64,000 nucleotides of DNA from Gammaproteobacteria bacterium LSUCC0096 (GTDB lineage: Bacteria; Pseudomonadota; Gammaproteobacteria; Pseudomonadales; Litorivicinaceae), in NCBI GenBank assembly GCA_008087055.1, contig VIEA01000001.1, forward strand, positions 446,514 through 510,513. Direction: 5' to 3'. Under the pieces are notes generated by a model. The model had not been told where the DNA came from. It saw only the letters and a program-made list of their open reading frames with translations, and made no database searches. Positions 1 through 64,000 of the stretch are shown piece by piece. The position numbers and the translations under genes were made by a program. The stretch's first letter is position 1. Every line of letters starts with the position of its first letter.

Positions 1-28
1 CATATAGATCAAGTGGAAGTTCAAACCG

Positions 29-3000
29 TTGCGCTTAAAAAGTATCAAACTAGCTGGGTTTAAATCGTTTGTAGACCCAACAACAGTTCCTTTTCAATCG
101 AATATGACAGCGATTGTCGGGCCCAATGGCTGTGGCAAATCAAATGTCATTGATGCTGTGCGCTGGGTGATGGGTGAGTCAAGCGCGAAGCATTTGCGCG
201 GCGAGTCGATGACCGATGTGATCTTCAATGGATCAGTCAGTCGTAAGCCAGTCTCTCGTGCGTCGATCGAACTGGTGTTTGATAACACCGAGGGTCGTGC
301 AGCTGGGGAATACGCCAAGTTTGCCGAAATCGCAGTGAAGCGCGAAGTCACCCGTGAAGGGCAATCCAAATATTTCCTCAATGGGACAAGTTGTCGCCGT
401 CGCGATGTGACGGACCTCTTCTTGGGTACGGGTTTAGGTCCGCGTTCGTATGCCATTATTGAGCAAGGCATGATCGCGCGAATTATCGAAGCAAAGCCTG
501 AAGAGCTTAGGACCTATGTTGAGGAAGCTGCTGGCGTTTCCAAATACAAAGAGCGTCGACGGGAAACTGAAAGCCGTATTTCAAGAACACGGGAAAACCT
601 GGATCGCCTGAATGATTTGTCCGATGAGCTCGGCCGCCAGTTAGACCGGTTAAAGCGTCAGGCCGATGCTGCGGAACGCTATAAAATTTTAAAAGCTGAG
701 TCGAGAGATCTTGAGTCGCTGATATTTTGGTACCAGCTGCAAGAGCACAAAGAGAAACTGCAAGCTGAAATGAATGCGAAAGATGCGTGTCAAAAACAGC
801 TCGATCAGTTCGCTTCCTCATTGTCGACCAATGAACGTGCACGTATTGATGCGCAGATTGCGAGGGAAGATGCCAATCAGGCACTCGATACCGCAAACAC
901 CGCGTATTACACTCACGCCGCAACCCTCTCTCGATTAGAGGCCAATAAAGAAGCGTATGAACAACAAGTGCGCCAACTGTCCGCCAATCAAGAGCGCATT
1001 ACGAAAGAAATCAATGATCTGAAAACCCTCATTGATCGCGATCGAGAAGAGGGTGTTGTTGCCGATCAGAAAAAATCCCAAATCGAACCACAGCTTGAAC
1101 AAATTGAAGCCGATCTGGGTAGGCTCGACTCGTCGATCGCAGAGTTTGAAGAGAAGTTGACGTTTCAAGAGTCTGAGCGGAGTCAACTGGCAAGCGAACT
1201 GGGTCGTGTGAAATCAGAAATTACTCGGTTAGAAACAGAAAAACAGGGATTGGATCGGCAACAACGACAGGACGCGGCACGACTTGAAGCGATCGAGCAT
1301 GCGTTGACTCAACTCTCAGATACAGACCCACAGTTAATCACTGAATTAAAAAATGAACTGGCAGCTTTGGGCGAACGGTTGAGCGCTGAGCAAACTGAGC
1401 TTTCTAAATTGCAGATTGCGCGAGATGAGGCTAATTCTGCTGTTAGCCAAAAGGAAGGCCAACTCCGGGAGTATAAAGGTGTTCTGCAAAGTGCTGAAGC
1501 AGAGCTCGAAAAGGCATTGCGAATTATTGCTGCAGAATCTCGAATTGATGATAGCGAGACAAGTGCTTGGGTTGAAAAGCACTCTCAAATTAAAGGTCGA
1601 GTGTTAGAACATATTGAATTACCAGAAGACAATCGCGCGGCTTTTGAGGCGGCCTATCCTGAGCTTTTAGGCGCTTTTGTTGCGGATGACTTAGGTACTC
1701 TCGATATTGATACATTACCAGCAGGTGTTCGCGTGGTGTCTTCCGCCTATGTCAACAACCTGCCGGCTCAACTATCAAAGTCCGACGCTCCATATGCCAC
1801 TGACAGCGAAGGCTATACAGAAACAGGGTTTCGTTTTGGGCCTGGCTGGATTGAACGAGTCGCAGGCCGATCCACGGGAATTCTGGATCTGAAAGCTCGG
1901 CTTCCGGTACTTGAACAATCAAAGCACGAAGCCGCTGATGCATTCGATGCGATTCAACAAGAGCTCGAACAGCTCGGCGAATCGCGTCACCTTGCCGCTA
2001 TAGTTTTAAAAGCGAAAACAGACGAACTGCAAGAGCTCGAAAAAGAGTCGGTCCAGTTATCGAATCGTATCGCGGGTCTTGATGCGAAGAATCAAGAAGT
2101 TGCGGCCAGCCGTGATCGGTTGAGTCATGAGAAAGAATCATTGCTTCAAGCGCAGGCGACAATCAATCAAGAATTCAAACAACTCGCAATGCAGCTTGAC
2201 GAAGTGACCCAGTTAAGAGGTTCACTTCAAGACAAGCTGACGCCACTGCATCAATCGCTTGATGGAGATAAAGGGTCAATTAGTCGGTTGCGTGAAGAAC
2301 GACATAAGCTTGTGAATGTAAGATCAGACCTTCGCGTTGAAGTTGAGAGACTGTCTGGGATTAAGTCACGCTCGGAGACACAAATTGAGCGATTACAAGG
2401 TCAACTCTCAAGTCTTGAGAGCGAGCTCGAGACGCTGGCTTCCAACAGTCAATTGTTGGCCAATCAGCCGGCGGTAACTGAAGAAGATCTAAAGCAGGCG
2501 GTGAGTGAAAGTCAGCGTCTGGAAGAGCAGTTAGCCACAGCGCGTCGAACACTCAGCGAGAAAGATGAATCACTTCGTCTGCTTGAATCTGAACGTTCTG
2601 GCATTGAGCGTGATCGAGAGGCGCAGTCGCAAGCGCTTGGTGAAATCCGATTGAAGGCGCAAGCAATTGAGATTGAAGTGAATCGACTACAGGGTGAATT
2701 GAAAACTCGAGAAGCGTCTGAGGCGCATCTTGTTGAATTTGAATTGCGCTTTGGTAATCGAGAAGCTGCCGAAACTGAGCTTGCTCGCATAGGTACTCGC
2801 ATAGAGCGTTTGGGACCAATTAACCTTGTGGCGCTTGATGAATATCAGAAGGAGCTTGAGCGAAAAGCTGAACTTGACCATCAGCATGCAGAGTTAACTG
2901 AGGCTCTTGAAACGCTCGAAGATGCAATTCGAAAAATTGATCGCGAAACGCGCGCTTTATTCCGAAATACATTCGATGCGATTAATCAATCATTTGGTGA

Positions 3001-3427
3001 AATCTTCCCTCAATTATTTGGAGGTGGTGAAGCCTGGTTGATGCTGACTGATGAAGATCTTCTGTCGACCGGTGTAACAATCATGGCGCGCCCACCAGGT
3101 AAGAGAAACTCCAGCATTTATCTTTTGAGTGGTGGCGAAAAAGCATTGACTGCATTGTCTTTGGTGTTTGCGATTTTCCAACTCAATCCGGCACCATTTT
3201 GTTTGCTTGATGAGGTGGATGCACCATTGGATGATGCGAACGTTGGGCGTTATGCTGACGCAGTTGCTAAGATGTCTCAGGCAGTTCAATTTATTTATAT
3301 CACTCACAATAAAATTGCGATGGAACGTGCTGAGCAATTGATGGGGGTGACCATGTCGGAACCAGGGGTTTCACGCCTTGTATCCGTCGATATCGAACGG
3401 GCTGTTGAATTAGCCACCACTGAGTAG
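29..3427 (+). CDS. smc: Chromosome partition/condensin ATPase SMC
   Basis: SMC is the ABC-type ATPase of the bacterial condensin that compacts and helps segregate the chromosome with ScpA and ScpB, both encoded near 12.3-13.7 kb. The 1132-residue protein starts with the family hallmark MRLKSIKLAGFKSF, so the TTG at 29 is the right start. Walker A (GPNGCGKSN) is at residues 31-39. Two long Glu/Lys/Gln-rich coiled-coil arms flank a hinge at roughly 505-625. The C-terminal head carries the ABC signature LLSGGEKAL and Walker B (CLLDEVDAPLDD). Length is close to the usual 1150-1180. It lies 7 bp upstream of zipA, the standard gammaproteobacterial smc-zipA-ligA order. The upstream promoter lies outside the window. 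Confidence 0.97.
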   Translation: MRLKSIKLAGFKSFVDPTTVPFQSNMTAIVGPNGCGKSNVIDAVRWVMGESSAKHLRGESMTDVIFNGSVSRKPVSRASIELVFDNTEGRAAGEYAKFAEIAVKREVTREGQSKYFLNGTSCRRRDVTDLFLGTGLGPRSYAIIEQGMIARIIEAKPEELRTYVEEAAGVSKYKERRRETESRISRTRENLDRLNDLSDELGRQLDRLKRQADAAERYKILKAESRDLESLIFWYQLQEHKEKLQAEMNAKDACQKQLDQFASSLSTNERARIDAQIAREDANQALDTANTAYYTHAATLSRLEANKEAYEQQVRQLSANQERITKEINDLKTLIDRDREEGVVADQKKSQIEPQLEQIEADLGRLDSSIAEFEEKLTFQESERSQLASELGRVKSEITRLETEKQGLDRQQRQDAARLEAIEHALTQLSDTDPQLITELKNELAALGERLSAEQTELSKLQIARDEANSAVSQKEGQLREYKGVLQSAEAELEKALRIIAAESRIDDSETSAWVEKHSQIKGRVLEHIELPEDNRAAFEAAYPELLGAFVADDLGTLDIDTLPAGVRVVSSAYVNNLPAQLSKSDAPYATDSEGYTETGFRFGPGWIERVAGRSTGILDLKARLPVLEQSKHEAADAFDAIQQELEQLGESRHLAAIVLKAKTDELQELEKESVQLSNRIAGLDAKNQEVAASRDRLSHEKESLLQAQATINQEFKQLAMQLDEVTQLRGSLQDKLTPLHQSLDGDKGSISRLREERHKLVNVRSDLRVEVERLSGIKSRSETQIERLQGQLSSLESELETLASNSQLLANQPAVTEEDLKQAVSESQRLEEQLATARRTLSEKDESLRLLESERSGIERDREAQSQALGEIRLKAQAIEIEVNRLQGELKTREASEAHLVEFELRFGNREAAETELARIGTRIERLGPINLVALDEYQKELERKAELDHQHAELTEALETLEDAIRKIDRETRALFRNTFDAINQSFGEIFPQLFGGGEAWLMLTDEDLLSTGVTIMARPPGKRNSSIYLLSGGEKALTALSLVFAIFQLNPAPFCLLDEVDAPLDDANVGRYADAVAKMSQAVQFIYITHNKIAMERAEQLMGVTMSEPGVSRLVSVDIERAVELATTE

Positions 3428-3434
3428 GGGACGC

Positions 3435-7186
<3,752 letters not shown>

Positions 7187-7194
<8 letters not shown>

Positions 7195-9136
7195 GGTTCC
7201 GAATAAGATCACGTCTTAAAAAACGATCTGGAGCAAGAGCATGACGCACATGTTCGGCCACCGGAAGGACCTCTCCTAAGACTTGGCTTACGAGGATTTC
7301 TGCGGCCATTGGTGCTGTGAGAGTGCCTCTCGACCCAAGGCCGGCGAGCACATATTGGCCTCGGATAAACGGAAGATCGTCTTCGGGTATAAAGCTTGCG
7401 TCATGACGCAGTCGTTCGAGTGACTCGATCCATGCGTTACGAGCTGCTACTTGGCCAATCACAGGAGCGTAGTCAGGTGTTGCGGTTCTGATGCTGACTC
7501 GATGATCGAGTATGTCGTTTGTACTCCATAAGGGGCGATCCATGAGTCGATTGATTGCATCGAGATTGGTTAGATCGTCTTGTGGGTCGGCCGTTAGATC
7601 GTCTGAATTGGGTCTGTAGGTTGCGCCGCATGTCATGGCGCCGTTCGATGCCGGAGCAACATAGGCATCACCACAGATTGGCATCTTGATATTGGTTGTC
7701 TGCTTGAGCGTTGTGACTTGTCCGCGGACGGGTTTCAGAGGTAATGGCAGTTGAATGAATTGACTCGCATCTCGCGCATTTGCCCAGAGCACAAGGTCAA
7801 ATAGATGGCTTACCAACCCTTCGTGCAATGTTGTGATCTGAAGTATTGAGCCATGGTCAGTAGATTCGACTGATTGAATTTGGTGATACAACTTCACTTC
7901 AATAAGCGGATGATCGAGTAATGTGTTGACACATTGTTTTGGGTTTAACCAGCCGCCGGCTGGTATGTGCATCCCCCCAAAACGGAGTTTCTGTCCACAC
8001 AAGTCTGAGGCCTCAGATCGCGATACAGATACCAAAAGTGGGGCAGTTTTTGGGAGTGCCTCTAACAATTTGTCTTGATGCGCTTGTTCTTTCAGGCTTT
8101 GCGCGAGAAGTAAGACGCCTGTGTGTTGCCATACATTGTCGGGCAAGATTTGAAACCAGGTGGTTAAGTGCGCTAGCGCTTGCAGTTGAAGAAGGCTGTT
8201 TGGGGTGGCCTCGATACTTAATTTGGCATAGGTGATGCCTTGGAGGTTACCTGATGCACCTGATGCAGGAGACTCTTTCTCGAAGACGGTAACCGGTATA
8301 CCGCGTGTAGCAAATGCGTGAGCCGCCCACGCACCAGCAAGGCCTCCACCCACGATCGCAATGCGAGCCATGTCACCGACATGCTGTTTTGGAGCCCATA
8401 CGAGTTGCTTGGTTAAGCCTTTGTACTGTGCAACGAGTCGTTCTCTCTTGCCTCCGAATCCAGGTAGTTTGCTGACGGAGAAACCGGCTGCGGATAGTCC
8501 ATCGCGAACAACTCGAGCGGCACTGAAGGTGCTCAGCGTTGTACCACTGTGTGAGTGTTCAGCAATTGCTTGAAAGAGTGTTGGAGTCCATGATTCAGGA
8601 TTTCTGTCAGGCGAAAAGCCATCGAGACACCAAGCATCAACTATTCCAGACAGATCGGACAATACCTCAGTAGAGTCTCCGAAGTGGAGATCGAGAGTGA
8701 TGCGTCCATCCTTGAAAAGCCGTCGATGGCAGGTCGGAATCAGTTGAGGCCAGTTATCGCACAGATCGTCAGCAAGTTGCCTTAAATCAGCAGTGAGGGG
8801 GAGTGAGTCAAGAGCTTTAGTGATACCGGCCTGTCCCATTGGATAACGTTCAGTCGAAATCCACTGCAGGCGGGCGGTCTGAGGTGCATATTTTAAAAAT
8901 TGATCGCAAGCGATTAGAAAGGTGAGGCCTGTACCGAATCCGGTTTCACCAATCCGGATCGTCTGGTTTGTTTCAAGTAATCGAAAACGGTCAGGAAGTT
9001 GATTTCCTTCGATAAAAATCGTTTGGCGTTCACCAATGGGATCGGTAATCGAGAAGTAATAGTCATTAAATGCTGTTGATCGATGCGCGTCGTTCGCATC
9101 GATCTCTGCTTGGGTAATTGTTGAGTAGCGTCTCAC
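7187..9136 (-). CDS. mnmC: Bifunctional tRNA mnm5s2U34 biosynthesis protein MnmC
   Basis: MnmC finishes 5-methylaminomethyl-2-thiouridine at the wobble position of several tRNAs. The FAD domain removes the carboxymethyl group of cmnm5U and the SAM-dependent domain methylates the resulting nm5U. The 649-residue protein has both parts. Residues 1-240 form the methyltransferase (IGETGFGTGLTFL, LDLHFGDSTEVL, DAWCLDGFSPDRNPESW). From about residue 256 the Rossmann motif IAIVGGGLAGAW opens the oxidoreductase, which ends with GLGSRGTLTAP. The GTG start overlaps the stop of the upstream SH3-domain gene, so the two are translationally coupled. Confidence 0.95.
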
Positions 9137-9795
9137 AAATTCGTATCAACTCGCGACCGTCTGACGCGAGGCATGAGAAGACCGACAAACCAACCGGCGG
9201 CTAAAGTGAGTGCGCCCAATGCAAACCAACTCTTCGATGAATCATCACCAACAGCCAGTTTTTCAGCGCGTAGCGTTTCATTATCAGCAAGCAATACTTG
9301 GCGTTCAGTTTCGAGAGCCACTAAACGATTTCTTAGCGTGATCGAATCGCCTGCTGTCGCCAAAAATTCATTGAGTTCAGCTTCCTTTTTGGCGAGCTGA
9401 TCTTTGATCGATTTGACTGATTCACCAGATGACTCATTTTGCGATGTCAGCGCTTTGATATCTTGTCGTAGTCGTTTGATCGTCTCTTTTTGTTTGGCAA
9501 CTTCCGCTTCCAATCTGCCCGCAATGACGAACGATGGTGCGCGATCGACAAGGTAGCGCCCGAGGACAAAACCTTCGCGTCCGCGTTCATCTTTGATTTT
9601 CGTGTAACCCGATTCATAGGTTTCAAGAATTTCGACTTGTGCGCCAGCTTGGAGATAGCGAATGATTCGGTAGTCACGAGAGTCACCGGAACGTACCGGG
9701 ATCTCTAGCTTCTCGGTGATGTATGCCGTTTCTGCAAAGGCGACTAATGGGAGGCTAACCAAGCATGCGAGCAGCCATTTCAATTGATTATGCAT
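9133..9795 (-). CDS. SH3-domain membrane-anchored periplasmic protein (TIGR04211/YgiM type)
   Basis: A 220-residue protein with a cleavable signal peptide (cleavage near LVAFA-ETAY, residue 21). A bacterial SH3 domain spans about 22-88 (KLEIPVRSGDSRDYRIIRYL to GFVLGRYLVDRAP). A coiled coil covers about 95-180, and a C-terminal transmembrane helix (about 190-207) is followed by the basic tail RVRRSR. This SH3-coiled coil-TM order matches the TIGR04211/YgiM family, which faces the periplasm and whose role is not established. It overlaps yciB upstream by 8 bp and mnmC downstream by 4 bp. Confidence 0.88.
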   Translation of the reverse strand: MHNQLKWLLACLVSLPLVAFAETAYITEKLEIPVRSGDSRDYRIIRYLQAGAQVEILETYESGYTKIKDERGREGFVLGRYLVDRAPSFVIAGRLEAEVAKQKETIKRLRQDIKALTSQNESSGESVKSIKDQLAKKEAELNEFLATAGDSITLRNRLVALETERQVLLADNETLRAEKLAVGDDSSKSWFALGALTLAAGWFVGLLMPRVRRSRVDTNL

Positions 9796-10351
9796 GGTGG
9801 TCGTCCTCAGATTGAGCTTTAACTTCTGAGCCGTGCTTACTGATCCATACGCCTTGGATGATTAAGAAGATGAAGGTGAGACCCAATAGACCAAAGAGTT
9901 TGAAGTTGACCCACACATCTTCTGAAAATTGGTATGCGACAATCAAATTGAGCACGCCTGACAGGATGAAGAACGCGATCCAAGCAAATGAGAGTGTGAG
10001 CCATTGCTTGGAGTCGAGTGCAATTGCATGACCGAGTAAGCGTTCAACAATAGGTTTGTTACCGATGAAATGACTGCCGAAAAAGGCTGCTGCGAATAGC
10101 CAATTCACCACAGTGGGTTTCCATTTGATGAACCATCCGTCGTTGAGAAGAACTGTCAGACCGCCAAGCACCACGACCAAAGCAAGCGTCACAAGCGCCA
10201 TTTTTTCCAGTTTTTTGGTTAACCAATACACGGCGGCAACTTGGATGATGGTGACTGGGATGAGCACCGCTGTTGCCGTGATTAGGTCACCCGTCATCTT
10301 GTAGACAGCGAAAAAAATTAGGATTGGTAGAAAATCGAGTAGTAGTTTCAT
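9788..10351 (-). CDS. yciB: Inner-membrane septation protein YciB/IspZ
   Basis: YciB (IspZ) is a polytopic inner-membrane protein linked to septation and envelope integrity in enterobacteria. Its biochemical role is unclear. The 187-residue protein opens with MKLLLDFLPILIFF, the family signature, and has five or six hydrophobic helices, including a conserved segment with WFIKWKPTVVNWLFA. The ATG at 10351 is preferred over the TTG immediately before it because family members start MKLLLDF and a GGAAG sequence sits upstream. It is the first gene of the yciB-SH3-mnmC run and is divergent from yciO. Confidence 0.93.
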   Translation of the reverse strand: MKLLLDFLPILIFFAVYKMTGDLITATAVLIPVTIIQVAAVYWLTKKLEKMALVTLALVVVLGGLTVLLNDGWFIKWKPTVVNWLFAAAFFGSHFIGNKPIVERLLGHAIALDSKQWLTLSFAWIAFFILSGVLNLIVAYQFSEDVWVNFKLFGLLGLTFIFLIIQGVWISKHGSEVKAQSEDDHHA

Positions 10352-10411
10352 CAAGCGCTTCCGTTAATTTCTGGCATCATACCGTTTTTACAGCAAAGGG
10401 TTAGGCCATCT

Positions 10412-11041
10412 GTGGCACAGTTTTTCGCAATTCATCCCGAGAATCCGCAAGCACGACTCATTCAACAGTCTGCCGACGCCATTCGCCAAGGTGGCGTTGT
10501 GGTGCTTCCGACTGACTCAGGATATGCCCTTGGGTGCGCATTAGAAAATAAGCGCGGTGTGGATGTCATTCGGCAGATTCGACGGCTCGATGACAAACAC
10601 AATTTCACGTTATTGTGCCGGGATTTATCTGAGATTTCAGTGTATGCGCGTGTCGAAAACCAAGAATACCGTTTGCTTAAATCACACACCCCCGGCGCAT
10701 ATACATTCATTCTTGAGGCTACGCGTGAAGTGCCTCGACGTCTTTTGCATCCCAAGCGGAAGCAAATCGGAATTCGAATTCCAGACAATCGGATTGCCCT
10801 CGATCTCCTGGAAAACGTCGGTGAGCCTCTGATGACATCAACTCTTATGCTCCCCGGTGAGGACCTTCCGATGACCGATCCATACGAGATTAACGAAGTA
10901 TTGGGGCACCAGTTGGACTTGGTGATTGATGGTGGGTTCTGTGGTTTTGAAGGAACAACCGTCATCGATCTAACACAAGATATACCATTGGTGACGCGTC
11001 AAGGGGCGGGAGATGCTTCGGCTTTTTCCGAACTGGCATAA
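10412..11041 (+). CDS. yciO: YciO, Sua5/YrdC-family protein
   Basis: This 209-residue protein belongs to the Sua5/YciO/YrdC family of nucleotide and double-stranded-RNA binding proteins. TsaC members make threonylcarbamoyl-AMP for t6A tRNA modification, while the YciO subgroup has weak or unknown activity. It follows E. coli YciO in length and motifs: QFFAIHP at the N-terminus, GGVVVLPTDSGYALGC, NFTLLCRDLSE, TPGAYTFIL, KRKQIGIRIP and TTVIDLT. The GTG at 10412 gives the conserved start. It precedes trpS in the same direction, but a candidate promoter lies between them. Confidence 0.9.
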   Translation: MAQFFAIHPENPQARLIQQSADAIRQGGVVVLPTDSGYALGCALENKRGVDVIRQIRRLDDKHNFTLLCRDLSEISVYARVENQEYRLLKSHTPGAYTFILEATREVPRRLLHPKRKQIGIRIPDNRIALDLLENVGEPLMTSTLMLPGEDLPMTDPYEINEVLGHQLDLVIDGGFCGFEGTTVIDLTQDIPLVTRQGAGDASAFSELA

Positions 11042-11044
11042 CCT

Positions 11045-11053
11045 TGGTATCAT
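11045..11053 (+). promoter_or_regulatory. Putative extended -10 promoter of trpS
   Basis: TGG followed by TATCAT forms an extended -10 element in the 43-bp gap between yciO and trpS. No good -35 hexamer is seen. The same TGG-TATCAT string occurs before gyrA (16094). Transcription would start near 11060, leaving a leader of about 25 nt that contains GAGGAG. Predicted from sequence only. Confidence 0.35.
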
Positions 11054-11084
11054 CTATTTTTGATCACAATCTGAGGAGTGACAT

Positions 11085-12299
11085 TTGAGCGGGGTCGATC
11101 CGTCCCATCGCGTGCTATCAGGCATGCGTCCCACCGGCCGGTTACATTTGGGCCATTATCATGGCGTTTTAAAAAATTGGGTTCAGTTGCAACACGAGTA
11201 TGAGTGCTTTTTCTTCGTTGCTGACTGGCACGCTTTAACGACTCACTACCAAGATACACGTGGTATTGATCAGGCTATCACCGATATGGTGATCGACTGG
11301 CTCGCGGCAGGAGTCAATCCTGGGTCTGCAACCTTGTTTGTCCAGTCCCAAGTCGTCGCGCACGCTGAGCTTCATCTCTTGCTCTCGATGATTACACCGC
11401 TCGGCTGGCTTGAGAGAGTTCCGACATACAAAGATCAGCAAGAGAAGCTTGCAGATAAGGATTTGACGACATACGGATTCCTTGGTTATCCACTTCTGCA
11501 AAGTGCAGATATTTTGCTTTATCGTGCGGGCCACGTTCCTGTGGGTGCAGATCAAGTGGCTCACGTCGAAATCACGCGAGAAATTGCGCGTCGGTTTAAC
11601 CACATCTACGGCCGTGAACCAGACTTCGAAGAACTGGCTGAGTCGGCTTGCGACAAAATGGGCAAGAAAGGCGCGAAACTCTATCGCTCGCTGCGTAAGG
11701 CGTACTTAGAGAGTGGTGATCAAGAAGGTTTGCAGCGGGCTCAAGCGCTGGTGAAAGAGCAGCAGAACATCACGCTGGCTGATCGAGAGCGTTTGATTGG
11801 GTACCTCGAAGGTACTGGCAAAGTCATCCTTCCTGAACCACAAGCGTTGTTGACCGAGGCCGCCAAAATGCCAGGCCTTGATGGTCAGAAGATGTCGAAG
11901 TCTTATGGCAATACAATTGGTCTGCGTGAGGATCCTGATTCTGTATCAACAAAGATGAAGCGGATGCCAACAGATCCGGCGCGTGTCCGCTTGTCAGATC
12001 CAGGTACACCTGAGAAATGTCCTGTTTGGCAATTCCATGAAGTGTATTCAGATAAAGAGACCAAAGATTGGGCTCGCAAGGGTTGCACATCCGCTGGAAT
12101 TGGTTGTCTTGAGTGCAAGCAGCCGGTAATTGATGCAGTGATCGCAGAGCAAGATCAGATCATCGCGCGGGCAGCGCCGTATGAAGAGAATCCAGACATG
12201 GTTCGATCGATCCTGATCGAGGGTGCAGAAAAGGCCGAAGACGATGCGCGGCAAACCTTGAATGAAGTGCGTCAAGCGATGGGGCTCAGTTACCGGTGA
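11085..12299 (+). CDS. trpS: Tryptophanyl-tRNA synthetase
   Basis: TrpS charges tRNA-Trp with tryptophan. The class I signatures are present: PTGRLHLGHYHG (HIGH-type) near residue 15 and GQKMSKSYGN (KMSKS) near residue 270. At 404 residues it is longer than E. coli TrpS (about 334) because of an insertion of roughly 75 residues between VEITREIARRFN and LPEPQALLTEAAKMPGL. Pseudomonas-type enzymes carry a similar insertion. The TTG at 11085 follows GAGGAG at good spacing and gives the correct N-terminus. The stop overlaps the scpA GTG start, linking it to scpA-scpB-rluB. Confidence 0.95.
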   Translation: MSGVDPSHRVLSGMRPTGRLHLGHYHGVLKNWVQLQHEYECFFFVADWHALTTHYQDTRGIDQAITDMVIDWLAAGVNPGSATLFVQSQVVAHAELHLLLSMITPLGWLERVPTYKDQQEKLADKDLTTYGFLGYPLLQSADILLYRAGHVPVGADQVAHVEITREIARRFNHIYGREPDFEELAESACDKMGKKGAKLYRSLRKAYLESGDQEGLQRAQALVKEQQNITLADRERLIGYLEGTGKVILPEPQALLTEAAKMPGLDGQKMSKSYGNTIGLREDPDSVSTKMKRMPTDPARVRLSDPGTPEKCPVWQFHEVYSDKETKDWARKGCTSAGIGCLECKQPVIDAVIAEQDQIIARAAPYEENPDMVRSILIEGAEKAEDDARQTLNEVRQAMGLSYR

Positions 12300-13099
12300 T
12301 CACTCATGTGCAGGGTGAACTTCCATTAGCTGTGGTTGACGGTTCGCCGTTAACACAGCTTCCCGAAGACCTGTACATTCCGCCAGACGCACTCGAAGTG
12401 ATTTTAGATGCATTTGAGGGTCCACTTGATCTGCTTTTGTATCTGATTCGTCGTCAAAACCTCGATATTATTCAAATTAATGTTGCTGAGATTACTCGGC
12501 AGTACATGGGGTACATCGGCTTGCTTGAAGCCATGCGCTTTGAGTTGGCAGCAGAGTATTTGGTGATGGCAGCGATGCTTGCCGAAATCAAATCTCGTGC
12601 GCTTTTACCTCGACCTGTGGGTGTTGATGAAGATGACGAAGAGGATCCGAGAGCTGAACTCATTCGACGGCTGTTGGAATACGAAAAAGTCAAAATGTCA
12701 GCCGAGGTATTGGATGAGTTGCCTCGCATCGAGCGTGATTTTCAAGTGGCTGAAGCGCAAAAACCAGACATCGATGAGCGCACGGCGCCACCTCAGGTTG
12801 ATTTGTCCGAACTAGTGCTCGCTTTTAGTGAGTTATTGGCGAGGGCACGCTTGTCGTCGGCGCATCAGATTGAGTGGGAACCACTCTCAACCCGGCAACG
12901 TATGAGCGAGGTGTTGATGAAGTTACGAGATCATGCGGAATTGACGTTGTCAGATTTGTTCTCAGCGGATGAAGGCAGGGCTGGCGTTGTTGTGTCATTC
13001 CTCGCGATCTTAGAGCTCGTTCGCGAAGGATTGTGTGCCTTGATCCAAGCTGCTCCTGGCAGCCAAATTTACATCCGTAGAGCGAGCCAAGATGTCTGA
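12296..13099 (+). CDS. scpA: Segregation and condensation protein ScpA
   Basis: ScpA is the kleisin that bridges the SMC heads and recruits ScpB in the SMC-ScpAB condensin. The 267-residue protein has the N-terminal kleisin signature FEGPLDLLLYLIRRQNLDI and the SMC-binding helix AAEYLVMAAMLAEIKSRALLP. An acidic linker (DEDDEEDPRAEL) follows, then a C-terminal winged-helix region (FLAILELVREG). The GTG start overlaps the trpS stop (GTGA), and the 3' end overlaps scpB by 8 bp. Its partner smc is at the left edge of the window. Confidence 0.95.
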   Translation: MITHVQGELPLAVVDGSPLTQLPEDLYIPPDALEVILDAFEGPLDLLLYLIRRQNLDIIQINVAEITRQYMGYIGLLEAMRFELAAEYLVMAAMLAEIKSRALLPRPVGVDEDDEEDPRAELIRRLLEYEKVKMSAEVLDELPRIERDFQVAEAQKPDIDERTAPPQVDLSELVLAFSELLARARLSSAHQIEWEPLSTRQRMSEVLMKLRDHAELTLSDLFSADEGRAGVVVSFLAILELVREGLCALIQAAPGSQIYIRRASQDV

Positions 13100-13652
13100 T
13101 ATCGATTTGAAGCAGATTCTTGAGGGTGCCTTGTTCGCAAGTCGAGAGCCGATGAGTATTTACCAAATGAAAAAACTCTTTGGTGATCAAAAAGCGCCAA
13201 CTGAGGGGATGTTGCGTGAGGCACTTGCGAGTCTTGCGGATGAGTATCAAGACCGAGCGGTCAAATTAGTTGAGGTGGCCGGCGGGTTCCGGTTCCAGGT
13301 CATTGACGCGCTCGCCCCCTACTTAATGAACCTAACTGATGAGAAGCCTGGGAAGTACTCGCGAGCGACTCTGGAAACGCTTGCGATGATTGCATATCGC
13401 CAACCTGTTACACGTGGTGAAATCGAAGCGGTACGCGGTGTTGCTGTAAATACACAAATTATCCGTACGCTTGAGGAGCGCGGATGGATTACAGTGGTTG
13501 GGCACAAAGAGGTACCAGGGCGCCCAGCGTTGCTGGCGACTACCACCCAGTTCTTGAATGATTTCGGATTGAAATCTCTAGAAGAATTACCGAATGCAGA
13601 AGATCTCGTAGCCCCACCGGCAGAGGATCTTCTCGACCAAATGGACAATTAG
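13092..13652 (+). CDS. scpB: Segregation and condensation protein ScpB
   Basis: ScpB is the dimeric winged-helix partner that binds ScpA in the condensin complex. The 186-residue protein shows the two-winged-helix arrangement and the conserved block [20 protein letters not shown], followed by [15 protein letters not shown] and [13 protein letters not shown]. The ATG at 13092 lies inside the end of scpA, so translation is coupled. Only one base separates it from the rluB GTG start, so trpS-scpA-scpB-rluB reads as one operon. Confidence 0.95.
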
Positions 13653-13653
13653 A

Positions 13654-14541
13654 GTGAGTGAACGACTTCAAAAAGCGCTAGCCAGAGCAGGCTATGGGTC
13701 TCGCAGGATGCTTGAGACAGCCATTACCGAAGGACGAGTATCGGTGAATGGGTCGATTGCTGTACTTGGAACCAAAATCGAGAAGGGCGACAAAGTTGTC
13801 TTTGATGGTAAGCCGGTACCGACAGAGAAATTGTTTGAACAAGCACGATTGGTGATTGCGTACCACAAACCTGAGGGCGAGGTGTGTACACGGAGTGATC
13901 CGGAAGGTCGTCCGACGATATTTGATCGACTTCCTAAAATTGCTCAAGGCCGCTGGATCGCAGTTGGACGTTTAGATATCAATACATCGGGTTTGATTAT
14001 CCTCACCACAGATGGTGAATTAGCGAATCGGTTGATGCACCCCTCAAGCGGTATTGATCGTGAATATCTCGTTCGCGTGCACGGTGATGTGAGAGAAGAG
14101 CAGCTTGAGCGTTTGGTTGAGGGCGTGATCTTGGATGATGGCCCAGCGCGATTTACTGACATTGTTAGGCACCCAGAAGCTGATCTAGATCGTCGAAATC
14201 AATGGTTCTATGTTGCGTTGATGGAAGGCCGCAACCGCGAAGTACGCAGGCTATGGGAAAGCCAAGGATTGCAGGTAAACCGGCTAAAGCGCGTGCGTTA
14301 CGGATGCATCTTTCTGCCATCTTTTTTGAAACAGGGTCATTTCGTGGAACTTGGGCAAAAAGAAGTCGATGATTTGAGTAAGCTAGTGGAGCTTCCGAGT
14401 TTGCCTGTGCCCAAAATGACGCCGCAGGAACTGAAAGATGTGCGGCGTCGTTTGTCGAAAAAAGGAGCCGCTCGGAAACCAACGCAGGGAGCTACGAAGC
14501 CGTCCATGTCCCCAAGGCGTCCATCAGGTCGCGGGCGTTAA
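13654..14541 (+). CDS. rluB: 23S rRNA pseudouridine(2605) synthase RluB
   Basis: RluB isomerises a uridine in the peptidyl-transferase region of 23S rRNA (U2605 in E. coli). An N-terminal S4 RNA-binding domain ([19 protein letters not shown]) precedes the RsuA-type catalytic domain. The latter has [17 protein letters not shown], where Asp108 is the expected nucleophile, and [13 protein letters not shown]. The 295-residue protein ends in a Lys/Arg/Pro-rich tail. RluB is preferred over RluE/RluF from length, tail and the scpAB context. The GTG at 13654 starts one base after scpB. Its last 50 bp overlap the convergent yciK-like gene. Confidence 0.92.
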
Positions 14542-15289
14542 CGCGGCCTCCATGGAAGTCTCCCGCATCTTCGGTTAATCCATACAAGAACGCATCAGCG
14601 ACAATTTCCGCGCTTGGGAGTGTCTCTGGATTCTCGCCGGGCATTGCTTCTGCTCGCATTTTGGTTCGTGTGCCACCAGGATTGACTGTGAAAACGCGCG
14701 TGTTCGAAGTGTTTTCAAGCTCCTGGCTCAAAATGCCTGCAAACATCTCAAGCCCAGCTTTTGAGACGGCATACGCTCCCCAATAGGCCTCGACACGAAC
14801 TCCCACACTGGATGTTGCAAATACAATTCGGCCCGACGGAGATTCATCGAGTAATGGAAGTAGGGCCTGTGTCAGTTGGAACACCGCGGTCAAATTAATT
14901 TGGATCGCTTGATTCCATTGTTTGGGACGATGCGATTGGATCGGTTCGCGACCCCCTAGAATGCCCGCGATATGAGCCAATCCATCGAGTCGGCCAAAGT
15001 GTGTCTTGATGTGTTCTGCAAGCGCTTCTGACTGCTCAATTGTGAGCGTCGCGAGATCACAGGGAACAATTGCAGGTGTTGGGCCACCCGACTCGATGAT
15101 TTCGTCATACACAGCGTCTAGTTCTGATTCATTGCGTCCAAGTAAAACGACGGTTGCACCACGTTTGCCAAGCTCGAGTGCAAGCGCACGACCGATCCCG
15201 GCTGTTGCTCCTGTGACCAAAATGACCCGATCTGTGAACTTTGGGTTTGATTTCAGCGTTGAAACCATTGCGTCGATTAGCGCGCTCAT
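14492..15289 (-). CDS. YciK-like short-chain dehydrogenase/reductase
   Basis: A 265-residue classical SDR with the NAD(P)-binding motif TGATAGIG near residue 26, an HIAG segment in place of NNAG, and the catalytic set Ser-Tyr-Lys in [20 protein letters not shown]. It most resembles YciK, an SDR of unknown substrate often found next to ubiG. The ATG overlaps the ubiG stop by 4 bp. In many relatives a MupP phosphatase gene sits between ubiG and yciK, but here they are directly joined. The end overlaps rluB by 50 bp tail to tail. Confidence 0.85.
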
Positions 15290-15990
15290 GAACGTTTCCT
15301 CGCGGCGAGTTGGTAGTTCATGTCGAGATCTTTAGTCGAGCGGGTGAACTGTTGATACAAGGGTTGATAGACAACGCCTTCAATGGATTCGATATCGAGA
15401 CCATGGGGCCTTAAACCGGCCGCAAGTTCGGACGGTTTTAAGAAACGCGCATAATCGTGAGTGCCTTTGGGTACCCAGTTGAGGATATATTCGGCAGCGA
15501 CAACAGCGCCAAGGTAGGCTTTTGGAGTTCGATTAATCGTTGATAAAATGAGCCATCCGCCTGGTCGGACAAGTGCTGAGAGCGCTTTGAGCGTTTCCAT
15601 TGGTTGGGGTACATGCTCGATCATTTCAAAGCAAGTCACTATGTCAAATATGCCACCGTGGGACGTTGCCATTGCTTCTGCATGTGACTCGATATATTCG
15701 ATAGTTAAATGACTCTCGAGCGCATGGAGCTTCGCAGTTTTTAACATGTCAGGGGAAGCATCAATCGCCGTGACAGACGCGCCGCGTTTTGCCATTGCTT
15801 CAGACGCGAGTCCTCCGCCACAACCTACATCCAAAACTTTGGCATCTTGAAGCGGATAAAAAGACTCTGTGAAGTCAATCCGTAATGGATTGATTTGATG
15901 CACAGCGCGCATCGGTCCCTCTGGGTCCCAATAGCTTCGAGCTATTTGGTTGAATTTTGTTACTTCTTTAGGGTCAACCACTGTAGTCAT
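15286..15990 (-). CDS. ubiG: Ubiquinone biosynthesis O-methyltransferase UbiG
   Basis: UbiG carries out both SAM-dependent O-methylations in ubiquinone synthesis, at the membrane surface. The 234-residue protein opens with KFNQIARSYWDPEGPMRAVHQINPLR, here split as KFNQIARSYWD and GPMRAVHQINPLR, which is diagnostic of UbiG. It then has SAM motif I (VLDVGCGGGLASEAMA), CFEMIEHVP and GWLILSTINRTPKAYL. It is divergent from gyrA, as in E. coli, with 150 bp between the starts. The ATG at 15990 is supported by family alignment. Confidence 0.96.
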   Translation of the reverse strand: MTTVVDPKEVTKFNQIARSYWDPEGPMRAVHQINPLRIDFTESFYPLQDAKVLDVGCGGGLASEAMAKRGASVTAIDASPDMLKTAKLHALESHLTIEYIESHAEAMATSHGGIFDIVTCFEMIEHVPQPMETLKALSALVRPGGWLILSTINRTPKAYLGAVVAAEYILNWVPKGTHDYARFLKPSELAAGLRPHGLDIESIEGVVYQPLYQQFTRSTKDLDMNYQLAARKRS

Positions 15991-16029
15991 GCGGGTTCCA
16001 AGCGTTCGAATTCGGATTTAATTTGCATC

Positions 16030-16090
16030 GTATCTGCGATGATACAGGGCGTATCTGAATACGCACAGAAGAAGACCGTTTTTGGACGGT
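16030..16090 (+). promoter_or_regulatory. Cluster of three small hairpins in the ubiG-gyrA gap
   Basis: Three perfect inverted repeats lie in a row. GTATC/GATAC with a 6-nt loop is at 16030-16045, GCGTAT/ATACGC with a 4-nt loop at 16049-16064, and ACCGT/ACGGT with a 6-nt loop at 16075-16090. The word GTATC/GATAC recurs, including in the candidate gyrA -10 at 16097. They could be protein sites for the divergent ubiG/gyrA promoters or chance structure. No T-tract follows. Confidence 0.4.
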
Positions 16091-16093
16091 TCA

Positions 16094-16102
16094 TGGTATC
16101 AT
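16094..16102 (+). promoter_or_regulatory. Putative extended -10 promoter of gyrA
   Basis: TGG-TATCAT, the same extended -10 string seen before trpS, lies 38 bp upstream of the gyrA ATG. It predicts a start near 16109 and a leader of about 32 nt with AGGG as the ribosome site. No convincing -35 hexamer is visible. Confidence 0.35.
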
Positions 16103-16140
16103 CCAACGTTTAATAACATTCTAGGGATAGCCCACAATCC

Positions 16141-18759
16141 ATGTCAGATTCGGCACGCGAAATTTTACCAATCAATATTGAAGACGAACTCAAAACCAGT
16201 TACCTCGACTATGCGATGAGTGTCATCGTTGGGCGGGCGTTACCGGATGTGCGCGACGGCTTAAAACCGGTTCACCGTCGAGTACTTTTTGCGCAAAGTG
16301 AGTTAAGTAATAACTGGAATGCTGCGTACAAAAAGTCTGCGCGTGTTGTCGGTGACGTCATTGGTAAATACCACCCGCATGGCGATTCCGCTGTGTACGA
16401 TACGATCGTACGATTAGCTCAGCCTTTCTCGATGCGCTATCCACTGATCGATGGTCAAGGTAACTTCGGTTCAGTCGATGGTGACCGTGCGGCTGCGATG
16501 CGTTACACCGAAATTCGGATGGAGCGGATCGCGCATGAATTGCTTGCGGATCTGGATAAAGAAACCGTTGATTACGTTCCAAACTATGACGGAACGGAAA
16601 AAATTCCTGATGTACTTCCAACAAAAATACCGAATCTTCTAGTCAATGGATCGGCTGGTATCGCTGTTGGTATGGCAACAAATATACCGCCTCACAACCT
16701 GACAGAAGTGATTAATGGCTGTTTGGCATATCTTGACGATTCGACGCTTTCAGTTACTGATTTGATGGAATTTATTCCCGCGCCTGACTTTCCGACTGGC
16801 GCACTGATTAACGGCTTGGAAGGTTTGCGCGAAGCGTATTCCACAGGCCGTGGTCGTGTGATCATGCGCTCGAAATTCCATATCGAAGGCGAGGACAAAA
16901 AGTCGATCGTATTCACTGAAATTCCCTATCAGGTCAACAAGGCTCGCGTGATTGAAAAAATCGCGGAGCTCGTTAAAGACAAGAAGATTGAGGGTATCAC
17001 TGAGCTGCGCGATGAATCTGATAAAGATGGAATGCGGATTGTCGTCGATTTGCGTCGTGGTGAGACGCCTGAAGTAATCGTGAATAATCTCTTCAGTCAG
17101 ACGCAATTGCAGTCGAGCTTTGGTATCAACATGGTCGCGCTTGTCGATGGTCAACCGAAGACGTTGAATCTCAAAGAGATGCTCTCATGCTTCATCCGCC
17201 ATCGTCGCGAAGTTGTTACGCGCCGTACCATTTACGAGTTGAGAAAAGCACGCGAGCGTGGCCATATCCTTGAAGGGCAGGCTGTCGCTTTGGCAAACAT
17301 CGATCCTGTGATCGAGTTGATTAAGAATTCAGATAACGCTCAAATCGCAAAAGAGCGTTTGATCGCAACGTCATGGGCGCCTGGCTCGGTGACTGAAATG
17401 CTCGAACGCGCTGGTACTGGAGGTATCCGTCCAGATGATCTGCCGGAAGGTTTTGGTCTGATTGATGGTCAATATCATTTGAGCCCACAGCAGGCTCAGG
17501 CAATTTTGGATTTGCGCCTCCATCGTTTGACAGGTCTGGAAATTGAGAAATTACTCGAAGAGTACGGATTAATTCTTGAGGATATTGCTGAGCGTGAAGC
17601 AATTTTGGCGGATTCTGCAAAGTTGACTGAAGTGATTCGTGAAGAACTTGAAGCCGTTCGGAATCAGTTCGGTGATGAGAGACGCTCTGAAATCATCGAG
17701 TCGCACCTCTCGTTGTCTACAGAAGATTTGATCCCTCGCGAAGATATGGTCGTTACCTTCTCAAAAACCGGTTATGCGAAAACGCAGCCTTTGGCTTCGT
17801 ATCAATCGCAGCGTCGAGGCGGCCGAGGTAAGAGTGCCACCAACTTGAAAGATGAGGACGTCGTCGATTTGCTGCTTGTTGCAAATTCTCACGACACCTT
17901 ACTGCTTTTCACAGACACGGGCCGCTTACATTGGTTAAAGGTGTATGAGATTCCGCAGGCAAGCCGTAACGCGCGTGGTAAACCCATTGTGAACATGATT
18001 GATGCACTTGAAAGTGGGGGGCGCGTAACTGCGGTGTTGCCGTTGGGTGAAGATGATCAGGGTGAAGGCCGTTATGTGTTCATGGCAACAGCCCGCGGTA
18101 CTGTGAAGAAAGTACCTCTTGAGCGATTTGCACGACCAAGAGCGTCAGGTATTCGGGCGATCGAATTCAATGAAGACGATACCTTGATTGGGGCGTCAAT
18201 TACTGACGGCACCCGAGACATCATCCTGGTGAACTCAAATGGTAAAGTCACGCGCTTTGATGAAACCGAAGTACGTCCAATGGGCCGTGAGGCCCGTGGT
18301 GTCCGTGGTATTCGACTGAAAGAAACGGGCGAGACTGTTGTTGCAATGATCGTTGCTGATGATGAAGCAACACTATTACTAGCCTGTGAGAACGGGTATG
18401 GGAAACGGACGTTAGTCAGTGAATTCCCTTGTAAAGGCCGCGGTGCGATGGGTGTGATTGGTATTCAGACGTCCGACCGTAATGGCCAGGTTGTTGGTGC
18501 TGCACAAGTGATCGATGACGATGATTTATTGCTGATCACCAATGGTGGGACGATGGTTCGTACGCCGTGCCAGGATATCTCTGTTCTCGGCCGAAATACG
18601 CAGGGCGTGACGCTGATTCGACTGACTGACGGCGAGCAACTGGTTCGTGTTGACGCGGTTTCGGAACCACCGGTTGATCCGTTGTCTGAAATTGAATCTG
18701 ATGATGAAGTCGTGATTGATGAGTCTGATGTGGAGACAGGCGATGAGTCGGCCGATTAA
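16141..18759 (+). CDS. gyrA: DNA gyrase subunit A
   Basis: GyrA is the breakage-reunion subunit of gyrase, which introduces negative supercoils using GyrB's ATP hydrolysis. The 872-residue protein has the active-site Tyr122 ([10 protein letters not shown]), the GyrA box QRRGGRGKS that starts the DNA-wrapping C-terminal domain, and an acidic tail ([20 protein letters not shown]). In the quinolone-resistance region residues Ser83 and Asp87 are the sensitive wild-type forms by E. coli numbering. It starts the gyrA-serC-pheA-tyrA::aroA-cmk run and overlaps serC by 17 bp. Confidence 0.98.
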
Positions 18760-19825
18760 TTTCTGCTCTGGGCCTGCGGCTCTGCCGCTCCCAGTTCTGG
18801 ATCGAATCAGTGCTGAACTCCATGATTTTCAGGGCTCGAAAATATCGGTGATGGAACATTCCCATCGGGATCGTTTAATCGTTCGTCTGTTTGAGGAGAC
18901 AGAGGCGCGATTGAAGTCGCTCCTGGGTATCGGCGACGCCTACCGGGTTTTATTTTTGCCGGGCGGTGCGACTCTTCAGTTTTCACAAGTCCCAATGAAT
19001 CTTCTTGCTCCCAATGAGTCGGCAGCCTATCTCACGACCGGAGCATGGTCTCAGAAAGCGATTAAAGAAGCGGCAAAATACGGAAATATCGTTGAAGTTG
19101 CGTCTTCCAAAGAGACCAATTTCACGACAATGCCTGCACGTGACACCTGGCAGTTACCGGCTGATGCCAAGTATTTTCATATCTGCACCAATGAAACGAT
19201 CCATGGAGTGGAATGGTTTGATTCTTTGGAAGATCTTGGGATGCCAGTGGTTGCTGATATGTCATCGCATCTTTTGTCTCGGTCGATGCCAATTGATGAA
19301 TTTGATTTGATCTATGCAGGTGCTCAGAAAAATCTGGGAACAGCCGGTGTGACTATCGTCGTTGTGAAAGAGGATTTGCTTGAAGGGTGTCAGCCTTTGA
19401 CACCTGGCTTGATGGATTATCAAAGTCAGATTGATAATGACTCGATGGTTAATACGCCACCTGTTTACCCAGTTTGGGTTCTTTCGCTGGTTTTGGAGTG
19501 GCTGGAATCACTCGGCGGAGTGGCGGCTGTTGAGAAAATCAATCGTCAGAAAGCTGAAAGTCTCTATGCAGCCATTGATGCAAGTTCTTTCTACCGAAAT
19601 CCAGTCGCGAAGGATTGTAGAAGTTGGATGAATATTCCGTTTGTGTTGTCGGATGATTCCTTGGATTCAAAGTTTATCGACGCATCTCAAAATGCTGGCC
19701 TTCTTAACCTGAAAGGGCATCGAAGTGTTGGTGGTATGAGAGCATCCATCTACAACGCAATTACGCAGACTGACGTCGATACATTGATTGAATTTATGCG
19801 TGAATTTGAGAGGGTGTCCGCGTGA
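18743..19825 (+). CDS. serC: Phosphoserine aminotransferase SerC
   Basis: SerC transfers the amino group from glutamate to 3-phosphohydroxypyruvate in serine synthesis and also acts in the pyridoxal phosphate pathway. The 360-residue protein opens with [11 protein letters not shown] and has [23 protein letters not shown] and the PLP-binding Lys196 in [11 protein letters not shown]. It ends with [10 protein letters not shown]. The ATG at 18743 is preceded by GGAGACAGG and matches family starts. An earlier in-frame ATG at 18716 lies deeper in gyrA. It overlaps gyrA by 17 bp and pheA by 4 bp. Confidence 0.96.
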
Positions 19826-20931
19826 GTATTAACCCAGAGCTCTTGAAGATTCGGGAAGAAATTGATGCGATTGATCAGCAGATTCAGCAGTTGATTAATG
19901 CGCGTGCCGATTGCGCAATGCGAGTGGCTGAAGTCAAAAAAGCTGAAATGGCGACCTCTGGGGAGGTCCCTGTCTACTATCGCCCAGAGCGTGAGGCGCA
20001 GATTCTCGCACGAGTCATGGACCGTAATGAAGGTCCGTTACCGAAGGAAGAAGTTGCCCGTATTTTTCGAGAAATTATGTCGGGGTGTCTCGCGCTTGAG
20101 CGGCCGTTGGCAGTTGGATACTTGGGGCCGATTGGAACATTCACAGAAGCGGCTACTCTGAAGCATTTTGGTCATGCGGTGGATACGCGTCCACTGACAA
20201 CAATTTCAGAAGTGTTTCGAGATGTTGATGCTGGCAATCTGGATTACGGTGTCGTTCCGATCGAGAACTCGACCGAAGGAATGGTGACGCACACATTGGA
20301 ATGCTTCCTCGATTCACCACTTGTGATTTGTGGCGAAGTTGAAATGCGTATTCACCAGGCCCTCATGGTGAAGCCGGGTACCGATGTTTCGGCCGTGAAA
20401 ACAATATTTTCGCACCAACAGAGTTTGGCGCAGTGTCGTCTGTGGCTTGATGCGAACTGTCCAGATGCAGAACGTCAAACGGTCTCGTCTAATGCTGAGG
20501 CGGCTCGATTAGTGTCTGAGTCTCATCCGAATGAGGGGTTTGCTGCAGTTGCGGGAGAACGCGCTGCGGAGACATATGGCTTAACCCTCGTTGCGGGGTC
20601 GATTGAAGATCGTCCGGACAATACGACGCGTTTTCTGGTGATCGGCAAGCAAACCACAGAGCCTTCTGGTCGCGATAAAACATCGCTGATCGTGTCGGTT
20701 AAGAATGAACCGGGTGCGCTGTATCGATTGCTCGAACCATTTGAGCGCCACGGCATCGATATGACGCGTTTAGAATCACGTCCTTCCCATTCAGGGATCT
20801 GGTCATATCGATTCTTTATTGATTTCAAAGGGCATGCGGACGACGCGCCAATTCAGAAGTTTTTGGATGATATTCGCGCGCAATCAGCAGAGCTGAAAAT
20901 ATTAGGTTCATATCCAAGAGCCGTTTTATGA
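19822..20931 (+). CDS. pheA: Bifunctional chorismate mutase/prephenate dehydratase PheA
   Basis: PheA converts chorismate to prephenate and then to phenylpyruvate for phenylalanine synthesis. The 369-residue protein has a chorismate mutase domain (about 1-95: LLKIREEIDAIDQQIQQLI) and a prephenate dehydratase domain (about 98-275: GYLGPIGTFTEAA, VPIENSTEGMV, and the catalytic TRF in DNTTRFLVIG). A C-terminal ACT domain (about 290-369) carries ESRPSHSGIWSYRFFID, which normally senses phenylalanine. The GTG at 19822 overlaps the serC stop (GTGA), and the stop overlaps tyrA::aroA. The hisC-type aminotransferase found here in Pseudomonas is absent. Confidence 0.96.
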   Translation: MSINPELLKIREEIDAIDQQIQQLINARADCAMRVAEVKKAEMATSGEVPVYYRPEREAQILARVMDRNEGPLPKEEVARIFREIMSGCLALERPLAVGYLGPIGTFTEAATLKHFGHAVDTRPLTTISEVFRDVDAGNLDYGVVPIENSTEGMVTHTLECFLDSPLVICGEVEMRIHQALMVKPGTDVSAVKTIFSHQQSLAQCRLWLDANCPDAERQTVSSNAEAARLVSESHPNEGFAAVAGERAAETYGLTLVAGSIEDRPDNTTRFLVIGKQTTEPSGRDKTSLIVSVKNEPGALYRLLEPFERHGIDMTRLESRPSHSGIWSYRFFIDFKGHADDAPIQKFLDDIRAQSAELKILGSYPRAVL

Positions 20932-23138
20932 AACAACTCGCAGTCATTGGGCTCGGTTTGATTGGAGCATCCTGTTGTGCAGCCATCAGAAAGCGTACGC
21001 AAGACTGGACTATTTTAGGCTACTCAAGGACTGAAGCGACTCGTCAGCAAGCCTTGGCCAAAGGGCTGATTGATCAAAGTTTTGATTCCATTGCTGATGT
21101 TGTCAAAGACGCTGATCTCATCTTAATTGCAGTGCCAATGGGCCAATTTCTCTCTGTTTTTAGAGACGTTGAAGTCGCGCGTCATCCCAATTCGTTTGTC
21201 ACAGATGCAGGGTCAACAAAAGGCAGTGTGATTCGAGATATCGCCTCAGTATGCGGCTCAACACCACCATGGTTTGTGCCAGGTCATCCCATTGCCGGAA
21301 GTGAGCAAAGTGGCGTTGATGCCGCTAATCCAGATTTGTATGTCGATCATCAGGTGATTTTGACGCCAGACACGAATACTGACTCTGACGCCATTCGCAT
21401 GGTGTCTTCTTTCTGGGAAATCCAAGGTGCCGCCGTGTCACAGATGGATGCCGAGCGCCATGATGAAGTACTCGCCTTAACGAGTCATCTACCACATGTG
21501 TTGGCGTTCAATCTTGTGCACGCATTATCCGATGACGACGAGCATTTAGAGATTTTCCGATATGCGGCGGGTGGTTTTAGAGACTTTACTCGAATCGCTG
21601 CGAGTGACCCGACGATGTGGAGAGATATTAGTCTCGCAAATCAACAGGCAATTCTTTCTGGAATCGACCGGTTTGCAGAGCGGCTAAACGAAATGCGTGA
21701 TGCGATCGCTCAAGGCGATGGTGAGTGGATCATGCGGAGTTTTGAGCGGGCGCGAGCTGCGCGTACGTTATTTTCATCATTGACTGATCAAGGAGCTCAT
21801 CCGGTGACGGAGACTCATCCTTCTGTTTTTACAATTACTGAAGCACACCAAGGAATTCGTGGAACAATTCGTGTTCCGGGTGATAAATCAATATCACACC
21901 GTTCAATTATGTTGGGGGCGCTCGCTGATGGCGTGACTACTGTTGATGGATTTCTTGAAGGCGAAGATGCGATTGCAACTGTCCAAGCGTTTCGCGATAT
22001 GGGGGTCCAAATCGACGGTCCGACTGAGGGGCGAGTCACGGTTCATGGCGTCGGGCGAGATGGTCTTAAAGCACCTGCAGCACCTCTCTACATGGGCAAT
22101 TCAGGTACGTCGATGCGTCTACTCTCAGGTATTTTGGCTGGTCAGGTATTCGATTCAGAGCTCACAGGAGATACCTCGTTATCTCGTCGGCCGATGCGCC
22201 GCGTGAGTGAGCCATTGGCTCAGTTAGGCGCTGTGATCACGACTTCAGAGGACGGTACTCCGCCCGTGAAGATTAAGGGTGGTAAACCGTTGGCGGGTTG
22301 CCACACTGATATGCAAGTGGCAAGTGCTCAGGTGAAATCTGCACTGCTATTGGCTGGATTGTATGCTGACGGCGAGACAAGTGTGACTGAACCGGCGCCG
22401 ACACGGGATCACACAGAGCGTATGTTGCAAGGATTTGGTTACCCTGTGAAACGTCAAGGGGCGACTGCTTCTGTGATTGGTGGAGGGCGATTGACTGCCT
22501 GCCATATTGATGTGCCCTCAGATATCTCATCGGCAGCATTTTTCTTAGTTGCGGCATCGATCGTTCCAGGGTCGGACTTAATGCTGTCTCATGTTGGGAT
22601 CAACCCAACACGCGTTGGAATCCTCGAGATTCTGAAGCTCATGGGTGCGGATATCGATGTGTTAAATGCGCGCGAAGTCGGCGGTGAACCTGTTGCTGAT
22701 TTGCGTGTTCGTTATGCGCCTTTGCAAGGTATCGATGTCCCTGAAGGCTTAGTTCCGCTGGCTATTGACGAGTTTCCAGTTTTGTTTGTCGCTGCCTGCT
22801 GTGCAAGCGGTCAGACACGTGTCACCGGTGCCGAAGAGTTGCGGGTTAAAGAGTCTGATCGTATTCAAAGCATGGTTGATGGTCTCAAGGCTCTTGGAGT
22901 ATCGATTGAAGGGACTCCAGATGGTGCAGTGATTCAAGGTGGTGGTCCTGACTTCCGCTTTGGACGTGGCGAAGTGGAGGCGCATGAGGATCATCGAATT
23001 GCAATGGCGTTTAGCGTGGCTGGCTTATTGAGTGAAGGCGGTGTTGTCGTCAATGACTGCGCCAATGTCGCGACTAGTTTTCCGAATTTCGTTGGGCTGG
23101 CTCGTGAAACAGGATTCCCGCTAACGGTCTCATCGTGA
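20928..23138 (+). CDS. aroA: Fused prephenate dehydrogenase / EPSP synthase (TyrA-AroA)
   Basis: One 736-residue polypeptide carries two shikimate/tyrosine enzymes. Residues 1-290 form the NAD-dependent prephenate dehydrogenase (VIGLGLIGASCCAAI, GSTKGSVIRDIA, PGHPIAGSEQSGV, TSHLPHVLAF). From about 303 comes 5-enolpyruvylshikimate-3-phosphate synthase with PGDKSISHRSIMLGAL, GNSGTSMRLLSG, RDHTERML and KESDRIQSM. The same fusion is known from Pseudomonas and Acinetobacter relatives. In the phosphoenolpyruvate loop the glycine equivalent to E. coli Gly96 is kept, but the next conserved proline is leucine, as in several such fusions. It overlaps pheA and cmk by 4 bp each. Confidence 0.96.
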   Translation: MKQLAVIGLGLIGASCCAAIRKRTQDWTILGYSRTEATRQQALAKGLIDQSFDSIADVVKDADLILIAVPMGQFLSVFRDVEVARHPNSFVTDAGSTKGSVIRDIASVCGSTPPWFVPGHPIAGSEQSGVDAANPDLYVDHQVILTPDTNTDSDAIRMVSSFWEIQGAAVSQMDAERHDEVLALTSHLPHVLAFNLVHALSDDDEHLEIFRYAAGGFRDFTRIAASDPTMWRDISLANQQAILSGIDRFAERLNEMRDAIAQGDGEWIMRSFERARAARTLFSSLTDQGAHPVTETHPSVFTITEAHQGIRGTIRVPGDKSISHRSIMLGALADGVTTVDGFLEGEDAIATVQAFRDMGVQIDGPTEGRVTVHGVGRDGLKAPAAPLYMGNSGTSMRLLSGILAGQVFDSELTGDTSLSRRPMRRVSEPLAQLGAVITTSEDGTPPVKIKGGKPLAGCHTDMQVASAQVKSALLLAGLYADGETSVTEPAPTRDHTERMLQGFGYPVKRQGATASVIGGGRLTACHIDVPSDISSAAFFLVAASIVPGSDLMLSHVGINPTRVGILEILKLMGADIDVLNAREVGGEPVADLRVRYAPLQGIDVPEGLVPLAIDEFPVLFVAACCASGQTRVTGAEELRVKESDRIQSMVDGLKALGVSIEGTPDGAVIQGGGPDFRFGRGEVEAHEDHRIAMAFSVAGLLSEGGVVVNDCANVATSFPNFVGLARETGFPLTVSS

Positions 23139-23809
23139 CGGTTCCTATCATTACAATCGATGGACCGAGTGGCGCTGGCAAAGGCACCGCGGCGCGTCTG
23201 ATTGCACTGGAACTCGGATTTCATTTGCTGGATTCAGGCGCCATTTATCGAATTTTAGGGTTGGCTGCGACAGATGCGCAGATTGAACTTGATGATGTTG
23301 ATTCGTTAGTTTCGCTTTCAAACTCCCTCGATCTGAGTTTTCCGTACGATGCTGAAGGTACTGAAATCGTCTTGAATGGCGCTGCCGTTGGTGATCAATT
23401 GAGAACGCAAGCTGTTGCTGATGCAGCAAGTCAAGTTGCCGTTCATCCGCCTGTGCGTGATGCTTTAATGGGCCTGCAGCGGCGCCAGGCAAGGGATCCC
23501 GGGCTTGTTGGAGATGGTCGCGATCTCGGAACAATTGTATTTCCCGACGCCAATTTAAAAATCTTTTTGGATGCGAGTGTCGAAGTACGTGCAGAGCGTC
23601 GATATTTAGAATTAATTCAGTCTGGTCAAACAGTTGAGCGTTCCGCTATACTACGCGACCTCGAAATTCGGGACGTCCGTGATCGGACGCGTAAGGTTGC
23701 ACCTCTAGTGCCGGCCAATGACGCGTACGTGATTGATAGTTCAGATAAAACAGCTGCACAAGTACTAGCAGATGTCCGAGACCTATGTCGAGCAAAGGGC
23801 TTGGCATAG
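23135..23809 (+). CDS. cmk: Cytidylate kinase
   Basis: Cmk phosphorylates CMP and dCMP. The 224-residue protein has the P-loop GPSGAGKGT at residues 10-18, the NMP-binding region LLDSGAIYRILGLAA, and DGRDLGTIVFPDANLKIFLDAS with RAERRYLEL, typical of bacterial CMP kinase. The GTG at 23135 overlaps the stop of tyrA::aroA (GTGA). It precedes rpsA, a pairing widespread in bacteria. The 114-bp gap to rpsA holds a marked inverted repeat. Confidence 0.95.
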   Translation: MTVPIITIDGPSGAGKGTAARLIALELGFHLLDSGAIYRILGLAATDAQIELDDVDSLVSLSNSLDLSFPYDAEGTEIVLNGAAVGDQLRTQAVADAASQVAVHPPVRDALMGLQRRQARDPGLVGDGRDLGTIVFPDANLKIFLDASVEVRAERRYLELIQSGQTVERSAILRDLEIRDVRDRTRKVAPLVPANDAYVIDSSDKTAAQVLADVRDLCRAKGLA

Positions 23810-23818
23810 CACATGTGA

Positions 23819-23859
23819 GATTTCAGTGGCGACATCAGCGAACAACGCGCACTGAAATC
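23819..23859 (+). promoter_or_regulatory. Inverted repeat in the rpsA leader
   Basis: GATTTCAGTG (23819-23828) and CACTGAAATC (23850-23859) are perfect 10-bp inverted arms. Three more pairs can form inside with one bulged base. A second small stem (CGGCT/AGCCG, 23893-23905) lies just before the rpsA ribosome site. There is no T-run, so this is not a terminator. In enterobacteria S1 represses its own translation through a structured rpsA leader, and this may be an equivalent. Confidence 0.5.
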
Positions 23860-23923
23860 AGAAACCAACTCCGTTTGGGCTGATCAGGCGGACGGCTTAA
23901 AGCCGAAAAAATAGGATATTTGA

Positions 23924-25609
23924 ATGAGCGAAACTTTCGCAGAACTCTTTGAACAGAGTCTTAACGACATCGACATGACTCCAGGCGCCATTGTCGACGC
24001 CACAGTAGTCGCAATCGAACCAGACTTCGTTATTGTTAACGCAGGTCTGAAATCTGAGGGAGCGATCCCGAAATCACAATTCGTCAACGAACAAGGTGAA
24101 CTGGCTATCGCAATTGGCGATTCCGTGAAGGTTGCCTTGGATGCAGTTGAAGATGGTTTCGGTGCGACACGTCTGTCTCGCGAAAAAGCGAAGCGTGCAG
24201 AAGCGTGGATCGACCTCGAAAAAGCACATGAAGACAATGCAGTTGTTATGGGTATCATCAACGGTAAGGTCAAAGGCGGTTTTACAGTCGACCTCGCAGG
24301 CATCCGTGCTTTCTTACCAGGATCTTTGGTTGATGTTCGTCCGGTGCGCGATGTTGCTCATTTGGAAGGTAAAGACCTCGAATTTAAAGTGATCAAGCTT
24401 GATCAGCGTCGTAACAACGTTGTTGTTTCGCGTCGCGCAGTGCTTGAGCAGGAGAATTCAGAAGAGCGCGAAGCGCTTCTTGAGAACCTTGTTGAAGGTC
24501 AGGCAGTCAAGGGTATTGTCAAGAACTTGACTGACTACGGTGCGTTCGTCGATCTCGGTGGAGTTGATGGTCTGTTACACATCACTGACATGTCATGGAA
24601 GCGTATCAAGCATCCGTCAGAAGTCGTCGGTGTCGGTGATGAAGTTGATGTGAAAGTATTGAAGTTCGATCGTGAGCGTAACCGCGTTTCACTTGGCTTG
24701 AAGCAGCTTGGCGAAGATCCATGGATCGAAATTAAGAACCGTTACCCAGTGAATACTCGTGTCAACGCGCGTATCACGAATCTGACAGATTACGGTTGTT
24801 TTGCTGAAATTGAGGAAGGCGTTGAAGGTCTTGTTCACGTCTCTGAAATGGATTGGACTAACAAGAACGTTCATCCGTCGAAGATTGTGTCTCTGGGTGA
24901 CGAAGTTGAAGTCATGGTTCTTGATATTGACGAAGAGCGTCGTCGGATCTCTCTTGGTATCAAGCAATGTAAAGTCAATCCATGGGAAGCATTCTCTGCA
25001 ACTCATGCGAAAGGCGAGAAAGTGTCTGGCCCAATTAAATCAATCACGGACTTCGGTGTATTCATCGGTCTTGATGGCGGAATTGATGGTCTGATTCACT
25101 TGTCTGATTTGTCATGGTCAGAGCCAGGTGAAGTTGCGGTTCGTAACTTTAAGAAAGGCGAAGATCTTGAAGCTGTTATTTTGGCTGTTGATCCAGAACG
25201 TGAGCGGATTTCGCTTGGTGTGAAGCAGATGGAAGAAGACCCAATGGGTGGCTTCCTTTCTGGCACAGAGAAAGGTGCAGTCGTCAAAGGTACTGTGACT
25301 GAAGTTGAGGCTAAACAGGCAACTGTTGATCTCGGTGATGGTGTCCTTGCGATCCTGAAAGCTTCAGAGTTGTCGCGTGACCGTGTCGAAGATGCACGTA
25401 ACGTGTTGAACGTTGGTGATGAAATTGAAGCGAAGATCTCGAATGTTGATCGTAAGACGCGTCAAATATCATTGTCTGTTCGTGCAATGGAAGAAGCCGA
25501 AGAGAAAGAAGCTCTCCGTAACCTGAACGAAGCGCCAGCTGAGGAAGGGGAAGTTGGGCCTACAACGATCGGTGAGCTGATTAAAGCTCAGATGGAAGGC
25601 CGCGAGTAA
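23924..25609 (+). CDS. rpsA: 30S ribosomal protein S1
   Basis: S1 binds mRNA on the 30S subunit and helps unfold and load structured messages. The 561-residue protein has six S1/OB repeats. The first two are degenerate. The later ones carry repeats such as [21 protein letters not shown], shortened here to [11 protein letters not shown], with VSLGLKQL-type ends. Codon use is strongly biased (many GGT, CGT and GAA), as expected of a highly expressed gene. The ATG at 23924 follows AGGA. It is followed by a GC-rich hairpin and ihfB, the usual cmk-rpsA-ihfB order. Confidence 0.97.
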
Positions 25610-25621
25610 TCCGGCTATTGA

Positions 25622-25640
25622 GGCCGGGCGTTGCCCGGCC
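25622..25640 (+). repeat. GC-rich hairpin between rpsA and ihfB
   Basis: GGCCGGGC and GCCCGGCC are perfect 8-bp arms around a GTT loop, 12 bp after the rpsA stop. No T-tract follows, so intrinsic termination is unlikely. It may stabilise the rpsA message 3' end or cause pausing between a very highly expressed gene and ihfB. Confidence 0.5.
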
Positions 25641-25657
25641 AGACATCGGAAGGTCAT

Positions 25658-25969
25658 ATGTCAGGTATTACTAAGTCGATGCTCATTGAGCGCATCGCAA
25701 CACGCTACCCAGCATTACCTCCTAAAGATGTGGAACTGGCTGTGAAAGCCATTTTCGACCGCATGAGCCGCCAATTGGTTGAGGGTGGTCGAATCGAATT
25801 ACGGGGATTTGGATCATTCTCACTACATAAGCGTAAGGCGCGTGTAGGTCGGAATCCAAAGACCGGTGAATCAGTGGTTTTGGACTCAAAAGCAGTTCCT
25901 CACTTTAAGCCCGGTAAAGAGCTGCGTGAAGCAGTGAATACAGCATTTCTGGAATCCCGGAAATCATGA
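25658..25969 (+). CDS. ihfB: Integration host factor subunit beta
   Basis: IhfB pairs with IhfA (encoded at 39.4 kb) to bend DNA sharply at specific sites in recombination, replication and transcription. The 103-residue protein has the DNABII fold with [25 protein letters not shown], cited here by its core GRNPKTG arm tip, and ends [13 protein letters not shown]. The ATG at 25658 follows GGAAGG; the in-frame codon at 25631 falls in the hairpin and adds unconserved residues. Its stop overlaps lapA by 4 bp. Confidence 0.95.
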
Positions 25970-26205
25970 AATTAGTGAAACGACTGGTCACTTTGACTTG
26001 GGTAATTACCCTCTTAGTGGCCGGTTGTGTTCTCTATCTATTTAACTCTGATCCCGTTGCTATAGATCTTGTTTGGATTCAAATCCCAGAAACGAGCCTA
26101 GCGGTTGTTTTGATTGCAACATTTTTCGTCGGCGTGTTATCCGGTAGTGTATTGGTTTTGATCGCGTCGATGATTCCCAAGAAACGGAAGCCTGTGAATG
26201 AGTGA
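25966..26205 (+). CDS. lapA: LapA-domain inner-membrane protein
   Basis: A 79-residue protein with two transmembrane helices (about 9-28 and 43-67), matching the LapA/DUF1049 family. In E. coli LapA works with LapB (YciM) to adjust LpxC degradation and lipopolysaccharide synthesis. The segment [19 protein letters not shown] is conserved in kind. It overlaps ihfB upstream by 4 bp and pyrF downstream by 8 bp. The usual lapB gene does not follow it here. Confidence 0.88.
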
Positions 26206-26887
26206 TCAGCGCATCATTGTTGCCTTGGATGTATCGACTGCCACTGAATTGCGTGAACTCGTTGCACAGATTCCAAATACACATTGCAGAGCAAAAATTG
26301 GTAAAGAATTATTTACATCGATTGGTCCTTTAGCAATTGAGATATGCCATCAAGCAGGTCTCGACGTGTTCCTCGATCTGAAGTTTCACGATATCCCAAA
26401 TACGTGCGCGAAAGCTGTGCGTGCGGCTGCTCGTTGGGGTGTATGGATGACAAATGTCCATTGCTCAGGTGGCACCGATATGATGCGAGCTGCTCGCGAG
26501 ATCCTCGAAGGTGAATCACATCGACCTCTTTTGATCGGTGTGACAGTGTTGACGAGCATGTCAGCAGTTGGTCTTCAAGAACTCGGAGTGGAACGTGATG
26601 TCGAGTCGCAGGTCGATCATTTCGCTCGTCTTGCTCATAACTCTGGGTTGGATGGTGTTGTATGTTCAGCACAAGAGGCTCAAAGACTTCGTGGATCCTT
26701 CGGTAAAGACTTCTGTTTGGTGACTCCGGGGATTCGCCCGAGTTGGGCAGCGACTGATGATCAAACGCGCATCGTCACCCCAAAAGATGCGATTGCCAAT
26801 GGGTCTGACTATTTAGTGATCGGTCGGCCAATTACAGCATCTGACTATCCAGAAGAAGCGATTGCTCGAATCGTCCAAGAACTCTGA
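26198..26887 (+). CDS. pyrF: Orotidine 5'-phosphate decarboxylase
   Basis: PyrF decarboxylates OMP to UMP, the last step of de novo pyrimidine nucleotide synthesis. The 229-residue TIM-barrel protein has VALDVST, KIGKELFTS, the catalytic DLKFHDIP (Asp60, Lys62, Asp65), and the phosphate-binding VTPGIRP and YLVIGRPIT. The ATG lies within lapA, so translation is coupled. It looks like the last gene of the ihfB-lapA-pyrF unit; no terminator is visible after it. Confidence 0.97.
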   Translation: MSDQRIIVALDVSTATELRELVAQIPNTHCRAKIGKELFTSIGPLAIEICHQAGLDVFLDLKFHDIPNTCAKAVRAAARWGVWMTNVHCSGGTDMMRAAREILEGESHRPLLIGVTVLTSMSAVGLQELGVERDVESQVDHFARLAHNSGLDGVVCSAQEAQRLRGSFGKDFCLVTPGIRPSWAATDDQTRIVTPKDAIANGSDYLVIGRPITASDYPEEAIARIVQEL

Positions 26888-26933
26888 CATTTCCCTCGGC
26901 GATTTCTGACGTAACTTCTCACGCTATAGCTAT

Positions 26934-26948
26934 CCTCCACTCAGGAGG
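26934..26948 (+). promoter_or_regulatory. Hairpin sequestering the Shine-Dalgarno of the ComEA-like gene
   Basis: CCTCC (26934-26938) and GGAGG (26944-26948) form a five-pair, all-strong stem around ACTCA. The GGAGG arm is the ribosome-binding site of the gene starting at 26954, so the mRNA could hide its own start signal. The structure is short and could be coincidence. Confidence 0.4.
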
Positions 26949-26953
26949 TGCGC

Positions 26954-27271
26954 ATGAAAAATTTATTCTTTGCTACCGTTTTATCTCTGATGGCACTCGA
27001 TGTGTTTGCCGGACAAGTCGATTTAAATACGGCATCCGCTAATGAAATCGCTAAGTCATTAATTGGTATCGGGCTGTCGAAGGCGCAGAAAATTGTTGAC
27101 TACCGAATCCAATTTGGTCCCATTGATACGCCAGAAGAGCTTTTAGCAATCAAAGGGATTGGTGAAAAAACTCTGGAGAAAAATCGCTCTAAGATGATTA
27201 CGCGCTTGATTCGGCCGTCGAGGCCAATTAATCCGGCCGGAGGTCTTGACGAAGCACCTTGGAATCATTAA
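26954..27271 (+). CDS. ComEA-family helix-hairpin-helix secreted protein
   Basis: A 105-residue protein with a signal peptide (cleavage near DVFA-GQVD, residue 19) and a ComEA-type double helix-hairpin-helix domain: VDLNTASANEIAKSL, GIGLSKAQKIVDYR, ELLAIKGIGEKTLEKNR. Proteins of this type bind double-stranded DNA in the periplasm and may help DNA uptake. Short gammaproteobacterial versions are poorly studied. The ATG at 26954 has a perfect AGGAGGTG upstream and is preferred over the GTG at 26948, which overlaps that site. It stands alone before tRNA-Asn. Confidence 0.85.
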   Translation: MKNLFFATVLSLMALDVFAGQVDLNTASANEIAKSLIGIGLSKAQKIVDYRIQFGPIDTPEELLAIKGIGEKTLEKNRSKMITRLIRPSRPINPAGGLDEAPWNH

Positions 27272-27291
27272 AGTTCGCGGCCATCCTGAGT

Positions 27292-27367
27292 TCCGCGATA
27301 GCTCAGTTGGTAGAGCAGAAGACTGTTAATCTTTTGGTCGCAGGTTCGAGTCCTGCTCGCGGAGCCA
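27292..27367 (+). tRNA. tRNA-Asn (GTT)
   Basis: A 76-nt cloverleaf: acceptor stem TCCGCGA/TCGCGGA, D-arm GCTCAGTTGGTAGAGC, anticodon GTT at 27325-27327 in loop CTGTTAA, T-arm with GGTTCGAGTCC, discriminator G and an encoded CCA. It lies 20 bp after the ComEA-like gene. No clear promoter or terminator of its own was seen. Confidence 0.97.
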
Positions 27368-27492
27368 TTTCTTATATCTTTCCAAAATTTGCTTTCAACT
27401 CATGGTAGTTGTGCGGTTGCTTTTAGCTCCCATTAATTTGCTGTAGCCTAGCGCTTCCCGTGCGCAAGGACGCGTTTCGAATGAACTGTCAT

Positions 27493-27506
27493 TAATGCAT
27501 GCATTA
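27493..27506. promoter_or_regulatory. Perfect 14-bp palindrome upstream of hupE
   Basis: TAATGCATGCATTA is fully self-complementary and sits 16 bp upstream of the hupE start, just before its ribosome site (GAGGG). Its position would suit a repressor operator, for example for a metal-responsive regulator, but no regulator is identified. The rest of the 154-bp gap after tRNA-Asn shows nothing I can name. Confidence 0.4.
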
Positions 27507-27521
27507 TTTTGAGGGAAACCG

Positions 27522-28091
27522 ATGAAAGCATTATTGTCTTTAGTACTGATTACCGTGCCTGGACTCGTATTCGCGCATGCTCCTGAGGGGGCGGGCGGCG
27601 GTTTTCTAACCGGGTTTTTGCACCCAATCATGGGGTTCGATCATCTTGTTGCGATGGTGGCTGTCGGCCTTTGGGGAGCTTTTTTAGGTGATCGTGCTCT
27701 TTGGATTTTACCGATTGTTTTCCCAACAATTATGGCTGTCGGTGCCGCTATCGGAATCTTGGGGCTCGAAATCCCATTAGTAGAATTCGTGATTGCTCTG
27801 TCGGGCGTTGTTCTCGGGGCCCTCATCGCGCTTCGCTTCAGAGCTCCCCTTGCTATAGCTATGGTTCTTGTCGGGATTTTTGCGATTTTTCATGGTTACG
27901 CTCATGGTCTTGAGATGCCGGAACAAATCAGTGCGATGACATACGGGGCTGGATTTGTGACTGGTACTGGCCTTCTGCACTTGGCTGGAATTGTCCTTGG
28001 CTTTGCTACGCGTCTTCCACATGGTGAGCTTTTGGTTCGCGGCTGTGGCGGTGTCATTTCGGTGGTTGGTCTCACTTATCTTGTTGGTTAA
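27522..28091 (+). CDS. HupE/UreJ-family membrane protein
   Basis: HupE/UreJ proteins are small inner-membrane proteins thought to import nickel or cobalt. The 189-residue protein has a signal peptide ending VFA-HAPEG, leaving a histidine at the mature N-terminus. It also has the signature HPIMGFDHL (His34, Asp40, His41), a second HGYAHGLE motif and six hydrophobic segments. No hydrogenase or urease genes are in the window, so the metal's destination is unknown. A second membrane gene begins at its stop codon. Confidence 0.85.
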   Translation: MKALLSLVLITVPGLVFAHAPEGAGGGFLTGFLHPIMGFDHLVAMVAVGLWGAFLGDRALWILPIVFPTIMAVGAAIGILGLEIPLVEFVIALSGVVLGALIALRFRAPLAIAMVLVGIFAIFHGYAHGLEMPEQISAMTYGAGFVTGTGLLHLAGIVLGFATRLPHGELLVRGCGGVISVVGLTYLVG

Positions 28092-28677
28092 AACGACTAT
28101 TGGGCTGAGCCTTTGCGCCCTGCCGGAAATGGTATGGGCGCACGCTTTAGGGACTGACCCTACGGTTATCGAGCGGATCGATGCGGGTCTTATGCTCCCC
28201 TCTGAACTCAGTCTTGTCTGGATTTTTTGGCTCATGTTTGGATTATGGATCGTCCAAAATTTGAACAGCGCCCCTCTTTTTTTTGTTGGTGCCTTTTCAG
28301 GCATTGTCGTGTCATCTCTTTTGAGTCCAATAGTGCTCGATGTCTCACTACCTGCGCTGGTGGTCGGCTTAGCAGTTGCTGTTTGGATCTGTATCGGTAG
28401 AAAAGCTGACGCAAGATTGTCTGCGTTGGTGATTTTCATCTTTAGTGCGCTATCGATGTCGATGGTGTTTTCAGTGCACGCTGACTTGGCGGGTGATGCG
28501 TTGATACGATCGATTGCAGCCGTCTCAATGTTGTTCAGCGCGAGCTTTTTTGGAGGCTTGTTTAAACAGATTGATCAATGGTTTCCAAAGCAAACGCCGA
28601 TCGGAGTCCGTATTTTATCGAGTTGGATGGTTGCATTGATCGCGATTCAAATCGCGATGAGTACAATAGCGCGATGA
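28084..28677 (+). CDS. Six-TM membrane protein, possible degenerate HupE paralogue
   Basis: I do not recognise this 197-residue protein by family. It starts at a TTG overlapping the hupE stop and has a short signal-like segment ending VWA-HALGTD. About six hydrophobic helices follow, one containing [12 protein letters not shown]. Its topology and the mature start HAL mimic the gene before it, but the metal-motif HPxxGxDH is missing. I infer a diverged HupE-type partner. Its stop overlaps the uvrB ATG (ATGA), so the three genes form a coupled run. The start is uncertain: the reading frame stays open upstream to 27991 inside hupE, and a neighbouring TTG lies at 28081. Confidence 0.6.
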
Positions 28678-30713
28678 CCCATGACACCTCCTATCCGTTC
28701 CAAGTTGTTTCTGACTATGAGCCTGCGGGCGATCAGCCAACAGCGATCAAGACACTCGTCGAAGGTGTCCAGGCGGGTCTTGCCCATCAAACACTTCTCG
28801 GTGTGACAGGCTCCGGTAAAACCTTCACTGTTGCTAAAGTGATCGAGTCGATTAAGCGTCCAACCATCGTCATGGCGCACAATAAGACACTTGCTGCGCA
28901 ATTGTATGGGGAGTTCAAAGAATTCTTTCCACACAATGCGGTTGAGTACTTTGTGTCTTATTACGATTACTACCAGCCTGAAGCCTATGTGCCAGCGAGT
29001 GATACGTTTATCGAAAAAGATGCGTCGATTAATGATCACATCGAGCAGATGCGATTATCGGCAACCAAAGCACTTCTTGAGCGCGATGACGTTATCATCG
29101 TTGCGACTGTTTCCTCAATTTATGGTCTCGGTGATCCGGAGGCCTACCACGAAATGGTGTTACATCTCACGCGTGGTATGACAATCGACCAGCGTCAGAT
29201 TTTAAGGCGGTTAGCAGAGCTTCAATACAAACGGAATGACATGGATTTTGGGCGGGGTACCTATCGAGTCCGTGGAGACGTTATCGATATTTTTCCAGCA
29301 GAATCCGATCGAGAAGGTGTGCGAGTCGAGCTGTTTGATGATGAAATCGAACAGCTCTCTTACTTTGATCCATTGACTGGCGAGGTTCTGAGGAAAGTTC
29401 CTCGGCTCACCGTCTATCCAAAGACGCATTACGTCACCAGTAAAGACCGATTGGTGAATACGCTTGATGATATTAAGGCCGAGCTAAAAATGCGGTTAGA
29501 GCAGTTTAGAGAACAAAGTAAATTGCTTGAGGCGCAGCGATTAGAACAGCGGACAAAGTTTGATCTCGAAATGATCGCTGAATTGGGTTACTGCCAGGGT
29601 ATCGAGAATTACTCACGCTATCTTTCAGGGCGCCCACCGGGTGAAGCTCCCCCCACATTGTTTGATTATTTACCGCCTGATGCATTGTTAGTGATTGATG
29701 AATCGCATGTCACGGTGCCGCAAATTGGTGGCATGTACCGAGGGGATCGCTCGCGGAAAGAAACATTGGTGGAATATGGATTTCGGTTGCCATCTGCCTT
29801 GGATAACCGACCTCTTAAATTTGAAGAGTGGGAATCGTTAGCGCCACAGATGATATTCGTCTCAGCAACACCTGGCGTGTACGAAAAAGAACACCAAGCA
29901 CAAGTCGCTGAGCAGGTGGTGCGTCCGACCGGCCTCGTTGATCCGACGCTTGAAATCAGACCGGCAGGATCGCAGGTGGATGATTGTCTTAGCGAAATCC
30001 ATGCGGTTGTCGAGAAAGATGAGCGAGTACTAATTACCGTATTAACCAAACGCATGGCCGAAGATTTAACAGATTACCTTATGGACCATGGTGTCCGAGT
30101 ACGATACTTGCACTCAGATATTGATACGGTCGAGCGTGTGGAAATCATACGGGATCTGCGGAGAGGTGAATTCGATGTGCTTGTCGGTATTAACCTGTTG
30201 CGAGAAGGCCTCGATATGCCTGAGGTGTCCCTAGTAGCCATTATGGACGCTGATAAAGAGGGATTTTTGCGTTCGGACCGCTCACTGATTCAGACGATTG
30301 GTCGTGCAGCGCGAAACGTGAATGGTCGTGCCATTTTATATGCTGACAGGATTACTGATTCGATGCAGCGTGCAATTGATGAAACTGATCGTCGGCGAAC
30401 CAAGCAGATCGCGTTTAATGAAGAGCATGGGATTGTTCCAAAGACGATTAAGAAGCGCATCGATGATGTCATGGAAGGTGCGCATCGTGAGACCCCAGGT
30501 TCACGAGGAAGAAAGGCCAAAGATAAGGCGGCGAAGTCGACAACAGATGCGTTGATGCCGAAGAACCCGCAGACTTTGACGCCGCAACAATTGGCCAAAG
30601 AGATTACTCGTCTTGAAGATGAAATGTTTCAAGCTGCAAAATCTTTGGAATTCGAACGGGCGGCCGCGATACGCGACGCTGTGGCCGAGCTACAATCGCT
30701 CGCTTTTAAATAA
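28674..30713 (+). CDS. uvrB: UvrABC excinuclease subunit B
   Basis: UvrB is the damage-verifying helicase-like subunit of nucleotide excision repair. It receives lesions from UvrA and loads UvrC. The ATG at 28674 gives 679 residues, matching the family; upstream in-frame codons lie inside the membrane gene. Visible are Walker A GVTGSGKT (43-50), the beta-hairpin region [16 protein letters not shown], helicase motifs ([37 protein letters not shown]), and the C-terminal UVR motif [18 protein letters not shown]. No LexA-type CTG-N10-CAG box is seen in the bases before it. Confidence 0.97.
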
Positions 30714-30725
30714 TCAAGGACGACG

Positions 30726-31634
30726 ATGCCAATACGATTTGCCCCTGCTGTGATGAGTTTATTCGGTCTGGCGCTTGCATGGCGTGCGCTTTCGGACCTC
30801 GGTGGTTGGGAGAGCGGTGCGGGGCGACTCATCTCAATTGGTGCTTTGTTACTTGGATTAGTGACTTTTGGATCAATTGTGTTGCATCAGTTCCAGAAGG
30901 GCGCTCTTCGAGAAACGTTTGAAAATCCGCAACTCAGAGTGCTGCCTGCGTGCCTCACTGTCGGTCTGATGCTTTTGAGCGCACTACTGGCTCCGCATAT
31001 GCCTCGACTGGCTAACATCATGATTTGGATCGCGGCTCTGAGTCATTTCACATTACTGGCATGGCTAATCAATGGCTGGTTCCGCGGAGGGCTTCCGCTC
31101 GAAACAGTGTCACCAGTGTGGTTCATCCCAGTTGTGGGTAACATCGTGGTACCTGTTGGTGCCATGGCCTCCGGCGAAGTGATGTTGGCTTGGTTTGGAT
31201 TTTCAATTGGAATTGTTTTGTGGCTGATGCTGCTGCCAATCGTGTTTTTTAGACTCATCCATGGAAAACCGATACCTGAGGAGCTCGAGAGTACTCAAAT
31301 GGTGTTGGTGGCTCCACCAGCGATTGGCTCCGTCTCTTGGTCATTGCTTGCTGGTGACCAAGCTGTTGTACCTGGGGCAGTCTTACTGTCAGTGGCGGTC
31401 TTTTTGATGCTGACATTGATCCCGATGGTTTTACGCGTCATTAGCAGACCTTTCGTGCCGGCAAACTGGGCGTTTGGATTTCCGTTGGCAGCATTGAGTA
31501 CGGGCCTTGCGACCTACAGTATTTTGCTAGAACGCGATATTCTCATGGGCGTCGGCTTGGTGATTTTATTGTTGGTTTCAGCATTGATTCTCTGGGCTTT
31601 GATTGGTTCGGCTCGGATTTTGTTAAAGAGTTAA
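30726..31634 (+). CDS. TDT/SLAC1-family anion or dicarboxylate transporter
   Basis: A 302-residue protein of about ten transmembrane helices resembling the TehA/SLAC1/Mae1 (TDT) family of anion channels and C4-dicarboxylate or tellurite-resistance proteins. Matching features are PVWFIPVVGNIVVPVGA, WFGFSIGIVLWLMLLPIVF and VLVAPPAIGSVSW, with helices in the spacing of the TehA fold. The substrate cannot be told from sequence. The ATG lies 12 bp after uvrB and the gene ends 3 bp before the epimerase gene, so the three may be co-transcribed. Confidence 0.8.
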   Translation: MPIRFAPAVMSLFGLALAWRALSDLGGWESGAGRLISIGALLLGLVTFGSIVLHQFQKGALRETFENPQLRVLPACLTVGLMLLSALLAPHMPRLANIMIWIAALSHFTLLAWLINGWFRGGLPLETVSPVWFIPVVGNIVVPVGAMASGEVMLAWFGFSIGIVLWLMLLPIVFFRLIHGKPIPEELESTQMVLVAPPAIGSVSWSLLAGDQAVVPGAVLLSVAVFLMLTLIPMVLRVISRPFVPANWAFGFPLAALSTGLATYSILLERDILMGVGLVILLLVSALILWALIGSARILLKS

Positions 31635-31637
31635 TTT

Positions 31638-32645
31638 ATGCGCGTTTTAGTCACCGGGTCAGCCGGCTTTATTGGATCCACCGTTAGTCATCGCTTACTC
31701 GATCGTGGTGATGAAGTCGTCGGTCTCGATAATTACAATGACTACTATGAAGTGTCCTTGAAAGAAGCGCGTGGTCAGCGGTTGCTCGATCGAGCGGGGT
31801 ACACTGAAATTCGGGCCAGTGTCGAAGATAGAGATGCGTTAGAAATCCTATTCAAGACACACAAGATTGATCGTGTTGTGCATTTAGCAGCGCAAGCAGG
31901 GGTTCGATATTCGCTTGAAAATCCGCATGCGTACATCGATGCCAATCTTGTTGGATTCATGAATATCCTCGAATGTTGTCGTCACCATGAGATTGATCAT
32001 CTGGTCTATGCGTCATCGAGTTCTGTTTATGGTGCCAATGAGTCATTACCGTTTCGCGTCGAAGATTCAGTCGATCACCCGGTTAGTCTTTATGCAGCCA
32101 CTAAAAAAGCCAATGAGTTGATGGCGCACACCTACAGTCATCTGTTTGGTCTGCCGACGACTGGGCTTCGTTTCTTCACAGTCTATGGACCGTGGGGTCG
32201 TCCCGATATGGCGCTCTTTAAGTTCTCGCGTGCGATCCTGACTGGCGGAACGGTTCAACTGTTCAATGGAGGTCATCACAAACGTGATTTTACGTTTGTC
32301 ACAGACATTGTTGATGGTGTGATTGGTACTCTTGATCAAATTGCAGCGGCTGATATGACTTACGATCCGCTGAATCCAAATCCAGGAACATCGAATGTGC
32401 CATGGCGCGTATATAACATCGGATCAGATCGTCCGGTTGATTTGATCCGTTACCTCGAGCTCATTGAAGACGCGTGCGGAAAGAAAGCTAACGTTGAGTC
32501 ACTACCGATGCAACCTGGTGATGTCATCGCGACTCACGCTGATGTATCCGCTTTAAAAGCGGCCATTGGATATGCCCCACGCGTCACTGTGGAAGAGGGT
32601 ATTCCGCAGTTTGTCGATTGGTTTAGAAAATACTACAGCCTATAG
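31638..32645 (+). CDS. NAD-dependent UDP-glucuronate 4-epimerase-like protein
   Basis: An extended SDR of 335 residues that epimerises a nucleotide sugar, most likely UDP-glucuronate to UDP-galacturonate. Evidence is the NAD motif GSAGFIG (residues 7-13), DNYNDYYEVSLKEAR, HLAAQAGVRYSLENP, the catalytic Tyr152 and Lys156 in LYAATKKANE, and GLRFFTVYGPWGRPDMA, the set seen in CapI/LpsL-type enzymes. Such sugars usually go to capsule or lipopolysaccharide, but no other sugar genes are nearby. Confidence 0.85.
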   Translation: MRVLVTGSAGFIGSTVSHRLLDRGDEVVGLDNYNDYYEVSLKEARGQRLLDRAGYTEIRASVEDRDALEILFKTHKIDRVVHLAAQAGVRYSLENPHAYIDANLVGFMNILECCRHHEIDHLVYASSSSVYGANESLPFRVEDSVDHPVSLYAATKKANELMAHTYSHLFGLPTTGLRFFTVYGPWGRPDMALFKFSRAILTGGTVQLFNGGHHKRDFTFVTDIVDGVIGTLDQIAAADMTYDPLNPNPGTSNVPWRVYNIGSDRPVDLIRYLELIEDACGKKANVESLPMQPGDVIATHADVSALKAAIGYAPRVTVEEGIPQFVDWFRKYYSL

Positions 32646-32653
32646 GAAGACAC

Positions 32654-32681
32654 TTTACTTCACACTTGAAGACTGTATACT
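32654..32681 (+). promoter_or_regulatory. Putative promoter of tRNA-Val
   Basis: TTTACT and TATACT separated by 16 bp, with a GC-rich discriminator (TTCGCCGCTC) before the tRNA at 32694. The block CTGTATACT plus GCCGCTCT is shared with the tRNA-Pro promoter at 40058, which supports both. Confidence 0.5.
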
Positions 32682-32693
32682 TCGCCGCTCTTT

Positions 32694-32770
32694 AGGCGCG
32701 TAGCTCAGTTGGTTAGAGCGCCACCTTGACATGGTGGAGGTCGTTGGTTCGATTCCAATCGCGCCTACCA
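32694..32770 (+). tRNA. tRNA-Val (GAC)
   Basis: A 77-nt cloverleaf: acceptor AGGCGCG/CGCGCCT, D-arm with AGCTCAGTTGGTTAGAGC, anticodon stem CCACC/GGTGG with GAC at 32728-32730, T-arm GGTTCGATTCC, and encoded CCA. It lies 54 bp upstream of thrS. No terminator separates them. Confidence 0.97.
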
Positions 32771-32795
32771 AATTACAACCACATTGGATGGCCCT

Positions 32796-32804
32796 TGGTA
32801 TAGG
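32796..32804 (+). promoter_or_regulatory. Possible extended -10 for thrS
   Basis: TGG-TATAGG in the 54-bp gap between tRNA-Val and thrS resembles the TGG-TATCAT strings before trpS and gyrA. It would give a leader of only about 14 nt. Weak evidence; thrS may instead be read through from the tRNA-Val promoter. Confidence 0.25.
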
Positions 32805-32824
32805 TCGCCAGATCGGAGTTGGAA

Positions 32825-34765
32825 ATGCCCGTAATTACTCTTCCTGATGGATCCAAGCGTGAGTTTGAAGGTCCTATTTGTGCTATGGACGTTGCCGAAT
32901 CAATCGGCCCAGGACTCGCAAAAGCGACGATTTGTGCTCGCGTTGACGGCGAGTTAAAAGATGCCTCTGACATCATTAGCCATGATGCGAATCTCTCACT
33001 AATTACAGCCAAGGATCCTGAAGGCCTTGAAGTGATCCGTCATTCATTTGCGCATTTGGTTGGTCATGCTGGAAAGCAGCTCTTTCCCGGAATCAAAATG
33101 GCTATCGGCCCTGTGATTGAACATGGTTTTTATTACGATGTTGATTATGAGCGGCAGCTGACGCCTGAAGATTTGGAGGCTCTTGAAAAGAGAATTCAAG
33201 AACTTGTAAAGACTGATTACCCTGTGATCAAGCAATGGGCGTCTCGGGAAGAGGCGATTGCAGAATTCAAAGAGCGTGAAGAGCCATATAAGCTTGAGAT
33301 CATCGAGCAGGACATTCCTAATGATGGTCATGCCATTGGTCTCTATCACCATCAGGAATACATGGATATGTGCCGTGGGCCGCATGTCCCCAATACTCGG
33401 TTCCTTAGGCACTTCAAGCTGACTAATGTGACCGGTGCGTACTGGCGCGGTAACGTCAACAACAAGCAACTTCAGCGGATCTACGGAATCGCCTTTACGG
33501 CCAAACAAGATTTGGATGCGCACTTGAAGTTCTTGGAAGAGGCAGCCAAACGCGATCACCGTAATCTGGCAAAGACTTTGGATCTCTTCCACTTGCAAGA
33601 AGAAGCGCCCGGTATGGTGTTCTGGCATCCGAATGGTTGGACCGTCTATCGTGTGCTCGAAGATTATATTCGCAACCGTCTTGAACACGCCGGTTATCAA
33701 GAAATTCGTACGCCGCAACTCGTTGATCAACGATTGTGGGAAGCTTCAGGCCACTGGGATAAGTACCAAGAGAATATGTTTGTGACATCGAGTGAGAGTC
33801 GCGATTATGCGGTCAAACCGATGAACTGCCCGTGCCATGTGCAGATCTACAACAAAAAGATCACATCCTACCGTGAACTCCCAATTCGTTTGGCAGAGTT
33901 TGGTTCGTGTCACCGGAATGAACCCTCAGGGTCGCTTCACGGATTGATGCGTGTGCGTAATTTTGTGCAGGACGATGCGCACATTTTCTGTACCGAAGAT
34001 CAGATCACAGATGAAGTGAAGACTTTTAACCAGTTGTTGACTGAGGTCTATCACGACATGGGCTTTGACGACATGATCGTGCGTATTTCAACACGGCCTG
34101 AAAAGCGGGTTGGTGATGATGCAACTTGGGATAAAGCTGAGAAAGCGCTATCTGATGCATTGGATGATTTGGGCGTCGAATGGGAAGAACTACCTGGTGA
34201 GGGTGCGTTCTATGGACCAAAAATTGAGTATTCGCTGAAAGATTGTCTTGGTCGTGTATGGCAATGTGGAACAATGCAGGTCGATTTTTCGATGCCGGGA
34301 CGTCTTGGCGCAGAATATGTGGCGGAAGATGGATCAAAACAAATTCCCGTGATGTTGCATCGTGCGATTTTGGGAAGTTTGGAGCGTTTTGTCGGGATTT
34401 TGCTTGAAAATACGGCTGGTTTGCTCCCGCCATGGCTTTCTCCAACGCAGGCAGTTGTGATGACAATCACTGATTCACAGCACGAATATGCGAAAAATGT
34501 GGAAAAAATGCTTGTTGCTCAAGGTCTTCGCGTTAAATCCGATTTGCGCAATGAGAAGATCGGCTATAAAATCCGCCACCACACTTTGCAGCGGGTCCCA
34601 TATTTACTTGTGATCGGCGATAAAGAAGTGGAAAACCAGCAGGTGGCTGTGCGGACCCGTTCCGGTGAAGATTTAGGTGCAATGAGCTTGGAGGCCTTTG
34701 CAAATAAGCTTCACAGCGAAATCGGGATGCGCGGTCGTTTTGGTATTGAATCGGAGACAGAGTAA
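32825..34765 (+). CDS. thrS: Threonyl-tRNA synthetase
   Basis: ThrS charges tRNA-Thr and edits mischarged serine. The ATG at 32825, after CGGAG, gives 646 residues; the TTG two codons earlier is less likely. In order: a TGS domain ([17 protein letters not shown]), the N2 editing domain ([19 protein letters not shown]), and the class II core with [11 protein letters not shown] (zinc-site Cys), motif 2 [19 protein letters not shown] and motif 3 [19 protein letters not shown]. An anticodon-binding domain is at the end. It starts the thrS-infC-rpmI-rplT block; its stop TAA shares a base with the infC start. Confidence 0.97.
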
Positions 34766-35307
34766 TCAGAAGAGCACAACCCAAAGGTGCGCCGGGTGAA
34801 AAGCGCACACTGATCAATGAAGAAATTCGCGCTCTTAAAGTGCGTTTGATCGGACCAACAGGTGAGCAAATTGGTGTTGTTAACACGAATGATGCGATTG
34901 TTGCCGCTCGTGAGAATGATCTTGATCTTGTGTTGATTGCGGAGTCTTCGGATCCTCCGGTTGCGAAAATCATGGATTTTGGTAAGCGGTTGTATGAAGA
35001 GAAGAAAGCGAAAGCAGCTGCAAAGAAAAAGCAGCACCAACTGCAGGTTAAAGAAATTAAGTTTCGTCCGGGAACGGACATAGGAGACTACCAGGTAAAA
35101 CTGCGCAACCTGGTGCGTTTCCTCGAGGACGGCGATAAGGCCAAGGTAACCATTCGGTTCCGCGGTCGCGAAATGGCCCACCAAGAACTCGGCATGCAGA
35201 TGCTCGAGCGTTTGGAAAAGGACCTCGAAGAGTATGGTTCAGTCGAAGCGCGCCCTAAATTAGAGGGCCGTCAGATGATCATGGTCTTCGCGCCGAAAAA
35301 GAAGTGA
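34765..35307 (+). CDS. infC: Translation initiation factor IF-3, ATC start
   Basis: IF-3 binds the 30S subunit, prevents early 50S joining and discriminates against non-canonical start codons. In frame upstream of the first GTG (34840) the reading frame encodes [19 protein letters not shown], the conserved N-terminal segment of IF-3. It runs back to an ATC at 34765 that shares its A with the thrS stop. GGAG at 34753-34756 is 8 nt upstream. This gives 180 residues, the length of E. coli IF-3, whose gene starts with ATT. Motifs: [14 protein letters not shown] and [16 protein letters not shown]. Starting at GTG would lose 25 conserved residues. Confidence 0.93.
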
Positions 35308-35342
35308 GAGCAATACGCTCTAATGCGGAGTGAAAAGGAAAT

Positions 35343-35540
35343 ATGCCAAAGATCAAAAGTAACTCAGGCGCTTTAAAGCGTTTTAAGCCGACTGCAAAGG
35401 GCTTCAAGCACAAGCAGTCTTTCCGTAGCCACATTCTGACGAAGAAAACTACCAAGCGTAAGCGTCATTTACGCGGTACGTTGATGGTCGCAGCTTCAGA
35501 TATCAAGCTGATCCATCGCATGCTTCCAGGTATTCGGTAA
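35343..35540 (+). CDS. rpmI: 50S ribosomal protein L35
   Basis: A 65-residue, highly basic protein of the large subunit. [20 protein letters not shown] and HRMLPGIR at the end match bL35. The ATG follows AAGGAA. It sits between infC and rplT in the conserved infC-rpmI-rplT order, where L20 represses rpmI-rplT translation in enterobacteria. No obvious L20 operator was traced in the 35-bp gap before it. Confidence 0.97.
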
Positions 35541-35553
35541 ATAGGAGAGACCC

Positions 35554-35922
35554 ATGCCAAGAGTCAAACGCGGTGTTACCGCACGTGCTAGTCACAAGAA
35601 AATTCTGAAGCAGGCGAAAGGATACTACGGTGCCCGTTCGAGAGTGTTTCGTGTTGCTAAACAAGCTGTAATCAAAGCCGGTCAGTATGCATACCGTGAC
35701 CGTCGCCAGAGAAAGCGTCAATTCCGTGCGCTCTGGATTGCTCGTATTAACGCCGGTGCGCGTGAATGCGGTTTGAGCTACAGCCGTTTTATCGATGGTC
35801 TGAAAAAGGCTAACGTTGAAATGGATCGTCGTGTACTCGCAGATCTTGCGATGAACGAGAAGGTTGCATTTGCTGCACTCGCAGAGCAAGCAAAGCAAGC
35901 GCTCGAACAGGCGAAAGCTTAA
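35554..35922 (+). CDS. rplT: 50S ribosomal protein L20
   Basis: bL20 is needed early in 50S assembly and binds 23S rRNA; in E. coli it also controls its own operon. The 122-residue protein opens [19 protein letters not shown] and has [21 protein letters not shown], cited by [11 protein letters not shown], and [13 protein letters not shown]. The C-terminal tail is slightly longer than E. coli's 118 residues and Ala/Gln-rich. The ATG follows AGGAGA. Two hairpins follow, the second an intrinsic terminator. Confidence 0.97.
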
Positions 35923-35929
35923 TTTCAAA

Positions 35930-37021
<1,092 letters not shown>

Positions 37022-37023
37022 AC

Positions 37024-39393
37024 ATGAAAGCAAGTATTTCTTGGCTTAAGAGCCTGTGCCCGACTGATTTATCGGTCGATGAGATTGTTAGCCGACTCAC
37101 CATGGCTGGACTTGAAGTTGATGGCGTTGAGCCTGCAGCGAAGTCATTTACAAATGTCGTTGTTGGTGAAGTTCTCGCCGTGTCTCAGCATCCTGATGCA
37201 GATAAGTTGAATGTGTGTGAAGTGACCGATGGTGAGTCAACCTATCAAGTCGTTTGCGGTGCGCCTAATGTGCGGGCAGGGCTGAAAGTTCCTTTCGCAC
37301 GCGTTGGCGCTGTGATTGGTGATGATTTCAAAATTAAACAAGCCAAACTGCGTGGCGTTGAGTCAAACGGTATGCTGTGTGGTGCCGATGAGTTAGGTCT
37401 CTCAGACGAGCGCGATGGCTTAATGGAGTTACCAGACTCCTTTACGACAGGCGCTGACTTTGCTGAATTATTATCGCTTCCTGACAATGTTGTTGAAGTT
37501 GACCTCACACCGAACCGCGGTGATTGTTTATCGATCACAGGTTTGGCTCGCGAACTTGGTGTTTTAAGTCAAACTCCGGTTGAGTTTGTTGGGTGTGAGC
37601 CCGTCGACCCTGAGTCTGATGAGACACATGATGTCTATTTGTCTGCACCTGAGAGTTGTCCATGCTACGTCGGTCGCGTTATTGAGAATGTCGATGTCAG
37701 TCGTCCGACTCCTGTTTGGATCGTTGAGCGTTTACGTCGAAGCGGCATTCGCTCGATTGATGCCATTGTCGATATCACCAACTATGTGATGCTCGAACTC
37801 GGCCAGCCCATGCATGCTTTCGATCGCGATCAATTGGTTGGTGCTGTGGACGTCCGGATGGCCAACGATGGCGAGCAACTTGTCCTCTTGGACGGGAAAA
37901 CTCTGACCTTAACTCACGATGTGTTAGTCATTGCTGACCAAGAGAAACCGCTGGCGCTTGCCGGAATTATGGGCGGTGAGCATTCAGGGATCTCTGAGAA
38001 GACAACGTCAGTGTTTCTTGAGAGCGCTTTCTTTAATCCGATTACGATTGCCGGTAAAGCTCGCCGCTATGGATTGCATACCGACGCCTCTGCGCGCTTC
38101 GAGCGCGGCGTTGACTGGCAACTGGCTGAGCATGCCTGTCAGCGTGCAACAGCACTGATAATCGAAATCTGTGGTGGTACACCTGGCCCTGTGATGATCA
38201 CCGATAACGAGCAAGCGCTTCCGGCGAAGCAGGTTATTGAGCTGTCAAACGCGCGGGTCGAACAGCAACTCAAAATCAGTCTTCCATCAGAAACTATTCA
38301 GCAGATGCTAGAAGCGCTTGGATTTGGAGTTGAAATTGCCGAAGGTGGCTTCCGTTGTGTTGCTCCAAGTTGGCGATTTGATGTCTCAATTGAGCAGGAC
38401 CTTATCGAGGAAATCGCGCGCATCTACGGTTACAACAACCTGCCGACATCGTTACCTGCGCAAGCGCTGACGATGGCTTCGGTACCTGAGGCAGACACAC
38501 CATTAATGCGTTTGAAGCATTATTTGGTCGATCAAGATATTCAAGAAGCGATTACCTATTCATTTGTTGACCCCGCAACACAGGCTATTCTCGGTGATGG
38601 TGTCGAGGGAGTTCGTCTCGCTAATCCTATTGCATCGAATCTTGCAGAAATGCGTCGATCATTGATTCCAGGGTTAGTTGAAGCTGTTCGCCACAACGTC
38701 AACCGCCAAGCACCACGGGTCCGATTGTTTGAAACAGGACAGTGCTTCGTATCTCAAGGTAGTGGACTGGATCAATCCGAACGCGTTGGTATTGCGATCT
38801 ATGGACAAAGCGATCCCTTGCACTTTAGTGGTGACCGCGTAGTCGACTTTTTCGATCTGAAGGGCATCGTTGATGGTCTCGGAATGATCAATGGTGGTGG
38901 AGACTTTACCTGGGCGCCAACCGAGCATCCGGCATTGGCTCCTGGGCAGACAGCGAGTGTTAGTCTGAATGGCGAATTACTCGGTGTTGTTGGCCGATTA
39001 CATCCAAAATTGGCGCGCGAGCTCGATTTGCCGAAGCCAATGTTCTTGGCGGATTTGGCGCTGACTCCGCTTTTATGTGGACAAGTTACTGCTTTTAAAG
39101 CAATTTCGCGTTACCCTAGAGTGCTTCGTGATTTGGCCGTCGTTGTGGATGACGGCGTCGCGTGGCAGCAGATTGTTGAAGCGGTGGATAGCCTTTCGGA
39201 CACGCGGATTCAATCGATTGAGTTGTTTGATGTATATCGCGGAACGGGAGTTCCTGAAGGACGTCAGAGTCTTGCACTCTCGCTGAGCTTGCAAGATCCA
39301 GAGAAAACTTTGGAAGACGCGGCGATTCAAGGATTAGTAGACCAGGTTGTTCAGGTTCTCCGTGAACGAACCGGTGCAGAGTTACGAGGATAA
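37024..39393 (+). CDS. pheT: Phenylalanyl-tRNA synthetase beta subunit
   Basis: PheT binds and positions tRNA-Phe and hydrolyses Tyr-tRNA-Phe. The 789-residue protein has, in order, [13 protein letters not shown], an EMAP/OB tRNA-binding domain ([20 protein letters not shown]), the B3/4 editing domain ([20 protein letters not shown]), and B5 ([21 protein letters not shown]). It ends with a catalytic-like core and an anticodon-binding-fold end ([17 protein letters not shown]). Its stop is 5 bp before ihfA, as in E. coli. Confidence 0.97.
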
Positions 39394-39398
39394 GCACA

Positions 39399-39704
39399 GT
39401 GGCGGCACTCACAAAAGCAGATTTGTCAGAACATCTCAATGACGTTGTCGGATTAAATAAGCGCGAAGCCAAAGAAATGGTCGAGATTCTGTTTGATGAA
39501 TTAAGCGATTCGTTGATAGCGGGTGATCCTGTTCGCTTGTCTGGGTTCGGTAACTTCGAATTGAGAGATAAAAATGAGCGTCCTGGTCGTAATCCTAAAA
39601 CCGGTGAGGAAGTCCCTGTCAGTGCGCGTCGTGTGGTGACATTCCGCGCTGGCCAGAAACTGCGCTCTCAGGTCGAGTTGTATCATCCACTGGATGATGA
39701 GTGA
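39399..39704 (+). CDS. ihfA: Integration host factor subunit alpha
   Basis: IhfA forms the DNA-bending heterodimer with IhfB (25.7 kb). The 101-residue protein has [21 protein letters not shown], cited by [29 protein letters not shown] and [19 protein letters not shown], typical of the alpha subunit. The GTG at 39399 has GAGGA 8 nt upstream. The stop overlaps the merR GTG start (GTGA). The order pheT-ihfA-merR-tRNA-Pro is widely conserved in gammaproteobacteria. Confidence 0.96.
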
Positions 39705-40072
39705 GTACCGTGGATCTCTTCGACGATGATCTCCCCCAGATCCCTGATCGGGTGTATTTCACGATCGGAGAGGCCAGCCGTTTATGTGGTGTAAAACCTC
39801 ACGTACTTAGATATTGGGAGCAAGAATTCGAACAGCTCCAGCCCGATAAGCGTCGAGGCAATCGTCGTTATTACCGATATCAAGATCTCATCATGATTCG
39901 TCGAATCAGAGCGCTTGTGCATCAACAAGGGTTTACGTTGTCCGGTGCAAAGCTTCGCATCCAAGAAGAAGATGAAGCGCGTGTTGAGGCGACTCAAGAT
40001 GATTCAAAAGGGATGGCGCTTCGAGAAGTCATCCGCGAGCTTGAGCAAGTTCGTCGGTTGCTGTCTGATTAA
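39701..40072 (+). CDS. MerR-family transcriptional regulator
   Basis: A 123-residue MerR-type protein. The winged-helix DNA-binding part is [20 protein letters not shown] and [20 protein letters not shown], followed by a dimerisation helix. There is no cysteine-containing metal loop, so the effector is unknown. The short form encoded right after ihfA is conserved among gammaproteobacteria but not characterised. The GTG at 39701 overlaps the ihfA stop; a second GTG lies three codons later. The tRNA-Pro promoter overlaps its 3' end. Confidence 0.88.
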
Positions 40073-40085
40073 GACGCTGTATACT
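40058..40085 (+). promoter_or_regulatory. Putative promoter of tRNA-Pro
   Basis: TTGCTG and TATACT with a 16-bp spacer, followed by the discriminator CTGCCGCTCT and the tRNA at 40096. The -35 is inside the end of the merR gene. The -10 and discriminator closely match the tRNA-Val promoter at 32654. Confidence 0.55.
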
Positions 40086-40095
40086 CTGCCGCTCT

Positions 40096-40172
40096 CGGGG
40101 CGTGGCGCAGCCTGGTAGCGCACTTGCATGGGGTGCAAGGGGTCGCAGGTTCAAATCCTGCCGTCCCGACCA
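40096..40172 (+). tRNA. tRNA-Pro (GGG)
   Basis: A 77-nt cloverleaf: acceptor CGGGGCG/CGTCCCG with one G-T pair, D-arm GCGCAGCCTGGTAGCGC, anticodon stem CTTGC/GCAAG with GGG at 40130-40132, T-arm GGTTCAAATCC, and encoded CCA. It lies between the merR gene and a methyltransferase gene starting 15 bp later. Confidence 0.97.
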
Positions 40173-40186
40173 AGTCGGAACCGAAG

Positions 40187-40654
40187 ATGTCTCAAACTCT
40201 GTTAACCCGCCTTGAACTTAAAATACCGCCACCTGCAGTGATCTTTATTGGTGGGCTCCTCAACTGGCTTACAGCATATTGGACCGGTGAATTATTTTCA
40301 GCACCTTGGGTCTTGATTGGATTTTTGGTTGTCGTTTCAGCTATTTTCGGTGTAGGAGGGGTTCTTGGATGTGTTCGATGCAAGACCACAGTGCATCCGT
40401 GGAGTCCTGATGATACGTCCGTTCTTGTGACTCAAGGTATCTTCCAACTGTCGAGAAACCCAATGTATCTCGGGTTATTGCTTGTTCTTCTCGCATACTA
40501 TCTCTATCAGCCAACGTGGTTGAGTCCATTTTTTTTCGTAATTGTCAGCTGGTATTTGACGCGCTTCCAAATCTTTCCGGAGGAACGCATATTGTCTGAA
40601 AAGTTTGGTGATCAATACACCCAATATGCGTCATCTGTTCGTCGTTGGCTGTAG
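40187..40654 (+). CDS. Isoprenylcysteine carboxyl methyltransferase-family membrane protein
   Basis: A 155-residue integral membrane protein with about four helices and the ICMT/PEMT-type SAM-binding tail [20 protein letters not shown], followed by [18 protein letters not shown]. Bacterial members of this fold are probably SAM-dependent methyltransferases of small or lipid substrates. The substrate here is unknown. The ATG at 40187 has GGAA upstream; in-frame codons further upstream lie within tRNA-Pro. The gene may be read from the tRNA promoter. Confidence 0.8.
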
Positions 40655-40694
40655 TCGACAATGCAATCATCATAAGATTGTCATCGATTCGTCA

Positions 40695-40723
40695 TTGACA
40701 TTGCCTGAGAACGTGCGACGCTA
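40695..40723 (+). promoter_or_regulatory. Possible cold-shock gene promoter
   Basis: A perfect TTGACA (40695-40700) is followed 17-19 bp later by a weak -10 (around CGCTAT). It would give a leader of about 100 nt before the cold-shock gene, in line with the long structured leaders of cspA-type genes. The rest of the 176-bp gap shows no other element I can name. Confidence 0.35.
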
Positions 40724-40830
40724 TTCGTGCTCGAGTGCTTAGCATGTGTCCGCCTTACCGCAACACTGACTGGCATTTTAAGTGAAACGCGCGGAGATTC
40801 GAGCATCTGCGCAGTTGCGAAGGAAAACGC

Positions 40831-41040
40831 ATGCAAACTGGTAAAGTAAAATGGTTTAACGAAACCAAGGGTTTTGGCTTCATTGTTCCTGATGCAGGTG
40901 GTGACGATGCATTCGTACACGTTACAGCTGTAAAAGAAAATGGAATCGAGCGTTTGGAAGACAACCAGCGTGTTGAATTTGATTTGGCAGAAGGCCGTAA
41001 CGGCAAAGTGTCAGTCAAAACACTGAAGTTGATCGACTAA
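40831..41040 (+). CDS. Cold-shock domain protein (CspA family)
   Basis: A 69-residue single cold-shock domain that binds single-stranded RNA or DNA as a chaperone. It carries MQTGKVKWFNETKGFGFI with RNP1 (KGFGFI) and RNP2 (DAFVHV). Paralogues cannot be told apart from sequence. The ATG follows GAAGGA. The long upstream gap suits leader-based temperature control. A hairpin follows its stop, shared with the convergent metallo-hydrolase gene. Confidence 0.95.
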   Translation: MQTGKVKWFNETKGFGFIVPDAGGDDAFVHVTAVKENGIERLEDNQRVEFDLAEGRNGKVSVKTLKLID

Positions 41041-41059
41041 TCGATAGCCTACTGGGTTT

Positions 41060-41077
41060 CGGGCACTTATGTGCCCG
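41060..41077. terminator. Possible bidirectional terminator hairpin
   Basis: CGGGCAC and GTGCCCG form a perfect 7-bp stem with a 4-nt loop between the convergent cold-shock and metallo-hydrolase genes. The T-tracts on both sides are poor, so termination would be partial or need other factors. It overlaps the metallo-hydrolase stop codon. Confidence 0.4.
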
Positions 41078-42128
41078 TTGCCTCCAACTCACATTCTGTT
41101 TCAACCATCTGAAGAGCGACTGTCTCCCCGATAGACGGTAGCAACACATCGCGTTCCCCATATCCTGCTTTAAGCGCTGATTCAGTAAATCGGCGCGCTG
41201 GTTCAAAAGCCTCTTCCTCGGATAACTCAATCGTGCCCCAGTGCATTCCAAGCAATGCTTTGGCTCCGATCGCCTTGCCCATTTCCACTGCTTCTTCAGG
41301 GGACGCATGGACTGAGCGTAATAATTTACGTGGTGAGTAGGCCCCGATGCCGATTAATGCGAGGTCAATCGGACCGTATTTCTGACCAGTCTGTCGAAAA
41401 ACGGGACCCATCGCCGAATCACCACCAAAATAAACTTTAAAACCTTGGTATTCGAAGAGAAAGGCAGCCCAAAGCGATGTATTGGCATCGAATAGTCCAC
41501 GCCGTGAGTGATGAATGGCAGGTAGCGCTGTGACTTTGACATCACCTGCATGTGTTGAGTGATGCCATCCAAGTTCCGTCACGTTATTAAATCCACGCTT
41601 CTTAAACCATGGAATTAACCCTGTAGGGCAGATGACCTCAACTGTTTTTCGATTGGGAAGGTGCTTTAACGTATGCCAGCATAAGTGATCATAGTGATTA
41701 TGTGAGATCACTAAGGTGTCAATGTGCCCTAGATCCGTGATTCCGAGTGGAGCTGGAATGAATCGTCGAGGTCCGGCGAAACTAAAAGGGCTCGCGCGGT
41801 TTGCCAAAAATGGATCCAAAACAATTCGACGGCCGCCAAGTTGCAACACAAAAGCGGCGTGACCAAGCCATGTTATCGAATGGCCCCCGGCGTTTTCTAG
41901 CTGATGTTTTGCGATCTCGGCCGGAACCATATGCTGCTGTGGCCAGTCTTTGGGAAGTGGTCGAAATGCTTGTCTGAATACGTAACCCCAAAAGTCTTTG
42001 AGGTTTCCGGTTGCTTGCGGACTACCGGGGGGGTTGTGGAACCGCCGCCGTTTGGTGAAAGCAGGTTTGGTTTGAGTTGAGTTTGTTTCTGGTGCGAGTT
42101 CTGGATGGATAACAACTGGATCTGACAC
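41067..42128 (-). CDS. MBL-fold metallo-hydrolase (NAPE-PLD/UlaG-like)
   Basis: A metallo-beta-lactamase-fold hydrolase resembling the NAPE-phospholipase D/UlaG group. Metal ligands are in SHNHYDHL (HxHxDH), HHSRRG, GGDSAMG and GMHWGTIEL. The N-terminal block KRRRFHNPP and the phrase ITWLGHAAFVLQLGGRRIVLDP, cited by WLGHAAFVLQ, fit family members acting on phosphodiester or lipid substrates. The substrate is unknown. I prefer the GTG at 42128 (353 residues), which has GGGAG 9 nt upstream. The frame also opens at a TTG at 42167 without a ribosome site. Confidence 0.85.
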   Translation of the reverse strand: MSDPVVIHPELAPETNSTQTKPAFTKRRRFHNPPGSPQATGNLKDFWGYVFRQAFRPLPKDWPQQHMVPAEIAKHQLENAGGHSITWLGHAAFVLQLGGRRIVLDPFLANRASPFSFAGPRRFIPAPLGITDLGHIDTLVISHNHYDHLCWHTLKHLPNRKTVEVICPTGLIPWFKKRGFNNVTELGWHHSTHAGDVKVTALPAIHHSRRGLFDANTSLWAAFLFEYQGFKVYFGGDSAMGPVFRQTGQKYGPIDLALIGIGAYSPRKLLRSVHASPEEAVEMGKAIGAKALLGMHWGTIELSEEEAFEPARRFTESALKAGYGERDVLLPSIGETVALQMVETECELEATGT

Positions 42129-42217
42129 TCGTAAAGTCTCCCGGTTTTTTTCGAGTGTAAAGAGCAAATGTGACCAAATTATTGGTGATCTTTTTTCATC
42201 AAATTGTCACTAAAATG

Positions 42218-43147
42218 TCATGAACGATTGACCCAAACGAGATGCTCAGGATGAGCTTTTTGCTCACCTCGGAATTGATAAGCGCATAGTGCTCCATCAT
42301 CTAATGCAACACTGTAATCAAGGCAGATTGCTTGTGGATGTTGGATTCGAGGCGTTCCCCGCATCCAGTAATGTCCAAAAAAGCATAAAGGCCCCTCATA
42401 AGTCGGCGATCCATCAGGCATTGGGAGATCTGGAATGATGTGTCGTTGAGTCTCATCAATCACTGCAGCATCTCGAAATGTTGATTGTTCAGGCGCCCAC
42501 CAATTCACTCTGATACGCCGCCGCGTGATGCCGTAATAGTCTTCAAAGGACACATCATCAGGTAATCGCGCCTCTAGGCCGTTAAGAAGCGTCTCACGTG
42601 CTTCCCAATGTCTTGAGCCGGCAATCCCTGTCCGTTCGTAAAATGATCGGTCAATTGGGCTGTGTGAATCTGTAAGTAGGGAAGCAAGGTCCTTCTGCGC
42701 CCCGGGATTCCAGCATGCATGGACCGCGCGTGCGTGGTCGTTATCAAACCATAAAGGCAGGGTTGCAAACCAATCTAACGTCTCTCGATAGCCGTGAGGG
42801 TCGTTGGCATAGGCATCAAGGAAGTCTTGATGTTGGCGAATATGATTATCCGTGTGGCTACGGACATATTTACCCGGCTCATCAATGCGCTCTGTCACAA
42901 AGCCAACAGCGTTGAATTCGTGGTTACCGGTCAGGCAGATCGCGTGTCCGAGTTGACAAAGCTCGCGGACGATTTCGACAGTCTCTTTTTGTTCTGGACC
43001 GCGATCAATGAGATCTCCTAGAAAAACCAGTTGCCCCTCGCCTCGGCTCCAGCCCGTTGACTTGGAATGCGTGTAACCAAGCTTGGCGAGTAATGCCCTG
43101 AGCTCAGATGCATATCCATGAATATCGCCAATAAAATTAATCAACAT
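42218..43147 (-). CDS. PP2A-like calcineurin-type metallophosphoesterase
   Basis: A 309-residue metallophosphoesterase with the three signature motifs INFIGDIHG, VFLGDLIDRGP and CLTGNHEF, and a later GHYWMRGTP. These match serine/threonine-phosphatase/ApaH-like enzymes that use two metals. The substrate could be a phosphoprotein or a nucleotide. The ATG at 43147 is chosen because GDIHG lies close to the N-terminus in the family; the frame is open to a TTG at 43165. It follows the small membrane gene closely. Confidence 0.83.
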   Translation of the reverse strand: MLINFIGDIHGYASELRALLAKLGYTHSKSTGWSRGEGQLVFLGDLIDRGPEQKETVEIVRELCQLGHAICLTGNHEFNAVGFVTERIDEPGKYVRSHTDNHIRQHQDFLDAYANDPHGYRETLDWFATLPLWFDNDHARAVHACWNPGAQKDLASLLTDSHSPIDRSFYERTGIAGSRHWEARETLLNGLEARLPDDVSFEDYYGITRRRIRVNWWAPEQSTFRDAAVIDETQRHIIPDLPMPDGSPTYEGPLCFFGHYWMRGTPRIQHPQAICLDYSVALDDGALCAYQFRGEQKAHPEHLVWVNRS

Positions 43148-43165
43148 ACGGTCACGCTGTGGCAA

Positions 43166-43360
43166 CTAGAGTTGCGGGTTTCCGTAGTACTGTCCGACAG
43201 CGACCATTACGAAACCTGCAAGGAACAGTGAGCCTAATAATTTGAAAACGTCTGTTCGTGTTTTCTGTTTCAAGAAAACAGGGTTGATGAGTCCGATTGG
43301 TAGCCCGCACACTGCAAGTACGCAAATGATGTTTCCGAGGCCAAATATTAAGTCAAACAT
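43166..43360 (-). CDS. Small two-TM membrane protein, unknown function
   Basis: A 64-residue hydrophobic protein with two predicted transmembrane helices (about 5-24 and 41-58), joined by the basic loop FLKQKTRTD. I do not recognise a family. It starts 3 bp after the VWA gene stop, and its end is about 18 bp before the phosphatase ATG. It is therefore very likely translated as part of that minus-strand operon. Confidence 0.65.
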   Translation of the reverse strand: MFDLIFGLGNIICVLAVCGLPIGLINPVFLKQKTRTDVFKLLGSLFLAGFVMVAVGQYYGNPQL

Positions 43361-43363
43361 GCA

Positions 43364-44824
43364 TTATTCCGACGAGTTATGTTTGGGGCGTAAGACCAGC
43401 CCAATTACAAGGGCGACCACAGCGATAGCGCCAAGAGCGCTGACGATCAATTGCCAAAGAGGCCAATCACGCATTTCTTCCGGAAGTTGATTGGTTACCG
43501 TCTCAGGTAATAATTTGTCAGCTTGGCTTGTGGGTGCTGCTGAATCAGCTTGTTGTGCTGCGATGGTCGATGCAACTTGGCCGACCCCCTGTGAGGCGCC
43601 GCTTCCAATTTCCATTGCAGGTCGCGCTGCTAAGACTTCAAAGGCTCTTTGTACTTGCCGTTCGTGCAATGAATCAAAACTCTGAATGGTTAAGATTGAG
43701 CGTCCGATTTGAGGGCTATCGATTTGCATCGAGAGACTGTCACCGTCGGATCGTAGAGGATCCATGTTGGCTCCAAATGTCACAAAATACTCTCGATTGG
43801 GTGTATTAATGGGTGCGCCTTGTTTCGATACCGACGCGCTTAAGCCAAGTGTTTGATCAGCGCTGATTGTCGGCGGTAAGTCAGCGAGCTCTAATCGGAC
43901 ATCTGAATCGATTAGGATTCGGTCAGTCGGACCAAATTGCTCTGTGATTTTGTAGCGCCCGGGTACTGGATTTGACCAAATCAGAGTTTGATAACCTGTT
44001 CCGCTGTAATACCTAATGTCATTACTCGGGTCTTTCGCGTCAACCATTCTCTGCGCTGAGCTAAGAGCGATTGGTCGATCACTTCCAAGCCGAATCAGAC
44101 GAACTTGGCGGATATCATCGTCAATTTGAATTTCTTGGTTACGAATTGGCAACTGTTGTGAACGGAGGGCTAATTCAAGTGCATCGAGCATGACTGGAAT
44201 GAGATCGCCTGGCTGGTCGAGTAAGGTAAACAGACCGTTCGTCTGAATGGCCATTTGTCGCAGAAGCGGTAGATCGGCCTTGTCAGACAGTGCAATGGTA
44301 TGAATCCGACAATCTTTGTCAGTCGCATCAGGAAGTACTGATTTTAAAATCCGATCTCGTGAAGCGCTTGAAGCGTCTTTGCCACCTTGCACATCAACAA
44401 TCCCATCAGTAATGAGAATGACATGACAAGCGCCTGTCGTTTGTTCGCCGCCTGCCGTGATGCCGGTGCGGAGAGCGCTCTCCATGTGTGTGAAGCGATC
44501 AGTTGAGCCAATAGATGCCTCGATTGGTTGGCCGAGTGCATCCCACCGCGCATCGACTGGGCCGTATGGGACGAGCTCACGTACGTCAGATCCGAAGAGC
44601 CAGATTCCACCCTGTGATTGATCAGGTAGTAGTGCTGCGAGTAATGCAGTCGCTGGGCCTCGGACAGCTTTTGGATCCGCTGTTTTCATGGACCCCGAAA
44701 CATCAACCAAAACACGGACATCAGCAGGGTTAGCGACCGTTGTTGCAGAAAGAGTCGCAGCGACAAATCCTGTAATTAGGCTACAGGCGAACGTCTGGGT
44801 GATCTTTGAAATAGTCCAACGCAT
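43364..44824 (-). CDS. Secreted, membrane-anchored VWA-domain protein
   Basis: A 486-residue protein with a signal peptide (cleavage near residue 32) and a von Willebrand A domain from about 36 to 220. The metal-binding MIDAS motif DVSGS is intact, followed by later TDGIVDVQGG. A beta-rich middle region follows, then a C-terminal transmembrane helix (about 458-478) with a short charged tail (RPKHNSSE). It is exposed to the periplasm and likely binds a protein partner; function unknown. The first 44 bp overlap the acetoacetyl-CoA synthetase end on the same strand. Confidence 0.8.
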   Translation of the reverse strand: MRWTISKITQTFACSLITGFVAATLSATTVANPADVRVLVDVSGSMKTADPKAVRGPATALLAALLPDQSQGGIWLFGSDVRELVPYGPVDARWDALGQPIEASIGSTDRFTHMESALRTGITAGGEQTTGACHVILITDGIVDVQGGKDASSASRDRILKSVLPDATDKDCRIHTIALSDKADLPLLRQMAIQTNGLFTLLDQPGDLIPVMLDALELALRSQQLPIRNQEIQIDDDIRQVRLIRLGSDRPIALSSAQRMVDAKDPSNDIRYYSGTGYQTLIWSNPVPGRYKITEQFGPTDRILIDSDVRLELADLPPTISADQTLGLSASVSKQGAPINTPNREYFVTFGANMDPLRSDGDSLSMQIDSPQIGRSILTIQSFDSLHERQVQRAFEVLAARPAMEIGSGASQGVGQVASTIAAQQADSAAPTSQADKLLPETVTNQLPEEMRDWPLWQLIVSALGAIAVVALVIGLVLRPKHNSSE

Positions 44825-46739
44825 CTGGATTCGCTAACGCCTCAATGTTTTTGACAATTTCTCCATGCACGACATTGCGCACGGCTAACTCCACAATCTT
44901 ACCACTTACAGTGCGTGGAAGGTCAGGAACCTGAGCGATCACTTCAGGGACATGGCGCGGTGTCGTGTTGTCCCTGATTTGTGTTTTGATCTGTTTCCGT
45001 AAGTCATCATCAAGCGTTAGACCCTCGCGAAGAACAACAAACAACACAACGCGCACATCATCGCCGACTGACTGCCCGATCGCCAGAGATTCAAGGACTT
45101 CTGGGATCGCTTCGACTTGGCGATAAATTTCAGCTGTTCCGATACGGACACCACCTGGGTTGAGTGTGGCATCTGCACGACCGTAGATAATAAAACCGTC
45201 TTGGTCGGTGTGTTCCGCGAAGTCACCATGCGCCCACATACCGTCAAATCGATCGAAGTAGGCGGCTCGATATTTACTGCCATCGGTATCGCCGAAAAAT
45301 TCAATAGGCATGACCGGGAATGGCTGGCGACACACAAGCTCACCTTTTTCTCCAGTGACTGATTGACCAGATTCATTCACCACATCGACCGCGAGTCCGA
45401 GTCCAGCGCATTGGAGTTCGCCACGATAGACGGGCCGGATAGGGCACGACAAACAAAAACACGAGACGATATCTGTGCCTCCGGATATTGATCCAAGCAA
45501 CAGATCTTGCTTGATGTCTCGATAGACGTACTCAAATGATTCATGGGCAAGCGGTGATCCGGTGGAAAGAATGGCTTTGAGCGAGGTCAGTGCGTGTTCC
45601 TCAGAAGGCTTATAGCCATGCTTATCGATCGCCGCGATGAATTTGGCGCTCGTTCCAAAGACGTGCCAGTCATCCTGCTCACAGAGCTCCCAGAGCGTTT
45701 TAGCTCCTCGAACAAAGGGTGACCCATCATAAGTAACAATCGTTGCTTTTGACGCTAATGAAGCGAGCAACCAATTCCACATCATCCAACCACAGGTTGT
45801 GTAATAGAAGACGCGATCGAAGGGTTTAATATCAACGTGATATTGGTGCTCTTTAACCAATTGGATCAAGGCACCCCCTTGGCTGTGAACGATACATTTC
45901 GGGACACCAGTTGTTCCAGAGCTGTAGAGAATGAAACCTGGATGATTAAAGGGTGTCTGTTCGAATTCGAGTGTGTGAGCGCCTGCGGTCGCATCATCAT
46001 ATGCAACCACTTTGCATCCAGGTCGCTTGATTTCGCCTGTTTGTGCATCAGGACAAGCCCCCTCAAAAATAATTGCTGATGTGACGGAGGGCAACTCGGT
46101 AAGGAGTCCGTTCACTCGCTCAGTCAGATCGATCGCCTTTTTGTTGTAGCGAGTTGTATGCGCAGCCACTACCGTTTTAGGTTTTGTTTGCCCAAAGCGA
46201 TCAAGTACGCCCTGCACTCCAAAATCAGGCGAACAACTTGTCCAAATTGCGCCTACCGACAGTGTTGCCAGCGATGCCACAATGGCTTCGGGTCCGTTAC
46301 TGACAAAACCCGCGACAACATCATTTTTTCGAATACCAAGTGATAGCAGGGTGGTTCTAAAGTTAGCGACCTGTTGTCGTAACTCACCCCAAGAAAATTC
46401 GGTCCGTGCACCAGCTTCGGTATAGGAGATCAAAGCAACATGGGAGTCGGGGGCATCGTGAGAGAGGCAATTTTCTGCGAAGTTCAATGTTGATTCAGGA
46501 TAAAACTTGGCTCCTGGCATTGAATTACGATCGCTGAGAGTTGGGCCGTTGCGAGATCCAATCAGTTGAGTGTGCTCCCACACACCATCCCAAAATGACT
46601 CAGGCTCATGAATACTGAATTTGTGGAGTCCCTCATAGTCATGAATTGATCGCCCGAGTTTTGCGTTGAAATGTGCCATTAAGTCGGTGATTTTAGCTTT
46701 AGCAATACGTTCGGGAGTGGGAGTCCACAAGGCTGTCAT
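44781..46739 (-). CDS. Acetoacetyl-CoA synthetase
   Basis: An ANL-superfamily ligase of 652 residues that activates acetoacetate with CoA and ATP, returning ketone bodies from PHB breakdown to acetoacetyl-CoA. Motifs are WTPTPERIAKAKITDLMAHF, cited by WTPTPERI, the ATP loop LYSSGTTGVPKCIVHS, SGGTDIVSCF and the catalytic-lysine region PRTVSGKIVELAVRNVVHG. The acetoacetate-specific length and GTDIVSCF set it apart from acetyl-CoA synthetase. It is divergent from the phasin gene and near phaC/phaB, which supports the ketone/PHB role. Confidence 0.92.
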   Translation of the reverse strand: MTALWTPTPERIAKAKITDLMAHFNAKLGRSIHDYEGLHKFSIHEPESFWDGVWEHTQLIGSRNGPTLSDRNSMPGAKFYPESTLNFAENCLSHDAPDSHVALISYTEAGARTEFSWGELRQQVANFRTTLLSLGIRKNDVVAGFVSNGPEAIVASLATLSVGAIWTSCSPDFGVQGVLDRFGQTKPKTVVAAHTTRYNKKAIDLTERVNGLLTELPSVTSAIIFEGACPDAQTGEIKRPGCKVVAYDDATAGAHTLEFEQTPFNHPGFILYSSGTTGVPKCIVHSQGGALIQLVKEHQYHVDIKPFDRVFYYTTCGWMMWNWLLASLASKATIVTYDGSPFVRGAKTLWELCEQDDWHVFGTSAKFIAAIDKHGYKPSEEHALTSLKAILSTGSPLAHESFEYVYRDIKQDLLLGSISGGTDIVSCFCLSCPIRPVYRGELQCAGLGLAVDVVNESGQSVTGEKGELVCRQPFPVMPIEFFGDTDGSKYRAAYFDRFDGMWAHGDFAEHTDQDGFIIYGRADATLNPGGVRIGTAEIYRQVEAIPEVLESLAIGQSVGDDVRVVLFVVLREGLTLDDDLRKQIKTQIRDNTTPRHVPEVIAQVPDLPRTVSGKIVELAVRNVVHGEIVKNIEALANPDALDYFKDHPDVRL

Positions 46740-46843
46740 GTTGGTTGTGTCCTAAATGAAATTCGCAGAAGAATCCTATCAGAAGCGTTTTTGCTTTTGG
46801 TGTTTCGTCTAAGACTATTAAACGAAATCTTCGACTTGTTTTT

Positions 46844-46856
46844 TTGTGCACTGCAA
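46844..46856 (+). promoter_or_regulatory. PHA-operator-like site 1 (phasin promoter)
   Basis: TTGTGCACTGCAA, a copy of TTGTGCNNNGCAA, between TTGTTT and TATTTT boxes that could serve as the phasin -35 and -10. A repressor here would block RNA polymerase. The same element occurs at 46872 (reverse) and 49113 before phaC. Confidence 0.5.
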
Positions 46857-46871
46857 CGTATTTTTCACTTA

Positions 46872-46884
46872 TTGCAACGCACAA
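46872..46884 (-). promoter_or_regulatory. PHA-operator-like site 2 (phasin leader)
   Basis: TTGCAACGCACAA on the plus strand; its reverse complement is TTGTGCGTTGCAA, matching the shared 13-bp element. It lies just upstream of the phasin ribosome site and would cover the transcription start region. Confidence 0.5.
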
Positions 46885-46903
46885 TTTTTTAGAGGACGGA
46901 TTT

Positions 46904-47287
46904 ATGTTTGATCAACTACTGAAGCAAAATGAAGAAATGTTGAAATCAATGCAGTCGATGATGAATCTCGACGCGTTTGAAAAAGCAATGAAGCCAATGA
47001 CTGATTTACTTGAGCTTCAGCGCTCAATGCTTGAGTCGTTAGCGGAAGAGCAAACCCAGCTTTCAACAGAAATGATGGCTGATGCACTTGAAGAAGCTCG
47101 AGCCGTTTGTCAGTGCGAATCGATGCCTGAATTGATGGAGGTTCATAAGAAATTCCTTCAGAAGTATCAAGAGAAGATGGCTGAGCTCGCTAAGAAGCAA
47201 GCGTCATCTTGGACTCAGGTCAGTGAAGAGACATTGAATCTTGTGAAGAAAAATACTGAAGAAATGGCCAAGTCATTGAAGAAGTAA
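46904..47287 (+). CDS. Phasin (PHA granule surface protein)
   Basis: Phasins coat polyhydroxyalkanoate granules and control their number and size. This 127-residue protein is wholly helical, rich in Met, Glu, Lys and Gln, with no Pro or Gly and heptad-like coiled-coil spacing. It has the phasin-type stretches MFDQLLKQNEEMLKSMQSMM and KFLQKYQEKMAELAKKQ. The ATG at 46904 follows AGAGGACGGA; earlier in-frame codons from 46844 lie in the promoter. It faces phaC across a bidirectional terminator, and its promoter carries two copies of an element also found before phaC. Confidence 0.85.
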   Translation: MFDQLLKQNEEMLKSMQSMMNLDAFEKAMKPMTDLLELQRSMLESLAEEQTQLSTEMMADALEEARAVCQCESMPELMEVHKKFLQKYQEKMAELAKKQASSWTQVSEETLNLVKKNTEEMAKSLKK

Positions 47288-47302
47288 TTTTTTACAAGCA
47301 AT

Positions 47303-47340
47303 AAAAAACCCCGGCTGATTGCTCATCCGGGGTTTTTTTT
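47303..47340. terminator. Bidirectional terminator between phasin and phaC
   Basis: AAAAAACCCCGG and CCGGGGTTTTTT arms around a 12-nt loop, with an eight-T run on the plus strand and a six-T run when read from the minus strand. It can end both the phasin message and the convergent phaC message. Confidence 0.9.
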
Positions 47341-47355
47341 ATCTCGACGTTTGGC

Positions 47356-49077
47356 TCAGAGACGAACGCGAACGTAGTCACCTGGTGCAGGAACAATTTC
47401 TTTGAATTCCTTGTTGGTACCAATGTCACGAGCAGGAACCTGCTTAGGATCTTGCTTATCTAACCACTCATGCCAATGAGTCCACCAAGATCCAGGGTGA
47501 TCAGTGGCTGTCTCAAGCCAGTGATCGGCGCCTTGACCCATTTCTCCATCAGTCCAGTAGTTACGCTTATTTTTCGCAGGCGGGTTGATTACGCCCGCGA
47601 TATGGCCAGAGCCGCCAAGAACGAATTCAACTGGACCGCCTACAAGATCAGTACCTAGGAAAGTCGTTTTCCATGGTGCGATGTGATCTTCGATTGCTGA
47701 TAGGAAATAAACCGGTGTTTTCACCTTGTCCAATTCAACCGGCTTGTTGCAGCATGTGAATCCACCCGGCTTCGACAGGCTATTGTTCACGTACATTTCA
47801 CGGATGTAGGTGTTGTACATCGTTGCAGGCAGGTTGGTTGGATCTGAATTCCAATACAAAAGATCAAATGGTGGCGGCGTCTTACCTTTGAGGTAGTTGT
47901 TGACGACGTAAGACCAAATCAAATCATTCGAGCGAAGCATATTAAACCCAAGTGCCAGGCTTTTACCTGACATCACTCCGTCCTTCGACACCTGTGCTGC
48001 ACGCATATCGACTTCTTCCTCATCAAGGAAGACGCCAAGGTCGCCTGGATCTGAGAAGTCTAGAAGTGTGGTCAGGAACGTTGCTGAAGCGATGCTCGCA
48101 TCCCGTTTCTTCTGCATCACGCCGAGAGCTGATCCGAGAATCGTTCCGCCGATACACCATGCAACCGCATTCATTTTCTTTTCACCGGTGACTTCTTTGA
48201 CAACTCGTGTTGCCTCAAAAATACCGTCTTGAACGTAGTCATCCCAGCCAATTTGGCTGTACTCAGGGGTTGTGTTCGCCCATGAGATGAGGAATACCGT
48301 ATTGCCTTGATCAACACACCATTTCACATATGAATTCGCTGGCTGCAAATCGAGAATGTAAAACTTGTTGATGCATGGAGGGATGATCAACAAAGGACGT
48401 TGATGCACGGTCTCAGTTGATGGCTTGTACTGAATCAACTCGAACAGGTGGTTGCGGAACACAACGGAACCCTCAGAGACACCGATGTTTTCACCGAGAA
48501 CAAAAGCTGATTCATCTGTCATGGTGATGCGGCCTTTCTCAAGGTCCGTCATGAGGTTCTGAAGTCCATCCACCAAACTTTGGCCATTTGTCTCCATTGC
48601 CTCTTTCAACACATCAGGATTCAGTGTGACGAAGTTCGATGGGCTCATCGCATCGATAAAATACTGGGTATAGAACTTCAGCTTGTCTTTTTCCTTTCCT
48701 TCGACAGGAAGCGCATCAGTTGACTTGCTGAGAACATCAGCTGTAAGGAGGTACGATTGCTTGATGAAATCGAAGACCGGAAGTTTCGACCACTCATCTG
48801 AATCGAATCGACGATCTTTTTGTGGCTGAAAGTTCATCGTGCCACTCATCAAGTCAGTCCACAATTTGAACTGGTCTTGCTGATATTTTGTCATCATCTC
48901 AAGCCAGCCTTGCGGATTTGTCCATGGCTGCATGACCAACTGAGTCCAGACATCAGTCAGATTTTTAACAATATCCGCGGTGTCTTCAGAGCGCATCAAA
49001 CCCTGCAGAAGACGCTTACTCTCCGCGTTCATGGATTCGAATAATTTTTCCGGTGCTTGCTGATTCTCAGTGCTCAC
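47356..49077 (-). CDS. phaC: Class I poly(3-hydroxyalkanoate) synthase PhaC
   Basis: PhaC polymerises short-chain (R)-3-hydroxyacyl-CoA, mainly 3-hydroxybutyryl-CoA, on granule surfaces. The 573-residue protein has the N-terminal PhaC domain and the alpha/beta-hydrolase core with the nucleophile Cys308 in VAWCIGGT. Asp is in AIEDHIAPW and His in GSGHIAGV. The lipase-like box is A-x-C-x-G, not the usual G-x-C-x-G. Length and the absence of phaE fit class I. The GTG start follows AGAGGACA. It has its own promoter region, separated from phaB by a terminator and carrying a shared palindrome. Confidence 0.95.
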   Translation of the reverse strand: MSTENQQAPEKLFESMNAESKRLLQGLMRSEDTADIVKNLTDVWTQLVMQPWTNPQGWLEMMTKYQQDQFKLWTDLMSGTMNFQPQKDRRFDSDEWSKLPVFDFIKQSYLLTADVLSKSTDALPVEGKEKDKLKFYTQYFIDAMSPSNFVTLNPDVLKEAMETNGQSLVDGLQNLMTDLEKGRITMTDESAFVLGENIGVSEGSVVFRNHLFELIQYKPSTETVHQRPLLIIPPCINKFYILDLQPANSYVKWCVDQGNTVFLISWANTTPEYSQIGWDDYVQDGIFEATRVVKEVTGEKKMNAVAWCIGGTILGSALGVMQKKRDASIASATFLTTLLDFSDPGDLGVFLDEEEVDMRAAQVSKDGVMSGKSLALGFNMLRSNDLIWSYVVNNYLKGKTPPPFDLLYWNSDPTNLPATMYNTYIREMYVNNSLSKPGGFTCCNKPVELDKVKTPVYFLSAIEDHIAPWKTTFLGTDLVGGPVEFVLGGSGHIAGVINPPAKNKRNYWTDGEMGQGADHWLETATDHPGSWWTHWHEWLDKQDPKQVPARDIGTNKEFKEIVPAPGDYVRVRL

Positions 49078-49112
49078 GTCCGTGTCCTCTCAAAATTGAA
49101 GTCGCTAGTCTA

Positions 49113-49125
49113 TTGTGCAGCGCAA
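49113..49125 (+). promoter_or_regulatory. PHA-operator-like site 3 (phaC promoter)
   Basis: TTGTGCAGCGCAA, extended to ATTG...CAAT, lies 36-48 bp upstream of the phaC start codon and just past the phaB terminator. It matches the two sites at the phasin promoter and is the most symmetrical of the three, with halves TTGTGC and TTGCGC around one central base. Confidence 0.5.
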
Positions 49126-49126
49126 T

Positions 49127-49162
49127 AAAAGAAAAGCCGACAAAGAGAATTCCTTGTCGGCT
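49127..49162 (-). terminator. Rho-independent terminator of phaB
   Basis: On the minus strand AGCCGACAA and TTGTCGGCT form a 9-bp stem, followed by TTTTCTTTT. It lies 11 bp after the phaB stop and separates phaB from phaC, so phaC is expected to use its own promoter. Confidence 0.85.
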
Positions 49163-49177
49163 GTTGGGCATTAGCCC

Positions 49178-49924
49178 TTAGAACATGTGCTGTCCGCCAT
49201 TAATTGCGAGGTTTGAACCCGTCACAAATGCAGCCCGCTCAGACGCGAGGAAGGCCACGGCGTAGGCAATTTCATCCGGATTACCGAGGCGTCCAACAGG
49301 GATGGTCGATGCGATTTTCTCGAGAATTTCATCACCAATGGCTGCGACCATCGCGGTCATGATGTAGCCAGGGCTTATCGTATTTACGGTGACACCTTTT
49401 GATGCGACTTCTTGAGCGAGTGATTTTGTAAAACCATGCATACCTGCCTTTGCTGCTGCATAGTTTGATTGGCCAAATTGTCCTTTTTGACCGTTTACCG
49501 AGCTGATGTTGATCACTCGGCCCCACTTTTCTTCGAGCATTCCGTTGATCACGAGGCGTGTCATGTTAAAGACCGAACGTAAGTTCGCATGCATGACCTG
49601 ATCCCATTGTTCGAGAGTCATTTTACGGAAAGTCGAATCACGCGTGATTCCGGCGTTATTGACGAGGCAATGAATATTGCCGTATCTCTCCACGATCCCC
49701 TCGATGCATTGACGTGCTGATTCAGAATCAGATACATCGCCGTATGCGATATCGAGCTCGAAGCCAGCTGCGCGCTGCTCTTCTTGCCATGCTTTGGCTT
49801 TGTCGTGGTTACCGCCAGAGTTGTATCCAGCAACAACTGTAAATCCCTGGGTAAAAAGTTCTTGGCAGATAGCGGTTCCAATACCACCAGTACCGCCTGT
49901 TACTAATGCAATACGCTTAGACAT
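49178..49924 (-). CDS. phaB: Acetoacetyl-CoA reductase PhaB
   Basis: PhaB reduces acetoacetyl-CoA to (R)-3-hydroxybutyryl-CoA with NADPH, supplying the PHB monomer. The 248-residue SDR has TGGTGGIG, VNNAGITRDSTFRKM, the catalytic Ser-Tyr-Lys in ISSVNGQKGQFGQSNYAAAK, and the PhaB-typical TVVAGYNSG and GYIMTAMVAAI. These distinguish it from FabG. No phaA (thiolase) gene is in the window. It ends at a strong terminator and is divergent from tusA. Confidence 0.94.
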   Translation of the reverse strand: MSKRIALVTGGTGGIGTAICQELFTQGFTVVAGYNSGGNHDKAKAWQEEQRAAGFELDIAYGDVSDSESARQCIEGIVERYGNIHCLVNNAGITRDSTFRKMTLEQWDQVMHANLRSVFNMTRLVINGMLEEKWGRVINISSVNGQKGQFGQSNYAAAKAGMHGFTKSLAQEVASKGVTVNTISPGYIMTAMVAAIGDEILEKIASTIPVGRLGNPDEIAYAVAFLASERAAFVTGSNLAINGGQHMF

Positions 49925-49993
49925 GCTGAGCTCCGTGCAGTTCTTATTAAAAAAGCAGTACCATTAGTCACCGGATTGAAAAGAGATGCAAGC

Positions 49994-50263
49994 GTGTCTG
50001 ACCCAAAGTCGCCCACTCCATTAGTCTCAGAGACCATTGATGCAACTGGCTTAAAATGTCCTGAGCCTGTGATGATGTTGCGTAATGCCCTAAGAGAAGT
50101 TGAAGCGGGAACCTGTATCAAACTCGTCGCAACAGACCCGTCGACGCTCCGTGATATCCCGACTATGTGTCGTTTTATGCACCACCAATTGGTGTCACTA
50201 GTAGAATTGGATGGGCGCTATGAATTTGTTGTATCTGCCCGCGCGCTTAGTCCGCAAGACTGA
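49994..50263 (+). CDS. tusA: Sulfurtransferase TusA
   Basis: TusA accepts persulfide sulfur from IscS and passes it on for 2-thiouridine in tRNA and other pathways. The 89-residue protein has the signature ATGLKCPEPVMMLRNALRE with the active Cys22, and DPSTLRDIPTMCRFMHHQL, the standard second half. I choose the GTG at 49994, which has AGAGA upstream; a TTG at 49976 would add six residues. Its last 46 bp overlap the convergent DUF3080 gene. MnmC, encoded at 7-9 kb, acts on the same wobble base. Confidence 0.93.
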   Translation: MSDPKSPTPLVSETIDATGLKCPEPVMMLRNALREVEAGTCIKLVATDPSTLRDIPTMCRFMHHQLVSLVELDGRYEFVVSARALSPQD

Positions 50264-51237
50264 AGAAGTCGCTGCCAATTGGTAATGTGCATGCCGAGTT
50301 CTTTTCGGAGCTCACCTCGATAGCCGGGCGGCAAAGCTAATAGAGCGTCGACCAACGTGTCGTGTGTCCAGAGTGTGATCGGAAGTCCAGACCAGATGGA
50401 ATTCAACTCATCAAGTCCTCGGGTAATCGATGACAGCTTCGGTTGGATGGTGCCGCCAAAGTAATTTCGGATAAATATTTGCATATTCCGACCACGTTCG
50501 GTCGGAGTACCCATCGGACACATTTGATTCGCTTCCAAGGCTGAACGCTGCAATGTATTTGCAGTTTGAAGCCAAATCCGCGCCTCGATGATGGCTTGAT
50601 GTAACGACCCATGGTGTTGTGTTTGACTCCATGTAAGGAGCGATTCTTCAAACTGAGTAATCGTTGCGTTAGATGGTGGGGCGGCTTTCCTTAATGCTTG
50701 AGTAAGCAACTGTGCGACAGGCTGCGTTCGGTTAATGTACTCGATCCGGCTCTCGGCGAGTGTGGCAAACGGCTGGTTGATTTTTGAGTGAATACGGTCT
50801 GCTTCCTCGCTCTGCGTTAACAGTTTGATTACCGAGGCTTCAACATCTTTGGTCTTTGCAATACGGGCTTTTTGAAACCATTCTTGATCATTCAATGGAC
50901 TGCATTGATCGAGACCATATTTCAGTGCCCATTCATACATCAGTCGAGTAGATTCTTGCTTTTGTCTGCCAAGACTCGAGTTGCGTTCTGCAATGAGTGG
51001 TAGCAACCCACACTCGCCAAGTTCTAGAGCATCACCAAAACTGATGCGCGTGTCGCTCAAATCAAGATCAGGAGTCTGGGCTTTGATTCGGGTTTGGGGT
51101 GGTAGGGCGATCGGATCTTGTCCTAGGATGGAAGCAATTCGATCCAAATCACCCTGGTTAGGGGCGAACGAGTTCTGTGTCCAATCACAGCCGATTAAAC
51201 AAAGTGCGGGTAGCCAAATCAGTTTCGATAAAATGAT
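50218..51237 (-). CDS. DUF3080 lipoprotein, probable ATC (or ATT) start
   Basis: A DUF3080-family protein of unknown function, recognised by GLLPLIAERNSSLGRQK and TRLMYEWALKYGL, with the late segment FIRNYFGGTIQPKLSSI. The first standard start codon is a TTG at 51147, which would begin after the signal sequence. Upstream in frame, however, the bases encode KLIWLPALCLIGCDW, a classic lipoprotein signal with lipobox LIGC, and there is no ATG, GTG or TTG. The best starts are ATC at 51237 (GAGGG 5 nt upstream; 339 residues) or ATT at 51234. The gene overlaps epmC by 53 bp, from which it is probably coupled. Confidence 0.75.
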   Translation of the reverse strand: MILSKLIWLPALCLIGCDWTQNSFAPNQGDLDRIASILGQDPIALPPQTRIKAQTPDLDLSDTRISFGDALELGECGLLPLIAERNSSLGRQKQESTRLMYEWALKYGLDQCSPLNDQEWFQKARIAKTKDVEASVIKLLTQSEEADRIHSKINQPFATLAESRIEYINRTQPVAQLLTQALRKAAPPSNATITQFEESLLTWSQTQHHGSLHQAIIEARIWLQTANTLQRSALEANQMCPMGTPTERGRNMQIFIRNYFGGTIQPKLSSITRGLDELNSIWSGLPITLWTHDTLVDALLALPPGYRGELRKELGMHITNWQRLLQSCGLSARADTTNS

Positions 51238-51700
51238 ACATGCCCTCGATAACGCGTTTCGCAGTGGCCGGAGGTCGCTCTTTCATTTCTATGTATGCGT
51301 TTTCTAAGTTCTCAAGGAAAATAGATGAGGCGGGACGACCAGAGAAATCATCGAGGCTTGGAGAAAAAGGGATTTTCCAAACCTCGCAAAACAGTTTTTC
51401 GAGTCCCTGAGGTCTTGCTTCAACTTCCTCGAATCGCAATTGCTCATCAGCATTTCGACCACAGGGAGCATACCAAAAACCAAAATCATCAATCGTTCTT
51501 CGCTTGGATCCGGCTAGACAGTAGTGTGCAAGTTCGTGGAAAAGGCTACGGATGTAATCATCTCGAAAAAAAAGAATTGCAGGGCTGTTCTTTTTTGGTG
51601 CTTGATAAAAGGGCTCAGGAGCTCCGCCTTCAATGCGGAGCTCTGGGAGAATTTGTTTTAACGCGCGAATCACAGCGTTTAATACGGCTTGCTCAGGCAT
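51185..51700 (-). CDS. epmC: Elongation factor P hydroxylase EpmC
   Basis: EpmC (YfcM) hydroxylates the beta-lysylated lysine of elongation factor P. The 171-residue protein has LFFRDDYIRSLFHELAHYC, cited by its HELAH metal-site core, DFGFWYAPCGRNADEQ and FEEVEARPQGLEKLF, all family hallmarks. The ATG at 51700 matches the family N-terminus (E. coli protein about 182 residues). The frame is open to 51874 but those residues are unconserved and overlap the divergent gene. EpmA, EpmB and EF-P are not in the window. Confidence 0.93.
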   Translation of the reverse strand: MPEQAVLNAVIRALKQILPELRIEGGAPEPFYQAPKKNSPAILFFRDDYIRSLFHELAHYCLAGSKRRTIDDFGFWYAPCGRNADEQLRFEEVEARPQGLEKLFCEVWKIPFSPSLDDFSGRPASSIFLENLENAYIEMKERPPATAKRVIEGMYHFIETDLATRTLFNRL

Positions 51701-51716
51701 TAGAGGATCATCACTG

Positions 51717-52181
51717 ATGGCATGGTTGTGGATTGTACTTGGATTGCTGGCCGTCGTGGGATCGATCACTTGGATTCTTCCCTCACCAATGGAGCGTCGC
51801 CAAGGTGAGCGGCGAATGGCCGCTTTGAAACTTGGCATGAAAGTCCGCATGCTTTCGGTTGATGATTGGGTCAAAGAGCGGCTGGATGTTGTTCAGTTGT
51901 CTCAATACTTGATCTGGACTGATAAGAAGCCACGAAGCGCGGCTTTATGGAGGGTCCCGGATCGGGATGAACCATGGGCATCACCGCCTAAAGCGAATAG
52001 TTGGGATTTATTATCGGGTGAATTTGGCGACCTTCTGCAATCGCTGCCAAGTGATATTGTGGGTGTAGGCGCGGAGAATGGATGTGTTTGGGTTGCTCTT
52101 GATGATGCCAAGGCTGCTATTGAACCTGATGTCATCAAGCCTTTGCTTGATCAAATATTGGTCGCATTAGTGCATCGATGA
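51717..52181 (+). CDS. N-terminally anchored hypothetical protein
   Basis: A 154-residue protein with one N-terminal transmembrane helix (about 2-20: AWLWIVLGLLAVVGSITWI) followed by the basic RRQGERR and a soluble domain with WVKERLDVVQLSQYLIW and ENGCVWVALDD. I do not recognise the family; the topology puts the domain in the cytoplasm. The ATG at 51717 has AGAGGA 9 nt upstream. It is divergent from epmC with only 16 bp between starts, so the promoters must overlap coding sequence. Confidence 0.7.
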   Translation: MAWLWIVLGLLAVVGSITWILPSPMERRQGERRMAALKLGMKVRMLSVDDWVKERLDVVQLSQYLIWTDKKPRSAALWRVPDRDEPWASPPKANSWDLLSGEFGDLLQSLPSDIVGVGAENGCVWVALDDAKAAIEPDVIKPLLDQILVALVHR

Positions 52182-52218
52182 TGAATTTATTCATCGAAAA
52201 CTTGAGTCTGTTCAAGTT
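52180..52218 (+). repeat. Two consecutive stem-loops upstream of topA
   Basis: GATGAAT/ATTCATC with a TT loop (52180-52195, over the stop codon of the preceding gene) is followed by AACTTGA/TCAAGTT with a 6-nt loop (52199-52218). Neither has a T-run. They may end the preceding message weakly or mark regulatory sites for topA. The remaining 105 bp before topA shows nothing clear. Confidence 0.4.
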
Positions 52219-52323
52219 CTCCCGTATTGCTAAAAAAGAAAGAGATGCTTGCATCAACAGGCCATTTGCTTTTTCAATGCACGCCTGAAACCACGTCACT
52301 ACTTGAGAGTGTTTAGAAAATCC

Positions 52324-54888
52324 ATGGGAAAATCGCTGGTCATTGTAGAGTCTCCGGCCAAAGCCAAGACGATTAACAAGTATCTCGGCTCGAACTACGT
52401 CGTTAAATCGAGCGTCGGTCATATTCGTGATCTGCCGACGTCTGGATCAGCAACTTCTGAGAAAGCTACGAAATCATCGACATTGTCGAAAGAGGAAAAG
52501 GCGAAGCAGCAATTAATTCGTCGGATGGGAGTTGATCCAGAGCATGGATGGAAGGCTCGCTACGAAATTCTTCCCGGAAAAGAAAAGGTGGTCGCAGAGC
52601 TCAAGAAACTTGCAGCACAAGCTGATCACATCTACCTCGCGACCGATTTGGATCGCGAAGGTGAGGCGATTGCTTGGCATCTGCAAGAAACCATTGGCGG
52701 CGATCCATCGAAGTATCAGCGCGTCACATTTTCTGAAATTACCAAATCGGCCATCGAGGCGGCTTTCAGCAAGCCATCCTTGGTGAATGTTGATCGCGTG
52801 AATGCGCAACAAGCACGGCGTTTTTTAGACCGAGTAGTCGGTTACATGGTCTCTCCACTCCTCTGGTCTAAGATCGCCCGAGGGCTTTCCGCTGGTCGCG
52901 TGCAATCTGTAGCCGTTCGTTTGGTGGTTGAGCGCGAACGAGCGATTCGTGCGTTCGTGCCTGAAGAATACTGGGAAATCTTTGCTGATTTGACGCACCA
53001 AAAAGCTGAGTCCCGTTTCCAAGTCACAGAATTTCAGGGAAAGGCATTCAAACCTGTTAACGGCGATCAAGCGAAAGTAGCGACTGATGCACTCACTGGT
53101 GCAACCTATACAGTTGCTGAGCGTGAGAGTAAGCCTGGGAAAACGCGTCCACCGGCGCCATTTATTACCTCGACACTGCAACAAGCGGCTAGCCAGCGCT
53201 TAGGTTTTGGTGTGAAGAAAACGATGATGCTTGCGCAGCGTTTGTATGAAGCTGGCTTGATCACCTATATGCGAACCGATTCCACTTATCTTTCAAATGA
53301 TGCAATTCATGCAGCCCGAGGATTGATCGAATCTGAGTTTGATGCGCGTTATCTGCCTGAGAAACCCAACTTCTATGCGAATCGGGAAAATGCCCAGGAG
53401 GCGCACGAGGCAATTCGACCATCAGATGTCCGCAAGAAAGGTTCTGAGCTGACCTCGGTTGAACGCGACGCACAACGTTTATACGAGCTCATTTGGCGCC
53501 AGTTTTTAGCCTGCCAAATGACTCCAGCAGAATATCTGACAACGACCATCAAAGTTGAAGCGAATGGCTACGGATTAAAGGCTCGCGGAAAAGTGACAAC
53601 CTTCCCAGGCTATCAAGCAGTATCGCCACCAGGTGGTAAAGGTGATGACGCGGCAGAGCTTCCTGATGTTCAAGTGGGTGATGTTCTCGAACTTGCGAGT
53701 CTTGATCCGCAACAAAAATTTACTTCGCCTCCAGCTCGGTTTAATGAAGCGTCATTGGTACGAGAGCTCGAGAAGCAGGGTATTGGTCGCCCATCGACCT
53801 ACGCTGCAATTATTTCAACGATCCAAGATCGTGGATATGTTGAGATGGAAAGCCGCCGCTTATTTGCTACCAAGATGGGCGAAATCGTTACAGATCGTCT
53901 GGTTGAGAATTTCAGTGATCTGATGAACTACGATTTCACAGCTGGTATGGAAGATTCATTAGACGACGTGGCAGAAGGTCGTAAGGATTGGTTAGGTCTC
54001 TTGGACGATTTCTATAGTCAGTTCAAGCAAACCCTTGATCAAGCTGCGAGCCCAGAAGGAATGCGTCCGAATACGCCTACAGAAACCAATATTTCTTGCC
54101 CAACCTGTAGCCGTCCGATGATGATTCGCACCGCTACAACTGGCGTTTTTTTGGGGTGCTCGGGGTATCAATTGCCTCCGAAAGAACGTTGTAAAACAAC
54201 GATTAATCTGACCTCTGGCGATGAGGCGATTGCTGAGGGTGAAGAGGCTGAAACGCTTGCCTTGATGGAAAAGCAACGCTGTCCTATTTGTCAGACTGCA
54301 ATGAATTCCTATCTCATCGATGAGAAGCGAAAACTCCATATCTGCGGAAACAATCCAGATTGTGCTGGTCACCTCATTGAGGAAGGGCAATTCAAAATTA
54401 AAGGATACGAAGGTCCATCCATCGAGTGCGATAAGTGTGGCAAAGAGATGCAGTTGAAGACTGGTCGATTTGGGAAGTTCTTCGGATGTACTAATACCGA
54501 ATGTAAGAATACGCGAAAGCTCCTGAAGAACGGTCAAGCCGCTCCACCGAAGATGGATCCGATTCCAATGCCGTGGCTGAAATGCCAAAAGGTCGATGAC
54601 ACTTATGTGTTGAGAGATGGTGCAAGCGGACTCTTCCTGGCGGCGAGCGGCTTCCCGAAAAATCGGGAGACGCGTGCTCCATTAGTGTCTGAACTTTTGA
54701 AAGTAAAGGATCAGCTTGATCCAAAATATCAGTTCATCTTAGCTGCTCCGGTCAGTGATCCTGACGGTAATCCAGCTCAAGTTCGATTCTCACGTAAAGC
54801 GAATGCGCAATACGTTATGAGTGAAGTTGATGGAAAGGCGACCAAATGGAAAGCGACCTATGAGAACGGGCGCTGGTCTGAAGGCTAA
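52324..54888 (+). CDS. topA: DNA topoisomerase I
   Basis: TopA relaxes negative supercoils, balancing gyrase. The ATG at 52324 gives 854 residues starting [17 protein letters not shown], the family N-terminus. A TOPRIM domain is followed by the active-site Tyr315 in [14 protein letters not shown]. Three C-terminal Cys4 zinc ribbons begin with [23 protein letters not shown] and [18 protein letters not shown]. The upstream in-frame codon at 52249 adds unconserved residues. The stop overlaps the DUF6586 ATG (TAATG). Confidence 0.97.
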
Positions 54889-55370
54889 TGCGGCCGGTTA
54901 GGACTCGTCGTCGTGTGCTCGAGTCACTTGCAAAGACGAAAGCACTCATCGCAATCAAAGCGGAGAGTCGATTGCAGCACCATGCGCTTTGCGAGGCTGT
55001 ACTCAATCAGATTGAAGCGACTTGGATCGCTTTGATTCGCCAAGTCGGTGATGCGCATGGTCTTAAGCCTGAGATGATCCAATCGTGCGCAGACCTGATT
55101 GAGCAATTGTCTGCTAGACAATTGGTCTCTCTTGAGGCGCAAAAACTCGATGCTTTAAGTTCTGATCAAGGTAGTTGGTTGGCTTCATTTTGGGCGCATC
55201 GGGGTAAAGTATCGTGTCCCGACGAAGTGTCGGAATCAACAGACGTCGACCGAATCCCGATGATAGATACCAGTGGAATCGATCGGATAAAAAACGAGCG
55301 TTATGCCCCTTGGGTTGATGAGCTTTCGGATCTCGTTAGCGAATTACAAAATCGATTCGATGAATCTTAG
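54888..55370 (+). CDS. DUF6586-like protein downstream of topA
   Basis: A 160-residue, mostly helical, charged soluble protein of unknown function. It resembles the small DUF6586 proteins encoded between topA and lexA in Pseudomonas and relatives; the assignment rests on place, size and helical character. It starts at an ATG that overlaps the topA stop. It ends 4 bp into the convergent lexA gene, so transcription from here could run antisense to lexA. Confidence 0.7.
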   Translation: MRPVRTRRRVLESLAKTKALIAIKAESRLQHHALCEAVLNQIEATWIALIRQVGDAHGLKPEMIQSCADLIEQLSARQLVSLEAQKLDALSSDQGSWLASFWAHRGKVSCPDEVSESTDVDRIPMIDTSGIDRIKNERYAPWVDELSDLVSELQNRFDES

Positions 55371-55990
55371 ATCGCTGTGCGAATGACTCCGACCGCGTGT
55401 CCTTCTATGAAAAACTCAGAATCGTGTGCAATAGTGATCGGCTCGTAATTCTGATTTTCAGCCAGCAATCGAACTCCCTTGGGGCTTCGATCGAGTCGCT
55501 TCACCGTCACTTCACCATCAACACGCGCGACGACGACGTCACCATGGCGCGCGGTATCTGATTTCCGGACCGCAAGTAGGTCACCATCAAAAATCCCGAT
55601 GTCGATCATTGAGTCACCCTGAACGCGAAGCAGGTAGTCAGGCGCTGGAGAAAAAAGTTCAGAGCGGACCGGGACTACTTTTTCGATATGAGCGATTGAA
55701 TCAATTGGAACACCAGCGGCAACCTTGCCAATGACGGGTAATCCTGGCTCGTCATGATCATCGTCATCAAGGGGGACAAGGCACTGGATCCCACGACTTG
55801 CCCCACCCTGCAGCCGAATTGCACCACGCCGTTCTAGCGCCCGGAGATGGGATTCGGCAGCGTTGATCGACCGAAAACCTAGTGCATCAGCAATTTCTGC
55901 GCGCGTTGGTGGTCGACCTTCGTCTCGGATTGATTGCTGGATCACATCCAATACACGGGTTTGGGCTTTGGTTAACTTAATCTCACTCAT
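55367..55990 (-). CDS. lexA: SOS repressor LexA
   Basis: LexA represses the SOS regulon and cleaves itself when stimulated by RecA filaments. The 207-residue protein has a winged helix-turn-helix (RPPTRAEIADALGFRSINAA), the cleavage site Ala92-Gly93 (VAAGVP), and the Ser127/Lys164 catalytic dyad in QGDSMID and VTVKRL. The ATG at 55990 gives the family start. A consensus LexA box directly touches the start codon and takes the place of a Shine-Dalgarno site. It lies downstream of argF on the same strand and is convergent with the topA unit. Confidence 0.97.
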   Translation of the reverse strand: MSEIKLTKAQTRVLDVIQQSIRDEGRPPTRAEIADALGFRSINAAESHLRALERRGAIRLQGGASRGIQCLVPLDDDDHDEPGLPVIGKVAAGVPIDSIAHIEKVVPVRSELFSPAPDYLLRVQGDSMIDIGIFDGDLLAVRKSDTARHGDVVVARVDGEVTVKRLDRSPKGVRLLAENQNYEPITIAHDSEFFIEGHAVGVIRTAI

Positions 55991-56009
55991 ACTGAATAAA
56001 TTATCAGTA
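55990..56009 (-). promoter_or_regulatory. LexA box (SOS operator) of lexA
   Basis: TACTGAATAAATTATCAGTA, a 20-bp imperfect palindrome with the CTG-N10-CAG core at 55992-56007. It ends on the first base of the lexA start codon. A GATAAT sequence inside it may be the -10, which would put the transcription start 0-4 nt from the ATG. Autorepression of lexA is universal in this group. Confidence 0.9.
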
Positions 56010-56026
56010 TTGAATGCAAATTGGAA

Positions 56027-56935
56027 TCACTCGGTAATGAGATGCTCGAGCAACGCTTTTTGAGCGTGCAATCGATTACCGGCCTGCGCCCAAACTGTTG
56101 CTGTTCGTGAGTCAGAGAAAAGGCCTTCTGCAATCTCTTCGCCTTCGTGTGCTGGTAAGCAGTGCAAGAAACACGCGTTATCAGCAGCGAGGTCTAAAAG
56201 TGCAGGAGTAATCTGATACCCGTCGAATGCTTTGAGTCGCTCTTTGGTTTCATCCTCTTGACCCATGCTCGCCCACACGTCAGTGGTGATGACTTGTGCA
56301 TTGGCCGCTGCCTCTTCGGGAGTATCGGCAAAGTTGACATTGCCATTGGCCTTTTCGATCCATTCTGATGCGGGCTCATACCCTTTCGGTACTGCGATAG
56401 TCAGGTCAAATCCGAATATCCCCGCCGCTTCGAGATAGCTGTGGCAGACGTTATTGCCATCACCGATCCACGCGACCTTGAGGCCGGCAACATCATCAAA
56501 TACTTCTTGCATCGTTTGAATGTCAGCAAGTAATTGGCATGGATGACAGCTGTCCGAGAGACCGTTGATCACTGGAATGGTCGCGGCTCTTGCGAAGCGC
56601 TCGAGCTTGTTGTGCTCGTCGGTGCGAATCATGACCGCGCTGACCATCTCAGATAATACGCGAGCAGTGTCTTCTAGAGGCTCACCGCGGCCGAGCTGTG
56701 TGTCGGTTGGCGAGAGAAAAATTGCGGAACCACCGAGTTGAGTCATGCCGGCTTCGAAACTAACGCGGGTCCGGGTCGATGACTTCTCAAAGATCATGGC
56801 GAGAACGTGTTGTGACAGCGTTTGAGTGAAATCTTTTGCTTGATACGACTTTTTTAGGGCGTGAGCGCGCTCCAGCACTTTAAAAAGTGCTGATTGGGAC
56901 AAATCATTGAGCGTTAGGAAATCTGTTTTCGCCAT
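56027..56935 (-). CDS. argF: Ornithine carbamoyltransferase
   Basis: ArgF makes citrulline from ornithine and carbamoyl phosphate in arginine synthesis. The 302-residue protein has the carbamoyl-phosphate loop [27 protein letters not shown], the ornithine-binding segment VWASMGQ and the catalytic [10 protein letters not shown]. The ATG at 56935 begins [13 protein letters not shown], with GGAA upstream; the frame is open to 56992 but unconserved there. It is divergent from grxD and ends 37 bp before lexA; the lexA promoter overlaps or touches its end. Confidence 0.96.
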
Positions 56936-57004
56936 AACCGTGTTCCGGAAAAGCGACGCAGTGTACCATTCAGTATTACTCCAAGCGAGCACAGAGAGGA
57001 AGAG

Positions 57005-57331
57005 ATGAGCACACTTGAGACGATCAAATCACAAATTGAAGAAAACCCAGTACTTTTGTACATGAAAGGTACTCCAAATCAGCCTCAGTGTGGCTTCTCT
57101 TCGCAGACAGTTCAGGCTTTGATGGCCTGTGGTCGTCCGTTTTCGTTTGTAAATATTTTAGAGCATCCAGACATCCGAGCTGAGCTACCAAAATATGCTG
57201 AGTGGCCAACTTTTCCGCAACTTTGGATTAACGGCGAGTTGATCGGCGGATGCGACATCGTTCTTGAGATGTATCAATCTGGTGAGCTCAAGCCGATGGT
57301 GGAAGCGGCTTCCCCCGAAGCTTCTGAGTAA
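57005..57331 (+). CDS. grxD: Monothiol glutaredoxin GrxD
   Basis: GrxD carries or delivers [2Fe-2S] clusters with glutathione. The 108-residue protein has the monothiol CGFS site (Cys29-Ser32) in [39 protein letters not shown] and the glutathione-binding regions around them. The C-terminal tail (ASPEASE) is encoded by the 44 bp that overlap the convergent kinase gene. The ATG at 57005 follows GAGAGGAAGAG. Confidence 0.95.
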
Positions 57332-60300
57332 TCCATGATCTGAGTGCGGCCGGCTTCAATGGTTTGTTGAGAACGGTCGCTCCCAATTCTTTCGCTTGCT
57401 GTTTCATTTCTTCGCTGCGATCTGCTGTGATCAATGCACATTCGATATCGCCTCGCAGCGCCCTTAATACGGCAATGACATCGACGCCGAGCGCGTCATC
57501 ATCGAGGTGATAATCAATTAATGCAACTTGGATATCACTTCGTGTTTTAACGGCTTCTTTGGCATCGTCCAAGGTCATTCCTGTGATTACTTCAGCTCCC
57601 CATCCGCCCAACAGACTCTGCATTCCGAGCAAGATATCTTTTTCATTGTCAATGACTAGAACAGTGCGGCCTGTTAGTGGCTGCGACAGTGTTTGGCCGC
57701 GTTGTGTTCGGCGTTTATTGAGTGATTCTGGTTGCATCTTTGAACGTGGCAGAGTGACAGAAAAACATGACCCGACGCCCGGTGTTGAATGCACCTTCAA
57801 AGACAAGCCGAGTAAATCGCAAATCCGTTTGGAAATAGACAGTCCAAGACCAAGGCCTTTTTTCTCAGTCTGAATGCCTTCGGACAGTCTTTTAAATTCA
57901 TCAAAGATCGACGGGAGGTCATCTGGGTGCATGCCAATACCGGTATCCCATACCTCGATCCGTACATCCTGCCCGAAGGTACGAATAGCGAACAAGACGC
58001 GTCCTTTGGGTTCTGTGTAGCGAAGGGCATTCGAAAGGAAATTCTGCAGAACCCGTCTTAGGAGTTTTGGATCTGTATGCACAACCGCTTCTCGAGCTTT
58101 CGCCTTAAATGTGATCTCGCGTTGTTCGGCGATTAATTGAAATTCCTGTGATAACTGGCCAAATAGCTCTGTTATAGCGAATGCTTTAGATTCAGCACGC
58201 AAAGCCCCTGCATCCAATTTTGATATCTCAAGTAGCGTTGAGATCAAACTTTCAGCAGAACTCAAGGCGCCCTCGAGATGCCCGGTCAGTTCTCGGATCT
58301 CGTCAGTGTGGGCTCGCTCAGCAAGTGATGTTGTAAACAATCGTGCTGCGTTGAGTGGCTGCAGAAGATCATGTGATGCGGCGGCTAAAAAGCGTGTTTT
58401 TGACAGGTTGGCTTCTTCAGTTGCTCGCATTGCCTCGGTCAGTGCTTTTTCTGTTTCAGCGCGTCGAATATTTTCTGATTCCAGCGCTTCGTTTGCTGCT
58501 TGGAGTTCTTCGGTACGCTCATCAACGCGAGCCTCTAGTGTCTCATTGGCTGTCTCGAGCCCGCGTTTTGCTTCATTTCGATCGGTGACGTCTTGGTAGA
58601 GAACGAAAATACCCTGAACATCGCCACTATCGGTCCGATGCGGGACATACAGCGCTTCGAATTCGCGATGCTCGCCAGCACGATCAATCGATACTTCAAA
58701 TCGTTGTCTGCGACCTTCGAAGGCCCTTTTGAGGTAAGGGAGTCGGGCTTCATACTCTGCTTCGGTAAAAATCTCTTTATTGGGTCGGCCAATCACCTGT
58801 TCCCGCCAAACACGCATCGTGCGTTCGAAGGCTTTGTTGATGAATTGAATTCTGTAATCCCGGTCCACGTAAGCGATCATTGCAGGTACGTTGTCGGTGT
58901 ATACCCGAATCGCTTGCTCTGATTCACGAAGGGCTGATTCGGCTTCTTTATAAGGCGAGATATCGGAATAACTTGTGACGTAGCCGCCATTGGGCATCGG
59001 TTCGCCAATGATCTCAAGCGTGATACCGCTTGATAAAACAGATTCGCGTCGATAGGCACTGCCCTTGTTCAAATGGTCGAGTCGTTTTTGCAGAGCCTGC
59101 TCGATTTGTTCGTCAGTTGAAAAGTCTCCGACGATTCCTTTTTCCGCGTTGTGACGGAATAAATCCGCGATTGGTCGGCCTACTGTGAGGAGATCATCTG
59201 GATAGTTAAATAATTCCTGATAACGTTTATTCCATGCAACCAGCTTCTGGTTTTGATCAACCACACTGATGCCTTGCGATAAGTGCTCAATTGCCTTTCG
59301 GAGCAGTTCTTGGTTTTGTCTGGCAAGTGTTGAAGCTTCATCAACAAGTGAGACAAGTTCACCCAGGTGAATACGTTTTCCGCGAGACGCTGACCGAATG
59401 ACGAGTCGGGCGGATGTGTACCCGATCTCTTGTGCAAGAATCGATTCAATGGCTGCGATGAGTTCCGCCGGAGCCGGATCTTTCTCGTTCAGTTGCTGGA
59501 TTTGATGCTCTGCTGCATAGGTTTCGATGATGTGTTGGACGCGATCATTCCCAATGAATCGTGATGCAAGGGTTGTTAGGTCATCAATTCGAAGATCTTC
59601 TTTTAGGTAGCGTCCAGATTTTGAGCTTGGTGGCATAACATCGACGAAGGTTGCTGCCTGAACGCGGTCTACAAGACGAGAAGTGGTGGTGAGTGAGACG
59701 AATACATAGGTTAATAAGTTAAGGCCTAAAGAGACCAATACGCCGTTGGTCAATGGATCAACAGGTAGAAGCAAAAGTGGTTGTAAGGTCTCTAGAGGTC
59801 CATCTGAAACTTCAGGTAATACCAACATCAGTGACCAACTGATCAGGCCAATCAGCATACCAGCGAGTGCGCCGTAGCGATTCCCTTGTCGCCAATACAG
59901 TCCACCAAACAGGGCGGGCGCGAATTGAGCGGCTGCAACGAATGCGACAAGCCCAATAGACGCAAGAGACCGTTCGCTCGTTGCGGACTGGTAATAGAGC
60001 CATGCGAGCGCCATGATCCCGACGATACACAGGCGTCGAACCATCAGCATGATCCATGACAGATCCTGACGTTCTTTCAGCTCTTCTGACGACGATCGAA
60101 AGAGCAACGGTAAGAGAAGTTCGTTGGCGACCATGATCGCAAGTGCAAGCGTAGACACTAGGATCATTCCTGTTGCGGCTGAGAGCCCCCCGAGGAAAGC
60201 CAGTGCAGCCAATGGCTCATTGTCAAAAGCCATGGGCAGTAACAACACAAATGCGTCCGGCGGAGCAAGTCCTCCGAATTTCAATAATCCAGCTGCTGCG

Positions 60301-61196
60301 ATAGGGACGACAAAGATAACGAAGCCGAGGAGGTAGAGCGGGAAGAACCAACGCGCGTTATTTCGGTAGCGTTCTTCGTCGGGTGATTCAACAAACGTGA
60401 CGTGAAATTGCCGTGGGAGACATATGATCGCAAGGCTTGCAAGGACCAGTTGTGTTGCTAATCCCCATTGAGAAAAGTTGGTACTAAAGACGTTAGCAAC
60501 GTCAGGATCTTGTCTTGCCAAATTAAATAGGTCGTCAAAACCGTCATACAGCTCGAAGGCACAAAAGACGCCAACAAGTACAAACGCAACTAATTTAACA
60601 ACTGACTCAAAAGCGATGGCAATCATCATGCCTCGGTTGCTATCTCTTCTTTGGCCTGGAAGTCGTGTGCCGAACAAAATGGCGAATATCGTTAGGAAAA
60701 TAGCTGCGAAGAAAGCTGTATCAAAAATGGCAGGTTCCGTTCCTGTTGGCGAACCGGCCATGATGTTGAATGTTTGTCCAACGGCTTTTAGTTGGAGCGC
60801 GATGTATGGAATTGTTCCAAGAAGTGCGACTAGTGTTGTCAAAACCGCAAGCGGATGTGAGCGTCCATAGCGGGCTGACATAAAATCGGCTAGTGATCCA
60901 ATGCGATGTGTTTTAACGACGGCATTGAATTTCGAGATGATTGGCCAGCCAAAGATAAATACCAGTATTGGTCCGAGATAAATCGGTAAAAACTCCCAAC
61001 CATGATCTGCAGCCGACCCAACCGCACCATAGTAGGTCCAACTGGTGGCATAGACTCCGATCGAGAGAGGGTAGACCCAGCGTGAAGCTCGTGCACCGCC
61101 AAAGGAGGATGTATTTCTGTCTCCGTGCCAGGCGATAATAAAAAGCACGCCAACATACGCCAGTGACAGCACGATGAGTTGCCAACTTATGTGCAC
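57288..61196 (-). CDS. CrbS-type SSS transporter-fused hybrid histidine kinase
   Basis: A 1302-residue sensor with an N-terminal sodium:solute-symporter-like membrane domain (about residues 1-520, twelve or more helices). It continues with a linker, two PAS domains (about 640-900), a coiled coil, a HisKA domain with His942 in AAASHDLLQPLNAARL, and an HATPase with VWDTGIGMHPDDL and GLGLGLSISKRICD. A C-terminal receiver has Asp1228 in ALIDYHLDDD. This is the CrbS/MxcQ layout, whose members with CrbR switch on acetyl-CoA synthetase and acetate uptake. It is divergent from such a symporter. No separate response-regulator gene is in the window. The GTG at 61196, with AGGAG 5 nt upstream, is preferred over 61202. 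Confidence 0.92.
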   Translation of the reverse strand: MHISWQLIVLSLAYVGVLFIIAWHGDRNTSSFGGARASRWVYPLSIGVYATSWTYYGAVGSAADHGWEFLPIYLGPILVFIFGWPIISKFNAVVKTHRIGSLADFMSARYGRSHPLAVLTTLVALLGTIPYIALQLKAVGQTFNIMAGSPTGTEPAIFDTAFFAAIFLTIFAILFGTRLPGQRRDSNRGMMIAIAFESVVKLVAFVLVGVFCAFELYDGFDDLFNLARQDPDVANVFSTNFSQWGLATQLVLASLAIICLPRQFHVTFVESPDEERYRNNARWFFPLYLLGFVIFVVPIAAAGLLKFGGLAPPDAFVLLLPMAFDNEPLAALAFLGGLSAATGMILVSTLALAIMVANELLLPLLFRSSSEELKERQDLSWIMLMVRRLCIVGIMALAWLYYQSATSERSLASIGLVAFVAAAQFAPALFGGLYWRQGNRYGALAGMLIGLISWSLMLVLPEVSDGPLETLQPLLLLPVDPLTNGVLVSLGLNLLTYVFVSLTTTSRLVDRVQAATFVDVMPPSSKSGRYLKEDLRIDDLTTLASRFIGNDRVQHIIETYAAEHQIQQLNEKDPAPAELIAAIESILAQEIGYTSARLVIRSASRGKRIHLGELVSLVDEASTLARQNQELLRKAIEHLSQGISVVDQNQKLVAWNKRYQELFNYPDDLLTVGRPIADLFRHNAEKGIVGDFSTDEQIEQALQKRLDHLNKGSAYRRESVLSSGITLEIIGEPMPNGGYVTSYSDISPYKEAESALRESEQAIRVYTDNVPAMIAYVDRDYRIQFINKAFERTMRVWREQVIGRPNKEIFTEAEYEARLPYLKRAFEGRRQRFEVSIDRAGEHREFEALYVPHRTDSGDVQGIFVLYQDVTDRNEAKRGLETANETLEARVDERTEELQAANEALESENIRRAETEKALTEAMRATEEANLSKTRFLAAASHDLLQPLNAARLFTTSLAERAHTDEIRELTGHLEGALSSAESLISTLLEISKLDAGALRAESKAFAITELFGQLSQEFQLIAEQREITFKAKAREAVVHTDPKLLRRVLQNFLSNALRYTEPKGRVLFAIRTFGQDVRIEVWDTGIGMHPDDLPSIFDEFKRLSEGIQTEKKGLGLGLSISKRICDLLGLSLKVHSTPGVGSCFSVTLPRSKMQPESLNKRRTQRGQTLSQPLTGRTVLVIDNEKDILLGMQSLLGGWGAEVITGMTLDDAKEAVKTRSDIQVALIDYHLDDDALGVDVIAVLRALRGDIECALITADRSEEMKQQAKELGATVLNKPLKPAALRSWITQKLRGKPLPPSA

Positions 61197-61327
61197 ACGC
61201 ACTCCTTTGGGTCGGTGGTCAAGCTGTACATAATACGACCAATGTCCTGCTTTTAGTTGTCTCTTTTGGTGGTATGTTCACTGTTGCTTCCTTTTAATTT
61301 AACTAACGATAACGAGGGTGGTGAAGC

Positions 61328-61582
61328 ATGGAAGAGCAAAAAGCTCAAGCCTACTGGCAGGAGAACATCAGAACAATCATGCAGTTGCTGGTTGTTTGGT
61401 TCATCGTGTCATACGGCTGTGGGGTCCTATTCGTGGACCTTCTCGATACGATCGCTTTTGGCGGTTTTAAGCTTGGCTTCTGGTTTGCACAGCAAGGATC
61501 AATCTACGTATTTTTGATTCTGATCTTTGTGTATGCAAAGCGTATGAATGCCATTGATGAAAAATACGACGTGCACGAATAA
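61328..61582 (+). CDS. DUF4212 small subunit of sodium:solute symporter
   Basis: An 84-residue protein with two transmembrane helices (about 18-40 and 53-70), of the DUF4212 type encoded just before VC_2705-family sodium/substrate symporters. The segment AQAYWQENIRTIMQLLVVWF and the end FVYAKRMNAIDEKYDVHE fit. It probably assembles with the symporter encoded 9 bp downstream. The ATG at 61328 has GAGGGTGGTG upstream. The 131-bp gap to the kinase gene must hold both promoters; I see no reliable element. Confidence 0.9.
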   Translation: MEEQKAQAYWQENIRTIMQLLVVWFIVSYGCGVLFVDLLDTIAFGGFKLGFWFAQQGSIYVFLILIFVYAKRMNAIDEKYDVHE

Positions 61583-61591
61583 GGAGCAGAC

Positions 61592-63517
61592 ATGGAACTT
61601 CAAAGCTTGATTTACCTGTTTGTCGGCGCCTCATTCGCGCTGTACATCGGGATTGCGATCTGGTCAAAAGCTGGATCAACTTCTGAATTTTACGTTGCGG
61701 GCGGTGGCGTCCATCCAGTTGCAAACGGGATGGCAACAGCTGCTGACTGGATGTCTGCAGCGTCCTTCATCTCCCTAGCGGGTATCGTATCTCTGCTCGG
61801 CCGTGATTCAGGTGCCTACCTGATGGGCTGGACAGGTGGTTACGTACTGCTGGCGATGTTGTTGGCACCTTACCTGCGTAAGTTTGGTAAGTTCACGGTG
61901 CCTGACTTCGTTGGTGACCGTTACTACTCAGACGTTGCGCGTACTGTAGCTGTTGTGTGTGTGATCTTCGTATCATTCACATACGTTGCTGGTCAGATGC
62001 GTGGTGTTGGTATCGTGTTCTCACGTTTCCTTCAGGTTGACATCAACACGGGTGTTGTCATCGGTATGGGTATTGTTTTCGTCTACGCTGTATTGGGTGG
62101 CATGAAAGGAATTACCTACACGCAGGTGGCTCAGTACTGTGTATTGATCGTTGCTTACACAATTCCTGCAATCTTCTTGTCACTTCAGGTGACAGGTGAC
62201 TTCCTGCCTCAGCTTGGATTCGGTGGAACCATCGAGTTTGCGTTTGACAACGGTGTCAGAGAGATTCCAGCCGGAACCTATGTGTTGCATGCACTGGATC
62301 AGTCATTCAAGGATCTTGGATTCTCGATCGTTTATACCGAAGGTCGTGCAGGTGTTTGGGACACATTCCTACTAACTGTTGCATTGATGTGCGGTACAGC
62401 AGGTCTCCCACACGTGATTGTACGTTTCTTCACTGTACCTACAGTACGTGATGCGCGTGTCTCTGCGGGTTGGGCTCTGCTCTTCATCGCGATCTTGTAC
62501 ACGGTGTGTCCAGCAGTTGGTGCGTTCGCTCGTTTGAACCTGATCAAGAATACTCAGAACATCGAGTATGCAGCTTGGACTCAACAATGTTCAGCTGATC
62601 AGGCAGCTGCTTTGGCAGCGGCGCATGACAACCCTGCGGTAGATGCTGCGCGTGCTGATTGTGCGGGCCAGTGGTTCCAGACTTGGGAAAATTCAGGCCT
62701 CTTGGCGTGGATGGACAAGAACGGCGACGGTAAGATTCAGATTGCTAACGGTGCTGCATTCAAGGGTAAGCCTTCATTTGATGGTGATAACCGTGGCGCG
62801 AGTGGCGAACGTCTGTTGAAGAACGAGCCAGTTCCAGCTCCAGCTGGTCAGGCCATTGAAAACGAAGTGTACTTCGACCGAGACATCATCGTTCTTGCAA
62901 ACCCAGAGATCGCATCTCTGCCTAACTGGGTCATTGCATTGGTTGCAGCCGGTGGTCTTGCAGCGGCGTTGTCAACTGCAGCAGGTTTGCTTCTCGTAAT
63001 TTCTTCATCGATCTCTCACGATCTTCTTGGTCGCGTGATCTACAAAGATGCTGAAACTGATAAGTCAAAACTGACTGACGCTCAGGAACTGATGGCTGCT
63101 CGTGTAGCTGCAGCTGTTGCGATTGGTGTTGCTGGTTATTTGGGTATCAACCCACCAGCGTTCGTAGCACAGGTTGTTGCATTTGCATTCGGCTTGGCTG
63201 CAGCATCATTCTTCCCTGTAATCATCAACGGTATCTTTGATAAGCGGATGAACAAGGAAGGTGCGATCGCTGGTATGGCTGTGGGTCTTGCATTCACATT
63301 CATCTACATCGTTCTGAACGTGTTTGTCGACAAGTCTGGTACGTATAAGATGTTCTCAATTGAGGCAACTGGTGTAGGTACAATCGGTATGGTTCTTCAC
63401 TTCGTGATTGCCTACGTTGTATCGCGTGCGACTGCAGCTCCACCTCAGGATATTCAGGATATGGTTGAAAATATCCGGATTCCACGTGGTTCGGCTCCAT
63501 CGACACATGCACACTAA
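61592..63517 (+). CDS. VC_2705-family sodium:solute (acetate-type) symporter
   Basis: A 641-residue member of the sodium/solute symporter family, related to ActP and probably carrying acetate or another small organic acid. About 13 helices are visible, with the SSS signatures GGGVHPVANGMATAADWMSA and GTAGLPHVIVRFFTVP. An insert at about residues 325-435 has two cysteines and an EF-hand-like DKNGDGKIQ (Asp375). The short C-terminal tail is PRGSAPSTHAH. Codon use is heavily biased to preferred codons, which suggests very high expression. It forms a unit with the DUF4212 gene and ends at a strong terminator. Confidence 0.92.
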   Translation: MELQSLIYLFVGASFALYIGIAIWSKAGSTSEFYVAGGGVHPVANGMATAADWMSAASFISLAGIVSLLGRDSGAYLMGWTGGYVLLAMLLAPYLRKFGKFTVPDFVGDRYYSDVARTVAVVCVIFVSFTYVAGQMRGVGIVFSRFLQVDINTGVVIGMGIVFVYAVLGGMKGITYTQVAQYCVLIVAYTIPAIFLSLQVTGDFLPQLGFGGTIEFAFDNGVREIPAGTYVLHALDQSFKDLGFSIVYTEGRAGVWDTFLLTVALMCGTAGLPHVIVRFFTVPTVRDARVSAGWALLFIAILYTVCPAVGAFARLNLIKNTQNIEYAAWTQQCSADQAAALAAAHDNPAVDAARADCAGQWFQTWENSGLLAWMDKNGDGKIQIANGAAFKGKPSFDGDNRGASGERLLKNEPVPAPAGQAIENEVYFDRDIIVLANPEIASLPNWVIALVAAGGLAAALSTAAGLLLVISSSISHDLLGRVIYKDAETDKSKLTDAQELMAARVAAAVAIGVAGYLGINPPAFVAQVVAFAFGLAAASFFPVIINGIFDKRMNKEGAIAGMAVGLAFTFIYIVLNVFVDKSGTYKMFSIEATGVGTIGMVLHFVIAYVVSRATAAPPQDIQDMVENIRIPRGSAPSTHAH

Positions 63518-63546
63518 TTGTTGACTGACTTCGGTCAAATCAACTG

Positions 63547-63575
63547 AAAAAGGGCGCCTCAGGGCGCCCTTTTTT
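63547..63575 (+). terminator. Rho-independent terminator after the symporter gene
   Basis: A 12-bp stem (AAAAAGGGCGCC/GGCGCCCTTTTT) with a TCAG loop, ending in six T. It closes the DUF4212-symporter unit 30 bp after the stop codon. Confidence 0.93.
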
Positions 63576-63612
63576 ATGTCACGATTGACAGATCGAATTA
63601 AGGACAACAGAT

Positions 63613-64000
63613 ATGGTCAGTGAAGTACTCAATACAGATATTCCTCCCTTTGATTTATTGAGTGATCAAGAGCTCGAGATCCTCAAGCAAAGCCTTTCGA
63701 TCGCCTATTTTGATTCTGGTGAAGACATCATTCCCGCAGGTGGATCCCCAGAAGGGATTTACATCATCATCAAGGGTCAGGTTGAAGAGTATGACGAGAC
63801 AATTGAGGGTGATCGCGATGCCCAGCGCGTTGCCCAATATTCAGAGGGCGACTTATTTGGATCTTTAGCTGTTTTAAAAGGGCGAGCTAAAGATAAATAT
63901 CAGGCGTTCGAAGAATGTATTTGCCATTTGGTCCCCGCAAAGACGTTCATCGATTTGGTCCACGATAACCCAGAGTTCCGGCACTTCTTCCATAAAGGTC
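63613..64000 (+). CDS. Cyclic-nucleotide-binding-domain protein, 3' end outside window
   Basis: A gene cut off by the window end after 129 codons with no stop. It opens at an ATG (63613) and shows a cyclic-nucleotide-binding (CAP effector) domain: LLSDQELEILKQSLSIAYFD, PEGIYIIIKGQVEEYDE and YSEGDLFGSLAVLKG. Next to acetate-type symporters, Vibrio and Pseudomonas often encode a DUF294 protein with a cNMP domain, CBS pair and nucleotidyltransferase-like end. I infer that, but only the first domain is visible. Confidence 0.8.
   Translation, partial: MVSEVLNTDIPPFDLLSDQELEILKQSLSIAYFDSGEDIIPAGGSPEGIYIIIKGQVEEYDETIEGDRDAQRVAQYSEGDLFGSLAVLKGRAKDKYQAFEECICHLVPAKTFIDLVHDNPEFRHFFHKG

Follow-up and report, generated by a model that had tools for sequence, protein, structure and literature searches.

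Few bacterial genes are described as starting with AUU, partly since genome annotation is geared to ATG, GTG and TTG (PMC5472188), and a reconstruction of start codon evolution reports one switch to AUU among 61,358 ancestral AUG starts (PMC5622118). The precedents for non-canonical starts include infC and pcnB (PMC9410913), cvfC1 and ccpN in S. aureus (PMC13009471), and sigR of Streptomyces, whose GTC start is repressed by IF3 (PMC5472188). According to PMC5472188, IF3 destabilises the initiation complexes formed at non-canonical starts and thereby represses such starts, and the protein yield of AUU and AUA starts in S. aureus is given as below that of AUG (PMC13009471). A search of titles and abstract openings in the open-access literature returned, among the matches listed, no paper on the start codon of DUF3080 or on the DUF3080 protein, the sole one containing the term "DUF3080" being concerned with plant callose synthases.

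We analysed a 64,000-nucleotide stretch (hereafter the window) of contig VIEA01000001.1 from strain LSUCC0096, in which a DUF3080 gene on the minus strand probably begins with AUU inside the 3′ end of epmC. LSUCC0096 is an OM252 clade strain described with 4 scaffolds, 1,935,310 bp and an N50 of 1,442,657 (PMC8269220); the genome used here has 1,935,310 bases in 4 contigs, 1,442,657 of them in the window's contig. The features considered are the following.

50218..51234, minus strand: DUF3080 lipoprotein gene, 338 aa from the putative ATT start to the stop; Pfam PF11279, E 4.3e-37
50220-50218, minus strand: DUF3080 stop codon
51232..51234, minus strand: putative start codon ATT (AUU), present in 12/17 genus genomes and aligned with the ATG of G002 and G005
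51235..51237, minus strand: ATC, alternative candidate start, not conserved (3/12 ATT genomes)
51243..51247, minus strand: Shine-Dalgarno GAGGG, with its core GAGG (51247-51244) 9 nt before the ATT and invariant in 12/12
51187..51234, minus strand: predicted lipoprotein signal peptide with the lipobox LIG-C at its end, G-C in 16/16 aligned genus proteins
51189-51187, minus strand: lipobox Cys codon TGT, TGT in 12/12
51145..51147, minus strand: TTG, first canonical in-frame start, downstream of the lipobox Cys
51185..51700, minus strand: epmC (EF-P hydroxylase); Pfam PF04315, E 2.7e-30; the start at 51700 is a guess
34765..35307, plus strand: infC (IF3) with ATC at its start; ATC or ATT in 13/13 genus loci read

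Bacterial lipoproteins begin with a charged N-terminal region, followed by a hydrophobic stretch and a lipobox ending in G, A or S before the Cys. The DUF3080 protein, which scores 128.4 bits on PF11279 against a curated Pfam cut-off of 26.5, carries these elements (LSKLIWLPALCLIG-C), and the G-C pair is found in all 16 aligned genus proteins; by its sequence the product is a lipoprotein, with predicted lipidation of the Cys and predicted membrane location. Read on the minus strand, the codons of the DUF3080 frame are AGG GCA TGT ATC ATT TTA TCG AAA CTG ATT TGG CTA CCC GCA CTT TGT TTA ATC GGC TGT GAT TGG, and the translation from the ATT is ILSKLIWLPALCLIGC-DW, the first residue presumably being fMet. 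The preliminary description had placed the lipoprotein signal upstream of the first standard start with no ATG, GTG or TTG before it, and this is what the window contains: the TTG at 51147 follows the lipobox Cys, and the frame has no ATG, GTG or TTG either in the 16 open codons upstream of the ATT or from there up to the Cys. Its placing of GAGGG 5 nt before the ATC and 8 nt before the ATT is likewise correct in coordinates, spacing and sequence. It had also warned that gene finders would trim the signal. The lipobox G-C in 16/16 proteins and the Pfam scores agree with this: the protein read from 51231 and the one truncated to the TTG score equally on PF11279 (128.4 bits each), so that a TTG truncation of DUF3080 would escape notice.

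The AlphaFold2 model, for which the window's protein was aligned with 30 others from public contigs (31 in all), is all-helical with a mean pLDDT of 85.7 and a pTM of 0.83, and DUF3080 is thus predicted to be an all-helical protein. Foldseek found no match of this model in the PDB at E <= 0.001; the best VIA-align hit, with a Z of 6.8 to an unrelated helical protein, lies within chance for helical bundles, and we draw from these searches neither a function nor a claim of a novel fold. None of 38 pattern-matching stretches on viral contigs encodes a relative. In the three genomes of the sister genus (g2), the DUF3080 proteins (loci L010, L012 and L013) have no lipobox Cys and an N-terminus that is merely hydrophobic, and the common need may thus be membrane anchoring rather than lipidation. 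At its 3′ end, the gene overlaps a TusA-family gene (49976-50263, plus strand; PF01206) tail to tail over 46 nt (50218-50263); with the epmC overlap described below, DUF3080 overlaps its neighbours at both ends. A scan of 49900-52000 gave no promoter, where shuffled sequences have 2.6 on average; the one site resembling a terminator is on the opposite strand and within chance.

We then compared the start site across the genus. An HMM search found DUF3080 in 18 of 22 same-genus genomes, the window's genome counted, and the 5′ end was readable in 16 of these 18; a seventeenth genome, G007, was reached via epmC and enters the tally of 17 while staying outside the codon statistics of the 12 genomes with ATT. 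The counts leave out G003 and G014, in which a contig end cuts the 5′ end of the gene, and G010, G012 and G019, in which neither DUF3080 nor EpmC gave an HMM match. The preliminary description had proposed aligning the gene with its relatives, and the alignment shows ATT at the site of 51234-51232 in 12 of the 17 genomes, among them the isolate HIMB30, which has a TTG besides its ATT, and the records AG-900-B21 and AG-915-K04, ATG starts in four (G002, G005, G006 and G020), and AGT followed by TTG in G007. With the ATT standing in 12 genomes, a sequencing error at this site, which that description had named as a way of being wrong, is very unlikely. When the proteins are aligned, the initiator Met of both G002 and G005 matches the ATT position with no gap; G006 and G020 have signal peptides shorter by one residue, which align with a gap. 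A tree of the mature proteins (16 genus and 6 outgroup rows) groups the 12 ATT rows into one clade with support 100/98, and on this tree the difference between ATG and ATT takes a single change. Note that this difference is one event, so that the retention of ATT is one history and not many.

Within the clade, the ATT and the Shine-Dalgarno core stand out from their surroundings. From −45 to +119 nt around the ATT, the 12 genomes agree at 51 of 165 positions, and the invariant runs of at least three bases are GAGG, ATTT, TGT, CCA and GAT, of which GAGG is the Shine-Dalgarno core, ATTT contains the putative start and TGT encodes the lipobox Cys. Identity in all 12 genomes holds for 9 of 309 codon columns; six of these are Trp or Met codons, which leaves the start ATT, the codon TGT of the Cys and a GAT. 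With Met and Trp set aside, 95 columns hold a single amino acid, and 3 of these use one codon. Every one of the three other all-Ile columns mixes ATT and ATC, and among 77 control codon columns invariant at the first two bases, 1 is invariant at the third as well. Codon and Shine-Dalgarno core are conserved beyond the neighbouring codons in all 12 genomes counted in the ATT clade; G007, which lies outside these counts, is the exception. Synonymous sites are near saturation, with usable dS in 14 of 66 pairs, and in these 14 pairs the mature part of DUF3080 has a median dN/dS of 0.17 and a maximum of 0.25; it is under purifying selection.

Measured between the ATT and the stop of epmC, the overlap of epmC and DUF3080 is 50 nt long. 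It involves the last 17 epmC codons including the stop (the listed epmC reading frame begins at the TTG at 51874), and the DUF3080 signal peptide lies entirely within it, dual-coded in the other frame. In the overlap, 9, 8 and 13 of 14 columns are variable at DUF3080 codon positions 1, 2 and 3, respectively, and the median dN/dS, for which 43 of 66 pairs were usable in the DUF3080 frame and 59 of 66 in the EpmC frame, is 0.37 and 1.27, respectively; G016 was excluded from the EpmC codon-position counts and from the EpmC-frame columns. The constrained frame in the overlap is thus that of DUF3080, and the EpmC frame shows no purifying selection. As both the variation and the dN/dS follow the DUF3080 frame, EpmC is an unlikely cause of the retention of the ATT. 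At the site itself, the A and the middle T of the ATT supply bases 2 and 3 of an EpmC codon for His, Asp or Tyr, the last T of the ATT opens a Phe codon, the EpmC context being NAT TTY in fixed kind. Among 16 columns of the EpmC frame that end in a pyrimidine (11 genomes), the last base is invariant in 4, the ATT site being one of these, so that the wobble argument alone is weak. However, at the site of the ATG, the EpmC residue is Val in G002 and Ala in G005, which indicates that EpmC can bear the base that gives ATG. The EpmC stop lies 50, 71 or 152 nt past the ATT (71 nt in L014 and 152 nt in L019), and the length of the EpmC tail is therefore not conserved. In-frame stops give epmC a pseudogene-like appearance at two loci, L094 (G016) and L095 (G007), the contig of the latter genome ending within DUF3080. 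G016 nevertheless retains the GAGG, the ATT and an intact DUF3080 frame; the break in its epmC may be of any age, and may be an assembly error.

Several other readings of the start site have to be weighed. Initiation at the ATC (51237) in the window's genome, alone or together with the ATT, would profit from a position closer to GAGGG (the GAGG core is 6 nt away, a more usual distance than that of the ATT), and the ATC is shared with the near relatives G013 and G015; but codon −1 is ATC in three of the 12 ATT genomes and GCC, GCT or AGG in the other nine, the ATT being present in all 12. Because of these counts, and because the ATT aligns with the sister ATG, we prefer the ATT and regard a role for the ATC as distinctly improbable; of the earlier proposal of ATC or ATT, the comparison supports a non-canonical start and the ATT, and not the ATC. 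It is also rather unlikely that DUF3080 translation in the clade usually starts at a downstream UUG (or GUG) within codons +1 to +4, with the ATT held by EpmC coding alone. TTG does occupy codon +1 in five of the 12 ATT genomes (G008, G011, G015, G018 and G021), and codon +2 as well in three of these five, G017 has GTG at +4, and the AGT of G007 indicates that the ATT site can be lost where a TTG adjoins; in genomes with such a TTG or GTG, AUU and UUG may share initiation, or UUG may serve alone. However, six of the 12, including the window's genome, offer no usable canonical in-frame start: four (G000, G004, G013 and G016) have no canonical codon at all before the Cys, and the only TTG of the other two (G001 and G009) is at +12; it precedes the Cys by just three codons, which is too late for the signal peptide. 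A non-canonical start thus appears to be needed in these six. Moreover, the codon after the start changes eight times among the 16 genus rows, the four ATG rows counted, against one change for the start codon, and the EpmC frame that would have to hold the ATT lacks purifying selection in the overlap.

Joining of EpmC to DUF3080 by frameshifting, or initiation at the upstream EpmC-frame ATG followed by a frame shift, could be suggested by that ATG, which 11 of the 12 genomes carry 4 nt upstream of the ATT. We consider it very improbable, as the twelfth, G016, has no EpmC-frame ATG and a broken epmC and yet keeps GAGG, ATT and DUF3080, as the EpmC stop shifts in position, and as a fusion would bury the lipobox. 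There is similarly very little to be expected of the notion that the start is lost and the gene decaying: a weak codon does stand in place of an ATG, but the frame is open to the stop in 11 of 12 genomes, the twelfth (G015) being cut by a contig end, and the mature part has the low dN/dS given above. A reading that deserves more weight, and that is compatible with the AUU start site, is that the AUU is a neutral accident in a gene of which little protein is needed, without any regulation. In its favour are the single change on the tree, the loss of the ATT in G007 and the folding of the RNA at the start site, where five sequences gave z-scores of 0.29 to 1.45, i.e. a stability not above that of shuffles. 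Against it, the ATT persists while synonymous sites saturate, and ATG is one base away, with EpmC seemingly tolerant of it (Val or Ala in the two sister genomes). We thus favour an AUU that is actively kept over tolerated drift, the neutral reading being quite possible although not the one we would expect.

Taken together, these comparisons point to the following scheme, which we consider likely: DUF3080 would be a membrane lipoprotein whose translation starts at an AUU positioned by GAGG and retained in the clade, with initiation that is probably weak and discriminated against by IF3. Initiation would occur at the AUU (51234-51232), read as fMet by the initiator tRNA, and the conserved GAGG nine bases upstream, within the 3′ end of epmC, would position the ribosome. 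The 16S rRNA 3′ end of the genome carries CACCTCCTT, whose CCTC can pair with GAGG; note that the Shine-Dalgarno sequence in the window pairs over four bases only. Sister lineages have ATG and the clade of 12 sampled OM252 genomes has AUU throughout; the direction of change was presumably from ATG to ATT, with the AUU retained thereafter. With weak initiation of this kind, the lipoprotein would be made at a low level that responds to the availability of IF3.

The preliminary description had remarked that infC itself seems to use ATC, and the genus bears this out: infC has ATC at its start in the window, overlapping the thrS stop by one base, and across the 13 genus loci read the codon there is ATC in 10 and ATT in 3. 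This count leaves out L046, which is partial, and two sister-genus loci, at both of which ATC and ATG codons are available. We also considered pcnB as a second AUU gene of the genus. Of its 13 loci above the cut-off, 12 were read, and as all 12 have canonical codons close to the start, the idea finds no support. By analogy with the described systems, control of DUF3080 by IF3 is plausible. That the AUU start, nested in epmC, serves OM252 bacteria to throttle an envelope lipoprotein in an IF3-sensitive way is a proposal we hold tentatively, giving it somewhat less than an even chance. If true, it would add a conserved AUU-controlled gammaproteobacterial gene to infC and pcnB and tie an envelope protein to the state of translation initiation. 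Here comparative genomics alone points to an AUU start with its lipobox and Shine-Dalgarno sequence, and the clade includes strains in culture; the approach, i.e. an invariant near-cognate codon amid saturated synonymous sites, could be extended to other genes with a signal peptide upstream of the first canonical start.

One likeness is to E. coli infC, in that an AUU stands at the start in a gammaproteobacterium and the near-cognate codon is kept in relatives; however, infC encodes IF3 and is under autocontrol by it, whereas DUF3080 is an unrelated lipoprotein for which such feedback is not expected. With E. coli pcnB, where AUU is described as limiting expression (PMC9410913), DUF3080 shares an AUU on a gene unrelated to initiation and, probably, its use as a throttle on output, although the protein differs. 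A conserved non-canonical start combined with a conserved Shine-Dalgarno sequence is common to DUF3080 and to cvfC1 (AUU) and ccpN (AUA) of S. aureus; these two are described as shown by ribosome profiling and reporters and as having an extended Shine-Dalgarno sequence (PMC13009471), whereas the case for DUF3080 is comparative and its core has four to five bases. Streptomyces sigR, in which a rare start sets a low level under IF3, can be likened to the scheme proposed here (PMC5472188), although its codon and phylum are different and IF3 control is described as tested for sigR (PMC5472188). With these likenesses and differences, the DUF3080 start would join the known conserved non-canonical starts of infC, pcnB, sigR, cvfC1 and ccpN.
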